From Polystyrenella longa (lineage in GTDB: Bacteria; Planctomycetota; Planctomycetia; Planctomycetales; Planctomycetaceae): a stretch of DNA of 64,000 nt. Each line of letters opens with the position of its first letter. Positions within the stretch are counted from its first letter, which is position 1. A program made the translations under genes and the position numbers. Under the pieces are notes generated by a model. The model saw only the letters and a program-made list of their open reading frames with translations, did no database searches and had not been told where the DNA came from. Below, in pieces: positions 1-64,000 of this stretch. Location of the stretch: contig NZ_CP036281.1 in NCBI RefSeq assembly GCF_007750395.1, forward strand, positions 2,999,001-3,063,000. The letters run 5' to 3'.

Positions 1-2
1 TT

Positions 3-1229
3 GATGGTCAGTTGCCGCTGTTAATGGAGTTCCTACTGAATCAGCCAGGGGCGTCTTCGCATCCAGAGCCGTTTACAGCGGGAATCGACTTCAGCCTTGT
101 TGATCCTGATCATTCTCAGGACCTCGATTTAGTTGCCGAATTGATACCGCAGATACGACAACTCTGGTTTGATTTGGCATCAAAAGGTCAAAACGCCTAT
201 TTAAAACGTATCGAGCATCTGTTGAATCGGTCCCTTAGTGAAAAAGAACAGCGTGAACTCAGTTCACTGCTACCGCTAGATCTTTTTAGAATCAGTTACG
301 ATCGCTGGTTTGAGGTGGCACCAGAAGGTGAGTCGGCCTACATCGAATCGGCGGAAGGAATTCGATTAGTCGCAGCAGCGGAGCAAAGGGAACCTCGACT
401 CTATATCGCAGAGGAGATGATCATCCTTCCCGGAGATAAACTACTGCTCGACTCGCTTCCTCCAGGGGAATGGACAGGCGCTGCGACCACGAATGATGGT
501 GCGGCGGCACCCTCCGTTAAAAAAGAAGAAAATAAACCTCCGACAGTAACTGAGAGTGAACAAGAAAATCCCGTTCCATCCGCCACTTTAGAAGCCACGG
601 ATCCAAAGTCTGTGCCGCCTGTAAAAACCGAGGAACCAACACCGTCGCTCTTAATTCCCATCGACCATACAAATGGAGGTGAGACAACCTCGTTGGATTG
701 GAAAGAGATTCCACAGCGGGGATGGTACCGCGATGATTTAAAACTGACGATTGGGTATCGACCTGTTGGTCATGCTGACCCATTTATGACGAGTTGGCTG
801 GAGCTCGCTTTCATTACGAGCAGTGATGATTCTTCACGCGCGATGACATCGTTGCGAAATCAGATGAAAGAGTCGGCACCTTTTCGCAATTGTCTCAGCT
901 GTCATGATCTCGAAAGAGGTCGTTCAGGCGACGAACAATTTAATTGGCTCTCGAATTCAAAGCAATTCAGGCTCAAAACCTTCACTAAATTTTCGCACCG
1001 CCCTCACCTGACGATCCCTGAAATGCGGGATTGCCGACATTGTCATGCATTGGAAACAGAACAACCCGCCGCCATCGGTAGCGAATTCTCTAAACTCTCG
1101 ATTCAGAGTTGCACCGTGTGTCATAACCCGCAAGGAGCCAAAGAGGGTTGTCGCGAGTGCCACAACTACCACGTTGACCATCGCAGTTTAATCCTCTTTG
1201 ATGGGACAAAAAAAAGTCGTGCGGAATAA
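3..1229 (+). CDS. Multiheme c-type cytochrome-like protein, C-terminal part (5' end outside window)
   Basis: The frame is open to the window edge, so the N-terminus and any signal peptide lie upstream. The last ~110 residues carry four CxxCH heme-attachment motifs: CLSCH (nt 891-905), CRHCH (1032-1046), CTVCH (1110-1124) and CRECH (1149-1163). An FSHRPHL motif between the first two is the kind of histidine pair that supplies distal heme ligands in small multiheme cytochromes. Before the heme region is a Pro/Glu/Thr-rich linker (about nt 500-640). By family knowledge, c-type hemes are attached outside the cytoplasmic membrane, so this is probably a periplasmic or membrane-attached electron carrier. 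Its partner and substrate cannot be told from here. The stop codon lies inside a hairpin shared with the convergent esterase gene. Confidence 0.75.
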   Translation, partial: DGQLPLLMEFLLNQPGASSHPEPFTAGIDFSLVDPDHSQDLDLVAELIPQIRQLWFDLASKGQNAYLKRIEHLLNRSLSEKEQRELSSLLPLDLFRISYDRWFEVAPEGESAYIESAEGIRLVAAAEQREPRLYIAEEMIILPGDKLLLDSLPPGEWTGAATTNDGAAAPSVKKEENKPPTVTESEQENPVPSATLEATDPKSVPPVKTEEPTPSLLIPIDHTNGGETTSLDWKEIPQRGWYRDDLKLTIGYRPVGHADPFMTSWLELAFITSSDDSSRAMTSLRNQMKESAPFRNCLSCHDLERGRSGDEQFNWLSNSKQFRLKTFTKFSHRPHLTIPEMRDCRHCHALETEQPAAIGSEFSKLSIQSCTVCHNPQGAKEGCRECHNYHVDHRSLILFDGTKKSRAE

Positions 1230-1248
1230 GAACTATTCCACACGACTT
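1214..1248. terminator. Bidirectional hairpin terminator between convergent genes
   Basis: A 15-bp stem (1214-1228 with 1234-1248, one wobble pair) has a 5-nt loop. Read on the minus strand it is followed by a run of eight T (the A-run at 1208-1215), so it is a textbook intrinsic terminator for the esterase gene that ends 28 nt before it. On the plus strand it contains the stop codon of the multiheme gene and is followed only by a weak T-rich stretch. Confidence 0.8.
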
Positions 1249-1276
1249 GTATTTATACAATCTTACACAAGTATCC

Positions 1277-2413
1277 CTATTTGGTTTCATTCAGAATCGG
1301 TTTGAGGACTCGTTCGAATTCGTTCGCCTGGCGAAAGAACCCAAGATCGTTAGGGTGTGAGCTATCGACTGTGCCGTCTCCATCGGAACCGAGTAGATTG
1401 TCGCCTTCCAGGTAATACAAATTCTTCACTCCCTCGGCGATCAGTTTATCGTACTCAGCCTGGAGAGCGGCTTGACTCGATTCGTTGCGAGTACGTTTGG
1501 ATTCAACGAGGAAGGAGTTGGTATAGTTCCGGTCTTCCACCAGCAGGATCGGTGTATCAGGATGAGCTGCACGTAAGGTACGAACCAGAGGAGCGGTGCG
1601 AGCGGTTACATCCTTCGCTTGAATATTTGGCAGGCAGTCGATGATGTAGACTGCAGGATCAAGTTCCACGATGAGAGCAGTAACCTCGGGATCCATGCGA
1701 CCATTGCCGGAAAAACCAAGATTGATGACGGGGCGATCAAACCGACGACCAATGATTGCCGGATGGCACATGCCTGGACGTGAAGCAGAAGCTCCGTGAG
1801 TGATCGAGGTCCCCCAGAACAGGATTGGCTTCTCCGTGCGAGCATCAACTTTCACCAATTGGCTGCCGGTCGGAATGCCGATACTTAATGATTCGATACC
1901 ATTGTAAAGAGGGAGGTAGATCATGTATTCACGCATTTCCGGTGTGATACCGTTGATGAGTACCCTCTTGTTTTCGACGGCCGTTGGTTGTCCTGCGTTT
2001 AACCAGCGGTAGCCATCTTCCATGCGTACATATAAGTCGAGTCCGCTGACACCCAGTGCGGGCATATGAGCTAATGCAAGAATTTTACTTTTAAGTTTCC
2101 AGTCAGCCCAGATGACGGGAGCGTCTGTTTTAAAACGAACGGTAATCCCCGCTGACTGTCGACTCAGGCCCCAGACGGAGGGAGGAACAACACCTTCAGC
2201 TCGCGCAGGGAGACGATCGTAGAATTGAGCAGTGTCTTCGAAGGCTTTTCCTTCGAATGTAAGCTGTTCTGCGTTGTACCAGGCGACATTAGCTTTTTCG
2301 TCGACAATGGCGTTTTCTGAGGAGACAACTTCGTCTGCGTAAAGAGAAGTCACCGGCAGTGAGAGGAGCGTGAGCAGTGCTACCAGGCTGGTCAGTTGAC
2401 GGGGGTGAAACAT
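1277..2413 (-). CDS. Secreted SGNH/GDSL-type esterase with N-terminal GxDLY domain
   Basis: The 378-aa protein starts with a signal peptide (about residues 1-26, ending near SLYA-DE). Residues ~40-180 form the accessory beta-domain with the diagnostic GLDLY motif at 124-128. The SGNH hydrolase domain follows: GTSITHG (nucleophile S203), GFSGNGR (oxyanion Asn at 237) and VDSSHPND with catalytic H353. The pairing of a GxDLY domain with a GDSL_3-type hydrolase is well known in Bacteroidetes and Planctomycetes. Such proteins are usually predicted to remove acyl groups from carbohydrates. The substrate here is unknown. It is monocistronic, and divergent from the sensor kinase across ~250 bp that must hold both promoters. 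Confidence 0.85.
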   Translation of the reverse strand: MFHPRQLTSLVALLTLLSLPVTSLYADEVVSSENAIVDEKANVAWYNAEQLTFEGKAFEDTAQFYDRLPARAEGVVPPSVWGLSRQSAGITVRFKTDAPVIWADWKLKSKILALAHMPALGVSGLDLYVRMEDGYRWLNAGQPTAVENKRVLINGITPEMREYMIYLPLYNGIESLSIGIPTGSQLVKVDARTEKPILFWGTSITHGASASRPGMCHPAIIGRRFDRPVINLGFSGNGRMDPEVTALIVELDPAVYIIDCLPNIQAKDVTARTAPLVRTLRAAHPDTPILLVEDRNYTNSFLVESKRTRNESSQAALQAEYDKLIAEGVKNLYYLEGDNLLGSDGDGTVDSSHPNDLGFFRQANEFERVLKPILNETK

Positions 2414-2664
2414 GAATGGACTTTCTGGCTGGAATATTCTGTCTGGTTTAGTGGTGTAAATTTCCGAAAATAGTTCTATGAATCAGGGTAACAGATAAAA
2501 ACCCCCTGCGACAATCAACAAACAGAGCCTGAGTGACTGGCAAAACTGTATTCTGAAGCTGTTTACGGCTATACTCGACTCTATCCTCTTCAATTCTCTT
2601 TCCAGCAAAATGCTCATCTGAATACTTGGGCCCAGTTGTTTGCGGTATTAACCAAGGTAGTTTC

Positions 2665-4884
2665 GTGCACCAGACCTCCGACACATCGAGTCTTCGGCTT
2701 TCGATTTTTCAACGCTCTTCTTCACAGGCGTTGGGATTGGTAAAAAGTCGTATCTGGATTGGACCGCTGGTTGCGATTATTCTTTTGTTCCTGATGGCCT
2801 TTTTTACTCAGTACATGGTTGAGCAGGAATTAAAACGGGAACTGAAAGATCAACTGAATGTCATTCTGAATACGGTTAAGGAAGGCCAGTTACGCTGGTT
2901 CGACGATCAGAAACAAGAAATTCAAGCCGTTGCGGCAGATCTACGACTTCGGGAGCCGGTGCAGAACTTACTCGGTCAGTTAGCAGCGACCGACGATCCT
3001 TTCGTGCTGCGTGAGTCGGAAGAACAACAACGAATCAATTCGATTCTGATTCCGTACGATGACGTGTTCAAATTCATCTCTTACATTGTCATCGCACCGA
3101 ATGGACGGGTGGTGGCGAGTGACGATGCCTACCTTATCGGTCTGGTACCGCCCGCCACGAAAGAAGTGGACTTCGCAAGCGTCCTGCAGGGAAATGCGGT
3201 TATCACACACCCTTTCCGTAGTGGGCTTCCTCTGCCTGATATCGAAAGCGACGACATCGGTGTTCGGCGCCAACAGGAAGTCATGTTTGCAGGAGCACCA
3301 TTGAAGAATGAACAGAACGAAGTCATCGCCGTTCTTTGCATGCGACTTGATCCTCACGAGGTGTTCTGTCGATTTCTGGACCTGGCACAGACAGGAAAAT
3401 CGGGCGAGACTTATGCCTTCAACGATCAAGGGCTCATGCTTTCACATAGCCGGTTCGAAGTCCAGTTAGTCGAATTAGGTTTGCTTGCGGAACAGGAGAA
3501 TGTCTCCTCTATGCTATCGTTGGAATTACGCAATCCCCAAGTGAATGTAGCGAAGGGCGAGCGTCCCAAACTTAAACGAGCAGATCAACCGCTGACGGTA
3601 TCAGCGAAAGCGGCGATAGCAGGTGATACTGGGGTGAATGTTGAAGGATATCGTGACTATCGTGGTGTACGCGTCGTGGGAGCCTGGACGTGGCTGGAGG
3701 AATACAATTTCGGTTTAACGACAGAGCGAGATCAGTCTGAAGCCTACGGAAGTCTGATTCTGCTTCGCTGGATCTTCCGAGGTTTATTAGGACTGATCCT
3801 GTTAACAACTCTCGTTATCGTCGTTGCGTCTCATTTCGTCCGTCGACTTCAACTCTCGATGGAGAAAGTCGTCGCCGAGTTTCAGGAAATGGGCCAGTAT
3901 CAGGTGCTACAAAAAATCGGACAGGGAGGAATGGGGGCCGTTTATAAAGCCCACCATTCCATGATGCGTCGTCCGACGGCGATAAAGACACTTGATCCAC
4001 AGAAAGCAGGTATGGAAGCCATCGCCCGCTTTGAACAGGAAGTTCAGTTGACCTGCCGACTGAATCACCCCAATACCATCGGCATCTATGATTATGGTCG
4101 TACTCCCAACGGTATTTTCTATTATGCAATGGAGTACATTGAAGGGATTACTCTTGAAGATCTCGTCAAGAGGTACGGCGCCCTGCCCGAAGGGCGTGTC
4201 ATTTATCTGATGAGTCAAGTCTGTGGCTCACTCTCTGAAGCTCATAGCATCGGACTGATTCATCGTGACGTCAAACCTGCCAACATCATGATTGCGCATC
4301 GAGGTGGGCAACCAGATATGGTTAAGGTTTTCGATTTCGGTCTCGTTAAAAATCTGAAGTCCAAGAATCAGGAGAACCTGACTCAGGAACAATCCATTCT
4401 GGGAACGCCCCTTTACATGGCACCGGAAGAAATTGAGGGCAGTGACCATCTGGATCAACGAGTCGATGTCTACTCACTGGGAGCCGTGATTTACTATCTG
4501 CTCACGGGTCGTCCCCCTTTTACCGGGAAGACAATCACTGAAATCATTATGCACCAACTACATACTTTGCCAGACCCTCCGTCTGAAGTGAGCTTGAACA
4601 AGATCAGCAAAGAGATGGATGACGTGGTACTAGCATGTCTCGACAAGAATCCAGAGAAACGTCCTGAGACAGTCAAGGAATTAGTGCAGGTGTTACGTCG
4701 CTCCCCTGCCGTGGACGCTTGGGGTTACAATCAGGCGGAAAAATGGTGGTCGGAGAATGTTGTTTTTGAACAACTTGACGAAGAAGATTATCAGGCAGAA
4801 CCCTCGCCTGCACATGAAACAGCACCAACTGTCATAAATTATCAAAATCTGGCGACAGAACACGACCCCCTGAACAAGACATGA
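2665..4884 (+). CDS. Membrane sensor Ser/Thr protein kinase (extracytoplasmic sensor at N-terminus, kinase at C-terminus)
   Basis: I start the gene at GTG 2665, where AAGGTAG sits 5 nt upstream; the frame is also open to a TTG at 2626. TM1 is at about residues 30-50 and TM2 at about 368-392. The ~310 residues between them resemble a periplasmic double-Cache-like sensor. The kinase domain begins near residue 412: GQGGMGAVYK (P-loop), AIKTL (lysine), LIHRDVKPAN (catalytic loop), VFDFGLV (DFG) and MAPEE. This is a complete, active-looking Hanks-type kinase with RD signature. Many bacterial PknB-type kinases carry the sensor after the kinase. Here the order is that of histidine kinases. A paralogue with a different membrane domain lies at 53105-54799. 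The next gene, 83 nt downstream on the same strand, may be co-transcribed. Confidence 0.88.
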   Translation: MHQTSDTSSLRLSIFQRSSSQALGLVKSRIWIGPLVAIILLFLMAFFTQYMVEQELKRELKDQLNVILNTVKEGQLRWFDDQKQEIQAVAADLRLREPVQNLLGQLAATDDPFVLRESEEQQRINSILIPYDDVFKFISYIVIAPNGRVVASDDAYLIGLVPPATKEVDFASVLQGNAVITHPFRSGLPLPDIESDDIGVRRQQEVMFAGAPLKNEQNEVIAVLCMRLDPHEVFCRFLDLAQTGKSGETYAFNDQGLMLSHSRFEVQLVELGLLAEQENVSSMLSLELRNPQVNVAKGERPKLKRADQPLTVSAKAAIAGDTGVNVEGYRDYRGVRVVGAWTWLEEYNFGLTTERDQSEAYGSLILLRWIFRGLLGLILLTTLVIVVASHFVRRLQLSMEKVVAEFQEMGQYQVLQKIGQGGMGAVYKAHHSMMRRPTAIKTLDPQKAGMEAIARFEQEVQLTCRLNHPNTIGIYDYGRTPNGIFYYAMEYIEGITLEDLVKRYGALPEGRVIYLMSQVCGSLSEAHSIGLIHRDVKPANIMIAHRGGQPDMVKVFDFGLVKNLKSKNQENLTQEQSILGTPLYMAPEEIEGSDHLDQRVDVYSLGAVIYYLLTGRPPFTGKTITEIIMHQLHTLPDPPSEVSLNKISKEMDDVVLACLDKNPEKRPETVKELVQVLRRSPAVDAWGYNQAEKWWSENVVFEQLDEEDYQAEPSPAHETAPTVINYQNLATEHDPLNKT

Positions 4885-4967
4885 TCTATAATTGAGGGTG
4901 AGACAACCATCCGGTTCGTTTCTGTGAATGGACTAATTACGTCACAGTCGGAACAGGAGACAATAGT

Positions 4968-5432
4968 ATGAAAATTGTATATCACGTAGTAGATCGAGAC
5001 CGACAGTTAGTACGAGTGCCGTCCGAAGTCATGGAACGGTACTGGAATCACAGCGGGGGCACCCCGGAAGTGTCGCAACTGGTAGATGACCAGTTGCAAC
5101 TGGTGACTTCCCTCCTCGATGACAGACTCAATCCAATCATCAACTATATGCTCGATTTAGAGTTGAATGAAGGCTGGATCAGCCCGGAGTCTAAACTGCA
5201 GGCTTACCAGTCTCTTAGTCTTCAGCGCAATGAAGCCAAGTTTGAAGAGCTTCAAGCGATCCTGGAAAGGTGGCCCGCAGACTGGCCAACTCAACTGGCA
5301 GTTGCCTTGGACGTGCCCGTGATGGGACTCAACAAAATCGGTCTGGGAGGCCCGCTTCCCATGTGCGATTTATGGGGCATCACGCAGGAAAAACTGTTGG
5401 AGTTCTTCGAAAAAGTCTGCGACAAGGATTAA
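4968..5432 (+). CDS. Unknown 154-aa protein downstream of sensor kinase
   Basis: I do not recognise the family. The start ATG has GGAG about 10 nt upstream. The protein has no signal peptide or membrane segment. It is predicted to be mainly helical in the middle (about residues 30-105), followed by a GLNKIGLGGPLP loop and a short C-terminal helix. It contains no evident catalytic motif. It lies 83 nt after the sensor kinase on the same strand and is closed by a strong hairpin, so the two genes probably share a transcript. A role as kinase partner or substrate is only a guess from position. Confidence 0.7.
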   Translation: MKIVYHVVDRDRQLVRVPSEVMERYWNHSGGTPEVSQLVDDQLQLVTSLLDDRLNPIINYMLDLELNEGWISPESKLQAYQSLSLQRNEAKFEELQAILERWPADWPTQLAVALDVPVMGLNKIGLGGPLPMCDLWGITQEKLLEFFEKVCDKD

Positions 5433-5443
5433 GACGAACAGTG

Positions 5444-5479
5444 TCCGCACGATATTTAATAGGTTGAATATCGTGCGGA
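5444..5479. terminator. Perfect 13-bp hairpin between convergent genes
   Basis: TCCGCACGATATT (5444-5456) pairs perfectly with 5467-5479 around a 10-nt loop. It lies 12 nt after the stop of the 154-aa gene and about 45 nt after the end of the convergent rhodanese gene. There is no T-run on either strand, so termination efficiency is uncertain. Confidence 0.55.
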
Positions 5480-5523
5480 TCTAATGTTCGTCGATATCCC
5501 GGAGCTTGCAACGCATTTGCTGC

Positions 5524-5898
5524 TTAAGATTCAATGGGGTAGTTGGCTTCTTTCCAACCCCCGAAACCGCCATCCATCGAGATGACATTGGTGTAGCCCA
5601 TCTTCTGTATATTCTGAGCCGCTAAAGCGGATCGAAAGCCTCCTCCACAATAGAGTACGATAGGGCTGTCGGTTTCCGGGATTTTCTTTTCGATGTCCCG
5701 TTCAATCACGCCTTTTCCGATATGCTCTGCTGTAGGAATATGCGCGGCAGCGAATTCGCTTTCTTCCCGGACGTCAACCAGGTGAAATCTCTCCCCCGCG
5801 TCCATACGCTGCTTCACATCTTCAACCGTGCATTCTGTGACTTCTTTACGGGCGGTCTCGACAATTGCGAGGAACTGAGGAGCATGTTGTTTCGCCAT
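5524..5898 (-). CDS. Rhodanese-domain sulfurtransferase
   Basis: This is a single rhodanese domain of 124 aa. Typical features are HLVDVREESEF (the CH2-A-like motif), the active-site loop LYCGGGFRS with the persulfide-forming Cys, and the C-terminal GGFGGWKE motif. Two ATG codons lie nine bases apart. The first (5907) abuts AAGG and cannot use it, while the second (5898) has AAGGATG at good spacing, so I start at 5898. No leader peptide is present, so it acts in the cytoplasm. The sulfur acceptor is unknown. It stands alone between convergent and same-strand neighbours. Confidence 0.85.
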   Translation of the reverse strand: MAKQHAPQFLAIVETARKEVTECTVEDVKQRMDAGERFHLVDVREESEFAAAHIPTAEHIGKGVIERDIEKKIPETDSPIVLYCGGGFRSALAAQNIQKMGYTNVISMDGGFGGWKEANYPIES

Positions 5899-6001
5899 GA
5901 GGATCATCCTTAATTTAAAAAACGGAAGTTAATACAAACTCCGATAGATTACTGATGTGAATTCAAAAGACCGTGCAAACTGTCTCCACATGATAAATCG
6001 C

Positions 6002-8593
6002 TTACTTCACTTGTTCAATTCGCAGCCAATTCAGGCAAGTGTTCGTCGTGCTCTTCGGGGCACCCAGTTCTACCGTAAGAAGACCGTCGGTGACTTCCAC
6101 AGGGAGACTCACTTCTTTGAATCGACCGCGGCGCGTCGAAATCTGTTCGAGAGCAGATTTCCCTTCAACAGTGACATTCTGACCTTCTTGTTCGTGACTG
6201 GAGTCTCCCACCGAGAAAGTAATTTGATATTTACCTGTCGGCAAAGCATACTCCCAGGTTGCATGACTTCGTGTGAATATGAATGTTTCTTTCAATGATT
6301 CCAAACTCAGGCCGCGGATACGGTGTTGATCACGAAGTGATTGATCCCAACCATAACCACGTGCGTCGGAATAAGTTTCTCCCTGGTCGAGAGTAAAGTT
6401 GGCGACAGGTGCTGTGTTCGGGCCACCGAAATTGAATTGATGCACCAGGGTCTCTAACGATGCTAGATTATCGGGAAGCCCGTCTTCGGAGGGATCGGGT
6501 CTCCACTCCGGCCAACTGCTAATGCCCGTTGTGAAAGGGAGTGGATCCTGTGCATCGGCAATCTCGTCACCATCCTGATCTCCCGGTTGCTGGTGGGGAA
6601 ATCCAAAATCAAGGAGCCGAACGACGTCCCACCAATAGGTCGCCAGTTCCCCCCGAGTGAATTTTCCTTCGGGAAGAGATAATTCGGTCGCATCAAAATG
6701 ATCCTGACTGATCTTTAATAATTCCTGCTTCCAACTCTCCTCCGCAGGTTGATCCGCCTGAAAGGCGACTTCCACGGGATCGAGTGGTAGTAACTTTCGA
6801 ATGGAGAGTTGATTGACGGCGACGAAGGCAGGATGCTCTGGTTCGAGGTCGCGCCAGGGCCAGAGCATGGCGGGTTCGTAGCCTTCATTATTTGTACAGA
6901 GACTGACCCAAATTTGCTCCATCATGTCGGACTGGTAAGGAATAGCGTGCAGTTCTCTGTTGTTCTGAATAGCAACTGCGGCGAGTGCCCCTACACCCTG
7001 CCCGATTGCCATGCATTGGTCGTGCAATCGAACGGCCGAACTGACAATGCTGGTGTAACCCAGGTTTTTCTGGGCTCCCAGTAACCCTCGCATATTTTCA
7101 GGAATGAGACTGCGGGCCGGGAACAAGCTGAGACCGCTATACGGCGGTCCCCACGTCCGTCCTTTGCGAAAAGCATTCTGCCATGGACCTGCTGGATTCC
7201 CCTTATCCAGAAAGACTCGCTTCGTCGGATGGAAGTCGTACTCAAATTGAAAACAGGCAACACCATCGTGAAACATGCAGTCGGCAAAGTTCAATGAGTC
7301 ATTTCCATACCCTGTCGTTTCCTGCTGTTTCAGCATATGCATCGTATGCAGCCGAATAGACTCGCGAATATAAGGTTTAGGAGGCAACTGGTCTTTGGTC
7401 CCAAAATCGTCCGACAGTTTGAACCTGCGGAAGCTATGAGTCTTGTCTGGCATCTCATCATGCACGGCGGTTTGCAGATAGTAGAGATAGCCAAGCGAAT
7501 GCTGTTTGGCATCTTCAAATACAATCTGCCGTTGCTCGCGATTCATCTCCACAATATTCTTCTGAGATGCTCCCTGTTCCGTCGCTTCAAGAGCGTCTAC
7601 CACTGCTTTGGGAAGAATGTCAAGTGGGTAGTCGCAGGGGGCAAAGCAAAGTAGAATGACATCCGGATGTTCAATATCTGGGAATCCATAATGGTCTACA
7701 ATACGTCGGGCACCGTAAATGTAGGCCGGATCTCTGGGGTAGTTGTTCTTTGTGTAATTGCGAATATCGTACGACGCTGGTTTCGGAATCGGTTGATACT
7801 CGTCGGTCTCTTCGATCAGCATGTTGTACGTGATCGGGTTCATGTCCGTCAGCGGATAATCTTCGCGGTTTTCGGGTGCGAGTGGTTCACCGTATTTCTG
7901 TTTGAGATCGGGACCATACTCATAACCCGCTCCCGAGAGACGGATCACGTCGCCCCAGTCCGTCGCATCAACAACGACATCGGCATCAATCCTCAGTGTT
8001 GGGGTTTTCGATTCCGAAGAGGCAAAATCAACGCCCGTCAGACGGAGAGTGTTCTCATTGTCTTCAACATGCACTTTCACTGGGTACTGATGTGAGATAA
8101 TACGAATCTGGCCACTTTTTACACCAGGTTCCAATAACTCTCGAAAAGCGCGTTCTGCATCGGACGGGAGAGCGGTCGTAATAACATGCGTGTTCCCAGG
8201 CCGAGGGTGTCCGAATTTCTCTGTGTTAATCGCTTCAATGCGATCCATTAATTCTTTGAAAATTCCGGCTCGCGGAAACGGAACGCCATTCCCATATCCA
8301 CTGGGGGGACGATTTTCATCAATCGCAACGAGACTTTCCGCGGTGAACTGTCCCCCCAACCATTCAATATCATTGACGATTGTGATCGACTTTACTCCCA
8401 TGCGAGCAGCTTGAACCGCGGCGGCACAACCCGATTCTGTTCCTCCCACGATGAGCAGATCCGTTTTCTGCACAGGCAACTCTTCTGCCGCTTGGATCGT
8501 ATGTGCAACTAACAAAGGAATGATCACTGACAGGGTCAGTAACCGGCGTGGTCCATTGGAAAGAAAGAATCGGGTCGCCATGTCAGGAAGCAC
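6002..8593 (-). CDS. Exported FAD-dependent oxidoreductase with C-terminal carbohydrate-binding-like domain
   Basis: The 863-aa protein has a hydrophobic export signal (about residues 18-36, ending HTIQAAEE). The start is GTG; an in-frame ATG four codons later is possible. LIVGGTESGCAAAVQAARMG (~48-67) is the dinucleotide-binding fold of the FAD_oxidored family, followed by GGQFTAES. The core runs to about 640. After it comes DQDGDEIADAQDPLPF, a calcium-loop motif of the thrombospondin-3 type. The last ~140 residues (TYSDARGYGWDQS, then a beta-rich stretch) resemble the beta-sandwich found beside rhamnogalacturonan esterases. By family knowledge such planctomycete proteins are thought to act on polysaccharide-derived substrates, but the reaction is not established. 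It lies 45 bp after an alpha/beta hydrolase gene, a likely operon. Confidence 0.82.
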   Translation of the reverse strand: MLPDMATRFFLSNGPRRLLTLSVIIPLLVAHTIQAAEELPVQKTDLLIVGGTESGCAAAVQAARMGVKSITIVNDIEWLGGQFTAESLVAIDENRPPSGYGNGVPFPRAGIFKELMDRIEAINTEKFGHPRPGNTHVITTALPSDAERAFRELLEPGVKSGQIRIISHQYPVKVHVEDNENTLRLTGVDFASSESKTPTLRIDADVVVDATDWGDVIRLSGAGYEYGPDLKQKYGEPLAPENREDYPLTDMNPITYNMLIEETDEYQPIPKPASYDIRNYTKNNYPRDPAYIYGARRIVDHYGFPDIEHPDVILLCFAPCDYPLDILPKAVVDALEATEQGASQKNIVEMNREQRQIVFEDAKQHSLGYLYYLQTAVHDEMPDKTHSFRRFKLSDDFGTKDQLPPKPYIRESIRLHTMHMLKQQETTGYGNDSLNFADCMFHDGVACFQFEYDFHPTKRVFLDKGNPAGPWQNAFRKGRTWGPPYSGLSLFPARSLIPENMRGLLGAQKNLGYTSIVSSAVRLHDQCMAIGQGVGALAAVAIQNNRELHAIPYQSDMMEQIWVSLCTNNEGYEPAMLWPWRDLEPEHPAFVAVNQLSIRKLLPLDPVEVAFQADQPAEESWKQELLKISQDHFDATELSLPEGKFTRGELATYWWDVVRLLDFGFPHQQPGDQDGDEIADAQDPLPFTTGISSWPEWRPDPSEDGLPDNLASLETLVHQFNFGGPNTAPVANFTLDQGETYSDARGYGWDQSLRDQHRIRGLSLESLKETFIFTRSHATWEYALPTGKYQITFSVGDSSHEQEGQNVTVEGKSALEQISTRRGRFKEVSLPVEVTDGLLTVELGAPKSTTNTCLNWLRIEQVK

Positions 8594-8638
8594 TTTCCAT
8601 CGTCGGATTCAGGGTTAGATGATATATGAGTGGCGTCG

Positions 8639-9433
8639 TTAAAGCTGATCAATGAACTTTCGAATTGCGTCGTTTACTTCGACCGGTTTTTCGAGAGGGG
8701 CCAGATGACCTGCTTTCGGGATTTCAACAAACTGCGCGTGCGGCATTTTATTGGAGATTTCCTGCATTTCGAGAACAGGAGAAATGATGTCCTCTTCTCC
8801 GCCAATCAGCAAAGTCGGCACGTTGATGTCGGATAAGAAAGTCGTCGCATCGGCTCGGTCCGCCATACCGAGTTGGCCGGCTGCCATTCCTTCCGGGTTG
8901 GCGTCCAACATCATTTGCCGAAATTCTTCGACTAGTTTTTTGTTTTCAGCCCGCGTTGTCATGCCAAACATCTTGGGCATCATGGCAAAGACAACATTGT
9001 CCGTTCCATTCTCGCGAAGTTCTGTGGCTGAATGCTGGCGCGTCTGGCGAGTATCATCCGAGTCTGGTAACGCTTTAGAATCACAAACGATCAATCCTGA
9101 CAACCGTTCCGGATATCGGCGGGCAAATTCCCAGGCGATATACCCCCCCATCGACAGGCCACAATACACAACAGGTTCGTAAACTTTCAGTTCAGTCAGA
9201 ATCTTGTTGAGATCGTCGGCGAATTGAGCCATCGATACCGTCCCCTCGGTAACACCACTTTTGCCAAAGCCGCGCAAGTCGGGAATGATGACCCGGTAAT
9301 TGGAGGAAAACGAAGTCCGTTGTTCGCGCCACATTCGGTGATCCAGAGGGAACCCATGGACGAAGAGAATAGGTTTTCCTTCTCCTTCGTCAATCACATT
9401 GATGGTGCAGTCATCCAGCTGTATTTTTTTCAT
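8639..9433 (-). CDS. Alpha/beta-fold hydrolase
   Basis: This is a compact 264-aa alpha/beta hydrolase. FVHGFPLDHRMW supplies the oxyanion hole, GLSMGG the nucleophile serine (about residue 94), GGEEDIIS the acid and AGHLAPLE the catalytic histidine. The spacing matches the 3-oxoadipate enol-lactonase/carboxylesterase subgroup, but nothing fixes the substrate. AAGGAG sits 7 nt before ATG, one of the better ribosome sites in the window. It has no export signal, whereas the protein encoded 45 bp downstream is exported. The gene is divergent from pepT. Confidence 0.85.
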   Translation of the reverse strand: MKKIQLDDCTINVIDEGEGKPILFVHGFPLDHRMWREQRTSFSSNYRVIIPDLRGFGKSGVTEGTVSMAQFADDLNKILTELKVYEPVVYCGLSMGGYIAWEFARRYPERLSGLIVCDSKALPDSDDTRQTRQHSATELRENGTDNVVFAMMPKMFGMTTRAENKKLVEEFRQMMLDANPEGMAAGQLGMADRADATTFLSDINVPTLLIGGEEDIISPVLEMQEISNKMPHAQFVEIPKAGHLAPLEKPVEVNDAIRKFIDQL

Positions 9434-9561
9434 CTGTTCGCTCCTTGCTGCTCAGATTCTTTTCTTTTTCGCATCAATCGTAGATACTCTAAACATATGA
9501 TGTCACTTCAGTTTAGGGAATTTGTCTGGCAGATGCCATAAGCCATTAGGGAAACCACAAC

Positions 9562-10791
9562 ATGACGTCGCTTCTGGATCGTTTTTTAGTTTACGTTAAA
9601 ATTGACACCAAAGCGGACGCTCACTCCGATGAGTATCCCAGTACCCGGAAACAGCTGACACTCTGTCGCTTACTTAAAGAGGAATGCGAAGCAGTCGGTC
9701 TGTCTGACGTTCACATGAACGAGTACGGCATAGTCACCGGAACCATTCCCGCTACCCCCGGTTGCACCGCCCCCGCGATTGCCTTCTTCGCCCATGTCGA
9801 CACCTCGCCCGAGTTTACCGGGGAGAATGTACAACCCCAGGTTCGCACGAATTATGACGGGAAAGACGTCGTCTTAAAGGAAGGGCGCATCTTAAAGGTA
9901 GCCGATTTCCCAGAACTGGCGGATAAACAGGGCGAGACTATCATCACGACCGATGGAACCACGTTATTGGGCGGTGATGATAAATCGGGGATCGCCATCA
10001 TCATGACGGCTGCAGCAAAATTAATAAACTCTCAGGAGTTCCCGCACGGCCCCGTCAAAGTCTGTTTCACTTGTGATGAAGAAATCGGACATGGAACAGA
10101 CCATATCGATCTGGATACGCTCGATTGTATTTGTGGATATACACTCGATGGCGACGGGGCAGGAAAAATCGATACGGAGACGTTCTCTGCCGATATGGCG
10201 GTGGTTCGGGTCAGCGGAATCAATATTCACCCCTCCATCGGTAAAGGCAAGATGGTGAATGCGATTCGCTATCTGTCCGAGTTCATCGGCCAGTTACCTA
10301 TGGGCACTGACGCCCCCGAAGTCACGACCGACAGGCAGGGATTTATGCATCCTTATGAAATCTCGGGGACGGTCGCCCAAGCCTCTGTTGAGATCATTTT
10401 GCGTGACTTCGAAACCAAACAGCTCAAAAAATATGCGAATCAGTTACAGAAGATTGCCAAAGGCCTTATCGAAAAAGAGCCTCGGTTGCAGATCGAGATC
10501 GACATTATCGAGCAATATCGCAACATGCGGGAGGGTCTGAAAAAGGAGCCACGCGCTTTGGAGAAAGCGGTGGCCGCCACTGAAGCTGCAGGTTTAAAAC
10601 CCGTACTCAGCATTATTCGTGGTGGCACGGATGGTTCCGTTCTCACCGAGAAAGGATTACCAACCCCAAACCTCTCTTCCGGACAACACAATCCGCATTC
10701 CCCATTGGAATGGGCCAGCCTCGAAGAAATGGAACAGGCCGTCGAAGTTGTCTTGCAACTGGCGAAGCGATGGGGAGAAGAAACCGCGTAA
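9562..10791 (+). CDS. pepT: Peptidase T (tripeptide aminopeptidase, M20B)
   Basis: The 409-aa length is typical of PepT. Conserved zinc-site motifs are FFAHVDTSPEF (first His and Asp), LGGDDKSGIA (bridging Asp) and TCDEEIGHG (catalytic Glu and zinc Glu). NIHPSIGKGKMVNA is the dimerisation-domain histidine region, and RGGTDGS plus the C-terminal GQHNPHSPLEW supply the last ligand. It releases N-terminal residues from tripeptides in the cytoplasm. It heads a plus-strand run of five genes with gaps of about 54-85 bp. Confidence 0.93.
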   Translation: MTSLLDRFLVYVKIDTKADAHSDEYPSTRKQLTLCRLLKEECEAVGLSDVHMNEYGIVTGTIPATPGCTAPAIAFFAHVDTSPEFTGENVQPQVRTNYDGKDVVLKEGRILKVADFPELADKQGETIITTDGTTLLGGDDKSGIAIIMTAAAKLINSQEFPHGPVKVCFTCDEEIGHGTDHIDLDTLDCICGYTLDGDGAGKIDTETFSADMAVVRVSGINIHPSIGKGKMVNAIRYLSEFIGQLPMGTDAPEVTTDRQGFMHPYEISGTVAQASVEIILRDFETKQLKKYANQLQKIAKGLIEKEPRLQIEIDIIEQYRNMREGLKKEPRALEKAVAATEAAGLKPVLSIIRGGTDGSVLTEKGLPTPNLSSGQHNPHSPLEWASLEEMEQAVEVVLQLAKRWGEETA

Positions 10792-10845
10792 CTGATAAGG
10801 TGAACTAAATCTATCATCCTTGAATGATCTGAGGAGAGCGTATTG

Positions 10846-11715
10846 ATGAAATTCTCAAACAGTCTTTCCCTGCTGGACAGCTATTTCGCACAAGTACCCA
10901 ACGAAGTCGGGTTCTCCGGGGCACACGTATTACTTGTCGTTGGTTTCGGGATTCTGGTGTTTTTGAGCCTCGTCTATATCGGGATGCCTTTACTAATTCT
11001 CAAGATAACGAGGCTTAAAAAACATCCGGAAATCACTTCTTTCGACCCCAACAAAATACCTGCACCACTGGATGCTTCGCTTGACTATTTCGAGAGCCAG
11101 GAAAAACGATTGGAAAACTTGGAGTTTGAATACGTCACGGATGTTTTTATTCGAGATATGGCTGCTGCCTCTAGGATGCTGGGACAATTATGGTTTCATA
11201 CAGAGTCATGTACAGGTTTGTTGTTGATCCATGCATATGCGATGAATAATGGAAATATTACATTGACTTCTCAATCTGTAGAATTCTCATCCAGTTTCAA
11301 TAATGGATTCCTTGTAGATACGAGTAATACAAAGGACTTTGGAGTATTTCCTCCACACCCCAAGAAGATTCAACACTCCATGTTCTGGGTACAGAATATC
11401 GAAAAGATTTACCAACTTCATCAGGCGATTTGTCAGGATGTAATGTTGAACGCGACACCCGTCAATGATCTCGATGAGAAATACAATGGAGATGGTATCG
11501 AGTGGATTCGTGCTGGTATCGAAAAAGAATATAATGACAATCTGAAATCGGGTTTCTTAAAAGAAACCGCCGACGGAGAGGAATATCGCTTTTCCGTGAT
11601 CGGTGCCTTTATTCTCACCTGGAAATCAATTTTTCCCTGGAAGCAGTTCCGGTTTATGAAAATGAGGAGCAAGATCCTCTCGAAGCTACGCGATTTGAAT
11701 GTGCAATTAAATTAG
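10846..11715 (+). CDS. Unknown membrane-anchored protein
   Basis: I start at ATG 10846 because GAGGAGAG lies 7 nt upstream; a TTG just before it is less likely. One strong transmembrane segment (about residues 26-50, VLLVVGFGILVFLSLVYIGMPLLI) follows a short N-terminal stretch. The remaining ~240 residues are soluble, with no cysteine pairs and no motif I recognise. The tail is basic (KSIFPWKQFRFMKMRSK). The local sequence is more AT-rich than its neighbours. It lies 54 bp after pepT and 67 bp before a DapA-fold gene. Function unknown. Confidence 0.65.
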   Translation: MKFSNSLSLLDSYFAQVPNEVGFSGAHVLLVVGFGILVFLSLVYIGMPLLILKITRLKKHPEITSFDPNKIPAPLDASLDYFESQEKRLENLEFEYVTDVFIRDMAAASRMLGQLWFHTESCTGLLLIHAYAMNNGNITLTSQSVEFSSSFNNGFLVDTSNTKDFGVFPPHPKKIQHSMFWVQNIEKIYQLHQAICQDVMLNATPVNDLDEKYNGDGIEWIRAGIEKEYNDNLKSGFLKETADGEEYRFSVIGAFILTWKSIFPWKQFRFMKMRSKILSKLRDLNVQLN

Positions 11716-11782
11716 AATAGTCAGGTGCAGAGGATCGTTCTTTACAATCCTGAAAATCACTTATAAAAAAGTAGGCTCCACA

Positions 11783-12715
11783 GTGAAAACAGAATTCTCC
11801 ACTGACGATTTATGGTCTTCCGTCATATCCGTTCCCCCGTTGGCCCGCACGCATAGCGGCGTTCTCGATCTGGAAGAGAATCGCAAGATCATTCAGTACT
11901 TGGAAGCGGGAGGTGTCAGTACCTTATTGTACGGTGGCAATGCGATTCTCTATCACGTCGCACTCAGCGAGTATGACAATCTGCTGACCATGCTGGCAGA
12001 ACTGGCCGCACCCGATAGTCTCGTGATCCCCTCAGTTGGCCCTGGTTACGGAATGATGCTCGATCAGGCAACCATCTTGAAGGAGCACGATTTCCCGACA
12101 GCCATGATCCTGCCGACCCGTGATGTGACCACCCGTCAGGGAGTCGGGCTAGCGGTTCGCCGATTCGTGGAACGATTTGAAAAGCCAGTAGTTCTGTACA
12201 TTAAAACAGAAGGCTACATTGATGTGGAAACGGTCGAGAAATTGGTGAATGATGGACTGATTTCCTGTATTAAATACGCAATCGTTCGTGAGCAGATCAA
12301 CGATGACCCCTACCTGCGAGACCTCGCGGACGTCGTCGATCCAGCCATGATCATCAGTGGAATCGGTGAACAACCTGCAATCGAACATGTGCGAGACTTC
12401 GGTTTGGCCAGTTTTACATCCGGTTGTGTCTGCGTTGCCCCATACCTTTCAATGAAGATGTTGCAGTCGCTGAGAGCGAAAGATTACGACACTGCGGAAC
12501 AGATTCGTAAGCTGTTTGAGCCATTGGAAGAACTACGCAATGCAATCAATCCCATTCGAGTATTACATCGTGCCCTGGAGTTAGCCGAAATCGCCGACAC
12601 AGGTCCGATCATTCCCTTGTTAAGCGAATTGCACCGACGGGATATTCCCAAGGTACAGCAGGCAGCAACCGACCTGAAAGCAGCCGACGAGGCAGCCCGC
12701 CCTGCTCTGACTTGA
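11783..12715 (+). CDS. Dihydrodipicolinate synthase (DapA)-family aldolase/dehydratase
   Basis: This 310-aa TIM-barrel protein starts at GTG. The Schiff-base lysine is K164 (CIKYAI) and the partner tyrosine Y139 (VVLYIK), as in the DapA/NAL/KDG-dehydratase superfamily. The usual GTTGE pyruvate-binding loop is replaced by YGGNA (50-54), so it is unlikely to be the lysine-pathway DapA. A sugar-acid or hydroxy-acid aldolase or dehydratase is more plausible. The C-terminal helices match the longer members. The gene directly precedes a dimethylformamidase-like gene (63 bp gap), which hints at a shared catabolic step, but the substrate cannot be inferred. Confidence 0.75.
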   Translation: MKTEFSTDDLWSSVISVPPLARTHSGVLDLEENRKIIQYLEAGGVSTLLYGGNAILYHVALSEYDNLLTMLAELAAPDSLVIPSVGPGYGMMLDQATILKEHDFPTAMILPTRDVTTRQGVGLAVRRFVERFEKPVVLYIKTEGYIDVETVEKLVNDGLISCIKYAIVREQINDDPYLRDLADVVDPAMIISGIGEQPAIEHVRDFGLASFTSGCVCVAPYLSMKMLQSLRAKDYDTAEQIRKLFEPLEELRNAINPIRVLHRALELAEIADTGPIIPLLSELHRRDIPKVQQAATDLKAADEAARPALT

Positions 12716-12778
12716 TTTGACTGGGTGGCGGTTGACCTTCAGTGAAGAATCTAATCTTGTTAAGACTGCGGGGATGGA

Positions 12779-14422
12779 ATGCTGATTGGTTATGTGAGTG
12801 ATGAATATTACATGGCACTGGCGGACGTGCTGGTAGAGTTCCGTCAGCAGGAGCAAACAACAGCAATCGTTCGTACCACTCCCCGAGGTTCTATCGAGGC
12901 GGAACTATCTCCCGGTGAATACGAAGTCATATTGGTTAAACCCGGATTCGGGTCAAAACGGGTATGGATGACAGTGGGGAATGGTGCTCCCTCCCCCTAT
13001 CAGTTCCGACTGCTTTCGGATCGCCTGCTCGGTTATGCATGGCCACGAGCGATCCAATCGGGTGAACAAGCGGAGTTTAAAGTTCACTCGGTGGAACCTT
13101 ACCGACTTAGTCTGTGGCGGTATGGGTGCAAACGGGAGTTCGTCAAACTACTTGGTTGGTTTGACGAACATGCGGCCCGTGCCGTCATGCAGATTACGCC
13201 CGATGGTGACTATACGCAGACCGGAGTGAACTGGAACACGGTCGGGTATGGTAGTACGCACCATACCCAACTGGTCACAGGTCCAGAGCGATCGGGCCTG
13301 TATTACTTTCATGCAAAAACGGAATCATCGAAAGAATTCTTCTCCTTCCCGCTCGTTGTTTCTCCTTCTATTCCAAAAGCGAAAGTTGCGGTGCTGGCCT
13401 CGACGAATACCTGGCTGGCTTATAACAACTTTGGTGGGCGTAGTAATTACATCAATTCGAATCAGCTGCCCCCGGAACCTTCGATCAACGTCCGACAGGA
13501 TTTGATTCGCTTCACCAAGGCAGGGTCATTTAATTCCTGGGGGTTTCAGGATGAAGAATATACCCCTCTCAGTTTTGAACGTCCTGAACCGGGTAACTGC
13601 GTGCGCGAGAATGAGGAAGTCACGGACCCGATAGAAGGTCGTCTTCCCAGCAGCCTCGCCCCCGCAGAATGGAGACTCCTCGGTTGGTTGGAACGCGAAG
13701 GTTTTGAATATGACTACTATGCTGAAACTCAGTTGCACCATGGCAAACTCGATCTTGATGCCTACGAGGTGTTGATCATCAGTGTTCATCCAGAATACTG
13801 GTCGCGCGAGATGTTTGAGAAAGTCCATCTCTGGGTTCACCAGCGAGGTGGCAAGCTGATGTATCTCGGCGGGAATGGACTTAATTGCGAAGTTGAGTTT
13901 GAGGATGAATCGCGGCTTCGTTTCAAAACCTGGTTACAGCCCGAAACGGGAGGCGAACTCGGTATGCCGAATCCGGCAAACCCGGAAGAATACTTGGAAA
14001 GCCGGATGCACCGCTCTTACGAGTCCGAAGCAAGCCTGTTGGGCGTCGTCTGTACTGCATCGGGAATTATGACGGCTGCACCCTATCGGGTAGTCGCCCC
14101 CGATCACTGGGCGTTCGAGGGAACAGGTTTATCGCAAGGGGATGAATTCGGCCACGAGAGCCTACATGAACGTATTCACGGTGGAGCATCAGGACACGAA
14201 ACTGACAAAATCAGTCCACATTCTCCTTCTGGAACGAGACTTCTGGCCAAAGGAACAAATCCGAATGGTGGTGGAGCCGAAATGGCTTATTACGAGACCA
14301 AATCCGAAGGAGCCGTCTTTTCCGTCGGGTCGATCTGCTATGTTGCCTCGTTAATTATTGACTCCACCCTCTCCCGAATCACCTCTAATGTTCTCCGCCG
14401 GTTTCTGAACGACTCGAAATAG
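12779..14422 (+). CDS. N,N-dimethylformamidase large-subunit-like protein
   Basis: The 547-aa protein has no signal peptide. Residues 1-70 look like a carboxypeptidase-regulatory-like beta domain (LSPGEYEVILVKPGFGSK). From about 200 on it follows the C-terminal domain of dimethylformamidase beta subunits: AVLASTNTWLAYNNFGG, HPEYWS (337-342) and a glutamine-amidotransferase-like LMYLGGNGLNCEVEF. The characterised enzyme is an iron-dependent amidohydrolase with two Tyr and one Glu as ligands. Y340 in HPEYW is a candidate ligand, but I cannot place all three without an alignment. The small subunit is not encoded nearby. It is likely co-transcribed with the DapA-like gene. Confidence 0.68.
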   Translation: MLIGYVSDEYYMALADVLVEFRQQEQTTAIVRTTPRGSIEAELSPGEYEVILVKPGFGSKRVWMTVGNGAPSPYQFRLLSDRLLGYAWPRAIQSGEQAEFKVHSVEPYRLSLWRYGCKREFVKLLGWFDEHAARAVMQITPDGDYTQTGVNWNTVGYGSTHHTQLVTGPERSGLYYFHAKTESSKEFFSFPLVVSPSIPKAKVAVLASTNTWLAYNNFGGRSNYINSNQLPPEPSINVRQDLIRFTKAGSFNSWGFQDEEYTPLSFERPEPGNCVRENEEVTDPIEGRLPSSLAPAEWRLLGWLEREGFEYDYYAETQLHHGKLDLDAYEVLIISVHPEYWSREMFEKVHLWVHQRGGKLMYLGGNGLNCEVEFEDESRLRFKTWLQPETGGELGMPNPANPEEYLESRMHRSYESEASLLGVVCTASGIMTAAPYRVVAPDHWAFEGTGLSQGDEFGHESLHERIHGGASGHETDKISPHSPSGTRLLAKGTNPNGGGAEMAYYETKSEGAVFSVGSICYVASLIIDSTLSRITSNVLRRFLNDSK

Positions 14423-14507
14423 CGAAATTGGAATTGTCGTCATCCAGTCATTCTCACTAAGATAAGGCTCTTCAAACCCATCTTCACTGCAGCAAGCGTG
14501 GCTTTTC

Positions 14508-15281
14508 ATGGACGAAGCACATCAAGACCCTCAGGAACCGGAATCGACCAGCGCTGCGTCTGACTTCGACGAACCACTCGATATCGAACAACTGGATGAA
14601 ATGCTCGGCCAGGTTCTCGACCAGACAGAGGACCTCTCCTGGGATTTGGAGACGGTCTCCATCCCAATACATGCCGAGCAGATCGCTGAACCACTAGAGG
14701 AAGCGGTGAAACCCGATGCTCAGGCTGAAGAGATAAAACCTGCTAGCCGCGTGGTTGCCCCCCGATTGACTCCGAAAGAAATTCTCGAAGCTGCATTGTT
14801 CGTAGGCGGCACCAAACTAACTCTCAAAGCGTTACGCAAACTGCTCAACAACGATTTTGACTCGGATTATATCGAGAACTGCATTCGAGAACTGAATGAT
14901 CTGTACGAAAGCGAAGAACGTCCCTACTTGATTCAGACGAGTGAAGAGGGATATAAGATGCAGCTGAAACCCGAGTTCGAATCAGTTCGCCGCAAAGTCT
15001 TTGGTTACGGCCCTCGCGAAGTCAAACTCTCGCAGGATGCATTGGAGATTCTGTCTCTGGTTGCCTATCGACAGCCGATCAGCCGCGGTGAGGTGGACAA
15101 ATTAAGCAAACGCAAAGCGTCGGGAACCTTGAACCAACTGCTTCGACGCGAGTTGATCTCCCTCCATCGTGATCCAGAATCACGAGAGGTCTCCTACCGG
15201 ACAGAATCTCGATTTCTGGAGATCTTCGGCCTGGCGAATCTGGAAGATCTACCACGCCCGGAACATCTGGCGTTCAAGTAA
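14508..15281 (+). CDS. scpB: Segregation and condensation protein B
   Basis: The tandem winged-helix ScpB core occupies about residues 85-250: TPKEILEAALFVGG, the ALEILSLVAYRQPISRGEV motif that is the hallmark of the family, then TLNQLLRRELI and YRTESRFLEIFGL. An acidic, probably disordered extension of ~80 residues precedes it. ScpB works with ScpA and SMC in chromosome compaction. No scpA or smc lies in the window. It is last in the plus-strand run that begins with pepT. Confidence 0.9.
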   Translation: MDEAHQDPQEPESTSAASDFDEPLDIEQLDEMLGQVLDQTEDLSWDLETVSIPIHAEQIAEPLEEAVKPDAQAEEIKPASRVVAPRLTPKEILEAALFVGGTKLTLKALRKLLNNDFDSDYIENCIRELNDLYESEERPYLIQTSEEGYKMQLKPEFESVRRKVFGYGPREVKLSQDALEILSLVAYRQPISRGEVDKLSKRKASGTLNQLLRRELISLHRDPESREVSYRTESRFLEIFGLANLEDLPRPEHLAFK

Positions 15282-15344
15282 AAGCGATCGGGGTTCCGCC
15301 CAACGTCATATAGCGATAAAGCCCGAGCCATAATGAGCTCGAAC

Positions 15345-16637
15345 TTACATCGCACGTAAAAGTGCAGCAACGCTCTGGCCGATCTGAGTTCGGTTGACGC
15401 TAAGTGCAACTGGTGCCTTCATGGTATGTGGCTCGCCATGAATGACATTCAACCGGCAACCCGGGTCGGGATGGCAGTAGTTCAGCGTCTGCGGCACTTT
15501 ACCGTAATGTAAGGCGAGAATACTTCCCGCCAGTTCCACCGCACCACTTCCCGCGTCGAAGTTACCGAAGTAGCTTTTCAATGCAGTGACTGGAATCTTG
15601 ATGGTGTCGTCGTTAAAAAGGCGGTGGTAAGCCCGAGCTTCGACAAGATCATCTTGCAGGGTGCTTTTACCGTGCGCGTTGATGTGGCCAATTTCCCGTG
15701 GTTCAATTTCGGCTTTCCGAATGGACTGTTTCACTGCTTGTACAATTCCGGTACCCGGCCCGCCGTTCATTTCTTCGTTGCCATCGCAACCAGCGCCGAC
15801 GCCCAGGACTTCAGCATAGATTTCCGCGCCCCGTTTTCGAGCGTGCTCGTAGTCTTCAACAACAAACACAGCGGAGCCTTCACCGACGACAGTTCCCGTT
15901 CGATTGAAGTCGAAAGGACGGCATGCGGACTTGGGATCTTCAGCCCCTTTAGCCAATAACTCGAACAGGCTCAGTTTAGCGATGTCAACCGGATGGACAT
16001 TGGAACTGCACGCACCGACGATCATGCAATCGGCAGCGCCACGTTGAATGGTATAGATGGCTTCATTCAGCGCGAGCAATGCAGACGATTCGCGTGAAGT
16101 AATGGTGTTGTTCGGTCCACGCGCATTATGTTCGATGGAGACGTGACAGGCAGCCATATTCGGTAGCTGTTTCAATAACCAGAGGGGGAACATCTTGCCC
16201 ATGCCTCCTTCACCCCAACGAGTCATTTCGAACTCGTCGTCTTCGTCTACACAGCTGGAAGCTGCTTCGGAAAGATCGTCCGGTGAAGTGGAGATGCGGC
16301 CAGCACCAAAGACCACGCCCAACCGGTCAGGAGCGATGCCGTTATCTTTAAGCCCCGAATCCTTCATCGCCAAAGAGGCCGCGGCGACGCCAAGTTGAAT
16401 ATCGCGAGACATCGTCTTCAAGAATTTGTTATGCCGAACAAATTCTTCGGGGTGGAAGTTTTTGACTTCCGCAGCGAGGTTAGTCGGCAGATCGGAATAC
16501 GGCAATGAAGTGAGTCGGTCAATTCCCGAGGCACCTACCAGCAAGCTATTCCAGAACTGGTCCCGCCCGATTCCGATAGGCGAAACGACTCCTACGCCAG
16601 TGATGACGAATCGTTTTTGATGCTTCCCAGCCACCAT
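15345..16637 (-). CDS. Beta-ketoacyl synthase homologue lacking the catalytic cysteine
   Basis: The thiolase fold of KAS II (FabF) is complete over 430 aa: FVITGVGVVSPIG at the N-terminus, PFDFNRTGTVVGEG, INAHGKSTLQDD with the first catalytic His (H322) and the KS lysine (K354). The nucleophile elbow, normally TACxSG, reads TSRESSA, so aligning from the conserved GP (174-175) puts Glu183 where Cys should be. The second catalytic His of the KSxxGH motif is Asn359 (KSYFGN). It cannot be an ordinary condensing enzyme. Chain-length factors (KS-beta) and decarboxylating KSQ domains also lack this Cys, but use Gln. No acyl carrier protein or active partner synthase is adjacent. Convergent with scpB. 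Confidence 0.85.
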   Translation of the reverse strand: MVAGKHQKRFVITGVGVVSPIGIGRDQFWNSLLVGASGIDRLTSLPYSDLPTNLAAEVKNFHPEEFVRHNKFLKTMSRDIQLGVAAASLAMKDSGLKDNGIAPDRLGVVFGAGRISTSPDDLSEAASSCVDEDDEFEMTRWGEGGMGKMFPLWLLKQLPNMAACHVSIEHNARGPNNTITSRESSALLALNEAIYTIQRGAADCMIVGACSSNVHPVDIAKLSLFELLAKGAEDPKSACRPFDFNRTGTVVGEGSAVFVVEDYEHARKRGAEIYAEVLGVGAGCDGNEEMNGGPGTGIVQAVKQSIRKAEIEPREIGHINAHGKSTLQDDLVEARAYHRLFNDDTIKIPVTALKSYFGNFDAGSGAVELAGSILALHYGKVPQTLNYCHPDPGCRLNVIHGEPHTMKAPVALSVNRTQIGQSVAALLRAM

Positions 16638-17444
16638 GATGAATTCCAGTTTTTTATGTCATTGGATTTAAATGAACAGGTAATCTGTAGCACCATCCAA
16701 TGACAGTATGTTTGAAAATGAATCCTTCACTCTCATTTGATGCCCTTCGCGATCAGTTCCCCTGAGTCGTAAGAGCAACATTCTTAACCATCTCGCGCCA
16801 AGCTATCGCTGTCAGCGACCGGTCTAAACTTCGTCGATCTGTAATCACTATGAATTGGATACGGGGCATACCAACTTTAAAAAAATCCGTTTCAGGCAGT
16901 AAAACCGACTGGAGAGTCCATTTTACGAATTCTCCGGATTCCTGTAAGGCGAATCTGATCTCAAGTGAGACAACATCGCCAGTTGGTAACAAAATACACA
17001 GCGAATTCAGACGAATTGTTGATTGAGTCTGCTGATATCCCGTTCAAATTCATTGATTTAGAGTAAAGGACTCTTCCCGTAAATCAGTATCGACCACTCA
17101 ATACCATCGCCTCATTCAGGAAGCGGCTGGCGTGATTAATTCGTGTAACTTTCAGGCCAGAAAATCCGGCAAGGTAGTTTACAGACTGATTACTGGTTAA
17201 CTATTCCTACGTAGACGTTCCCCATGATCGTTCCGCAGGAAGTGTGTCATCTTTAATAAACGACACGAATAACAAGGCTCTGTTCCCCAAAATGACTTTG
17301 TTAGGAATCTCTTTGGAAGTAAATCTAAGCCTGATTCACTGGATCAAACTGTAAAGACTTCAGGAAAGGTATTCGGGACCCAATCCGAGACTCCTGTATT
17401 CGTCAATTCAAATCGATTCAGTTTAAAAGAGTTATCCTAGGCAA

Positions 17445-17473
17445 ATTACAGCGTGTTTCCGCGTATATGTCAA
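17445..17473 (-). promoter_or_regulatory. Sigma70-type promoter candidate
   Basis: On the minus strand TTGACA (17468-17473) is followed after exactly 17 nt by TGTAAT (17445-17450), one mismatch from TATAAT. It would transcribe leftwards into the gene-poor gap and towards the ketoacyl-synthase homologue, whose start is about 800 bp away. Planctomycete promoter consensus is not well defined, so this is only a sequence match. Confidence 0.35.
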
Positions 17474-17624
17474 GGAATCGGGAAAAACAGGGCTATTTAA
17501 ACTGCTGTCTCACCCAATGCGATATTATAGACAAGCTTGTTATTCAGATAATGTCAAACAGGGCAGACCAGCTGTTTTTCTCGGAATTGAGGAATTCGAC
17601 TGACGAAAAGACACCGGAATAGAC

Positions 17625-17657
17625 AGCTTCTCAGGCCATCCAACGGCCTGAGAAGCT
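17625..17657 (-). terminator. Perfect 13-bp hairpin after sirB1-like gene
   Basis: AGCTTCTCAGGCC (17625-17637) pairs with 17645-17657 around a 7-nt loop, starting 18 nt after the minus-strand stop. No T-run follows, so it may stabilise the mRNA end rather than terminate by itself. Confidence 0.5.
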
Positions 17658-17674
17658 TCATTTGAGCTGTGAAA

Positions 17675-18514
17675 TCAGTTCCACTGAGAAAGCTTTCGTT
17701 CGGCCTGGTTGAGGTAACCAGCCAGGACGATCTGCTCCTTTTCCGAAGCTTCGGGCAAGCAGGATTTCAGAATCTGCCACGCTTTCCCGGTTTCGCCTGC
17801 GTGAAAGGCAATAATGCCCAGGTCCCGCTTTGCTGAGAGATCGGCGGGCTCCAAACTATACAGACGCTGCTGTACCTTCAGCGATGCAGCCCAATCTTTT
17901 TCCTGAGCGTAAAGCGCTTTCAGATTATTCAGCATGCGAATTACGATTTCACGCGGTCGCGCTGGTCGCAGATAAGGATCCAATTCGTCAGGTGCAAATT
18001 CAGTCCGTTTGGACAGGAAGATCAGACAGTCGTCGCGATTCATCACTTTTCCACCGGAGAAGGGATCGACGTATAGCGGTTCGTCGCCGTCCAAGTAGCA
18101 GAGGATAAAATGCATCGGTGCTGCAACACCATGCAGAACAATCCCCACCTGTTCTGCAACAGCCTGATAAATAATGGACAGTACAATTGGTAAACCGTGT
18201 CGTTGCTCGATGACTCTATGCAGATAGCTACCGTCGACGGATTGGAAGCTTTTCACATTTCCCTGTAACTCATGGCGAGTCGACAGGCAGTTGGAAACCT
18301 TCTGGAGTCGGTGCAAATCGTTGTCTGATGTTTTTAGCTCAACGGCAAGTTCTCGACCGCGCTGATCAATCCACGCCAGTGACTCCCCGAAATTGAGATC
18401 CGGGTAAGCATCACGGCTCAGTTCCAGTGCGACCACGGCGAGGTCAATATCGGACCGACGCTGCAGCAGTTTGCAGAACTCGTGGTCTTCCTCGTAGCTG
18501 ATCAGTCGATGCAT
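17675..18514 (-). CDS. SirB1-family transglutaminase-like/TPR protein
   Basis: The 279-aa protein has the SirB1 (Transglut_core2) layout. A helical N-terminus is followed by the core HRVIEQRHGLPIVLSIIYQAVAEQVG (about 98-123, best seen as the RxGxPI motif), then GVAAPMHFILCYLDG and YVDPFSGGKVM. The last ~90 residues are a tetratricopeptide region (IRMLNNLKALYAQEKDW onward). The family is widespread and cytoplasmic. The function is unsettled despite the old link of SirB1 to invasion-gene regulation. Neighbour upstream on the same strand is the TPR lipoprotein, about 195 bp away. Confidence 0.82.
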   Translation of the reverse strand: MHRLISYEEDHEFCKLLQRRSDIDLAVVALELSRDAYPDLNFGESLAWIDQRGRELAVELKTSDNDLHRLQKVSNCLSTRHELQGNVKSFQSVDGSYLHRVIEQRHGLPIVLSIIYQAVAEQVGIVLHGVAAPMHFILCYLDGDEPLYVDPFSGGKVMNRDDCLIFLSKRTEFAPDELDPYLRPARPREIVIRMLNNLKALYAQEKDWAASLKVQQRLYSLEPADLSAKRDLGIIAFHAGETGKAWQILKSCLPEASEKEQIVLAGYLNQAERKLSQWN

Positions 18515-18709
18515 GGAACTATCCGAAAAAGTGAATGATCGTAAAACTATTAAGAAGCAATACTTAGTGAGTTGATTGCCGTAACGGGGCGGGGGATTCT
18601 AGCAGGGTCTCGAAATGCTGACAATTGCATCTCTGTCGAACAGTGGCCAGTACGGATCACAAACTTGATATTGAATATCATTATTGAATCGCCACTAAGA
18701 ACCTGATTA

Positions 18710-19645
18710 TTATTGGGCGAAACGGATGGGTTGACCAGCAGTTTGTTGCACAGCCGCATCTCGCAGTCTTTGCTGGGCGAGTGTGTTTGAAAGGGCTTGT
18801 GCGTGGGAATGGTCGCTGTTCAGGTGCAATGCCTGCTGCACTGCCGTTGCCGCCTGAACGGGATGCCCCGCCTGGTAATTGGCGAAGGCAACACTGAACC
18901 AGTCATCCGCATTTTCGGACGGTCTATGGTTTTGTGCAATTTGATAAGAGTCGACAGCATCATCCCAGCGCTGCATTCGAGCGTACGTTTCACCCAGCTT
19001 CCAATACGCATCTGTTTTGACGTCGTTCGATGCGAAATTGCATTCGCAGATATTTCGCAAAATTGGAGCGGCACGTTCGGGGTGCCCATGCTTCAGTTGC
19101 AACTCGGCCATATTAATTCGGGCCGGAACGTTTTCAGGGCTTACGGTCAGAATGCGGTGGTAAGTAGAAATTGCCGTTGCTTCGTCGTTTTCGAGTAACG
19201 CAATTTTCGCTCTTAGCGACAACCCGTCGATGTGTGCAGGATCGATCTGGAGCGTCTGATCGAGACTTTCCAGAGCAGAGCTAAGTTCCCCCTGTTCATA
19301 CAGGAGTTTTCCAAGTTGGTATTGGGTCTCGGGGTCATCAGGAGATCTTTCCACAGCGTCGTTTAAGTGCTTGATCGCTTCCGGGATTCGGCCCTGGGTG
19401 ATCAGCAATTCGGCCAGCTTACGATGGATATCACCATCACGTGGATTGGTTTCAATCGCTTTTTGGTACATCTGCTCGGCGCGGTGCAGGTCATGGTTGT
19501 CATAGGCTGTTTCCGCCTTGGCTGTAAGCAGGTGCGCCTGGTCGATCGGATTCATAATAGAAGTGCGCATCCAACTGCAGCCACTAAGCAGCGGCATGCT
19601 GAGTAGAAACAGGATCGCAATAATTTGGAAAAAGATCGGTCGCAT
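18710..19645 (-). CDS. TPR-repeat lipoprotein
   Basis: I choose the ATG at 19645 because it gives a clean lipoprotein signal: hydrophobic stretch then LLSGC (lipobox Cys at about residue 23). The longer start at 19705 would bury it behind 20 polar residues. About six tetratricopeptide repeats follow (for example YDNHDLHRAEQMYQKAIETN and YEQGELSSALESLDQTLQID), ending with a Gln/Ala-rich tail. It is probably anchored in the periplasmic face of a membrane as a protein-interaction scaffold, comparable to PilF/PilW-type lipoproteins but with no pilus genes beside it. Confidence 0.82.
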   Translation of the reverse strand: MRPIFFQIIAILFLLSMPLLSGCSWMRTSIMNPIDQAHLLTAKAETAYDNHDLHRAEQMYQKAIETNPRDGDIHRKLAELLITQGRIPEAIKHLNDAVERSPDDPETQYQLGKLLYEQGELSSALESLDQTLQIDPAHIDGLSLRAKIALLENDEATAISTYHRILTVSPENVPARINMAELQLKHGHPERAAPILRNICECNFASNDVKTDAYWKLGETYARMQRWDDAVDSYQIAQNHRPSENADDWFSVAFANYQAGHPVQAATAVQQALHLNSDHSHAQALSNTLAQQRLRDAAVQQTAGQPIRFAQ

Positions 19646-19838
19646 TATTTCTGAAATCACCGAGATTGGTCTGCACAGAGAAACCCTGGATGGGTTTGGG
19701 GGCATCGACTTGTTCTCGGAGTGATAGCGGGCGGTGGAAATCTATGTGAATTCGGTGCAAGAAACGCGCCGGGATCGTAGCAGATTAGCCCGAATCGAAA
19801 AAGCCCGATTCAAAATCCTCAAAATTCCTTAACTAGGG

Positions 19839-20909
19839 TTATTTCAGATAGTTAGGGAGTTGTCGCAGTCGTTCGAGTAATTGAACAAGTCGGTCGCGAA
19901 CCTGAGGATTCTTGAACAACTTTTGCTGACCACCGATCAGTTTTTCGATCCAACTGAGTCCACTCAACAGCGTACTGCTTCGATAAAAAACGCTTACTAA
20001 TCTCAATTCCGTCTGGGACAGGGAATTCTTTTGCTGATATGCCTCTAATGCCAAATTCCAATACTCACATTCGGGCGGAAACAAACTGCCGAGTAGCCGA
20101 GCGAGGTCGATTGCAACATTTTCCGTTCGAGCAGCAGTCGGATCAATAATTCCAGTGACCTGGTCACCGTCCAGTAAAATATGATCGTGCCAGACATCTC
20201 TCAAGCAAGGCTGCAACCGTACCTGCCACAATGCAGCCTGGTTGAGTTCCTCTTCAATTCGAGGGGCGAGAGGAAGGTATTCGTGAAGATATTCCGAAAC
20301 CCACTTCGACCATACCTCATCTTGCTGATTTGGCTGCACGAATTGAAGTCGATCCAAAATGCGAACGACTCGCTCCGGTGTCCAACGTTGCAGAATCACC
20401 CGTCTTTCTTGAATCGCTGGAACAGCTGCTTGCGGTGATTGAGAAAACCAGGTTGAGGCCGGAATGAGCGGCTGAAACGTGCTGGCCGCCAAGTGCCAGT
20501 CCGCCAACGCTTGAAGAGATGCGGTTATCCTGAAGGGAGTCAGTCGAGAGGCAAGGTCGCTATTGCCCGGAAACCAAGACTCGCAGTGCCATAGGTTACC
20601 TTTGTGATCGACCAAAGTCTCGGTCGGGTTGGTTCGACACGCGAAGGGCACCGCGACTGTCTTTAAGCCAGTTTGGCGTAAATGGCTCAAGAACCGGTGT
20701 AATTCCCGAATCCGTTCCCGAGGAAGTGAATCTTTGGGCCAGCGACGTACAGCGACCGGACCTTTAACCGTTTCTACCCGATACACCTCGGCTCCACTAA
20801 ATCCCCGGTAGACTGTGGGGGGGGCATTCGCGCCGATCCCATCCGCCAGCCCGTAGTGAGCCAGGACCTGGGAAATTTCGCGATTGTGGGAAGGATGTGG
20901 GGTCGACAT
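19839..20909 (-). CDS. Aminoglycoside-phosphotransferase-fold kinase, atypical catalytic loop
   Basis: The 356-aa protein has the APH/choline-kinase fold: GFSGAEVYRVET (nucleotide-binding strand turn), VAVRRWP where the ATP-anchoring Lys is usually found, and a C-terminal LRDVWHDHILLDGDQVTGIID. Against the canonical HGDLHxxN loop, the catalytic Asp is kept (D238) but the metal-binding Asn is His243; the later metal Asp is D256. It likely phosphorylates a small molecule in the cytoplasm. Resistance to aminoglycosides should not be assumed. Alone on its strand, with the TPR lipoprotein ~190 bp downstream. Confidence 0.7.
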   Translation of the reverse strand: MSTPHPSHNREISQVLAHYGLADGIGANAPPTVYRGFSGAEVYRVETVKGPVAVRRWPKDSLPRERIRELHRFLSHLRQTGLKTVAVPFACRTNPTETLVDHKGNLWHCESWFPGNSDLASRLTPFRITASLQALADWHLAASTFQPLIPASTWFSQSPQAAVPAIQERRVILQRWTPERVVRILDRLQFVQPNQQDEVWSKWVSEYLHEYLPLAPRIEEELNQAALWQVRLQPCLRDVWHDHILLDGDQVTGIIDPTAARTENVAIDLARLLGSLFPPECEYWNLALEAYQQKNSLSQTELRLVSVFYRSSTLLSGLSWIEKLIGGQQKLFKNPQVRDRLVQLLERLRQLPNYLK

Positions 20910-21294
20910 GATTTCTACGAGATTGGAATGTTATCAGAGCTTCAAAATGGCATGAAATGCTATCAATTCGGGGGCCGCATCGAATCTATCCCCCCGAATG
21001 CGTAATTTAGTCTGGTAAGGTTGATTTTCCCGGTTGAAGCTGGTCTGCTGGTAAGTGAGAATGTAGACGGGTGAAATTGGACCGCGACAGGTGTCTCGGG
21101 CGTGTTTTATAGTACGCAGCTCACTCCATCCCTCCTCACCCAACTGGAATTCATTCCCGAATTCAAACTCCTATTTTCATTTCCGTGTTGCGGTAATGGA
21201 CTGCGGGTTTTGATTTCTTGAATGGCTGTTGAAATTGCTCTTAATTCAGAGTCAACGGAATGTTCTATTCTCGGGGATACACCAAGGAAAAGCT
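20910..21294. other. Divergent intergenic region
   Basis: This 385-bp stretch separates the APH-fold kinase from the exported Cys-rich protein and must carry both promoters. I see no convincing -35/-10 pair with standard spacing, no conserved RNA and no open frame worth calling. Confidence 0.5.
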
Positions 21295-22449
21295 ATGTTA
21301 AGAAAATTGTTCCGTCGTTCTGTACTTACTTCAGGAATAATCGTGTTATTGGCGGTTGGGTTGGTAACTCCTTCCCAAGCTTCCTGTTTCTTTAATTGGT
21401 TCAATGGCTGGGGCCACTCGGCTAACTACGGCGGTTCCAGCAACTGCTGTGGACCAATGCAGTCCTATTACCAGCCACCTGTGTATGCTCCTTCGGGATG
21501 CAACTCCTGTGGTTACGGCCCTGTGATGTATGGTGGCAGCAGTTGTGCCTCTGGCAATTGTGGTATCTCGGAAAACTGCGGAACCGAATCCATTACCTAT
21601 GAAAGTCCCGAAGCAGGCGAATCGAAAAAGCCTGTTGACGAAGAGATGGAGCCTATTCGTTCACGGAACGAGAATGAGTCTCCCGATTCAACCTACAGCC
21701 CCCCCCCTGAACCCAATCTGGAAGGGGATTCTAATTGGGAAGGGACTCGCCCAAATTTTCGTGATGACCTTAACAGTCGGCCAAATGAGGGACGCCCTGG
21801 AAATAGAAGACCAGAATCTGATCTGGACTTCGACCTCAATAACGAGACAGAACCTTCAATTTCGAACGAGAATAACGGATTAGATCCCCTGCCGAGCCCT
21901 AATGAAGAGTTCAATCCCAACTTGGATATTCTGGAACCTTCTGTCGAACCGGCCGGTCCAGGCGAAGGCGCTCCCAGTCCACGCGACCAAAGAAATAATA
22001 ACGTTTTCGAAAAAAGTCCATTCGGAAAAAATGGCACTGAAACGGAAACAGATCGTGCCGTTGCCAAACCGGTTGTCCCTGCTGAAGGGGATGTCGTCAC
22101 CACAAAGAAACCTGAATCAGAAGAACCTGCTGAAGCTGTAGAAGAAGACGAAACTTCTCTTGAAGCTCCAGTAACGACTCCAGAAGAAATCGAAAGCGAA
22201 ATCGAATCTGAGTTGAAAAAGGCGCAGGAAGAAGCGATTCCGACGCCTGAGGATGCCATCCCTGCAGAGCGGGAAGGCTTGCGACCTCTGAACCTTGATA
22301 ACCAGTTCAGCTTGCACGCTCCAGCTCGTACTCGATTGCGTCAGGCTTCCAGCTCGAAAGTGACTGTTCAGGAAGTTGTTCGTAAACCGGGCAAACAGAA
22401 AGCCTTGTCGAAAACCGACACTAAAGGTCCTCGGATGGTTAGCCGCTAA
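21295..22449 (+). CDS. Exported Cys/Gly-rich protein with long acidic Pro/Glu-rich region
   Basis: The start at ATG 21295 follows AAGGAAAAG and gives a clean signal peptide (MLRKLFRRSVLT, hydrophobic core, TPSQAS cleavage). The first ~75 mature residues are rich in Gly, Ser, Tyr and Cys, with pairs such as SNCCGP, CNSCGYGP, SSCASGNCG and SENCG. Next comes ~220 residues of low-complexity acidic sequence (Glu, Pro, Asn, Ser), then a basic C-terminus (residues ~340-384). It looks like a surface or cell-envelope protein of the kind common in planctomycetes. No enzyme motif. It is monocistronic with its own strong terminator. Confidence 0.72.
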   Translation: MLRKLFRRSVLTSGIIVLLAVGLVTPSQASCFFNWFNGWGHSANYGGSSNCCGPMQSYYQPPVYAPSGCNSCGYGPVMYGGSSCASGNCGISENCGTESITYESPEAGESKKPVDEEMEPIRSRNENESPDSTYSPPPEPNLEGDSNWEGTRPNFRDDLNSRPNEGRPGNRRPESDLDFDLNNETEPSISNENNGLDPLPSPNEEFNPNLDILEPSVEPAGPGEGAPSPRDQRNNNVFEKSPFGKNGTETETDRAVAKPVVPAEGDVVTTKKPESEEPAEAVEEDETSLEAPVTTPEEIESEIESELKKAQEEAIPTPEDAIPAEREGLRPLNLDNQFSLHAPARTRLRQASSSKVTVQEVVRKPGKQKALSKTDTKGPRMVSR

Positions 22450-22474
22450 CGGTTAAACTTGAGTATCCAAACAG

Positions 22475-22511
22475 AACGCGAAGGTGAACGAATTGTTCCC
22501 TTCGCGTTTTT
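22475..22511 (+). terminator. Intrinsic terminator
   Basis: AACGCGAAGG (22475-22484) pairs with CCTTCGCGTT (22499-22508), with an inner GAAC/GTTC extension, and five T end the structure. It lies 25 nt after the stop of the exported Cys-rich gene. Confidence 0.85.
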
Positions 22512-22735
22512 CATGCGCGGGCCACGGTGGAAATTTGACGAGTAAGCGAACAATTTTGTGAAAATTCGATTTCGACCTCGCTCTCAGTTGCTAGCCGTCC
22601 CGGAGATTGCCATCATGACGCCGTTCGGGCAGCCAAAACGCCCTTCACGACCGTGGTCCTGTTCAGTATTGAGGCCACAATTAACATGCTCCTTATGAGA
22701 TAGTTTTCGCCCCTCGGGCAGGACGTAGAATCACA

Positions 22736-23533
22736 ATGACTTCCGAAATTGAATCTCGCTTAGAACTCGCCTTAAAACTTGCTGAGGAAGCTCAGGTATT
22801 CATCCTCAAGCACTACCAGCACAAAGATCTGGAAGTCGAAGTGAAAGGGGACTTCTCCCCCGTCACCATCGCCGATCGTGGTGCAGAAGAGTTGATTCGC
22901 AAACGCCTGGCTGAAGTCCATCCCGAAGATGGTGTTCAGGGTGAAGAGTTCGACGACAAAGAATCTCAGAATGGATACAAATGGATTCTGGATCCAATCG
23001 ATGGCACCAAATCATTCGTGCATGGAATTCCGTTGTTTGGAACATTGATCGGAATTGAAAAAGATGGCGAGATGGTCGCAGGGCTCTGTCGTTTCCCCGG
23101 ACTTGATGAAGTTGTTTACGCTCGTCGTGGTGGAGGAGCCTGGTGGAAAAAAGGAGCCAATGCTCCCGAACAATGTCATGTCTCCACCGTCTCCAAACTA
23201 AGCGAATCGCTCGTCTGCATTACCGACATCAAACTGTGGGACACTAAAGGAATTCGCGACCTGCTGAGTGACCTCGGAAGCGAAGCTCGACTGCTACGAA
23301 ACTGGGGAGACTGCTACGGTCACGCAATGGTAGCGACAGGACGCGCCGAAGTGATTCTGGAACCAGAAATGAATCCTTGGGACGCTTCCCCGTTTCTCCC
23401 AATTCTCGAAGAAGCGGGTGGTCATTACCTGAACTGGGATGGCGAAGCAACGATCTACGGCAGCAATGGTATTTCCGTAAATGCTGCTCTCAAAGATCAG
23501 TTCATCGAGATGCTTAATCCACGACAGTCGTAA
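22736..23533 (+). CDS. hisN: Histidinol-phosphatase, inositol-monophosphatase family
   Basis: The 265-aa protein has all metal-binding motifs of the IMPase superfamily: DFSPVTIADRGAEE, GEEF (first metal Glu), LDPIDGTKSF (Asp pair) and MNPWDASPF (last Asp). The WGDCYGHAMVATGRAEV segment is typical of the HisN-type histidinol-phosphatases rather than SuhB or CysQ. By family knowledge it would remove phosphate from histidinol phosphate in histidine synthesis, but members also hydrolyse inositol phosphates. No other his gene is nearby. The start ATG has only a distant AGGA. Confidence 0.82.
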   Translation: MTSEIESRLELALKLAEEAQVFILKHYQHKDLEVEVKGDFSPVTIADRGAEELIRKRLAEVHPEDGVQGEEFDDKESQNGYKWILDPIDGTKSFVHGIPLFGTLIGIEKDGEMVAGLCRFPGLDEVVYARRGGGAWWKKGANAPEQCHVSTVSKLSESLVCITDIKLWDTKGIRDLLSDLGSEARLLRNWGDCYGHAMVATGRAEVILEPEMNPWDASPFLPILEEAGGHYLNWDGEATIYGSNGISVNAALKDQFIEMLNPRQS

Positions 23534-23660
23534 CGCGAATTATCGACTTCTTGTATTTCGCAATCATCGTGACTCTCACGTTTTCCCGGACATCGAACCT
23601 TCACCGTTTCCCTCTTAGTATTAAGAAGGCCCCTGGACAGGTTCAGTCCGATTGAAAACG

Positions 23661-25118
23661 TTATATCGAATCTCTCGTCGTTCCATCATCGTTGGACGGG
23701 AGAAATGGATACGCGACTACCCAGACAAGGAATGAAGCCAACATTCCGGGCACGATTTTGAACAATGATCCACTATAGGGTGTGTTGTGCCAGACGATCA
23801 CTGTCGCCACGCCGGCAAGCATCATTAACAATGTCACCACTGTCGACGTCTTCAAGTGGAATAAGCGTATCACAAGTGCTGGTCCCAGCCCTGCTCCCAG
23901 TGCCGACCAGGCAATCAGCACGAGATTAAAAACGCGTTCGTCGTCGAACAACGCGATGCTCAATGCGAGCCCAGTAACTCCCAGAGTCGCCAGCTTGGTT
24001 ATTACATACGAGTTTTTCCAACGGGGATTGATGTCGTTGCCAATCATTCCTGAACAAACCAGGATCTGCGAGTCGGCGGTTGACATCGTGGCTGCAAATA
24101 AACCCGCCAGCACGACTCCCACAAGGACGTCGGGGAGCAATAATTTGGCCATGACGGGCATCGTTAGTTCTGCGGCATAGTCTGCGTCAAGTCCTTGAGC
24201 AATCGGTAACGCCGTGATGTCAGGGATATATCCACGTGCATACATTCCGACAGCAATGCTTCCCAGGAAAAAGGGAATGAACCAGAGGAAGTAAACGGTG
24301 CGTGCCTGCCGAATTTCCTCGACGGATCGGATTGCCATGAAACGAACGAGAATATGTGGCTGACCAATGGCACCGAATCCGGCGAATACCCACCCGATCA
24401 GATACATGGCAAACCCAAACAGCAAATTGTCGGGAATCCATTGGACCAGCAACGGGTCTTGATCTTTGAGATTATCCCATAGCGCAGTTGGCGATCCAAC
24501 TTCCTGAGCCGCCGCGAGTAGTAAAATACCCATCGCGAAAAACATAACAAAAGACTGCGCCGCGTCCGTCCAGATTGAAGCTCGAATACCGCCGGAAAAA
24601 CAGTAAAGAACAACAATGATCGCGCCCATGATGGCTCCCGTATTCGGATGCCATTCGAACAGGATTTCGAGGGCCTTACTCCCTGCTTTCAGTTGCGCGG
24701 CGGCATACACTCCCAGAAAAAGAAAGGTCAGTATGCCAGCCACTGCGGCGACAGGGCGATTCGTCTTTCCGCCTGGTTGACTGGCAATGAGGGCGGGAAC
24801 GGTCGTTGCACCGAAGGTCGCCGATTGTTCGCGGATACGCGGGTGTATGTATACCCAAGCGAAGAAGTCGCCGACGATCCAACCCACCATTATCCAGATT
24901 GCCTGAATCCCATATTGATAGGCGAATGCGATCTGGCCAATAAACATGAATCCGCTATTGTTCGTCGCCACGGCAGAAAGCGCTGCCAGCCAGGGAGCTA
25001 CCGAACGATCAGCAAGCAAATAATCTTCTGTTGTTGCTTTTCGTTGGAATGTGGAAAGGACTCCAATGATGATGAAGCCCAGAAGCGAAACGACGAAGCT
25101 GACAATGACAAGATCCAT
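23661..25118 (-). CDS. Sodium:solute symporter, PutP-like
   Basis: This protein of ~485 residues has about 13 membrane segments. I start at the Met just before TM1 (25118); a start 17 codons earlier would add a polar stretch. TM1 has ATNNSGFMFIG and TM8 the sodium-site motif MSTADSQILVCSGMIG, as in PutP/PanF of the SSS family. FSGGIRASIWTDAAQ and GQPHILVRFMA are further PutP-type signatures. It would import a small organic solute with Na+, perhaps proline or a related compatible solute. It is divergent from ectABC across ~370 bp, and I infer, without proof, a role in osmoprotectant uptake. Confidence 0.85.
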   Translation of the reverse strand: MDLVIVSFVVSLLGFIIIGVLSTFQRKATTEDYLLADRSVAPWLAALSAVATNNSGFMFIGQIAFAYQYGIQAIWIMVGWIVGDFFAWVYIHPRIREQSATFGATTVPALIASQPGGKTNRPVAAVAGILTFLFLGVYAAAQLKAGSKALEILFEWHPNTGAIMGAIIVVLYCFSGGIRASIWTDAAQSFVMFFAMGILLLAAAQEVGSPTALWDNLKDQDPLLVQWIPDNLLFGFAMYLIGWVFAGFGAIGQPHILVRFMAIRSVEEIRQARTVYFLWFIPFFLGSIAVGMYARGYIPDITALPIAQGLDADYAAELTMPVMAKLLLPDVLVGVVLAGLFAATMSTADSQILVCSGMIGNDINPRWKNSYVITKLATLGVTGLALSIALFDDERVFNLVLIAWSALGAGLGPALVIRLFHLKTSTVVTLLMMLAGVATVIVWHNTPYSGSLFKIVPGMLASFLVWVVAYPFLPSNDDGTTRDSI

Positions 25119-25347
25119 ATTACCGCGATGTGCCCGAGTATGAAGTGGTAAAGAAATGCGTACTGACATGCAGGACCATCGATACTAACAGTTCAGACAA
25201 TCAGACCCAACCCACTTCTTTGAGGATGCGTTCGGGCTTAAATTCCTGAGGATAATTGAAAAAAACTTTCGCCCTGCTATAGCAGACTCAATAGCACATT
25301 GATGACGCCGTGAAACTAGCCTCACCAGATGTTAACTTGTAGAGGGG

Positions 25348-25375
25348 TTGATGTTGTTCCGATAAGTACTATACT
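25348..25375 (+). promoter_or_regulatory. Candidate promoter of ectABC
   Basis: TTGATG (25348-25353) and TATACT (25370-25375) are separated by 16 nt and point into ectA, leaving a leader of about 105 nt. It is the best -35/-10 match in the divergent putP-like/ectA region. Confidence 0.4.
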
Positions 25376-25486
25376 CAAAACTCAACTATTTAGGTGTCAA
25401 AGGTATTCTACAAAGCAGCTCGAGAATCAACCGATGGGGTTGATTTCTGCGATTCGCCGAGGGCCTCACTCGACGTAATTCAAAGA

Positions 25487-26023
25487 ATGAACGAGTCTGA
25501 CAATCAGAAGCTGACGTTGCGACAGCCAACCACGATGGATGCGGGTTGGATGTGGCGTCTTGTTCGAGAGACTGGTGTCCTCGATTCAAATTCCTGCTAT
25601 CTGTATCTTTTGCTCTGCCGTGATTTTTCGGAATCATGCATTGTAGCGGAAGATGGCTCACGTATCGTCGGATTTATTTCCGGCTATCGCCCCCCCGAAA
25701 CGCCCAACACTTTATTTATATGGCAAGTTGGCGTTAGTCAATCTGCGCGGCGTCGGGGTATTGCTTTACGTATGTTGATCTCTCTGGTGGACCGTTGTCG
25801 TCAGCAACAAGGTCTTGAGTATGTGGAAGCGACTGTTACGGCCGATAATCAGGCATCGCGGCGTTTATTTGAAAAATATGCGAACGCGAATCGTCTAGAT
25901 ATCAATGAAGAAACCGGGTTTGTTGAATCAGAATTCGTCTTTGGCGGACATGATGCTGAACCCCGTTTGCGAATTGGGCCGTTAAATACCACTGAGCTAA
26001 GAATCAGTGAGCTGGCTCCCTGA
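25487..26023 (+). CDS. ectA: L-2,4-diaminobutyrate N-acetyltransferase
   Basis: This is the GNAT-fold enzyme of ectoine synthesis, which acetylates diaminobutyrate. The start at ATG 25487 gives 178 aa, close to the usual 165-190; the frame is open further upstream to a GTG. EctA signatures are TLRQPTTMDAGWMWRLV, VLDSNSCYLYLLLCRDF, GFISGYRPP and the acetyl-CoA loop ARRRGIALRM. The VTADNQASRRLFEKYA segment is the C-terminal GNAT motif. It is first in the ectABC cluster, with 124 bp to ectB. Confidence 0.93.
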   Translation: MNESDNQKLTLRQPTTMDAGWMWRLVRETGVLDSNSCYLYLLLCRDFSESCIVAEDGSRIVGFISGYRPPETPNTLFIWQVGVSQSARRRGIALRMLISLVDRCRQQQGLEYVEATVTADNQASRRLFEKYANANRLDINEETGFVESEFVFGGHDAEPRLRIGPLNTTELRISELAP

Positions 26024-26147
26024 TAGGATAAACTGAGTTCTGTTGCAAACTGCGCAGAGTTTTCAGTCATTTTGAAGTTCTATCCCTCCACAGTACTACA
26101 CCCAAATTGAACTCATACGAATTACTCTCAAAGCGAGTCTTATTTAA

Positions 26148-27413
26148 ATGGATATTTTCGAAGCGTTGGAAAGCAATGTTCGCGGTTACTGCCGAACGTT
26201 CCCGGCAATCTTTAATACGGCTAAAGACCATCTCATGATTGATGAAGATGGCAATCGTTACATTGACTTCTTCGCCGGTGCAGGGTCGTTGAATTACGGA
26301 CACAACCCTGAACCACTCAAACGGAAGCTAATTGAATATCTATCGAAAGATGGAATCACACATGCACTCGATATGTCTACTTGTGCTAAACGAGAATTTT
26401 TAACAACCTTCAACGATGTTATCCTGGAACCACGCGGCCTGGATTACAAAGTCATGTTCCCAGGACCGACCGGAACTAACTCGGTGGAAGCAGCACTTAA
26501 GCTGGCTCGCAAAGTAACCGGACGACATAATGTGGTCTCGTTTACCAACGGATTCCATGGAATGACGCTTGGATCGTTAGCACTGACTGGCAACGGAGGC
26601 AAACGTGCCGGAGCAGGTGTTCCTCTGGCGAATGTTACTCACATGCCGTTTTGCAATTACCTTGGCAGTGAAGCAGATACGATCGCGAATCTGGAACGAT
26701 ACCTCGAAGATTCAAGTAGTGGTATGGATTTGCCTGCTGCTTTCATTATTGAGACGGTACAGGCGGAAGGTGGCGTTAACGTCGCCACCAAACAGTGGCT
26801 GGTAGATCTGTTCGCTTTGGCTAAGAAATATGACGTTCTGGTCATCGTCGACGACATTCAAGTTGGCTGCGGTCGAACAGGCCCCTTCTTCAGCTTCGAG
26901 CCTTTTAGTCTCCAACCCGACATTGTCTGTCTTTCAAAATCCCTCTCGGGTTATGGGTTACCATTCGCACTGACGTTGATGAAACCGGAACTCGACGTTT
27001 TCGAGCCTGGCGAACACAACGGAACCTTCCGCGGACACAATGCCGCATTTGTGACGGCAACGGCATCAATCAAGGAGTACTGGGAAGACGATTCCCTGTC
27101 CCGCAAAGTGAATCGACACTCTAAAATCATCCGCGACGTCCTGTTGGATATCGCTGCTGAATTCGATGGTGAATTAGAAGTACGTGGCCGAGGAATGATT
27201 CAGGGAATTCAATTTCAAGACCCCGCCATCGCAACCAGTATTTCGAAAGAAGCCTATAGCCGTGGGTTAATTATCGAAACTTCTGGCCCCAGCGATGAAG
27301 TCGTCAAACTGTTACCTCCACTGACCATTTGCGAATCGGCCCTGATTGAAGGGTTGGAGATTCTGAAAGAGAGCGCTCTCGCCGTTCAGAAAACTCCTAC
27401 TTGCGTTTCATAA
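26148..27413 (+). CDS. ectB: Diaminobutyrate-2-oxoglutarate transaminase
   Basis: This class III PLP aminotransferase of 421 aa converts aspartate semialdehyde to diaminobutyrate, the first committed step of ectoine synthesis. Visible are [13 protein letters not shown] near the N-terminus, [41 protein letters not shown] and the PLP lysine K264 in CLSKSLSG. It starts at ATG without a clear ribosome site. 124 bp from ectA and 108 bp from ectC. No aspartokinase gene follows the cluster, so precursor supply comes from elsewhere. Confidence 0.95.
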
Positions 27414-27521
27414 ACACGCGCGTCGGGTGGAATAACCGTTATCATAGATAGCGGTTGTTCTATCTTTATTTTGCACTTCAAATTCTTTACTTCGACTACC
27501 ACTGAATAAACAGAGTACACC

Positions 27522-27914
27522 ATGATTGTTCGATCTCTCACCGAACTGATAGACACTGATCGCGAAACTAAAGGAGAGACCTGGTCTAGCCGGCGCTTGC
27601 TTCTTAAAAAAGATGGAATGGGCTTCTCGCTTCACGACACTCTTATCCATGCGGGTACGACAACGGAGATGCACTACAAAAACCATCTTGAATCGGTTTA
27701 CTGCATCGAAGGTAAAGGCATCCTCAAGGATCTGACGAACGACAAAGAATATGAGATCAAAGCGGATACCATGTACGCGCTCAGTGGAAACGAGCATCAT
27801 ATTCTCATCGCTGAAGAAACCATGCGCATGATCTGTGTGTTCAACCCGCCGGTCGTCGGTCCCGAAAAGCATGGAGCCGACCTGGCTTACCCATTGCTGA
27901 CAGGTGAAGAGTAA
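27522..27914 (+). CDS. ectC: L-ectoine synthase
   Basis: The 130-aa cupin closes the ectoine ring from N-acetyl-diaminobutyrate. The three metal ligands known for EctC fall at the same numbers as in characterised enzymes: Glu57 (HLESVYC), Tyr85 (DTMYAL) and His93 (NEHHIL). RSLTELIDTDRE at the N-terminus and the C-terminal CVFNPPVVGPEKH are also family-specific. No ectD hydroxylase lies in the window, so the expected product is ectoine, not 5-hydroxyectoine. It ends 24 bp from a convergent glycosyltransferase gene. Confidence 0.96.
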   Translation: MIVRSLTELIDTDRETKGETWSSRRLLLKKDGMGFSLHDTLIHAGTTTEMHYKNHLESVYCIEGKGILKDLTNDKEYEIKADTMYALSGNEHHILIAEETMRMICVFNPPVVGPEKHGADLAYPLLTGEE

Positions 27915-27938
27915 GCGGTAAATTAACGACTAAGTTGC

Positions 27939-28799
27939 TTAATCCGCCAAACCATATCGGACGATACACCACAGCGCCTGCAGACCATCTTTCCAACCGA
28001 TTTTCTTTCCCTGCTCATAGGTGCGTCCGGAATAACTGATCGACATCTCGTACACGCGATAACGACGGCGAGCGACTTTGGCCGTAATCTCCGGTTCAAA
28101 ACCAAATCGATTTTGCTTGAGTCCGGGGAGTACGTCCTTAATGACTTCTTTACGGAAAATCTTGTAACAAGTTTCCATATCAGTCAGGTTGAGATCAGTA
28201 AAGCAGTTCGAGAGCAGCGTCAGGAACTTATTGGCGATGTAGTGCCAGAAGTAAAGCACTCGATGAGGGTGATCTCCCAGAAACCGGCTTCCATATACGA
28301 CGTCGGCCCGATCTTCTACGATCGGCTGAATCAAGCGGGGATACTCCTCCGGGTTGTACTCCAGATCGGCGTCCTGAATCAGCACGATGTCGCCAGTCGC
28401 TTTCGCGAAACCTGTGCGCAGCGCTGCCCCCTTGCCCAGGTTTCGTTCGTGTTGTTCAACGATGATCTCGCAATCTGAACTACTCAGTTGCTCTTGAACA
28501 ATTTGAAGTAGCGGATAACTTCCGTCTGTACTGCAATCATCCACGAGAATAATCTGCTTCCGAATGGGCGAGCGGATAACGCGACGTAGCAGATCAGCAA
28601 CCGTGGCTTCCTCGTTATAAACGGGGATGACCACCGAGAGAAGCAGATCAGGTGGGATCGCATAAACCCCCAGTTGTTCACAAACGGAACGGCCCAATTG
28701 CCGTACTAATTGCACGTACCATTCCTGGCTATACAAGGCTTGGTCCGTGACGAGAATATCCTCATCAGACTGACAGGAGGGTTGGTTGGCTTCGTTCAT
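27939..28799 (-). CDS. GT2-family glycosyltransferase, dolichyl-phosphate-sugar synthase-like
   Basis: The GT-A fold is complete: [61 protein letters not shown] (the DAD metal motif), GSRFLG, and the later [15 protein letters not shown]. The last segment is typical of DPM1-like enzymes that load a sugar on polyprenyl phosphate. It has no obvious membrane helix, so it works at the inner face of the membrane. Sugar and lipid are unknown. A second, distinct GT2 gene lies at 30547-31407. Confidence 0.87.
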
Positions 28800-29117
28800 G
28801 GTGACAATGGTTAAACAGATGCGAGTTCAAAAATGCGATTATCGTTTTGTTGTGGAGCCTCAGTCTCCCTGACTCGAGGGAAATACAGCGGTTTACGCCG
28901 ATCCGAATTCACTCTGGTGGATTTTAATTCTCAGCGAATTTAAATCTCCGAGAGTGCTCGGTATGATGGAATGATACTGAACGGTCGAACTCTTTAAGTC
29001 AAGACCTTCGCACTTTCGACGAAATGATTCTTGGCTGAAGAAGATCTACTTCGCTCCCGTTTAATTGATTCAGAAATTGTCGCTCCATCCCTCGTGAAAA
29101 TAACAGGTGGCTGACTG
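28800..29117. other. Divergent intergenic region
   Basis: About 318 bp separate the GT2 gene (minus) from the DUF4432 gene (plus). No hairpin, repeat or convincing promoter was recognised. Confidence 0.4.
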
Positions 29118-30299
29118 ATGTCCACGGAAAAACTCGTCCTAACCGACGTCGAAAACCAGATTTGGCATAACTCGATCGTTCTTCCATCAACTAGCAGAGA
29201 ATTGACGGGCAATCTTGGTCAATGCTCTATCAGTAAACAGACCTTTCAAGGGGGCCGCGCCGCCGGAGTCGATCTCGTTGAAATCGATAATGGCCACCTG
29301 TCGATCTCGGTCTTACCTACCCGGGGTATGGGGATCTGGAAAGTAAAGGCAGGTGATACGGAATTTGGTTGGTCATCGCCAGTCAAACAACCAGTGAACC
29401 CCGCCTTTGTGAATTTGCAGGAACGCGATGGTCTCGGTTGGCTATCCGGGTTTAACGAATTGATGTGCCGATGTGGACTCGCTTGGCATGGGGCACCGGA
29501 AAAAGATCCTGAAACGGGAGAGTTCCGCACACTACACGGACGTATCGCCAATTTGCCCGTCCATTACCTTGAGGCCGAAACAAGCAATGAGGGTGAAGGA
29601 TTTTTAAAGCTGACGGGGCTGATTGAGGAGGCGATGTTATTCTGGCCCGCTTTTGAACTGGAAAGTAGCCTGACCACAATTCCCGGCAGTAATTCCTTCA
29701 CCATTCAGGACAAGATCATCAACAAAGGGGGAACGCCGCAACAATTTGAAATTCTGTACCATACGAATTTCGGTACACCTCTACTTGAGCAGGGTTCACG
29801 ACTGGTCATGACACATGAAGAACTTTCGCCTCGTGATGACTGGGCCGGCGAAGAACTTGATCGCTGGGCCGACTACATTGCTCCTGAACCAGGTCGTGCC
29901 GAGCAATGTTACTTCATGCGACCCGGTGCGGATTCCGAAGGAAAAGCGCGGGCGTTACTCCGAAACAGTAAGGGGACTCTGGCAGCAGGCATGGAATGGA
30001 ATGTGAAAGAATTGCCCTGGTTCACACAATGGAAAAACGAACAAAGTATTGCCGATGGCTACTGCACTGGCTTGGAACCGGGGACCAGTTTCCCCAATCC
30101 AAACAGCTTTGAACGAGAACAGGGAAGGTTAATCACCCTACAACCCGGCGCATCCTGGGATATATCACTGACGTTGAGTTTCTATACTTCTCAGGAAGAG
30201 ATTTCCAAAGCCGAGCATCTGATTACTTCGACGCAAGAACATATCATGCCCAAAATCCACACAGCGCCTTTACCATTTCACTCTTCTGCCGCAAAATGA
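29118..30299 (+). CDS. DUF4432 / aldose 1-epimerase-fold protein
   Basis: The 393-aa protein has the galactose-mutarotase beta-supersandwich. Family features are VLPTRGMGIWKVKAGD, FNELMCRCGLAWHGAP, LHGRIANLPVHYLE (histidine-bearing), LYHTNFGTPLLE and GLEPGTSFPNP. It has no leader peptide. The fold binds a hexose-like ring and usually interconverts anomers or epimers. DUF4432 members occur beside sugar-oxidation genes in planctomycetes. Flanking genes here are glycosyltransferases, which gives little guidance to the substrate. Confidence 0.8.
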   Translation: MSTEKLVLTDVENQIWHNSIVLPSTSRELTGNLGQCSISKQTFQGGRAAGVDLVEIDNGHLSISVLPTRGMGIWKVKAGDTEFGWSSPVKQPVNPAFVNLQERDGLGWLSGFNELMCRCGLAWHGAPEKDPETGEFRTLHGRIANLPVHYLEAETSNEGEGFLKLTGLIEEAMLFWPAFELESSLTTIPGSNSFTIQDKIINKGGTPQQFEILYHTNFGTPLLEQGSRLVMTHEELSPRDDWAGEELDRWADYIAPEPGRAEQCYFMRPGADSEGKARALLRNSKGTLAAGMEWNVKELPWFTQWKNEQSIADGYCTGLEPGTSFPNPNSFEREQGRLITLQPGASWDISLTLSFYTSQEEISKAEHLITSTQEHIMPKIHTAPLPFHSSAAK

Positions 30300-30546
30300 C
30301 TGCCTTGAAAGTTGAGCAGCAAAACGACATTAAATCGGCCCGACATCTTCTCCAGTCGTTACAAACGATACTCGCCACAAAGTCATACCTACTGATGTAA
30401 GGCATCGAAAGGAAATGACTCTGGAACGAGGAAAGAGATCGTGCCGATTCAGAGGGTAAGGTCTCATTGTCCGAATCGAGATCCGTAGACCTGGAAGAGT
30501 TCGAGGCCTTGTTGCTATTTTACTGTCTGGAAGAAATGAACCGTTC

Positions 30547-31407
30547 ATGAGCGAGCCCGTCATCATGTCGAATTCCGAAACCCCCGCTGGACAGGTTAGT
30601 ACACCCTTCTTACCTGTGACGTCAAATCGTCATGAGGGCAAGACGATCGCGATCATGCCTGCTTATAATGCGGCTGCAACGTTAAAGCGAACGCTGGATG
30701 ATTTCCCGCCTGGGGTTGTTGACGAGACAATTCTTGTGGATGACTGCAGTCGAGACAATACAGCGGAAGTTGCTCGTGAGCTTGGCCTGACGGTGATCGT
30801 TCATGATCAGAATAAAGGTTATGGCGGCAACCAGAAAACCTGCTATCGTCGGGCTCTTGAATCAGGTGCCGAGTATGTGGTGATGATTCATCCGGATTAT
30901 CAGTACGATAGCCGCGTGATTGGCCTCGCAGTCGAGACGATGAAGCTGGGAATACTCGATGTCTGCATCGGTTCTCGAATTCGGACTCGTCGGGAGACTC
31001 TGCAGGGGGGCATGCCGCTTTACAAGTATTTCGCCAATCGCTTTCTGACGACTGTCGAGAATAGCGTACTGGGGCAGAACCTGGGCGACTTTCACAGTGG
31101 CTTTCGCGCCTATCGTCGTGAAGTCCTTGAAACGATTCCGTTCGAACGAAATTCGGATGACTTCGTTTTCGACAGCCAGTTCCTGGCGCAGGTCGTCCAC
31201 TTCGGTTTCAAAATGGGTGACATTCCCGTGCCGGTTCGATATTTCGCCGAAGCATCGAGTATTAACTTTAGCCGCAGTATGAAATACGGACTCTCGACGT
31301 TAGGCGTACTTGGCAGCTATTTGATGCACCGCTGGCATCTGAAGAAATCACCGTTGTTCGAAGTGAAGGAATCGCGAGCAGTGAACGAATCAGGCGGGGA
31401 CGCTTGA
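30547..31407 (+). CDS. GT2-family glycosyltransferase
   Basis: GT-A fold: [62 protein letters not shown] (metal site here HPDYQ), and [10 protein letters not shown]. The [18 protein letters not shown] and [15 protein letters not shown] segments match a GT2 subgroup common in bacterial polysaccharide loci. A ~30-residue polar N-terminal extension precedes the fold; an alternative ATG lies six codons in. The acceptor is unknown. The gene is alone, with a DEAD-box helicase convergent 40 bp downstream. Confidence 0.87.
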
Positions 31408-31447
31408 ACGCCCCCTCAGTTTCGCGTATTTGAGTGATTGTTGCCGA

Positions 31448-32668
31448 TTAATAATTCTTCGGCGGTCGCGGTCGCACCGGCTGAAAATCTTTGATCTCGT
31501 ATTCATCGAGAAGCATGTTGATGCGTTTTTCGATCTCTGTCAGTTGCGATCCTTGTTCACGAGTAACAAAGGTAATTGCCTGGCCTTTGCCCACTGAGGA
31601 GAGTCGCCCTGCTCTTCCAATGCGGTGGACGTAATCATCACAGAATTCGGGCACATCATAATTAATGATGTGAGAGATACCGCTGATATCAATTCCGCGA
31701 CCCACAACATCCGTCGCAATCAACATTCGCGTTTTGCCACCCCGGAATTCTTTGATCACGCTGTCGCGTTTCGGTTGCGCCAGGTCACCATGGATGACGG
31801 CAATGTTTTTCAGCTTCTTCGCGAACGTTTTATATAATCGTTCCGCTCCCCGTTTGGTACGGGTGAACACCAGAACCTGTTGGGGACGTTCCTGGAGAAG
31901 AAACTTAGCCATTAACGAGATTTTGCGGTCTGCATCGACGCTGATGTAAAACTGCTGAATTGATTTATTGGCGACGTCTTTCTCTGAAAGATCGACGCGA
32001 TCCGGATCGATCATGTATCGCTTGGCAAGCCGTTCCACTTCGGAAGACATCGTAGCTGAAAGCAGGAGTGTCTGGCGTTGCTCAGGGCACCGTTTCATGA
32101 TCTTTTCGATATCCGGACGGAAACCGATATCGAGCATACGGTCAGCTTCGTCCAGAACGACGAACTTCACCTGATCGAGAACTAGATCTTTTCGAAACAA
32201 CAGGTCAATTACTCGACCCGGCGTACCGACAACCATTTGCGCTCCGTTTTCCAGATCGCGAATTTGCTTACGGATAGGACGCCCCCCCACCAGCACAGCC
32301 ATTTTCAGGCTTTTGGGACCAAGACGTTCCAGTTCATTTGAGACCTGTTCGCTCAGTTCCCGTGTAGGTGTAAGAATGATTGCTTGCAGCCCGGGAAGGC
32401 GGGGGTCCATCTGCTCCAGTATGGGCAGACCAAAGGCGGCCGTCTTACCGGTGCCCGTTTGAGCCTGGCCGGTGACATCGCGCCCTGTGAGTGCGATCGG
32501 AATGAATTGCTCTTGAATAGGACTCGGTTTCTTATAACCGAGTTTATCCAGGCGAGCCAGGACTTTCGGATTTAAACCGAGCGAAGCGAATTCGGTATCC
32601 GGCGTTTTTTGAGTTTTTTTCGAGGGACGTTTTTTATTGGATCGGCTTTTATTCTCTTTTGTATTCAC
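31448..32668 (-). CDS. DEAD-box RNA helicase, RhlE-like
   Basis: Starting at GTG, the 406-aa protein has every DEAD-box motif: Q motif PSPIQEQ, AQTGTGKT (69-76), TPTRELSEQ, TPGR, VLDEADRML, SAT, the ARGxD-equivalent TDVVGRGID and HRIGRAGR. A Lys/Ser-rich N-terminal extension of ~25 residues probably helps bind RNA. There is only a short C-terminal tail, as in RhlE/SrmB types. Such enzymes unwind structured RNA in ribosome assembly, decay and cold response. It has an unusually long upstream region with several stem-loops. Confidence 0.9.
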   Translation of the reverse strand: MNTKENKSRSNKKRPSKKTQKTPDTEFASLGLNPKVLARLDKLGYKKPSPIQEQFIPIALTGRDVTGQAQTGTGKTAAFGLPILEQMDPRLPGLQAIILTPTRELSEQVSNELERLGPKSLKMAVLVGGRPIRKQIRDLENGAQMVVGTPGRVIDLLFRKDLVLDQVKFVVLDEADRMLDIGFRPDIEKIMKRCPEQRQTLLLSATMSSEVERLAKRYMIDPDRVDLSEKDVANKSIQQFYISVDADRKISLMAKFLLQERPQQVLVFTRTKRGAERLYKTFAKKLKNIAVIHGDLAQPKRDSVIKEFRGGKTRMLIATDVVGRGIDISGISHIINYDVPEFCDDYVHRIGRAGRLSSVGKGQAITFVTREQGSQLTEIEKRINMLLDEYEIKDFQPVRPRPPKNY

Positions 32669-33306
32669 AGTTTCGTTCTAGCTCGTGGTGAGCATTTTTT
32701 TTCTGGCATCTCTCTCTACTTTCAGCCGGCAAGGAGCCAAAGACGCGTTTCCTATGGAGATGGCCTGCAATGTCAGAACGTAGTCTGATATTTCATTTTC
32801 AATTACTGGTACCACCTGCTTAACCTCGAAATGATTCACTCTGTTCCGACCAGGCTGAATGTTTTTTACAGTCGGAACGGGGGGCGAGTTCTTCTAACCA
32901 TGAACTCACCAATACAATGTTGTAGTTTCAGACATTTCGAAATTGTTTTTTGGGAATTTCGAAGAGCGTGTTCCCCGTAAGGAAGAATCCCAGTAGGAAA
33001 AATTATCGCTCGTTGGAATGTTTGCTAGTGTTTTATTGAGTGAAGTCGTTTTCCTGTACCCAGAGCACTGAGGTGTACACAGGAAAATCGAGGCCATCCA
33101 GGACCTGACTCAGGCTTTTCCGTTTATCTGTTATTGTTCGAAAGGAAGAGTAGTCAGAGAAGGTCTTGAGGTGGGAGTATCTTGAATTGGTCCTTAATCT
33201 ACAGGAATAAGAGAGGCCGAGTCAACAGAGAAACGTCGTCGAATGTTCACGTGACGGCCCTGCATCCATGAAACTGGACCGGTCGCAACGGATATCCGGA
33301 TTCTCT
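32669..33306. other. Structured non-coding gap upstream of DEAD-box helicase
   Basis: About 640 bp without a supported gene. It holds three inverted repeats: GTTCCGAC (32843-32850) with 32871-32878; TTCGAAATT (32936-32944) with 32955-32963; TTTTCCTGT (33049-33057) with 33079-33087. The last has A/T flanks in a terminator-like way. They could form a structured leader of the helicase mRNA, the end of the ftsH transcript, or both. Confidence 0.45.
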
Positions 33307-35271
33307 TTAGAAGTTCGACGACCCCTTTCCGTTCCCGTTTCTTTTTTTCGCCTGAGCCGATTCCCCAATCAATTCGGTCAGTTCGGCGTAGCCCAGGCTC
33401 TCTTTATCAAGTAGTGCCTCCGCAAGCTTGGTCAAGGCCTCACGGTTTTCTGTGAGTAGTTCTGTCGCACGATTGGCCGCATTAATTAGAATACTTTGTA
33501 TTTCTGTATCTACTAAGTGAGCGGTCTGTTCGCTGTATTCCCGGGAATCGTGCATTTCTTTACCGAGGAAGGGATGAACTTCGCGTTGGTCAAAGGCGAC
33601 AGGGCCGATCTTCTCGCTCATTCCCCAGTTCGCAACCATTCGTCGCGCAATCTGGGTCGCTTTCTTAAGGTCACTTTGAGCCCCTGCGGTGTATTCATCA
33701 AAGATCAGTTTTTCGGCAGCGCGGCCTCCCATGATCATCGCCAGTTGTGCATGGAGTTTATTTTCACCGATGCTGAAGTTTTCCTCATCGGGCACAAGTT
33801 GCGTCAATCCGAGTGACCAACCACGAGGGATAATCGTCACTTTGTGTACTGAGTCTACCTCGGGTTCCAACCAGGCGATCAGAGCGTGACCCGCTTCATG
33901 ATAAGCGGTCATGTCCCGTTCGTGGCCTTGCAGAATATTCTCGCGAGGTGGCCCCATCAAAACTTTGTCCCGAGCTGAATCGAAGTCTTCCATCATGACC
34001 ACTTTTCGAGAAGCACGTGCGGCGTGAATTGCGGCTTCGTTCACCAGGTTCTTCAATTCAGCACCGGAAAAACCAATCGTGTTAGCGGCGATGTTTTCCA
34101 GATCGACAGAAGAGTCGAGGGGAATACTCCGTGTATGAACCTTGAGAATTCCGACCCGGCCCTCTTTAGAAGGTTTATCAACCGTCACATGTCGGTCGAA
34201 TCGTCCTGGACGAAGTAATGCGGGATCGAGAACGTCTGGCCGGTTCGTCGCGGCGATGACGATGGCTGCTTCATTCTTTTCGAAACCATCCATCTCACTT
34301 AAAATCTGGTTGAGTGTCTGTTCCCGTTCATCGTGACCACCACCCAGTCCCGCTCCACGTTCGCGGCCGACAGCGTCGATTTCATCAATGAAGATGATAC
34401 AGGGAGCGTTTTCCTTTGCCGTTTTGAATAAATCGCGGACACGACTGGCCCCGACTCCGACAAACATCTGAATAAATTCAGAACCACTCACGGAGAAGAA
34501 GGGAACCCCCGCTTCACCGGCGGTGGCACGGGCGAGCAAAGTTTTACCAGTACCCGGAGAGCCTTTCAAAAGCACACCCCGGGGGATTTCGGCACCGATT
34601 TTGCGGAACTTTTCAGGGTTTTTCAGAAATTCGACGACCTCTTCCAGTTCGAGTTTGGCCTGCTCCATACCGGCGACATCGTTGAATGTCTGCTGTTTAT
34701 CGCTCTTGGTAAACCGTTTCGCTGGGCTCTTCGCGAAGTTCCCAAACATTCCCTGTCCCATCGACTCCGAGTTTCGTCGGAAGATGAAAAAGATAATCCC
34801 AAGGAAGAAGACCGACATCAGGAAATAGATCAGCAATTGCTGTCCTGCTCCGGAGTCAAATGGAAGCGCTTTGTAACTCTTGAGCTTCTTTTCTTCTGTC
34901 AGCGTTTTCACAAACTGGAAAAGGCTCTCCGTATCATAGACGTATGAAGTGAAATCTTCGCTCAGCTTCTTGTCTTTGTCCTCGGGGTCCGTGGGGGGCT
35001 CCACCCATTTTCCGTAAATCGTATTAGGGGGATTGTAGATAATCTCTTCTACATTCCCTTGCTCCGCCTGTTCGCGCACAAAGCTATACTCGACATCTTT
35101 GGTTCCGCCCATATTGAACAGGAACATTACTGCCAGCATGATCAGCAGAATGAACCAGATACCACCAGGAAAACCGGGCGCCGGCCGTTTCTTCTTTTCA
35201 CCAGAGTTGCCTTGGCTTTTCTCTGATTTTTGCTTTTTGGAAGGTTCGGGCTTCGAAGAAGGGGAATCCAT
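33307..35271 (-). CDS. ftsH: ATP-dependent zinc metalloprotease FtsH
   Basis: I start at ATG 35271 (AAGG 7 nt upstream). The protein of 654 residues has a charged N-terminal tail, TM1 (~39-54), a periplasmic segment and TM2 (~146-165). The AAA+ domain has Walker A GSPGTGKT (~237-244), pore loop [10 protein letters not shown], Walker B IIFIDEID (~292-299) and the second region of homology [18 protein letters not shown]. The protease motif HEAGH is at ~458-462. The periplasmic segment has an inserted acidic loop ([15 protein letters not shown]). It degrades misfolded membrane proteins and selected regulators. Confidence 0.96.
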
Positions 35272-35712
35272 CAATCATCCTTTAAGTCAATTCAAACCGA
35301 AGGTTTCTCAGTTACTAAAGCGGGAACTGTATCTTTCCCGCACTTCCCACACGGGAAACGACGGGGACAGCCCACGATTGTCCAGAGATACCATTTCTAA
35401 CAATCGTCAGATTACCGCTGTGTAATTCCCAGGGGGCCTGTTTGACCAACTCAGAGTGAAATCAACTAAGGTGGAAACGAGGTACCGGGAATCAGCTGAA
35501 ACAGGTCCCCGATTGAGGAGACGCGCGGTAATATCGAACGGTCATTAAAAACGGTAAACAGGCTTCCTGCCTGTTGTTCGGTTGAATTCGTATGTTCGTT
35601 TATTGAAGTCTTTTTAAGAAACAAGGTCGCCCTATTCTAGACAGTTCAACCCCGTTGAAAAACCGACTGGGCCGTCTACTGGCAGACGGATAGCAAAATA
35701 TTCCCGATTCAT
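35272..35712. other. Upstream region of ftsH
   Basis: About 440 bp between ftsH and the Gfo/Idh/MocA gene, both leftward. Besides the terminator at its right end, it has a 7-bp hairpin (AACAGGC 35557-35563 with 35569-35575). The ftsH promoter should be here, but I cannot fix it by eye. Confidence 0.4.
35672..35689 (-). terminator. Intrinsic terminator of Gfo/Idh/MocA gene
   Basis: CCGTCT (35672-35677) pairs with AGACGG (35684-35689). Read leftward it is followed, after 8 nt, by TTTTT, about 24 nt past the stop of the oxidoreductase gene. Confidence 0.5.
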
Positions 35713-36801
35713 TCAGGATAGCATTGTTAAGGGATTCTCCCGATTCTCCAGCGGAAACTCGACTCGCGTTTCCTGCCGGTGAGATTCAAACACGGCAGCA
35801 ATCATTTCAGTAGCGGCACGAGCGTCGTACATGTTGCAAATCGGCTGAGAATCTTCATTGATCGCCCGGATCAGGTCGAGCACGGCCAAATGGTTCCCCC
35901 CTCCGTGACCAGAATGGCCCTTTTCTTCGGCTTTAATGGGTTCCCACTGCGCCTTGCTGAAATGCGGCGACCAAGTTCCGTTCCGCAGTATCGCAGCCTC
36001 CATCGTATACCCCGTCGTCATGCGGATTGCCCCTTTGCTCCCAAACAGAGTCAGACCGAAACGTCCCGGAGAACCAGCGGGGTTGCGCGTGGAGTTGAAG
36101 TATCCCGGAATCCCGTTTTGAAACTCATAAGTCGCGAAGAGCGTATCCCCCGCCAAGGGGCCGATTCCTTCATTACCAGCGACCACATCCTCCTTCGTAA
36201 TAGGGTGCCCCTCATTGAAGACGCGAGCGGAGCAGGCTTCGACATCGCCATTAAAGTACCGCATCATGTCCAGGACATGAGAACCCAGTACCCAGAGATC
36301 TTCCCCCCCTCCGCGACCGTCTTCTTTCCCACGGCCCCTCATTTCGACCAGCGTGCCGATTTCGCCTGCCGTGACCATTTCTCTAATTTTAGCGATGACG
36401 GGTGAGTAGCGGGTCGTATGGGCGATGGCCAGTTTGAGATGTTTCGATTCCAGAGCGGCGATCACTTCATCCGCTTCACGTAAAGTGGGAGTAAATGGTT
36501 TTTCCATGTAGATGTGGCATTCCTGTTCGGCGGCCTCCATTGCCATTTCGTGGTGTTGATCAATCCACCTCTGGCTGATCGAAACGATGTCTGGTTTCTC
36601 TTTCGCCAGCATCTGTTTGTAATTGAGATAACTACGCTTGGCTCCTGTTCTTTCGAGTGCGTCGGCCAGGCTGCTCTTATTGTCATCTGCAACGGCAACG
36701 ACTTCGACCCCGGGAACATCTTTCCATACAACATCGAGTCCGTGTCCGTAATTTCCTTTTCCAGAACGACCAATCACAGCAACACGCCAAGTTTTCTGCA
36801 T
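35713..36801 (-). CDS. Gfo/Idh/MocA-family NAD(P)-dependent oxidoreductase
   Basis: The 362-aa protein has a Rossmann N-terminus (VAVIGRSGKGNYGHGLDVVW, VVAVADDNKSS) and the family signature EKPFTPTLREADEV. The C-terminal alpha/beta domain has GSHVLDMMRYFNG and a glycine-rich GRGKEDGRGGGEDLW loop. There is no twin-arginine leader, unlike many planctomycete members, so it is cytoplasmic. It probably oxidises or epimerises a sugar or inositol. It is divergent from a second family member, a common arrangement, but the two sequences are quite different. Confidence 0.87.
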   Translation of the reverse strand: MQKTWRVAVIGRSGKGNYGHGLDVVWKDVPGVEVVAVADDNKSSLADALERTGAKRSYLNYKQMLAKEKPDIVSISQRWIDQHHEMAMEAAEQECHIYMEKPFTPTLREADEVIAALESKHLKLAIAHTTRYSPVIAKIREMVTAGEIGTLVEMRGRGKEDGRGGGEDLWVLGSHVLDMMRYFNGDVEACSARVFNEGHPITKEDVVAGNEGIGPLAGDTLFATYEFQNGIPGYFNSTRNPAGSPGRFGLTLFGSKGAIRMTTGYTMEAAILRNGTWSPHFSKAQWEPIKAEEKGHSGHGGGNHLAVLDLIRAINEDSQPICNMYDARAATEMIAAVFESHRQETRVEFPLENRENPLTMLS

Positions 36802-37027
36802 GGTTAGAATTCCTTAACTCGATGTAAATATTGAAACAGGCGAACGGCTTCCGATGCAGTGTGCGCACAGAAAGCTTGCCTTTTAGCGGAGGCTTCTGCA
36901 TGATAGAGAGCAGAACAGCCTAAGGTTATCAGCCGTTCATCATGACAGCTTCTGTCAAGGATCTCAAATACAAACCGGGATTCCGCCTCATTACGTTTTT
37001 ACCTGCCAGCTAAAGCGACCTTCAACT

Positions 37028-38011
37028 ATGAAACCGATCAAGTATGCTCAAATAGGAACTGGCCACGGTCATGCGTCTAAGATCGCGGACTATCAGGCCT
37101 CCCCAGAGTTTGAAGTTGTAGGTGTGGCCGAACCAAACGAACGATTAAAATTGCAGGCCATGAGTTCCGGCAAGTACGACGGAATCGAGTGGATGAGTGT
37201 CGACCAGATTCTCACTAACAAAGACATTCAGGTCATCGGTGTGGAGACAAAAGTCGCGGATCTATTGGACACCGCTGAAAAGTGCATTGCAGCCGGAAAG
37301 CACATCCATCTCGACAAACCGGCCGGTACGTCGTTACCGCAGTTTGAACGTTTGCTCAACGAGGCCGCATCGAAACATCTCGTCGTGCAAATGGGGTACA
37401 TGTATCGTTACAACCCCGCCGTGAAGATGTTGAAAACCTTTATCGAAAAAGGCTTACTCGGCGAGATCTTTGAAATTCATACCGTAATGAGTAAAGTCCT
37501 GACCGAAGGTTCCCGGAAGCAATTGGCCGAGTTTAAAGGGGGCATGATGCTGGAACTTGGTTGTCACCTGATCGATCTGGTCGTTGATATTATGGGAGAA
37601 CCGGAAAAGGTGACACCGTTCCTGCAGCATTCATCCCAGGAATTCGACGACGGGCTGAATGACAATACATTGGCCGTTTTCGAGTACCCGCAGGCCCTCG
37701 TTTCCATCAAATCAGCGGGACTGGAAGTCGACGGTTTTCAACGTCGGCATTTCGTCGTCTGCGGTACGAAAGGGACTTTCCATATTCAACCTCTGGATGC
37801 CCCTTCTGTTCGATTTGCGTTGGATGAACCCCAGCCCCCATACAAGAAAGGTTACCAGGAAATCGAGTTCGGGAATTACAAGCGTTATAAAGTCGATGTC
37901 GAGGAATTGGCTCGCTGGATCCGAGGAGAAAGCGACCCCGCCTTCACCTACGAGCACGATCTTCAGGTGCAGAAAGCGGTTCTGCAAGCATGCGATATGC
38001 CACTCGGTTGA
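37028..38011 (+). CDS. Gfo/Idh/MocA-family oxidoreductase
   Basis: The 327-aa protein opens with YAQIGTGHGHASKIADY, a Rossmann start with GTGHGH in place of the usual GxGxxG, as in a subset of the family. LDKPAGTSLPQFE is the EKP-equivalent catalytic lysine motif (DKP here). MGYMYRYNPAVKML and LELGCHLIDLVVDIMGEP are the C-terminal domain motifs. A sugar-type substrate is likely but unspecified. It is divergent from the family member at 35713-36801, and convergent with a hydrolase gene 22 bp away. Confidence 0.86.
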   Translation: MKPIKYAQIGTGHGHASKIADYQASPEFEVVGVAEPNERLKLQAMSSGKYDGIEWMSVDQILTNKDIQVIGVETKVADLLDTAEKCIAAGKHIHLDKPAGTSLPQFERLLNEAASKHLVVQMGYMYRYNPAVKMLKTFIEKGLLGEIFEIHTVMSKVLTEGSRKQLAEFKGGMMLELGCHLIDLVVDIMGEPEKVTPFLQHSSQEFDDGLNDNTLAVFEYPQALVSIKSAGLEVDGFQRRHFVVCGTKGTFHIQPLDAPSVRFALDEPQPPYKKGYQEIEFGNYKRYKVDVEELARWIRGESDPAFTYEHDLQVQKAVLQACDMPLG

Positions 38012-38029
38012 TCGTCGACTCTTCGACCG
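38005..38029. terminator. Short hairpin between convergent genes
   Basis: CGGTTGA (38005-38011, including the stop codon) pairs with TCGACCG (38023-38029), one wobble pair, in the 22-bp gap between convergent genes. No long T-run. Confidence 0.35.
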
Positions 38030-38033
38030 ATTC

Positions 38034-38945
38034 TTATTTGAGCGGATTGGAACTGAGGAATTGACGAATCGTGGCGATCATCTCCTGGGGTTTGTCTTCG
38101 AACACATAATGCCCCGCATCCGGGAAGCTGAGAGTGTTGGCCCCAGGAAAATACTTCTGAAACTCATCTAGAAACTTCGTCGTAAAGCAGAAGTCATCTT
38201 CTCCCCAGATGAATTGCATCGGGTAATCTTTGAACTGGGCTAAACCTTCTTCAACTCCCTTTAACGTTTCGTAGCTGGGATGCGAGGGTTTTAGGGGAAT
38301 ATCCTGAACAAATCGCAAGACAGCAACGCGGTCGTGCCAGTTCCCATACGGCGCGAGGTAACCCGACCGAATGGCGGGCGTGAGCACGTTCTTATCGACC
38401 ACGGTCCAGTGCAGCCCGTAGCGAACGAAAGCATTGAATCCACGAACCGCTACTGCTCCAAAGCCGGGGATATGAATCAAATGGATGCTACGCGGTATAA
38501 GCTGTGAGCGAAACGCGGCTGTATTGCCCAGGACAAATCGAGCTGATCGATCAGGAGAGCGCCCCGCTGTTCCCATCGCAATCGCTCCTCCCCAATCATG
38601 AGCGATAAACGTGATCTGTTTGAGGTCGAGATGCTCAATCAATGCAGTTAGATTCTCGATATGATCGTTTAATCGATACGAATAATCTTGAGGTTTATCA
38701 GAGAACCCACAACCGAGATGATCAATGGCAATACAGCGATAGTTGCTGGAGAGATCCTTGACCAGATTGCGCCAGGCAAAGCTCCAGGTTGGATTGCCAT
38801 GGACGAAAAGCAGAACTTCTCCTTCACCTTCGTCGATGTAATGCAGCCGATGGCCCTGTCTCTCGAAGTAATGAGATTCGAACGGGTACTCTTCTTCAAA
38901 TCCGTCACGGTTGGGGGAAGTCATCGGTATAGTCGGAATCTTCAC
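38034..38945 (-). CDS. Haloalkane dehalogenase/OleB-like alpha/beta hydrolase
   Basis: The 303-aa protein has HGNPTWSFAWRN (49-60), with the halide-binding-type Asn51, and IDHLGCGFSDKP. The nucleophile elbow AHDWGG has Asp117, not Ser, followed by Trp118. The catalytic His is in DAGHYVFED near the C-terminus. An Asp nucleophile with the Asn/Trp pair defines the haloalkane-dehalogenase fold, shared by OleB, the beta-lactone decarboxylase of olefin synthesis. The GCGFSDKP/HDWGG context reads closer to OleB. No oleA, oleC or oleD lies nearby, so dehalogenase and OleB remain open. Confidence 0.75.
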   Translation of the reverse strand: MKIPTIPMTSPNRDGFEEEYPFESHYFERQGHRLHYIDEGEGEVLLFVHGNPTWSFAWRNLVKDLSSNYRCIAIDHLGCGFSDKPQDYSYRLNDHIENLTALIEHLDLKQITFIAHDWGGAIAMGTAGRSPDRSARFVLGNTAAFRSQLIPRSIHLIHIPGFGAVAVRGFNAFVRYGLHWTVVDKNVLTPAIRSGYLAPYGNWHDRVAVLRFVQDIPLKPSHPSYETLKGVEEGLAQFKDYPMQFIWGEDDFCFTTKFLDEFQKYFPGANTLSFPDAGHYVFEDKPQEMIATIRQFLSSNPLK

Positions 38946-39035
38946 TGGGAGAACGAAAAGTTATCTCAATCATCGAGCAACAGGATAGAACAAGTCGGTA
39001 CGGAATCATGAGCCACAGGTCAGCATGGTCGCTGT

Positions 39036-40271
39036 TCAACGAGGTTTCTGAGGGGGCGACTTGGGTTTGCTGCGGGTATTAATCAGCTCCGCGAGCAGTT
39101 CGGCCAATTGATCGTTGGTTTTGTCGGCATGGGCAAAGCTTAACGTGATCCGCAGCCGAGAGGTACCCTCCGGAACCGACGGCGGCCGAATCGCCCCGAC
39201 AAGAAAACCGTATCGCTCCAGTTCACTGGCAATTTGAACCGCCCTGCCAGGATCATTTAAAATAATGGGAACGATCGGTCCAGCCGCGTGTTCATGAAAT
39301 CGAACTCCCAGTGCCCGTAATTTCTTGCGGAATCGATGGGACGAGGCGAGTAGTTGCTCTCTTCGCTGGGGCTCATTCTGGATGATTTCAATCGCCGTCA
39401 TTGCTGCGGCACAGCAGGCTGGAGAAAGCGATGTTGAGAATATCTGAGTGCGGGCCTTATTCCATAGCCAGTCGATTAATGGGCCTGAACCAGTGACAAA
39501 TCCTCCCTGAGATCCAATTGCCTTACTCAGTGTACCGATCCGTACATCGACGCGATCTTCGACTTCCATCCATTCGGCGGAACCCCGACCATGAATACCA
39601 AGAACACCAGTGGCGTGGGCTTCATCGACGATCACAGAGGCATCGTAGCGGTCGCAAAGATCACAGATTTCATTCAACTGGGCGACATCACCATCCATAC
39701 TGAACAGACCATCGGTAACAATAATTCGTTGACGATACCCACTGGCTGCGGCGAGTCGTTTCCGTAATGTTTCCATATCATTGTGCGGATAAACGGCGAC
39801 TTCGGCGTTACTCAAACGGCAACCGTCGATCAGGCTGGCATGGTTAAGTTCATCACTGAGAACCAAGTCGTCTTCCGTGGTCAATGCACTAACGACGCCC
39901 AGATTAGCGGCATAACCAGTGGGGAAGAGCAACGCCGCTTCCGATTGTTTGAACTCGCGGAGTTTGTCTTCAAGCAGAACATGCCAGTCAGTTCGTCCAC
40001 AGATAAGGGCGCTGCCACGGCTTCCAGCTCCCGCGTTTTCCATGGCCGTCCGCGCAGAGCGAATGACGCGCGGATCGTGAGCAAGACTGAGATAGTCATT
40101 TGAGGCGAAATTTTTGAGCAGTTGCTCGTCGATTTCACAGGTGCCATCGGCATGCGGAGTGACCCGCCTCCGCGCGCGTTTTAATCCGGCGGACTCCAAT
40201 TCCATTAACGCCGTCGACATCCAGGGAAAAGAAACCCGGGGCGCCGAACTGGCGGAGCGCTCACTGTTCAC
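39036..40271 (-). CDS. bioF: 8-amino-7-oxononanoate synthase
   Basis: This alpha-oxoamine synthase of 411 aa joins pimeloyl thioester and alanine in biotin synthesis. Visible are FASNDYLSLAHDP, GAGSRGSALICG, LNHASLIDGCRLS, VDEAHATGVLG (PLP-binding Asp and His) and the PLP lysine in GTLSKAIGSQGG. The related KBL, HemA and SPT enzymes share the fold. The ANLGVVSAL and FSTSLSP context favours BioF. No other bio gene is close. It follows the M24 peptidase by 14 bp on the same strand, so the two are almost certainly co-transcribed. Confidence 0.85.
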   Translation of the reverse strand: MNSERSASSAPRVSFPWMSTALMELESAGLKRARRRVTPHADGTCEIDEQLLKNFASNDYLSLAHDPRVIRSARTAMENAGAGSRGSALICGRTDWHVLLEDKLREFKQSEAALLFPTGYAANLGVVSALTTEDDLVLSDELNHASLIDGCRLSNAEVAVYPHNDMETLRKRLAAASGYRQRIIVTDGLFSMDGDVAQLNEICDLCDRYDASVIVDEAHATGVLGIHGRGSAEWMEVEDRVDVRIGTLSKAIGSQGGFVTGSGPLIDWLWNKARTQIFSTSLSPACCAAAMTAIEIIQNEPQRREQLLASSHRFRKKLRALGVRFHEHAAGPIVPIILNDPGRAVQIASELERYGFLVGAIRPPSVPEGTSRLRITLSFAHADKTNDQLAELLAELINTRSKPKSPPQKPR

Positions 40272-40285
40272 GACAGACCTCTTTT

Positions 40286-41485
40286 TCAGGTGAGTGAAAT
40301 CTCATGATTGCTTAATTGCTCGGCCCCAGTCTCCGTAATCAGGTAATTGTGTTCAATGCGAACACCTCCGATACCTTCGATGTACATACCCGGTTCCAAC
40401 GTCACCACATCACCCGAAAGGAGTGTGTCTGTGCTTTCTGGAACCAGGATAGGAGATTCAGGATGACCGAGGCCAATTCCATGGCCTGCGTGATGGCCGA
40501 GTGCCGGGTAACCGGCATCGAGCATCGGTTTAGTAACAGTCTCGTATACACTTTTGGCAGAGACCCCTGCCTTCAGATATTCCGCTCCGGCATGGAGACA
40601 TTCGAGGCAGATATTAAATATTTTCTGCTGATCACTGGTGGGTTCACCTACTGCATAAGCATTAGTGAAGTCAGATCGATATCCATGCAGGACAACCGAG
40701 TAATCGAGGACGAAGATGTCCTGTTCTTTCAGTACGTAATCAGTGGGAAGGCCTCCCGCTTTTGGCATAGCTGCATTGTTCGCACGAAAGTCACCGTATA
40801 CCAGACCAGGACGTCCTGCCGCAGCCAAGGCTGCATTTTGAACTTCGCGGTAGATTTCAAACTCGGAAATCCCGGGTTTGATAATCTCTTTCGCCCGGGC
40901 ATGACCAGCATCAGTGGCTTTCATGCACAACTTCAGGAGTTCGATTTCATCCGGCTCTTTCTGTCGGCGTAATTCGCGGACAAGGGAACCTAACGCGATT
41001 CGAGCGGGCGCGGATTCTTTTGATTCAGACCCACAGCTTTCGTTTTTGCTAGATGCGACTTCCGAGCATGAGAACCCACCATGCCCCATAACTCCCAGTA
41101 TCGCGCTCGGCATCCATTCCGTCTCGATGACTCCGGGGCGATCCTTAAGTGACGGAGCGACTTGCTTCAACGCGGCGACGAGGGCATGATCACGATTGCC
41201 GATAGAGTGTTTATGGTCGTACCATTTTTCGACAATTTCTTCATCGATGAAAGGTTCAGCAGAAGCAGAGCGAATGGAGAAATTGTCGCCCAGTAACGAT
41301 GCTTTGCCTTGGCGTTCCAGAAGTAACCAGCAGCGTTCACCACCTGAAAAACTGAGGGGATTCACCAGAAAGTTACTGAAGTAAAGGACTGAACGCGGGT
41401 CTGCCAGCAGAATCCACTCGATATCGGCTGGCAATTCATTCCACAGACGCTTGCGGCGGCTTAGACATCCTTCTTTGGAAAGCAT
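40286..41485 (-). CDS. M24-family metallopeptidase (Xaa-Pro aminopeptidase-like)
   Basis: The pita-bread fold of the M24 family is clear. Metal ligands lie in FVLDYSV (Asp), SDFTNAY (Asp), [13 protein letters not shown] (His), TLEPGMY (Glu) and RIEHNYL (Glu). The N-terminal ~170 residues form the creatinase-like domain, typical of Xaa-Pro peptidases rather than methionine aminopeptidase. Two ATGs lie nine bases apart; AGGGA is at workable distance only for the second (41485), which I use. The first (41494) adds three residues. A Ser/Glu-rich loop ([18 protein letters not shown]) is inserted between domains. Operon with bioF. Confidence 0.85.
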
Positions 41486-41709
41486 GAAGTTCATCCCTGT
41501 TGCAATAAATTAAGTCGTGCGTAAATCGAAAGTAATCTTGCTTCATCATAAAGCGAGGCTACCCTTTCCACAATCAAGAATCGCAAGTTCCGCTTTACAC
41601 CGAACTTCGGAACCTCTTGATGTAAAGAAACCTCATCCGGAAATTGTATTTTCAGATGAGGTTCTTAATTGAATTAGTCGTCCTGACACTGGCAACCGCT
41701 CAGAGTAGT

Positions 41710-42762
41710 TTAGTGTAGCTCTTTGAGGGCGAGCCAGCGTTCTGCATCCAACGCCGCAGCACAACCTGAACCGGCGGCAGTGATGGCCTGTTTGTAATAG
41801 TCATCGGCAACATCACCGGCTGCGAATACCCCTTCGACACTCGTATTCGAGCGGTGAGGTACAGTCCATTTAATATAACCATTCTCTTTTAGTTCGACCT
41901 GCCCATCCAGGAAATCGACATTCGGAGTATGACCAATGGCCGCGAAGTAACCTGCCACTTCCAGCTCATCAGTCTCGTTTTCATTGATCGAACTGCGAAT
42001 TCGAACTCCAGTGACCCCTTCGGTATCTGTACCGAGTACTTCGTCAATCACTGAGTTCCACTTCACATCGATTTTCGGGTTTTTCAGTACCCGTTCAGCC
42101 ATAATTTTACTGGCACGGAATTCATCACGACGATGGACGATGTATACAGTTGACGCAAATTTGGTCAGGTAATCCGCTTCTTCCATTGCGCTATCACCAC
42201 CACCGACGACGACGAGAGGTTTCTGCCGAAAACGGGGCAAAGCTCCGTCACAAACAGCACAGGCGGAAACGCCCATGTTCTTGTATTTGTCTTCCGATTC
42301 CAGACCCAGGTAATTAGCTCGGGCACCGGTGGCGACAATAATCGACAGCGCTTCGAGCTCTTCTCCAGCCAAGGTTTTGATCTGGAAAGGATGTTTAGAG
42401 AGGTCGACAGAGACAACGTCGTCTGTTTTGATTCTTGTGCCGAAATTGACTGCCTGCTGGCGCATCAGTTCCATCAGTTCCGGGCCCGTGACCCCTTCTC
42501 CCATGTGATCGACCATCATCATGCGACGATTTTTGTTGATCGAACTGTCGAGATAGGGAACAATTTCACCGGCTGGGAATCCAGGAAAGTTTTCGACTTC
42601 GGTCGTCAGTGCAAGCTGCCCGAGGGGCAATGTCCCTTTTTGACGATTGTCTTCCGTAATTGCTCCCTCGATGACCAGCGGCTCCAGGTTGGCGCGAGAG
42701 GCGTAAATTGCTGCTGTCCATCCGGCTGGTCCCGAACCAATAATTACCACACGTTCCGCCAC
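41710..42762 (-). CDS. trxB: Thioredoxin reductase
   Basis: The real start is most likely GTG 42762, 7 nt after AGGAG. This gives an N-terminus right at the FAD motif ([20 protein letters not shown]) and ~350 aa. A longer in-frame start at 42858 would add a Ser-rich stretch with no counterpart in the family. Further features are the redox pair in [11 protein letters not shown], the NADPH motif [24 protein letters not shown] and the C-terminal [10 protein letters not shown]. It passes electrons from NADPH to thioredoxin. Confidence 0.93.
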
Positions 42763-43030
42763 AATAATACTCCTGAACAATTCTGATCTGCCGGTGCCAG
42801 ATCGGCGTGATAAACTCTGTTGTGAAAACCCGCTTGGGTTTGATGAGGGATCTGGCAAACCTCTAAGTTATTGAAACATACTGAACCCGTCTCCACCGGG
42901 CAACAGAGTCAGGCGAAAAACCTGTACTGCCCGGCTTTCGTTACAATATCGTTTCGGCGTATGAAACGGCTGTCAACTCGGTCGACTTGGCCATCCCGTT
43001 CGCTTCGAAACTAAATCTCCCAAAACACCT

Positions 43031-43825
43031 TTATTGAGCGCCGATAATCTCATTATCGAAGTAGTTCGTCTCCATACCCGCATCGAGCACGACTCTTTGA
43101 GAGTTCATGCCGGAAGACCGAGGCGACAGGAGAAACGCGGCGACATTGGCGACTTCGGCGGTTTGCACTGCTTCTTTGCGTAGAGTCGCTTTTTCGGCGA
43201 AAAGGTAACTGTCAACATATCCCGGAATCCCGGCGGAAGCCGACGTTTTTAGAAGTCCAGGACAAACAGCATTGAACCGAACCTTGGAAAAATGAGAGAA
43301 TGACTTTGCCAAAAAGCAGATTGAGGAATCGAGGGCCGCTTTGACAGGAGCCATGTAACCATAGTTTTCTGCCGCCATCCGCGTCGTCGAAATGGAGACG
43401 GTCACCATACTGCCAGTTTCCGGATTGATGCATTCTTTGAAAGCGTTGGCCAAGGCGATAAAGGAAAAACAGGAGATATCGACTGCTTGAAGGAATGCTT
43501 TACGGGGAGTCTCGTGAAAGGGAAGCCAACCCTCCGAATAGTCGGCAAAGGCAATGGAATGCAATAATCCATGTATCTCACCTTGCTCTTCGGCGACTTT
43601 ATCCCGTAGGTCGTCGATCTCTTCCTGCCGTTCGACATCGCAAACATAAATAGGAGCATCCCCCACCAGTTTGCGAACAGATTCGGCCCGTTCCGGAGAT
43701 CGAACGGAATAGATGACTTGAGCCCCTGCCTCCTCCAGCACTCGTGCCGTCTGGAAGGCAACACTCTTCCGGTTGGCAGTTCCAAGGACGAGTATTTTCT
43801 TATTATTTAGGTCGAGAAAATCCAT
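43031..43825 (-). CDS. Enoyl-ACP reductase (FabI)-like SDR
   Basis: The 264-aa SDR has the FabI-type cofactor region [17 protein letters not shown] (not the classical TGxxxGxG), SIAF at the fourth strand, and Tyr155-x6-Lys162 ([10 protein letters not shown]) as in FabI. In E. coli FabI a second tyrosine (Tyr146) lies ten residues before; here that position is Ile145 (SISTTRMAA replaces SYLGAERA). The C-terminal [13 protein letters not shown] also fits FabI. It most likely reduces trans-2-enoyl-ACP, the last step of fatty-acid elongation, but the changed loop leaves room for a related substrate. Confidence 0.75.
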
Positions 43826-44315
43826 AAATTACCCTGAAGATTCTGGCATGAATGCAGAAAAATAAGTTAGTTTGTTCGATGAAATGCCTGTTTGACAACG
43901 AAAACGGAATCGATCCGTCATTTCTAAAGTCCTGTCTACGATTGCTCCCTGAGTCTTTTCCGGGCCTAAAGAACCGCTTTTTCAACGAAATCAAGGTTGA
44001 GTTGGCATATTCGGAGCGAATCCATCGAAACCGAAACTTCTTATACTTATCTGAATTTCGATTCCACTTCACGTCCGATAGACTGATAAGCAGATCATTT
44101 CACTAAATATCTTGATTATGACATATCATTCTGCTCTCCCCTCTGCATCCAGTTTTCTCCAGAACGAACTCGGGCCATCTGAAACCAGCATTCGCCGTGT
44201 TGAGCGCCCCCGTTCTGTTTTGAACGATTCTGTTATTCTCACCACTCGGCATATTGACGGAAGCGACTGCTTTTGACGGGATCTTCCTGTTTCAGTCGGT
44301 CTGGAAGGTTTCAAC
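43826..44315. other. Divergent intergenic region
   Basis: About 490 bp separate the FabI-like gene and the GspF-type gene. Small frames on both strands overlap each other and lack ribosome sites or familiar sequence, so I call none. Confidence 0.45.
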
Positions 44316-45365
44316 ATGTTCAGCGCGCCAATCAAATCGAATTCTTTGATTCTAATGTGTCGAACTTTGGGGAATTCCCTGACGGCTGGACTCGACTTCA
44401 ATCGCGCTTTTAAAGTCACTACAGAAAAAACATCCGACCCGCGACTCCGTAGCGTGCTGAAGGACGTCCTGCTCGATATCACTCAGGGTAGCGATATTGC
44501 GACCGCGATGGAAAATCGGGGGAACGCCTTTCCAGAACTCATGACGAGTATGGTTCGAGTGGGTGAGCATTCGGGCCATTTTCCCGAAGTCCTGAAAGAC
44601 CTCGCCGAACATTACGAGCGCAACAAAGACCTCAAACGGGAACTTTGGGCACAACTGACGATGCCCATCATTCAGATGTTCGCGGCGATATTCATCATCG
44701 CATTCATGCTTCTGATCATCGATATGTTCTCGGATCCGACAAAGAAAGATCAGACTTTCGATCCACTAGGATTAGGGTTAACCGGAGTTCAGGGAGCCGA
44801 ACTCTGGCTGTTAATGACACTCGGGCCGCTGATCATCGGGTTCGCCATCTATAAGTTTACGAGTCGTGCGTTATCAGGTAAGAAATTCTTCCACAGTATC
44901 TTCATGAAGATACCGGTTGTCAGCTCGTGTATGCATAACTTTGCGATTGCCCGGTTCTCCTGGGCGTTCGCCCTCACTCAGCAGACGGGGCTCTCCGTAT
45001 TAAGGTGCATCGATATCTCTCTGCGAGCAACAGGAAACGGCGTCTACATGGCGGCGTCTCCGCAGATGATTACGGATCTGAAAGAGGGGGCCCTGCTCAG
45101 CGATGCAATGAGAAACAGTGGGCTGTTCACCGAAGAATACTTGCAAATCGTCGAAGTCGCAGAAGAAACCGGGACTGTTCCAGAACAACTCCAGCGAATC
45201 AGCCCTCAGTTACAGGACGAGGCACGTCGCAGTTTGAGCCGAATGGCCTCTGCATTCAGCTGGGCCATTCGTACCGTGGTTGCCGTATTCATTATCTTCC
45301 TGATTTTCCGGATGGCTTTGACCTACATCAATATGATCCAGGAAGCAACCAAAGAAGCGATGTAG
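44316..45365 (+). CDS. GspF/PilC-type inner-membrane platform protein
   Basis: The 349-aa protein carries two T2SSF domains: residues ~10-120 (LCRTLGNSLTAGLDFNRAF then VRVGEHSGHFPEVLKDLAEHYER) and ~215-330 (FALTQQTGLSVLRCIDISLRA then VEVAEETGTVPEQLQRIS). Each is followed by hydrophobic segments (about 125-148, 165-185 and 320-340). GGAAGG sits 7 nt before ATG. GspF recruits the assembly ATPase in type II secretion and type IV pili. Here it stands without an ATPase, pseudopilin or secretin, so its machine must be encoded elsewhere. It precedes tgt by 210 bp. Confidence 0.85.
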   Translation: MFSAPIKSNSLILMCRTLGNSLTAGLDFNRAFKVTTEKTSDPRLRSVLKDVLLDITQGSDIATAMENRGNAFPELMTSMVRVGEHSGHFPEVLKDLAEHYERNKDLKRELWAQLTMPIIQMFAAIFIIAFMLLIIDMFSDPTKKDQTFDPLGLGLTGVQGAELWLLMTLGPLIIGFAIYKFTSRALSGKKFFHSIFMKIPVVSSCMHNFAIARFSWAFALTQQTGLSVLRCIDISLRATGNGVYMAASPQMITDLKEGALLSDAMRNSGLFTEEYLQIVEVAEETGTVPEQLQRISPQLQDEARRSLSRMASAFSWAIRTVVAVFIIFLIFRMALTYINMIQEATKEAM

Positions 45366-45491
45366 GTCGAAAGCGTTTAGATTAAGCCTCACTACGACTC
45401 GTCGACATCTAAGTTTATGGTGGAAGATTTCGCTCTGGCAGACTTGCCCCTGCCAGAGAGTGGCGACTGAGGGCTTCTCTTTGTATCTTGA

Positions 45492-46697
<1,206 letters not shown>

Positions 46698-47046
46698 GAT
46701 ACCGACGGTTTAAATTTCGCCCGGAGTGCCGCACTCAGGGTGTTTTGTCATTTACGAGTCGTCGAAAATTTCGATTTTTTCCGTACAGGTGCATTTCATC
46801 CTGAATTGGCTGGACGGTAACCTCTCTCTCTACAATCTGTTGCGCAGGCCGAATTGACTTAATTTCTGCGAAACAGACTGTCTTTTGCGACAAAAGCAGG
46901 CTGAAGTGATGGAGACTGGCGGAAAGAGTTTACTCCACCAATATTCCTGATTCTGTTTGTACGTCTTTGCGGCAGACTGGAAAAGAATGTGCCAGTTCTG
47001 GTCATTCCTCTCCCCATCGCCAAAACATAACTTCCCTCAAAGTAAA
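46698..47046. other. Intergenic region tgt-yajC
   Basis: About 350 bp. It holds one tiny hairpin (GAGTG-CCG-CACTC just after tgt) and no gene. The gap suggests that yajC-secDF can be transcribed from its own promoter, which I could not identify. Confidence 0.35.
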
Positions 47047-47412
47047 ATGAGTAATTGGATGATTGATCTCTTCACGGACCTATTTTTGTTTGCTCAGGAT
47101 GCGGGAGCAGAAGCACCTGCTAATGAAGCCGCTCCGAACCCCGTGTTCCAATTACTGCCGATCGTCGCTGTTATCGTTCTGTTCTATCTAATGATGGTGC
47201 GTCCTCAGAGGAATGAACGGAAGAAGCACGATGCACTGGTCAGTGCCCTGAAAAAGAATGATCAGGTCCAAACCATCGGCGGCATCATCGGAACCGTCAG
47301 TCATCTGACAGACGACACGGTCACCATCAAAGTTGATGACAACGCGAAAATCAAAATGCGACGCAGCAGTATTCAGACGGTCCTCACCGGCAACGAAGAG
47401 ACCAAGTCCTGA
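47047..47412 (+). CDS. yajC: Preprotein translocase accessory protein YajC
   Basis: Start ATG 47047 gives 121 aa, the normal YajC size; the frame is open upstream without resemblance to the family. An acidic N-terminal stretch precedes the single transmembrane helix (about 35-52, LLPIVAVIVLFYLMMVRPQ). The conserved RPQRNERKKHDALVSALKKND and VQTIGGIIGTV motifs follow. YajC associates with SecDF at the translocon. It lies ~210 bp before secDF. Confidence 0.92.
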   Translation: MSNWMIDLFTDLFLFAQDAGAEAPANEAAPNPVFQLLPIVAVIVLFYLMMVRPQRNERKKHDALVSALKKNDQVQTIGGIIGTVSHLTDDTVTIKVDDNAKIKMRRSSIQTVLTGNEETKS

Positions 47413-47624
47413 ATTGAACGCCACATCGGTATTTATCGATCGACGCCTCCCTGACTGCAAACCCAACGAAATAACGTAAAATATACATATAGAGGGCTCA
47501 CTTCTTTGAACTGGTACGGAACTGATTCCAGATGCCGGTTCACCAGAAACGTCGCGATGACGAACTGACACAGCCCTTCTTTACGAGTAATGGATTTCTC
47601 ACTGTACGACAGGAATTCCCTAAC

Positions 47625-50534
47625 ATGACCACTGGACTCAAGATTCTCTTCGTCGTTTTGCTGTTTGTCGGCCCCTTCGTTCTGGCGGCCCTCATTGCAA
47701 ACGCACTCAAACTCAAAGCCTACGCCAACCGGCTCAGCGTCATCTTTTTGACGCTGTTCCTTGGTCTGTCCCCTTTTATCTGGACAGTAGCGAATGGAGG
47801 GAGTGTCTGGGACGAGTTTCGGCTGGGTATCGACCTCGCTGGCGGAACCAACTTGGTCTACCAAGTCGATCGCGGCAAGGCCGATCAAGCAGACAAGGTC
47901 ATCAATAACAATGCGATGGACAGCCTGGTCACCTCCGTTAACAAACGGTTGAATCCCAGTGGTACTGAGCAAGTGACTGTCCGACAGGTCGGTGCAGACC
48001 GTATTGAAGTTATTATTCCGGGAGCCGATCCAGAAGTCGTTGCCGCACAGAAACGGGCCATGACCCGCCTCGGTTCACTGGAGTTCGCAATTGTCGCTGA
48101 ACCACTGCGGCATGCAGAACTCATTGAAGAAGCTCAGGCAAGTTCGGGATCAGACGTCCGCAACGCGGATGGAAAAATCGTCGCTGGCTGGCGAAAAGTC
48201 GCTCTTGCGAAAGATTCGGAAACCGAAGAAAAAGACGTTGCCGGACAAGGGTTTCCAACTCGCCAGACTGAAGATGGACGGACGGAAGTCCTGCTTGTCT
48301 TCGAAGGCGAATCTGAACGCGTTACTGGCCAATACTTGATTAACTCGTCGTCGTCATTCGACCAACAAGGACGTCCCGCAGTCTCCTTCCGTTTCAATAC
48401 GAAGGGTGCCAAATTATTCGGTGACCTCACTCAAAAATATACACCCCAACAGGGTAACCCGGAATCTCACTTGGCCGTTCTCCTGGATGGCTTTGTACAC
48501 TCCGCTCCAAGTATTAATGAACCGATCACCGGTGGTAGTGGTGAAATCACAGGCTCATTCACGATCGCAGAAGTCAATGAACTGGTCGGCGTTCTGAACG
48601 CTGGTGCCTTGGAGATTCCGCTCGATCAGACTCCAATCAGCGAATACACGATCAGCCCTTTGCTTGGTTCTGACATTCAGGAAAAAGGGAAGAATGCCCT
48701 TATCTGGGCTTCTATCGCTGTGGTTGTCTTCATGGCGATGTACTATCTCGTCGCCGGATTGATCGCGGACTTCTGTCTGCTGCTGAACATCGTTCTCGTT
48801 CTGGGAACAATGGTGTTTATTAATGCGACATTCACCTTACCTGGTCTTGCCGGGCTCGTGCTGACCATCGGGATGGCAGTTGATGCCAACGTTCTTATCT
48901 TCGAGCGTATTCGCGAAGAGCGAATGAAGGGCTCAAGTCTGCGTATGGCGATTCATAACGGTTTCGATCGTGCTTTCACGACGATTATCGACGCCAACGT
49001 AACGACCCTGCTAACTGCCCTGTTCCTGTACCTGATTGGTACAGACCAAGTCAAAGGTTTTGCCGTCACCTTGTTCATCGGTATCATCATGAGCATGTTC
49101 ACTGCTTTGTACGTGGGCCGAACTGTCTTTGAGATTTGTGAACAGAAGCGTTGGATCACCGACCTGAAAATGTTCCAGTGGGTCAAATCGGCCAATTGGA
49201 ATTTCGTGTCGCATCAGAAATTTACTGTCGTCCTTTCCGGGCTTGTCATTATTATCGGTCTGGTTGCATTCGGGTCTCGCGGAGCCGAAAACCTCGATAT
49301 CGACTTCACTGGCGGTACGATGGTCAGTTTTGAGTTTGATGACGAAGCTGAGGCAGACGGTAATGGATTCACTCCGGAATACATCAAAGCTCAATTGGCC
49401 GATACCGAATTGGGAAATACTATTTCCGTCGACCAATTGACGATTCAGGACGAATCGGGTGAGTTGATGGACGGAAAATATTTCCGTCTGCGAACTAAAG
49501 AGACGAACACCGACAAGGTGCATCAGATCGTTACGCAAACCTTCGGTGATGACCTGAAAAAAGTCACTATGGAATATACTGCTCCCGAGCAGATTGTTGC
49601 TGCTGCAGAAGATGAAGATACGGTCATCGAATTCGCCGATGGCTATCGGTCGGCAATTACCTTCTCCAGCGAGCTATCACCTGCGGCTGCCGTAGACGGG
49701 CTGATGCAAGCTCTTGCGGAAATCAAATCCGACGGAGAAGGAGAAGCGGCTACTCCCAAATACGAAAAACCTGAAGAACTGATAGCCGTCAAAGGGACCG
49801 CTGGTTCTGGTATGAGTGCTTCAACAGGGGCCGTCGAACGATATTCTGAAGTTCAATTAAGTGTCGCACCAGCGATCGAACAGGAAGACTTCAGTATCGC
49901 TCTCGGCACCATGCAGGAAAAAATGGCCAGCTCTCCCACCTTTGAAGAGGTGAACAGCTTTGGTTCCGCCGTCGCTTCTGAAATGCAGCAATTGGCGATC
50001 GTGGCGATGCTGGCGAGTCTCGCCGCAATCGTGATGTATATCTGGTTCCGCTTCCAGCATCTGACCTTTGGTCTCGCCGCAGTCGTGGCCCTGGTTCACG
50101 ACGTCTTCATCGTGCTCGGTTGTGTTGCTCTGGCCTCAATTCTAAGTGACGGACCGATAGGAAAGGCTCTTCAGTTCGATGATTTCCGAATTAACCTGCC
50201 GATGATTGCGGCCTTTCTGACCATTATTGGGTACTCATTGAACGATACGATTGTCGTCTTTGACCGTATCCGTGAGGTTCGAGGTAAGAACCCAACCATC
50301 ACGAAAGACATCGTTAACACCAGCCTTAACCAGACTCTGTCCCGTACCTTATTGACGTCATTAACGACGTTCATGGTCGTTGGCATCTTGTACGTCTGGG
50401 GTGGCGAAGGAATTCATGGCTTTGCATTCTGTTTGCTTATCGGTGTCATCGCCGGTACCTACAGTTCGATTTATGTTGCCAGCCCAATCCTTCTCTGGTT
50501 AATGAATCGTAAAAAGTCAGGCGCCCCCGTCTGA
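47625..50534 (+). CDS. secDF: Protein translocase SecDF (SecD-SecF fusion)
   Basis: I start at ATG 47625 (AGGAA upstream), just before TM1; the frame is open 31 codons further. The ~970-aa protein carries both halves in one chain. The SecD half has GIDLAGGTNLVYQVD, the P1 domain, and four-to-five TM segments including GMAVDANVLIFERIREE. The SecF half starts near nt 49150 with IDFTGGTMVSFEF and ends with DTIVVFDRIREVRGKNP. The SecF periplasmic part is enlarged by an acidic ~100-residue insertion (about nt 49590-49900). It uses proton motive force to pull proteins out of SecYEG. Fusion also occurs in Bacillus. Confidence 0.94.
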   Translation: MTTGLKILFVVLLFVGPFVLAALIANALKLKAYANRLSVIFLTLFLGLSPFIWTVANGGSVWDEFRLGIDLAGGTNLVYQVDRGKADQADKVINNNAMDSLVTSVNKRLNPSGTEQVTVRQVGADRIEVIIPGADPEVVAAQKRAMTRLGSLEFAIVAEPLRHAELIEEAQASSGSDVRNADGKIVAGWRKVALAKDSETEEKDVAGQGFPTRQTEDGRTEVLLVFEGESERVTGQYLINSSSSFDQQGRPAVSFRFNTKGAKLFGDLTQKYTPQQGNPESHLAVLLDGFVHSAPSINEPITGGSGEITGSFTIAEVNELVGVLNAGALEIPLDQTPISEYTISPLLGSDIQEKGKNALIWASIAVVVFMAMYYLVAGLIADFCLLLNIVLVLGTMVFINATFTLPGLAGLVLTIGMAVDANVLIFERIREERMKGSSLRMAIHNGFDRAFTTIIDANVTTLLTALFLYLIGTDQVKGFAVTLFIGIIMSMFTALYVGRTVFEICEQKRWITDLKMFQWVKSANWNFVSHQKFTVVLSGLVIIIGLVAFGSRGAENLDIDFTGGTMVSFEFDDEAEADGNGFTPEYIKAQLADTELGNTISVDQLTIQDESGELMDGKYFRLRTKETNTDKVHQIVTQTFGDDLKKVTMEYTAPEQIVAAAEDEDTVIEFADGYRSAITFSSELSPAAAVDGLMQALAEIKSDGEGEAATPKYEKPEELIAVKGTAGSGMSASTGAVERYSEVQLSVAPAIEQEDFSIALGTMQEKMASSPTFEEVNSFGSAVASEMQQLAIVAMLASLAAIVMYIWFRFQHLTFGLAAVVALVHDVFIVLGCVALASILSDGPIGKALQFDDFRINLPMIAAFLTIIGYSLNDTIVVFDRIREVRGKNPTITKDIVNTSLNQTLSRTLLTSLTTFMVVGILYVWGGEGIHGFAFCLLIGVIAGTYSSIYVASPILLWLMNRKKSGAPV

Positions 50535-50581
50535 TTAGGACATTGTCCTGTAATGGGATGATGTCATATTTAAACATCACT

Positions 50582-50609
50582 AAAGACCAGCTTCGGCTGG
50601 TCTTTTTTT
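50582..50609 (+). terminator. Intrinsic terminator of secDF
   Basis: AAAGACCAGC (50582-50591), a TTCG tetraloop, GCTGGTCTTT (50596-50605) and a continuing T-run. A very stable, textbook terminator 48 nt after the stop. Confidence 0.92.
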
Positions 50610-51125
50610 ATTGAATGTTCGTCCATATCTTCAGCAATTTACTACGTGGTTTACCCGAAGCCTCAAACCGAAAATGACTCTCGCCCCAACTATCAGCGCG
50701 CCAATGGTCACTCCCCGCTGCTGAAATGGGTAGTTCTCACAGACTATTCCCGTTGATTCAAATGGCAACTCTAGGAAAAAACCACCGACGGTATCGAATG
50801 GACATCAGACACTTTTGCTGCAACAGGTACAATCGATAAACGTCTCGCAAACTCCATCCGATATACAAACTGGACATATCGGTTACGCAACGGATGGCGG
50901 ACAGATGAAAGACTCGAGAGGGCGCCAAGGATGGTCAAACTCTCCAGATCGCTGATACCCATTCGCCGGAACCGCCTCTCACTTTCTCACGGTTCACCCG
51001 ATCTACTCAACGAGATCTCGTTTCTGTTTAGCAACTGGCCATGGCGTTTGCAAAACCTGCATGTCAAAGGTTTGCACTCTGGCCTGAATCGCTTGTCAGA
51101 AATTTGCGATAGGATGCGAAACAAG
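50610..51125. other. Region upstream of exported unknown protein
   Basis: About 515 bp. The downstream gene's frame is open as far as 50931, but the added ~65 residues are basic and would precede a signal peptide, so I treat them as untranslated. No RNA or repeat recognised. Confidence 0.4.
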
Positions 51126-52136
51126 ATGGCACTCAAATCGATAGTTATGCGACAACTCGTCCTGTTTTCCGTCGTTTCCATATTCGTGTTTACCAGCGCT
51201 GTGTTTGCCCAAGGAGTCGTTCCCGGGCAGGGAACAGTGGTACCAAAAATTGGAGACGACTTCGAAGACGAAAGTTGGACCTATACCTACAACTTTCCGA
51301 AAAGCAGTTCTAACATCGATGAACAGGTCCGCCGTCCAAATGCTTTCTCGTCGAACCGTCGAATGCTCGAAAGCGATTACCGGGGGACTCCCGACCTGGT
51401 CAAACGGGTCCCTGCACCTCCGGGGGGAATTGAAGGCAGCACCGGCGCATTGTTGATGCAGACACGTATCGCAGGTATCCCTGGTCGCATCAGCATGGAA
51501 ATGCAGCAGGACGATCTCGTCATTAACCCACGGGGAATTCCGGGTAACGCATTGTGGCTTGCCAAGAATCCTAGCTTTGTAGTCCGCGTGTATATCCCTG
51601 ATTTCGATGAGTTTGAAGACCGCACCGGTTCAACCTTCGGGATTCGTGCCGACTGCCACACTCTGGTAGACGACAAACCCAAGTTCGGCTTCGGTTTGTT
51701 CAATCGAAAAAATAGCCGGAAAATGGAACCATACTGGCCTGGCTTCTTCGTTCAGTTCAACAGTAAGACAGATGGACGCAACACAGAGGACTCAGCAAGC
51801 ATTCTCATTCGCTGCGATCAGAATGGGCGAGAAGTCGCCGGACCCAAAATTACGAAACAGGGTTGGTGGACTTTCGGAATGTCCTTCACTCCTGATGGAC
51901 AGGTTCACTACTACGCCCACGAAGGCATTAAAGACCTGACAGCTGCGGACCACCTCTACTCTTCATTCCCTTACGGTTACAAATGTGAAGGGTTTCATTC
52001 CTGCTTCTTCAATATCACCACCTTCGACGATGGTAAAACCTGGTCGACACCATGGGTGATTGACGATCCGACCTTCTACTATGCCGATGGCCCCGTTCAG
52101 ATGGCGACCGGTCGACGTAATGGAACTGTTCGCTAA
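51126..52136 (+). CDS. Exported protein of unknown function
   Basis: The signal peptide is clear (ALKSIVMRQLVLF, hydrophobic core, SAVFA-QG). The start could be ATG 51114, 51126 or 51147; all keep it. The mature ~305 residues are soluble, rich in aromatic and polar residues. They start with DDFEDESWTYTYNFPKSS and contain beta-rich stretches (FVVRVYIPDFDEFEDRTG, FGIRADCHTLVDD, PGFFVQFNS). The DDFED opening and beta pattern recall lectin-like/concanavalin folds, but I do not recognise a named family. Probably periplasmic or secreted. It has its own terminator. Confidence 0.7.
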   Translation: MALKSIVMRQLVLFSVVSIFVFTSAVFAQGVVPGQGTVVPKIGDDFEDESWTYTYNFPKSSSNIDEQVRRPNAFSSNRRMLESDYRGTPDLVKRVPAPPGGIEGSTGALLMQTRIAGIPGRISMEMQQDDLVINPRGIPGNALWLAKNPSFVVRVYIPDFDEFEDRTGSTFGIRADCHTLVDDKPKFGFGLFNRKNSRKMEPYWPGFFVQFNSKTDGRNTEDSASILIRCDQNGREVAGPKITKQGWWTFGMSFTPDGQVHYYAHEGIKDLTAADHLYSSFPYGYKCEGFHSCFFNITTFDDGKTWSTPWVIDDPTFYYADGPVQMATGRRNGTVR

Positions 52137-52178
52137 CTAGATCAAATCGGCTCACGCCGCATGAATTCATTCCCTGTG

Positions 52179-52216
52179 AAACCACGGAGGTACTTCCCTG
52201 CCTTCGTGGTTTTTTT
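52179..52216 (+). terminator. Intrinsic terminator
   Basis: AAACCACGGAGG (52179-52190) pairs with CCTTCGTGGTTT (52201-52212), one wobble pair, followed by a run of T to 52216. It lies ~43 nt after the exported-protein gene. Confidence 0.88.
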
Positions 52217-52294
52217 ACGTATTTGAATTAGTCATCAATACAAAGCTGGGGAACCTTTGGTTATTGGCGGAACTCTCCAATCGGAAGCCAATGC

Positions 52295-53047
52295 CTATCT
52301 AGAAGAGACGACGTCTTCCCGCTCTTTTTTTGCTTCTTCCAGCAAAGCACGCACGATTCGGAGTTCCTCTTTCAGTTCCTCCAAATCCTGATCGGTCTCT
52401 TCGACGGCTCCTGACGTAAACCAGGATGTCATCGTCCCGGCAACGGCTCCGAACAAGCCCACTCCGGTAATCATCAGGAATGCGGCTAGAAATCGCCCTT
52501 CCGCAGTTACAGGATAATGATCTCCATATCCAACGGTAGTAATCGTGACAAACGACCACCACAGTGCATCTTCAGCAGTATGGATATTTGATTCCGGGGA
52601 ATTCTCCAGTTGCAGAATCGCAATGCTGGCAAAGACGAGCATCAGTAACGTCAATAGTGCGGACGATAGCAGTACACCTTCAGTACGGTGCTGAAGCAAA
52701 TGATGGGCGATAGTTTTAGTGGCCCTCACCGCTCGAAATAAACGCACGATTCGTAGCAGGCGAGCAATACGACCAAGACGGACAATATCAACGGGTATAC
52801 TGGAGATCAAATCAATCCACCCCCAGGTCAGCATGTACTTCTTACGATCTTTCGCTCGGTAAAGCGAGATGAAGAAATCAACCAGAAAGAAAATGCAGAT
52901 ACAGAAGTCTGCGTATTCCAGAATCTGTGCTTCTTCTGACTGGGGCGCGATCAAGGTCTGTATTACCAGCATGAATAGAACCAGAACACACAGCGCCATC
53001 ATAAACAGCTGATAGGGGGTAATATCACGCGCGGCAGCAGAACTCAT
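52295..53047 (-). CDS. Voltage-gated potassium channel (Kv-type, six TM)
   Basis: Residue numbers count from a GTG two codons upstream; I prefer the ATG at 53047, which has GAGAG upstream. S1-S3 lie at about 15-90. S4 (90-111) has Arg at exactly every third position, R92 to R110 (seven in all), an intact voltage sensor. S5 is at ~125-148, the pore helix and selectivity filter TVGYGD at 173-178, S6 at ~187-212. A charged C-terminal coiled coil (about 219-247) could tetramerise or bind a partner. It passes K+ across the cytoplasmic membrane. It is the last gene of a minus-strand block behind a Ser/Thr kinase, 57 bp away. Confidence 0.92.
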   Translation of the reverse strand: MSSAAARDITPYQLFMMALCVLVLFMLVIQTLIAPQSEEAQILEYADFCICIFFLVDFFISLYRAKDRKKYMLTWGWIDLISSIPVDIVRLGRIARLLRIVRLFRAVRATKTIAHHLLQHRTEGVLLSSALLTLLMLVFASIAILQLENSPESNIHTAEDALWWSFVTITTVGYGDHYPVTAEGRFLAAFLMITGVGLFGAVAGTMTSWFTSGAVEETDQDLEELKEELRIVRALLEEAKKEREDVVSSR

Positions 53048-53104
53048 GGGCACTCTCTTTGGAATGGACAGGTTACTTAAACAGCAGTTCTAACTCACTG
53101 AAGG

Positions 53105-54799
53105 CTATTCCAGCGCGGCACTGGCCATTGTCGTTTCATCGGTCTCAGATTCTTTCTCTTCCCACCATTCCGCAGCAAGGATCGCATTCCAATCGCCGTA
53201 ATCGTGACACCGCCGAAGGGCCTGTCGCAGATCGTAAACAGACTGATATCGATCCTCTCGTTTTTTCTCCAGGCATTTAAGAATGACTTCTTCGATGTCG
53301 GACGGAATAGACTTTTCAATTTCTGAAGGCGGAATCACCGTCTGGTTTGTATGTGCGATCATGACAGCCATCGCGGAACCGTCGTTAAACGGGGCCTTTC
53401 CCGTGAGCGTATAATAAGCAATGCAACCGAGGGCATAGATGTCACATCGAGCATCAAGGTCGTGTTCGCCCATGACTTGCTCGGGGGCCATAAACTGAGG
53501 CGTACCACTCACCACTTCGTCAGAGGTCAACTGGGCCGAACCTGGCTTCGTCGATTTCACGAGGCCGAAATCGAGTACTTTGATAAAATCACAGACGCCT
53601 CCACGCTCGGAAACGAACAGGTTATCCGGTTTCAGATCGCGGTGCACGAGACCCGCATCGTGCGCTTCGACCAGGGCATCGCAAGTTTGATCGAGAAGAT
53701 GCAGAGCCCTGGCTGGTTTCAGAGGACCATAATCACGAACCAGATTTCGAAGACTCATGCCAGGCAAGAACTCCATCACGTAATAAAACACACCTTCTTC
53801 AGTGTGCCCATAGTCGTAGATCTCGATTGTATTCGGGTGCGTCAGACTGGCTGTCGTGCGTACTTCACGTTCGAAACGTGCGAGAGCGATATTGACAGGT
53901 CCTTCGCTATCCTTGATGAGTTTCAATGCACACGGACGTTTTAATAACGAATGTTCAACTAGATGAACTTCCCCCATTCCGCCCGCTCCAATTTTCTGAA
54001 TCAGCCGATATTGACCGTACTCTTCGGCCTCATGCATTTGGGCTCGCATTTTATTCAATATTCCGGCGCTGTAAACGGCGAGAATGCAGCCCACCAGTAG
54101 ATTGGAAGCCATCACGGAGTGATGGGAATGGGAAGTCAACTCGGTGATTTCATCCATTAAGTGAGGGTGAAACAGGTGGACCAATAAAGTGACTATGAAA
54201 GGAGACAGCGCCATCGTTGCGACGACTTTCGCGGTTTCCTGCCAGCGATGGGGAATGAAAACACCAAAACTAAGAATGATAAACACGAGTGACATCAGAC
54301 CACTGAATCTGTTTGTTAACAGTTCAGCTTCGCTGCTCAGATCAAGTGCAGAAACGATTGAAGCATACCGTTGATAGATCCACATCAGAACAATGAAGCC
54401 AAATAGTAATCCTTCCATCCACCTCAACTGTTTTTGACTGTAGTCGCGATAGATCAGCAGTACAGCAAGAAAACCAGCCAGCCCAATTAACCTGATGACG
54501 ACGTAAATGTGGTAAGTGTCATGGCCACCAGTGATAAATTCAGCGTTAAAGAAAAGACTCAATCCCAGAAAACAAACATTGAGTACTAACGCCAGTATCA
54601 CAACAGCCTGAAGACGCCATTGTAATAGAGATGTCGTTGCCGACCCGAAACTAAGGCCGGGCCCCTGAACCATCTTTACAGGACGCGGCTCCTGCCTGGT
54701 CCGTTCAGCCAGAAGCGTCTCGGTTTCCAGATCGATCACGTCGTCTTGATCTGTCAGGATGACAGTGGGATTATTGTCGTCGAAGTCATTCTGAGGCAT
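53105..54799 (-). CDS. Ser/Thr protein kinase with N-terminal six-TM domain
   Basis: Residues 1-60 are polar. Six hydrophobic segments follow (about 62-85, 98-117, 129-148, 166-185, 190-210, 228-248) with only short loops, so this part senses within or near the membrane. The kinase starts at ~264: GAGGMGEVHL, Lys293 (CALKLI), HRD at 386-388, DFG at 410-412 and APE at 438-440, all intact. An acidic tail ends the protein. Its kinase domain resembles that of the sensor kinase at 2665-4884 (both have HPNTI.IYDYG and FDFGLVK or LDFGLVK), but the membrane part is unrelated. It sits between a zinc-ribbon protein and a K+ channel. Confidence 0.9.
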   Translation of the reverse strand: MPQNDFDDNNPTVILTDQDDVIDLETETLLAERTRQEPRPVKMVQGPGLSFGSATTSLLQWRLQAVVILALVLNVCFLGLSLFFNAEFITGGHDTYHIYVVIRLIGLAGFLAVLLIYRDYSQKQLRWMEGLLFGFIVLMWIYQRYASIVSALDLSSEAELLTNRFSGLMSLVFIILSFGVFIPHRWQETAKVVATMALSPFIVTLLVHLFHPHLMDEITELTSHSHHSVMASNLLVGCILAVYSAGILNKMRAQMHEAEEYGQYRLIQKIGAGGMGEVHLVEHSLLKRPCALKLIKDSEGPVNIALARFEREVRTTASLTHPNTIEIYDYGHTEEGVFYYVMEFLPGMSLRNLVRDYGPLKPARALHLLDQTCDALVEAHDAGLVHRDLKPDNLFVSERGGVCDFIKVLDFGLVKSTKPGSAQLTSDEVVSGTPQFMAPEQVMGEHDLDARCDIYALGCIAYYTLTGKAPFNDGSAMAVMIAHTNQTVIPPSEIEKSIPSDIEEVILKCLEKKREDRYQSVYDLRQALRRCHDYGDWNAILAAEWWEEKESETDETTMASAALE

Positions 54800-54862
54800 A
54801 GATTCGGTTTTCGTCAGGAAGATAGTGGCTTATGGAGCGTTAGAAACAGAGTCGAGTGAGGA

Positions 54863-55975
54863 TCAGGGTTTGGCATCTTCCGCTTTGGCATCTTCCGCTT
54901 TGGCATCTTCCGCTTTGGCATCTTCCGCTTTGGCATCTTCCGCTTTGGCTTCTTCCGCTTTGGCTTCTTCCGCTTTGGCTTCTTCCGCTTTGGCTTCTTC
55001 CGCTTTGGCTTCTTCCGCTTTGGCTTCTTCTTCGATGCGGTTTAATTTCTGCTCTGACTTTTTCAGCAGCTTCGTTCCCTGCTTACGAGTCGCTTCTTTG
55101 ACTTTCTGCGTATTGGTTTCGGCCTCTTTGAACAACGTGTCCGCTTCCGATTTGATTCGTTCGGGAAGTTTCATATTGTCCCCCCCTTTGCCGCTGTGGA
55201 GGAACGGTAAGAAAGTGAACACGAGGATTACGGCAATAATCTGAAACATCGGCCCGAATAGTTTTTTGGCCCCCTTTTTCATGGGCTTCCAATTCTGGTA
55301 GAGGTAATAAAAAGTAAACGGAGGAATAAGGAATAGAATTCCCTGCATCAGGCTCTGACGGAAAGGGAGCACGGCCAGGTGAATCAGGTTGATATAAAAT
55401 CGAATGACATTCACGGCAATGATGCCGCTCGCCCCAATCAGCCCAATATTTTGAGATTGCCACAGAATGCTGATAATCACCATTGCAATGAAGGGGACGC
55501 TAACGAGGTAACCAAAATCGTTCAGGTTATCCAGTAAATGTCGGAGTCCCCGGAGTCTATCCCAGTAGAACTCTTTCATGGCGCCGGGAGCTTTTGACTT
55601 CTTGCGTTGCTTATTTATCTGATGTTGTTCGCGCCAAGGTGTGCGAGGCGTTTTAACCTGATAAGGACCTGATTCTTCCTCTTCTTCCCAGCGACGTTCA
55701 TTTCGCTGAACTCGGTCCAAGCTATGCTGGGATACGGCAGCTAAATCGACTGCGGAAGGAACGTGGTATCCTCCCGGTTGTCCATTTGCTTTGCTGGAAG
55801 GACTGGCTTTTCCCAATCGGTAATGCCCACTCTTCGAAGCACCTGACATAACGGGAGTTGGGTCGGGGATGTGAAACCGATGCTGGCAACTGTTGCAATG
55901 GCCCGCCTTGCCAGCGAGTTCGTCTCGTACAGTGAACTGACGTCCGCATTCAGGACAGGCGAAACTAATGGGCAT
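54863..55975 (-). CDS. Zinc-ribbon membrane protein with pentapeptide-repeat tail
   Basis: The N-terminus is a four-cysteine zinc ribbon (Cys7, Cys10, Cys27, Cys30: CPECGRQF, then HCNSCQHRF). A polar, basic linker runs to ~150. Four or so hydrophobic segments follow between ~155 and 265 (VPFIAMVIISILW, GIIAVNVIRFYINLIHLAV, SLMQGILFLIPPFTFYYLY, MFQIIAVILVFTFLPFL). The C-terminal ~100 residues are charged and helical and end in six EEAKA and five EDAKA/P units encoded by a 15-bp tandem repeat. The function is unknown. It is the first gene of the block with the six-TM kinase (63 bp gap) and K+ channel. Confidence 0.8.
   Translation of the reverse strand: MPISFACPECGRQFTVRDELAGKAGHCNSCQHRFHIPDPTPVMSGASKSGHYRLGKASPSSKANGQPGGYHVPSAVDLAAVSQHSLDRVQRNERRWEEEEESGPYQVKTPRTPWREQHQINKQRKKSKAPGAMKEFYWDRLRGLRHLLDNLNDFGYLVSVPFIAMVIISILWQSQNIGLIGASGIIAVNVIRFYINLIHLAVLPFRQSLMQGILFLIPPFTFYYLYQNWKPMKKGAKKLFGPMFQIIAVILVFTFLPFLHSGKGGDNMKLPERIKSEADTLFKEAETNTQKVKEATRKQGTKLLKKSEQKLNRIEEEAKAEEAKAEEAKAEEAKAEEAKAEEAKAEDAKAEDAKAEDAKAEDAKAEDAKP
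54871..55031. repeat. 15-bp tandem repeat inside coding sequence
   Basis: Ten full 15-bp units plus a partial eleventh: five copies of TGGCATCTTCCGCTT (54871-54945), then five of TGGCTTCTTCCGCTT (54946-55020) and a partial copy. The two unit types differ at one base, which changes Asp to Glu in the encoded EDAKA/EEAKA repeat. The 15-bp period preserves the frame whatever the copy number. Confidence 0.95.
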
Positions 55976-56155
55976 AAAAAGGGGCTCCGGAAATACAAAA
56001 AGAGCAAGTTATATAAAACAGTAGATGTGCTCCTATTGTGCCATTTCAACCCACAGTGGTCTACGAAAAGGCTTCATTAAAGCGTCCGAGAACAATAATT
56101 AAGATGAACAGATCCTATGGGAACTCACCAATGTTCCAATTCAATGGGATAATTC

Positions 56156-59100
56156 TTAATTAATTTCGGTGCCCACTGGTGTCGCCGGTTCTATGGAACT
56201 GCTTTCGGAACTATTTTCAAACAGCTCATCTCCATCAGTAATACGAAACAATCGATGCATCCAGCCACCAATGTCGTCGAAAAAGGTGTAAAGTACGGGA
56301 ATCGCCAATAACGTCAGCAGAAGTGAAAAACTCTGACCACCAACCGCGAGAACTGCGATCGACCTGCGTTCTTCCGCTCCGGGACCAGTCGCAATCAATA
56401 AGGGCATCAAGCCTGCGACGAACGAGACCGTTGTCATCAGAATAGGACGAAGTCGGTCCCGGTTGGCCTGCATAATCGCATCATGTCGATCCAACCCTTC
56501 GGCACGCAATGCGTTGGTATGGTCGACTTGTAAAATGGCCGCTTTCTTCACGACACCAAACAGAACCAGAATCCCGAGTGCGGAATAAAGGTTCAAGGTT
56601 TCACCTCCAAAATGCAAACTCAACAGTCCGAAAGGAACAGCGAGAGGAAGTGATAGTAAGATCACGAAAGGATGTACCAGGTTTTCGTACTGGGCGGCGA
56701 GCACGATATACATCAGGACGAAAGAGAGGATGAAGGTCCAACCAAAGTCTGCGAGCGTTCTTTCCAACTCGCGACCACCTCCGAGAACCTGTGTACCATA
56801 ACCGGAAGGGATTCCCACTTCATCCGCAGCCGCGCGGAGCGCATCAATCCTGTCAGCCAAGGCATAGCCGCCGGCGATGTTCGCTCGCACGGAAACCATT
56901 CGTTGACGATTTAGCCGGTCAATACGGGATGCCGATTCTTTATGTTCAAAACGTACCAGGTTATCCATGCGAACGGTGATCGGTCGCGAGCGCAATTCTT
57001 CATTCACAATTACATTTTCGTCTGCTTCGGACCCGCCGCGAACAAATAGTTGTGAAATTGAATCGATATTGTTCCGGTCAATTCCTACGAGTCGAAGTTC
57101 AACGTCATAGGCATCACTGGCAGTCTCGTCACGATAGCGGGATACGCGGTCATCACCTCCAACGGCAATTCGGAGAGTATCCGCGATCTCTTGCACGTCG
57201 ATTCCCATTGCCGCCGAGCGATCACGGTCGATACGGACGAGTAACTCGGGATTATCGATTCGCAGGGTCGTGTAAACGTCGACGATACCGGGAATCTCTT
57301 TTGCTTTTTCAGCTAGTTTTGCACTGAAATCAAGCAGTTTTGGCATTTCTGGCCCCGTGGTCGCAAAGTCGATATCGACAGGCGCCCCCTGCCGCAACGA
57401 AGTCAGGTTACGCACTGAGGCCCGCATTCCTGGAATCTCACCGAGAGCCTTCCGGACCTCGGCCATTTTGTCTCGTTGAGAATAGTTTCCTTTAAAGGCT
57501 TCTCCCGGATTTCCCTTAAACAGTCCCCGAAAGAATCGCCCTATCGAGAAAGTTCTTTCCTGACTGTCCTGCAGGCGTATAAAGAACTCAGCGCTATTCA
57601 CAGAACCAAAACTTCGTGTACCGAGTGAAGTCATTACTGTTTCGATACCGTCAATACGCTGTAGCTTGGTTTCGATTAAATCGATCGCCTCACGCATGGC
57701 GGTCAATGTCACCCCTTCTCTGGCTTCGGCGCGAACTTCAAACTCGGACTCATCGACATTCAGAGGAATGTAATCTCGATTGACCAACTGGGTGAGGGGA
57801 ATATTAGAGAGCATTACCAGAATAGAGATGATCAGCACTAGCCAGCGCCACCGCATCGCTTTTCCGAGCATCCACAGGTAGCTCACTTCCACCAAATGAT
57901 AGAATCCTCGGCGGGAGGCAGGTTCAGAGCCTTCGTCTTCTGGATTGACTTTCTTTTTAAGAAGCAAGCGACTGCACATCATCGGAGTCAATGTAAAACT
58001 GACGAATAGCGAAATCAGAATGGCCACCGTCGCGGTTACACCAAACTGAAACAGCATTCGACCTGTCACACTACTCAAAAACGCGACGGGCAGGAAAACG
58101 ATCACCAAAGACAACGTGGTTGCCAACACAGCCATACCGATTTCTTTGGTTCCTTTAATAGCGGCATCTCCCGGCGCCATTCCTTTCTCTTCGATGCAGT
58201 GGAAAATATTCTCCAGCACCACAATGGCATCGTCAATCACCACCCCCACCATCAGCACCAGGGCCAGCATCGTCACGTTGTTTAGTGTAAAACCAAACCA
58301 TTGCATAAAAGCGAATGTCGAAATGATCGACGTTGGAATCGCGACCGAGGCAATCAATGTAGACCGCCAGGATCGCATGAATATCAAAACCGTAATACAG
58401 GCGAGAATACTTCCCGAGATTAAATGTTGTTCAATTTCGTGCAGGGCCGAAACGATATAGCGAGACTGGTCCTGAATGATCTCTACTTTTACATCTTTAG
58501 GCAGTAATTCGCGGCACCGGGGGAGAAATTCTTTGATTCCTTCAATTACAGCGACGGTGTTCTCTCCCGATTGTCGTTGAATCTGCAGAATAACGGCCGG
58601 TTTTCCATTCAGGTGAGCGAGCGTTCTGACTTCTTTGGTAGAGTCTTCGACTCGACCAAGGTCCCCCAAACGGACGGGGGAACCGTTGATTGTCGCCACG
58701 ACAAGATCGGGAAAATCACGGGAATGCTCTAGCCGTCCCATCGTGCGTAAGGCGCGTTCTCGCATGCCTTCGTCCAGTCGTCCACCGGGCACTTCTGCAT
58801 TCTGTCGAATAATGGCTTCCCGGACTTCCATAATCGATAGCCGATGCGCGGCCAGACGCTGAGCATCAATTTCTACCTTCACAGCGCGATCAGAGGCACC
58901 TGCGATGGTAACCTCTCCGACCCCGCTGGAAGATTCAATCACGTTTTTAACGTAGTTTTCCGCGAGTACGTACAGCTCCCTCGGTGGTCGAGGGCCGGAT
59001 ACAGCCAGAGACATAATAGGCGAAGAATCGAGGTCGCGTTTCTGCACGACCGGGGGATCAATCCCGGGAGGAAGCCTGTTTAGAATACTGGAGACGGCAT

Positions 59101-59437
59101 CACGAACATCCTGAGTTGCCGCGTCAACATTACGATCGAGATCGAACGTGACAATCACAAAGGATTGTCCATCGCGTGAAATCGAACGAAGCTCATCAAT
59201 TCCGGCGACCGTGGCGACAGCATCTTCAATGGGAAGAGTGACTTCAGATTCGACTTCGCTGGAGGCAGCTCCGGGATAGGTGGTCCGCACGAAGATCGTC
59301 GGCAAGTCCATACTGGGAAAGCGGTCAACTCCCAACTGTGGGAAAGCGGTGATACCTCCGACCAGAAGAGCGGCGATCATCATCAATGCGAAGATCGGCC
59401 GTTTAACACAAATTTCAGCCAAGCGAGACAACGGCAC
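56156..59437 (-). CDS. RND-family efflux pump (AcrB/HAE-1-like permease)
   Basis: The 1093-aa protein has the full RND plan. TM1 lies at its N-terminus (RPIFALMMIAALLVGG), then the first porter domain (DRFPSMDLPTIFVRTTYPGAASSEVE). The TM4 proton-relay pair is in GVVIDDAIVVLENIF. The second large periplasmic domain begins after the FNREVD-like LTQLVNRDYIPLNVDESEFEV. It exports hydrophobic or amphipathic compounds using proton entry. It ends with a ~45-residue acidic tail. It is preceded by its adaptor gene (89 bp). No outer-membrane channel (TolC) gene is present. The second-half insert GRFFRGLFKGNPGEAFKG is unusual. Confidence 0.92.
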   Translation of the reverse strand: MPLSRLAEICVKRPIFALMMIAALLVGGITAFPQLGVDRFPSMDLPTIFVRTTYPGAASSEVESEVTLPIEDAVATVAGIDELRSISRDGQSFVIVTFDLDRNVDAATQDVRDAVSSILNRLPPGIDPPVVQKRDLDSSPIMSLAVSGPRPPRELYVLAENYVKNVIESSSGVGEVTIAGASDRAVKVEIDAQRLAAHRLSIMEVREAIIRQNAEVPGGRLDEGMRERALRTMGRLEHSRDFPDLVVATINGSPVRLGDLGRVEDSTKEVRTLAHLNGKPAVILQIQRQSGENTVAVIEGIKEFLPRCRELLPKDVKVEIIQDQSRYIVSALHEIEQHLISGSILACITVLIFMRSWRSTLIASVAIPTSIISTFAFMQWFGFTLNNVTMLALVLMVGVVIDDAIVVLENIFHCIEEKGMAPGDAAIKGTKEIGMAVLATTLSLVIVFLPVAFLSSVTGRMLFQFGVTATVAILISLFVSFTLTPMMCSRLLLKKKVNPEDEGSEPASRRGFYHLVEVSYLWMLGKAMRWRWLVLIISILVMLSNIPLTQLVNRDYIPLNVDESEFEVRAEAREGVTLTAMREAIDLIETKLQRIDGIETVMTSLGTRSFGSVNSAEFFIRLQDSQERTFSIGRFFRGLFKGNPGEAFKGNYSQRDKMAEVRKALGEIPGMRASVRNLTSLRQGAPVDIDFATTGPEMPKLLDFSAKLAEKAKEIPGIVDVYTTLRIDNPELLVRIDRDRSAAMGIDVQEIADTLRIAVGGDDRVSRYRDETASDAYDVELRLVGIDRNNIDSISQLFVRGGSEADENVIVNEELRSRPITVRMDNLVRFEHKESASRIDRLNRQRMVSVRANIAGGYALADRIDALRAAADEVGIPSGYGTQVLGGGRELERTLADFGWTFILSFVLMYIVLAAQYENLVHPFVILLSLPLAVPFGLLSLHFGGETLNLYSALGILVLFGVVKKAAILQVDHTNALRAEGLDRHDAIMQANRDRLRPILMTTVSFVAGLMPLLIATGPGAEERRSIAVLAVGGQSFSLLLTLLAIPVLYTFFDDIGGWMHRLFRITDGDELFENSSESSSIEPATPVGTEIN

Positions 59438-59526
59438 GCTCCTTTGGTGGGTAGAGTTTGGTATATGAATCTTATGGAAAGTGAAAGTCGCACAGAATGA
59501 TGTGGCCCCTATTCACAGTACATCAA

Positions 59527-60756
59527 CTACTTAGCAGGATCTCTCTGAGAAGATTTGTTTTCCGCGACCGCCCTACTCGTGACATTCACACGGGCAACTT
59601 CTCCTTCAGTCCCTGTTTGCAGGATTACGTCTCCGGATTGAAGTCCCTTGACGATTTCGATCCTTCCGTCGCGGCGTTCGCCTGTAAGAACCTGTTGTTC
59701 CTCTGCGGCTCCGTCGACGACTTTCCAGACCTTTTCTGAACCGGCGAATTCAACGAGCGCCGAAGAAGGGACAACGATGGCGGTCGCCTCTTCATCAGTC
59801 ACGACGCGACCGGTCGCAAAGAGACCACTTCGCAGTTTTCCATCGGAGTTGTCTATTAATGCCTCAAACAACAAGGAACGATTCGCCAAATCGACAGCGG
59901 GGCTGATACGAGTTACCTCGACGACCAAAGGCTCCGGTACAGACTCAATATCGAGCTCCACTTTTTGACCTTTAGAAAGTTGCAACGCATACCGTTCAGG
60001 GATCGTTCCACGAAAACGAAGTTGGTCGAGTCTCACAAGAGCAATCGCAGGATCACCGACACGAACAAATGTTCCGGGTGAAATCTGGCGAATGACCACC
60101 ATGCCTTTAAACGGAGCGTGGATGATTGTGTTTTGCAGGTCATCTTTGGCCAGCGAGACTTCAGCCTGCTTGACTCCAATCAGCGCGATCTTCTCCTGCA
60201 CGCTGTTAATGGCCGATCGATACCGCGCTTCAGCAACATCGGTGGCTGCTTGTAGTTGTTCCACTTCGGCCAGGGAAATCGAATTGCTTGATTGGAGCTG
60301 CTGAGCCCGGTCCAAGTGTGCTTTTGCTTCTCTCCACAGTGCCTTAGCCTCCATCACGGGCGGCGCCTTCTGAGGGTCAAGCGCCGAGATTGGAGTCCCC
60401 GGTTGTAATCCCAACGCCGAGCGAGTTTGTAGCAATTCAGCTTCTGCTTGTTCGACACGAAGTTTGAACTCTTCCTGCTTGATCGTGACCAGCGGCGTTC
60501 CCTCTTCCACCGAATCCCCCAAATCAACATGGACCTGATCGACTCGCCCTTCGATTTCGCTGCCGATAATCGCCCGGTCATCTGGTGTCAAATTCCCTTG
60601 ACTGCGAATCTCCCGAGGCCAGGGCTGAGGGGTCACTTCCAGTACAGCGACCTCTATCGTCGGCAATTCCTTTTCGACCGAATCAGAATCTTCATTCGTA
60701 GCGGCTGAGCCACAGCCAATGAGGAACAGCAAGGTTAGCAGCAAAAGCCGTCGCAT
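59527..60756 (-). CDS. RND efflux periplasmic adaptor (membrane fusion protein)
   Basis: The start ATG 60756 gives a lipoprotein signal (MRRLLLLTLLFLIGC, lipobox Cys at ~15). The frame is open upstream to 60927, but that part would hide the signal. The adaptor plan is clear: a lipoyl half (IIGSEIEGRVDQVHVDLGDSVEEG), an alpha-hairpin coiled coil (~115-210), the second lipoyl half (IIHAPFKGMVVIRQISPGTFVRVGD) and a beta-barrel with C-terminal LQSGDVILQTG. It would link the pump encoded 89 bp downstream to an outer-membrane channel. The Gly/Thr-rich hairpin loop has an odd PGTPISALDPQKAPP insertion. Confidence 0.9.
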   Translation of the reverse strand: MRRLLLLTLLFLIGCGSAATNEDSDSVEKELPTIEVAVLEVTPQPWPREIRSQGNLTPDDRAIIGSEIEGRVDQVHVDLGDSVEEGTPLVTIKQEEFKLRVEQAEAELLQTRSALGLQPGTPISALDPQKAPPVMEAKALWREAKAHLDRAQQLQSSNSISLAEVEQLQAATDVAEARYRSAINSVQEKIALIGVKQAEVSLAKDDLQNTIIHAPFKGMVVIRQISPGTFVRVGDPAIALVRLDQLRFRGTIPERYALQLSKGQKVELDIESVPEPLVVEVTRISPAVDLANRSLLFEALIDNSDGKLRSGLFATGRVVTDEEATAIVVPSSALVEFAGSEKVWKVVDGAAEEQQVLTGERRDGRIEIVKGLQSGDVILQTGTEGEVARVNVTSRAVAENKSSQRDPAK

Positions 60757-61097
60757 TTTTGAGATTAAGCGAGAACTGCTCGCGGGTATTTTTTTATGTC
60801 GTTCAGAAGAAGGCACAGGCAATATCCTATCGGGCTTTGGCACAATAGCAGCGCAAGCTTGCGGGGGGAGGAAGGATCTTGGGGTGGGAGGGATAAACTC
60901 AACTGGGGTTAACCAATAATGAAACACCGGAAGGGTTCGTAAGTTTCATTTAAATGAGCATACTAACCAAAATTATAGAACATAATCAGTGGCTATAGGT
61001 ACCCTTTCTCCGCAAGTTTTCAGCTGGTTTTTGCCTGACACTACCGGAGCAAGAGGTTTAATATGACTATTCGAACAGGTGATCAACCTGTTTACAG
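60757..61097. other. Region upstream of RND operon
   Basis: About 340 bp between the adaptor and the PVC-type protein, both leftward. It holds a hairpin GCGAG (60769-60773)/CTCGC (60779-60783) with a nearby A/T run, close to the adaptor start and possibly part of its mRNA leader. Confidence 0.35.
61074..61092 (-). terminator. Short hairpin after PVC-type gene
   Basis: AACAGGT (61074-61080) pairs with ACCTGTT (61086-61092), 6 nt after the stop of the heme-protein gene. It lacks a T-run. Confidence 0.35.
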
Positions 61098-64000
61098 TCA
61101 TTCCCCTGAAGAGGCGGGTGGGTTTTCCAGTAAAAATGAAATTAGATCGGCCATCTGTTGCGGGGTGATGTCTTTTTCAAGACCTTCCGGCATAAGCGAC
61201 TGCCCGGAGCTGGTGATCTCATCGATGTTTTGACGCAGAATCGTCTCCTCTTTTCCTTCAGCTCGCCTCAGGGTGATACTGGATGCCGTCTCGGCTGCGA
61301 TCACACCGATTGCAGTGCGTCCTTCATCAGTGATGACAATGTAGTTCAGAAAGTTCGGAGAGACTTCCCGGTTGGGGTCGAGAATATGAATGAGAACCTC
61401 AGCGGGTGTTCGGTTTTTAATCGTTGCCAGATTGAAACCAACGTCATGACCCTCATTACCCAGTTTATGACAAGATGTACACAAGCGACGAAAGACTTTT
61501 TCTCCTCGCATGGAATCCTTGTCCAGTTTGATCGCGGACTGATATTGCTCAATCACTTCGGACCTCGGTCCAGGTGTGTCTGTCGCGAATAACTTCGCCG
61601 CTCGTTCTTTAATCGTTGCATCCCGATTTTTCATGAGCAGACCACGACGGATAGGGGAAATCTCACTGACGGGAACACCCCCATCTTCAATCGCATCGAA
61701 TAATGCATTAATTCGTTCCGGTCGTGAGAGTAAAACTTCAACCACCTCAGTGCGTACAGTAGGAGTCAACTGTGCGTACATGACCAACAGTATTTCAGGA
61801 ACCGAAGGATCAATATACTTACCAAGGGCATCCACGGCGGCGAGTTGCAGTTCCGGTGGTTGCTGGGGATTAAGAAGTTCTTTGAAAAGTGACTTCACTT
61901 CGAGCAAGGGTTTGAGCGCAAGTAGCTGAATTGCTTCCACCTTCGTCTCTGGCTCGACATTGTCTTGACCGACAATCTCTTCTGCCGACACGAATAATTC
62001 TTCGGATAAAGTATTCTGCCGGATAACGGTAAAGACGTTTAATCGACTACGCTGCATCCCATTTCCTAATGCCGTCAGAATACCAGCTCGAACAGGATCG
62101 AATGTCGGTTCAGTTACTGTGGAAGCTTGTAGCAAATAACCGAGCAATTGCTCGATCTGGTTGGGTTGTTTGCGAATGCCAATCATTTCCGCCAATTGTT
62201 CTGCAAATTCACGTCCTTCCGACTCCATAAACGCACGGTCAGCCATCATTCCAAACAAGAGCTCCGCTTCATGACCACCGGGTGAACTGAGGATAGCCGT
62301 TCGAGTCCAGAGATCACCTGCGTCCTGCCTTGCGATCTCGGCCAAGCCTTTGCTAATGGCTTTGGAATAGCGTTCTTCAGTAACCCCGCCAATGGATAGC
62401 GCGACTTGAAACCGAACTCGTGCGTTTTCATCCCGTGTCAGTGGCATTACGTGGTCCAATAACAGCTTCTGCTCTGGTATAGCTGCTCGGGATGGAATGG
62501 GCCGAGTTTCGAGTAAACGAGTCTCGGCCAACAGGACGGCTTGCTCCCGTACGCGTGGGGACTCATCCTTAAGGGCCTGGACCACGTCGTCAAATTCGAG
62601 TGCTCCCAACCCGTTCAGAGACCAGAGCGCATGGACTTTGGCGATGGGATTTTCACTTTGGTTCAGAATATTGCGTAATGGATCAACAGCAGCCTGATCT
62701 TGTCGTTCGTAAATCAGGCGATGGGCAGTTTCGCGCCACCAGCTGTTGGGATTCTCCAATTCAGCGACCAGTTCACTAATAGTCGCACTTCCTAAGTGCG
62801 GACGCCGGTGAACCTGATGGCCTTCCGGGTAGGATGGCGGCGCCAGTCGATAAATCCGTCCCCGATCGCGACCGCTCTCGAGGTCGAGATGAGCTTTAAT
62901 GTCATCCGGAATCGACCAGGGGTGTTCGATCGTCTCGCGATACATGTCCAGAACATGGAGGGTTCCATCGGGGGCATTCACAAAGTTGACGGGGCGGAAC
63001 CAGTTGTCCGTCGATGCCAGGAAATCGACTTCATCCTGAGCCCGATTGGCAATAAATGTCGGACCAGCCGCTTCCAGCTGATAGCGCATCACCAAGTTTC
63101 CAGCGACTTCGGCAATGAATGCGTTTCCATAAAACTCTTCAGGATACGCAGCACCGCGATAAATCGTGATCCCACTGGACGAGGTCACATATCCCGTAGC
63201 AGCCATTTCACTCCGTGGAGATTTCTTCGTGGCATCTGACGCGAGTCGTTGGGCATTGATCACTCGCCAGGGTTCAGGAGGGCTGATGCGAAATACCTGA
63301 ATGGCGTCGCCTGCAACGGCGGAATCGTTAATTGCCTGACTGACGGGTAAGTCGGGATTCCGCGCGAGATATTTTTCCTGCAGGACGATATGCTGGGCGG
63401 GATTGCGAATGTTACAGATGTATCGATTTCCGAAATCATCGAACGTATTTCCAAACCGGGCGCCCCCAGTCAATACTTCAAACGAGTTGTCCGTCGGATC
63501 AATACGAAAATCATTTCGACGAAATTGAATCGGTTTGGCGCCGGGATCATCTCCCGGGGTAATGGAACCTCCATTACTTCCACCGGCAGCGTAGATTTTA
63601 TGATCGAGTCCCCACTTTAGATTGTTCATCACTGCTTGAACATTGAATTTACGGAAGCCAGTGAACACCTTCTGGCGGATATCGGCTTTGCGGTCCCCGT
63701 CGGTATCTTTGAAGTACCAGAGGTCGGGAGTGGCGGCGACGAAGATGCCCCCTTTCCAGAAGGCGACGCCCGTTGGCCAGGAAAGCTTATCGGCAAAGAT
63801 ATCACTCTTGTCGAACTTTCCGTCGCCATCCGTGTCTTCCAGAATCCGAACGCGTCCGATGGGGAGCGATGTTTGTTCCTGCCAGGCGACATCGTGTTCG
63901 GGCCCTGTGTAAGGGTAGTCGCTCATTTCTACGACATAGGCGAGGCCGTTTTCGTCATACTGCATTGCAACCGGGTCGTAAACCAAGGGTTCAGCGGCCA
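61098..64000 (-). CDS. PVC-type heme-binding CxxCH protein, 5' end outside window
   Basis: The frame runs off the right edge (residues before the first visible TTG read AAEP, as in the usual FAAEPLV start of the domain), so the signal peptide is missing. The first ~380 residues form the seven-bladed propeller of planctomycete membrane-bound dehydrogenase-like proteins: PTGVAFWKGGIFVAATPDLWYFKDTDGDRK shows blade edges and a calcium loop. HEAT repeats follow (~395-800). The C-terminal cytochrome-c module has one CTSCH heme motif and a distal Met region (SGQSLMPEGLEKD). The family is a planctomycete hallmark, possibly in sugar or alcohol oxidation, without firm biochemistry. Confidence 0.88.
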   Translation of the reverse strand, partial: AAEPLVYDPVAMQYDENGLAYVVEMSDYPYTGPEHDVAWQEQTSLPIGRVRILEDTDGDGKFDKSDIFADKLSWPTGVAFWKGGIFVAATPDLWYFKDTDGDRKADIRQKVFTGFRKFNVQAVMNNLKWGLDHKIYAAGGSNGGSITPGDDPGAKPIQFRRNDFRIDPTDNSFEVLTGGARFGNTFDDFGNRYICNIRNPAQHIVLQEKYLARNPDLPVSQAINDSAVAGDAIQVFRISPPEPWRVINAQRLASDATKKSPRSEMAATGYVTSSSGITIYRGAAYPEEFYGNAFIAEVAGNLVMRYQLEAAGPTFIANRAQDEVDFLASTDNWFRPVNFVNAPDGTLHVLDMYRETIEHPWSIPDDIKAHLDLESGRDRGRIYRLAPPSYPEGHQVHRRPHLGSATISELVAELENPNSWWRETAHRLIYERQDQAAVDPLRNILNQSENPIAKVHALWSLNGLGALEFDDVVQALKDESPRVREQAVLLAETRLLETRPIPSRAAIPEQKLLLDHVMPLTRDENARVRFQVALSIGGVTEERYSKAISKGLAEIARQDAGDLWTRTAILSSPGGHEAELLFGMMADRAFMESEGREFAEQLAEMIGIRKQPNQIEQLLGYLLQASTVTEPTFDPVRAGILTALGNGMQRSRLNVFTVIRQNTLSEELFVSAEEIVGQDNVEPETKVEAIQLLALKPLLEVKSLFKELLNPQQPPELQLAAVDALGKYIDPSVPEILLVMYAQLTPTVRTEVVEVLLSRPERINALFDAIEDGGVPVSEISPIRRGLLMKNRDATIKERAAKLFATDTPGPRSEVIEQYQSAIKLDKDSMRGEKVFRRLCTSCHKLGNEGHDVGFNLATIKNRTPAEVLIHILDPNREVSPNFLNYIVITDEGRTAIGVIAAETASSITLRRAEGKEETILRQNIDEITSSGQSLMPEGLEKDITPQQMADLISFLLENPPASSGE

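Follow-up and report, generated by a model that had tools for sequence, protein, structure and literature searches.

A cysteine-less ketosynthase-fold protein of Polystyrenella longa, probably a chain-length-factor-like subunit encoded apart from its presumed catalytic partner

Introduction

Chain-length factors (CLFs) carry Gln at the position of the catalytic Cys of ketosynthases (KS). KSQ is likewise a KS fold with Gln for Cys; it keeps both His residues and is part of a loading module. The closest described systems to the protein considered here, P0001 of Polystyrenella longa, are the KS/CLF heterodimers of type II polyketide synthases: actinorhodin (1tqy), ishigamide Iga11-Iga12 (6kxd), anthraquinone AntD-AntE (6smp) and aryl polyene ApeO-ApeC. 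In these, as in P0001, the KS fold lacks the Cys and belongs to a paralogue of a catalytic KS. The available text of PMC8358021 describes the ACP of the Iga11-Iga12 system as contacting the CLF.

The ACP contacts of FabF have been placed in two regions, region 1 with Lys65, Arg68, Lys69 and Thr270 and region 2 with Arg127, Lys128 and Arg206 (PMC7138838). According to the same paper, in the part available, most contacts in FabF-AcpP come from the monomer that is not crosslinked to the ACP; the legend of its Fig. 3 names no monomer for the individual residues.

Cys-less FabF paralogues of planctomycetes were described by Rattray et al. in 2009. In Rhodopirellula baltica, RB3714 has Asp and RB4527 has Glu at the position of Cys163 (PMC2649909, Table 2). 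Three further paralogues, from Kuenenia stuttgartiensis, have Val, Phe or Ser at Cys163 and lie in suspected ladderane clusters (PMC2649909). The available text of that paper proposes no partner-subunit role for the Cys-less paralogues, and no statement of such a role for these planctomycete proteins was found in the open-access literature searched. A 2023 survey, as far as its text is available, names Planctomycetes among the phyla with KS-CLF pairs; a KS was required within 2000 bp (PMC10132072).

Results and Discussion

The P0001 gene and its surroundings

The window is the stretch of 64,000 nucleotides of P. longa DNA that was analysed, and positions given without a prefix refer to it. The gene of P0001, here called KSb1, occupies 15345–16637 on the minus strand, as do all the P0001 features below. 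It encodes 430 residues, begins with ATG and has zero internal stops. Its designation as a Cys-less KS-fold gene draws on the ORF, Pfam, the tree and the structural model. Both Pfam domains, ketoacyl-synt with 132 bits and Ketoacyl-synt_C with 83 bits, exceed their cut-offs. The NCBIfam FabF model TIGR03150 gives 322 bits, short of its cut-off of 493.75, so P0001 falls below the curated FabF score.

The predicted structure, with a mean pLDDT of 93, retains the double-thiolase KS fold intact. Its best fold match is T. thermophilus FabF (1j3n_A; Z 61.7), with 404 residues aligned over the whole chain. In sequence P0001 scores 239 bits to FabF 1j3n, 183 bits to the actinorhodin KS and 127 bits to the actinorhodin CLF, and is thus closer to FabF and to the actinorhodin KS than to that CLF. 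In the PDB, the KS entry 9s5h contains two chain types; P0001 matches both, and one of them is among the matches listed for the catalytic ketosynthase KSa described below. This entry is absent from the best 50 rows of each fold search, and the papers searched do not mention its code.

Nonsynonymous divergence of the gene is low. In comparisons with G018, L068 and L069, pN is 0.04–0.05 and pS is 0.76–0.78; the values for G018 and L068 are identical, and these are probably one genome. Because pS is saturated, a dN/dS ratio is not computable. Strong purifying selection acts on the gene. The initial annotation of this DNA, which pointed out the missing Cys, had argued that the loss was selective and not a matter of general decay, and the intact frame, the intact fold and the purifying selection bear this out.

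It had also remarked that no active synthase or carrier protein stands alongside. Locally this is correct: neither a KS nor an ACP gene adjoins P0001 among the ORFs of the window, six of which were searched with Pfam. It does not extend to the genome, which encodes both KSa and an ACP elsewhere. Conserved neighbours were sought in 12 loci, namely 11 KSb1 loci and the window, with 6.5 kb on each side. KSb1 itself and its antisense shadow ORFs being set aside, no gene family occurred in more than two of the 12. About 1 kb immediately upstream of the P0001 gene (16638–17674) has no ORF of at least 80 aa and no Rfam match, and Rfam gave no match at gathering scores across the window.

Active-site residues of P0001 and its orthologues

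Alignment with FabF and FabB of E. coli MG1655 places Glu183, His322, Lys354 and Asn359 of P0001 at Cys163, His303, Lys335 and His340 of FabF. Glu183 (codon 16089–16091) lies in the nucleophile-elbow motif TSRESSA (residues 180–186; 16080–16100). The first His (15672–15674) and the Lys (15576–15578) are kept, and Asn359 (15561–15563) takes the place of the second His. The initial annotation had read all four positions in this way from P0001 itself, and the alignment upholds it. The gating Phe of FabF is gone from P0001, which has VNRTQIGQ (residues 414–421; 15375–15398) at the gating loop NSFGFGG; Phe400 of that loop is kept in KSa. The segment PLWLLKQLPNM (residues 151–161; 16155–16187) includes Trp153, equivalent to FabF position 133. 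This Trp is present in 118 of 118 sequences of KSb, the Cys-less group to which P0001 belongs, and the position is variable in KSa. We take position 133 to face the acyl pocket of the partner.

A KSb1 orthologue is present in 52 of 61 genomes of the family, and a KS match at E 1e-60 in all 61. Orthologues were assigned by bit score, borderline rows being settled by a quick tree, and the residue alignment leaves out proteins of at least 620 aa. At the nucleophile position 31 orthologues have Asp and 21 have Glu. Since all 52 carry one or the other, P0001 is not an isolated mutant. A Cys at this position, or orthologues that keep it, had been named at the outset as evidence against the reading; the former was not seen, and the latter number 0 of 52. 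The first His is retained in 43 orthologues and missing in nine, and the Lys is retained in 49. The second His is missing in 27, P0001 included; 25 have His there and 15 have Asn. The check suggested at the outset, whether Glu and Asn are conserved, shows conservation of an acidic residue (52/52) but not of Asn (15/52). The acidic residue at the Cys position is a trait of the family, and Asn at the second His is local variation. Over 65 KSb sequences, 18 columns are invariant.

RB4527 of R. baltica, with Glu together with His298, Lys328 and Asn333, has the same four residues as P0001 (PMC2649909, available text). RB3714 and RB4527 are probably members of the KSb clade.

Other ketosynthases of the genome and the family

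PF00109 has 11 matches in the single 6.1-Mb contig (C1) of the P. longa genome. The housekeeping FabF is encoded at C1:2449026–2450384. KSb2, a second Cys-less KS near nusA, lies at C1:2147880–2149199 (L085:8881–10200), with Glu at the Cys position and Asn at both His positions. The catalytic KSa lies at C1:140351–141631, about 2.9 Mb from the P0001 gene. The search for a paired active KS elsewhere in the genome, suggested by the initial annotation, thus yields KSa as a candidate. Three other open frames, of 2760, 1684 and 810 aa (C1:3267831–3270146, C1:3920302–3922437 and C1:5660322–5662418), have two ketosynthase-domain matches each.

KSa belongs to an operon on one strand, in the order FabA-like, SDR/FabG, PP-binding ACP, FabA-like, KSa and alpha/beta hydrolase, the two FabA-like genes being FabZ-like dehydratases. 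With its ACP, ketoreductase and dehydratases this operon resembles reducing type II systems; it differs from them in that the KSb is elsewhere in the genome. The ACP (L084:8193–8585) is unusually long, 131 aa, with a C-terminal part past the PP-binding domain, and several other families have relatives of it at their KS loci.

A KSa match was found in 60 of the 61 family genomes; in two of them (G002 and G036) the match is only of a second type, with 57 and 52% identity. One genome (G008), an assembly of 740 contigs, encodes both KSb1 and KSb2 and gave no match for KSa. KSb2 is present in 59 of 61. KSb1 was not found in nine of the 61, two of which are 99% complete, and KSa is still there; KSb1 is thus not an obligate partner everywhere. 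A further KSb-KSa pair occurs in seven family genomes (L184–L190; 11 loci fetched). Six of these seven pairs adjoin an ORF that resembles a 3-hydroxyacyl-CoA dehydrogenase by eye, and Pfam confirms the one tested. Another genome of the family (G032) has two adjoining KS genes at L192:8139–10760, both with Cys, His, Lys and His.

Phylogeny of KSa and KSb

The careful trees were reduced from 92 to 68 rows by leaving out five outlying rows, a CLF among them, and 19 further rows. For IQ-TREE, the nucleophile and three columns on each side of it were removed from the 68 rows. KSa and KSb together form one clade (100/100) outside FabF, and each of the two is monophyletic (100/98 for both). P0001 falls inside KSb1 (100/100). 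The change from Cys to non-Cys arises once in the tree. At the base of KSb are sequences of family f16, which still have Cys. Both clades persist when 16 sequences are added (100/99 each).

A single actinobacterial CLF (L079), with Gln at the Cys position by eye, falls outside planctomycete KSa and KSb in a quick tree; its end branch of 2.62 is too long for its place to be judged.

KSb-KSa gene pairs and co-occurrence

Eleven loci fetched from other planctomycete families have a KSb gene followed by a Cys-bearing KSa gene, an arrangement like that of type II KS/CLF genes. By ORF ends, eight of the pairs overlap or are less than 30 bp apart, and two are separated by 376 and 489 bp; in one of the 11 loci the KSb lies 9 bp from a KSa that a contig end cuts. 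FabZ-like genes lie just upstream of the pair in six of the 11 (G184, G198, G213, G113, G115 and G090), in three of them with an ACP too. The KSb of L096 has a KSa as its best hit but is placed in KSb by the tree. KSb1 is unlinked to KSa in P. longa and in the orthologous loci compared.

The two clades also occur together across the phylum. Among 245 genomes, both are found in 37, KSb alone in two, KSa alone in one and neither in 205, giving totals of 38 for KSa and 39 for KSb (five being f16 genomes). Fisher's test for co-occurrence gives p 2.7e-40, a value that ignores kinship. The absences are soft, because seven candidates were scored per genome, with the best matches listed. KSa (at least 530 bits) and KSb were told apart by hand, by score gaps and place. 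In both KSb-only genomes (G150 and G133) the KSb is at a contig end; the KSa-only genome is G228. A check of 11 less clear or unread stretches and two earlier loci yielded eight KSb and eight KSa, all as expected by tree and residues. Where both clades are present, KSa and KSb are at most 1 kb apart in 19 of the 37 genomes; they are farther apart in 15 of the window's class and in three of family f5.

For a comparison of evolutionary rates, 36 genomes had the three KS proteins. Controls were searched for in 30 of these, and four (G009, G012, G042 and G051) were dropped, a control being missing or partial. KSb1 and KSa showed rho +0.12 (p 0.40; 26 genomes, 7 genes) and −0.19 (p 0.32; 16 genomes, 11 genes). 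Since gene pairs within the KSa operon also showed no covariation, the test lacked power, and the highest values in the 26-genome table involve the control NusA.

Division of ACP-docking residues between KSb and KSa

Lys71 (codon 16425–16427) and Lys74 (16416–16418) of P0001, together spanning 16416–16427, are the equivalents of FabF Lys65 and Arg68 in docking region 1. Both positions are basic in 28 of 28 planctomycete FabF and 117 of 118 KSb, and in none of 65 KSa. The counts were first 109 of 110 KSb against 0 of 57 KSa, and then 8/8 against 0/8 in the 16 sequences examined afterwards; as Lys71 and Lys74 were first noticed as conserved columns in 65 KSb, only these 16 test the idea. Of 57 KSa, 33 have Glu or Asp at position 65; the KSa of P. 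longa has Thr there and Lys at 68. In FabF, 19 positions are basic in 95% or more of the sequences; retention in KSb combined with loss in KSa is seen at 65 and 68 alone and, less strictly, at 136. Lys69 of FabF does not follow this pattern, being Val in most KSb, and docking region 2 (127, 128 and 206) is not conserved in KSb.

Conversely, Cys-less KSb has lost 26 columns that FabF and KSa both keep, including Cys163, His340, Phe400 and Thr270. The full set Cys-His-Lys-His, together with the gating Phe, is present in all 57 KSa sequences and in all eight examined later. FabF position 108 is Glu in 53 of 57 and 8 of 8 KSa, and Lys in the f16 KSa. Asp113, an acidic residue of Iga11-Iga12, is described as driving out the keto-acyl chain so that it can be reduced (PMC8358021, available text), and KSa Glu108 may, going by numbering only, correspond to it.

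If most FabF-AcpP contacts come from the monomer that is not crosslinked, a heterodimer with one active site should show its docking residues on KSb. The equivalents of Lys65 and Arg68 are found there, on the Cys-less subunit, as in type II KS/CLF. The docking split is one ancestral event and not many independent ones. The tandem pairs of family f16 (L097, L054, L055 and L057) have Cys in both subunits (4/4 and 4/4), and Lys65/Arg68 and Trp133 only in KSb (4/4 against 0/4 KSa). These sequences suggest that the f16 pairs are a possible intermediate towards KS-CLF, in which the docking split came before the Cys loss.

Proposed role of P0001

P0001 is probably a non-catalytic, CLF-like KSb subunit of a heterodimeric ketosynthase, unlinked from the catalytic KSa. 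The initial annotation had offered a partner subunit, a decarboxylase or a binding protein, of which the first is now favoured and the decarboxylase disfavoured. The basis of the partner reading is homology, conservation, the sister clades, the adjoining genes in relatives, the co-occurrence and the docking split; formation of the heterodimer, the pairing of KSb with KSa, chain-length control and the product are what we infer from these.

Because KSb lies outside the operon and is duplicated in the window's family, P0001 would act in trans, pairing with the KSa encoded at C1:140351–141631. The ACP would dock on the basic patch of KSb, and its pantetheine arm would enter the active site of KSa, the single working site of the heterodimer. 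The buried face of KSb around Trp153 may line or cap the acyl pocket of KSa and so limit chain length. With the ACP, FabG and the two FabZ-like dehydratases of the KSa operon, a partly reduced or polyene-type acyl chain might be made. In P. longa the partner of KSa may be P0001, KSb2 or both, and KSb2 could be the real one.

P0001 differs from CLFs in that it and its orthologues have Asp or Glu, not Gln, and in that there are two KSb in the genome and its gene is unlinked from the presumed partner. It would work like a CLF, but we do not file it as one, because Gln and linkage are lacking and the tree gave no usable position for a known CLF.

Tentatively, the family may preserve the order of events. 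The docking patch of KSa would have been lost first and the Cys of KSb second, after which KSb left the operon and was duplicated; one KSa is perhaps served by two interchangeable, unlinked KSb giving different chain lengths. On this tentative account, with the patch gone from KSa the ACP could not reach the active site of KSb, access to which is by way of the KSa surface, and the Cys of KSb would thereby have become useless and been replaced once, mostly by Asp or Glu.

Alternative roles

Instead of KSa, P0001 might serve the housekeeping FabF as partner or modulator, entering mixed dimers as a dead subunit and adjusting chain length in normal fatty acid synthesis. P0001 does share with FabF/KASII (TIGR03150) the whole fold, one His, the Lys and the Lys65/Arg68 equivalents, while lacking the Cys, the second His, the gating Phe and the curated score. 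FabF was found in 28 family genomes; in 15 of these, by distances compared by hand, the sister paralogue KSb2 lies at most 5 kb from fabF, mostly just downstream. The rates of KSb2 and FabF covary nominally (rho +0.29, p 0.046, 26 genomes), which is not the strongest value of the table. However, the sister clades and the adjoining genes in other families are KSb and KSa, not FabF, and of 245 genomes 206 yielded no KSb, whereas 222 have a hit with the KSa profile, to which FabF also responds. FabF moreover needs no partner, because its catalytic residues are kept and positions 65, 68 and 69 are basic in 28 of 28. We regard a FabF-directed role as unlikely.

A homodimeric protein that binds ACP or acyl groups as a carrier, sensor or regulator, with no KS partner, would fit a gene that is unlinked and has no conserved neighbours, that keeps its docking lysines, and whose clade KSb1 can be missing where KSa occurs. 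Against this, KSb, considered over the entire clade, is found in the same genomes as KSa and in half of those genomes (19/37) lies within 1 kb of it, so that such a solitary role seems quite improbable.

A role as malonyl-ACP decarboxylase, supplying acetyl-ACP starters in the manner of KSQ or FabF C163Q, has little probability for P0001. A polar residue does replace the Cys as in KSQ, one catalytic His and the Lys are kept, and so are the docking Lys residues. The replacement is Glu or Asp in place of Gln, however, and P0001 is a free-standing protein. Both His are called indispensable for decarboxylation (PMC2649909, available text). With the second absent in 27 of 52 orthologues and the gating Phe gone, decarboxylation is disfavoured, and the KSQ-like reading was rejected on the His losses, the first His among them, and the acidic replacement.

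A relic or isolated mutant heading for loss, to which the drifting His positions of KSb1 orthologues might point, was rejected as almost certainly wrong in view of a pN far below a pS of about 0.77, 52 orthologues with open frames and the columns invariant across KSb.

Significance

The partner subunit proposed here gives a concrete role to Cys-less planctomycete FabF paralogues of a kind published in 2009 and so far lacking one. A further suggestion is that CLF searches of the kind in PMC10132072, which as described in its available text demand a KS close by, would pass over unlinked subunits. The sequences from both sides of the Cys loss provide material for replaying the origin of chain-length factors. 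For the family of P. longa, the KSa match in all but one of the genomes examined points to a second, uncharacterised acyl-chain system in nearly all of these genomes.
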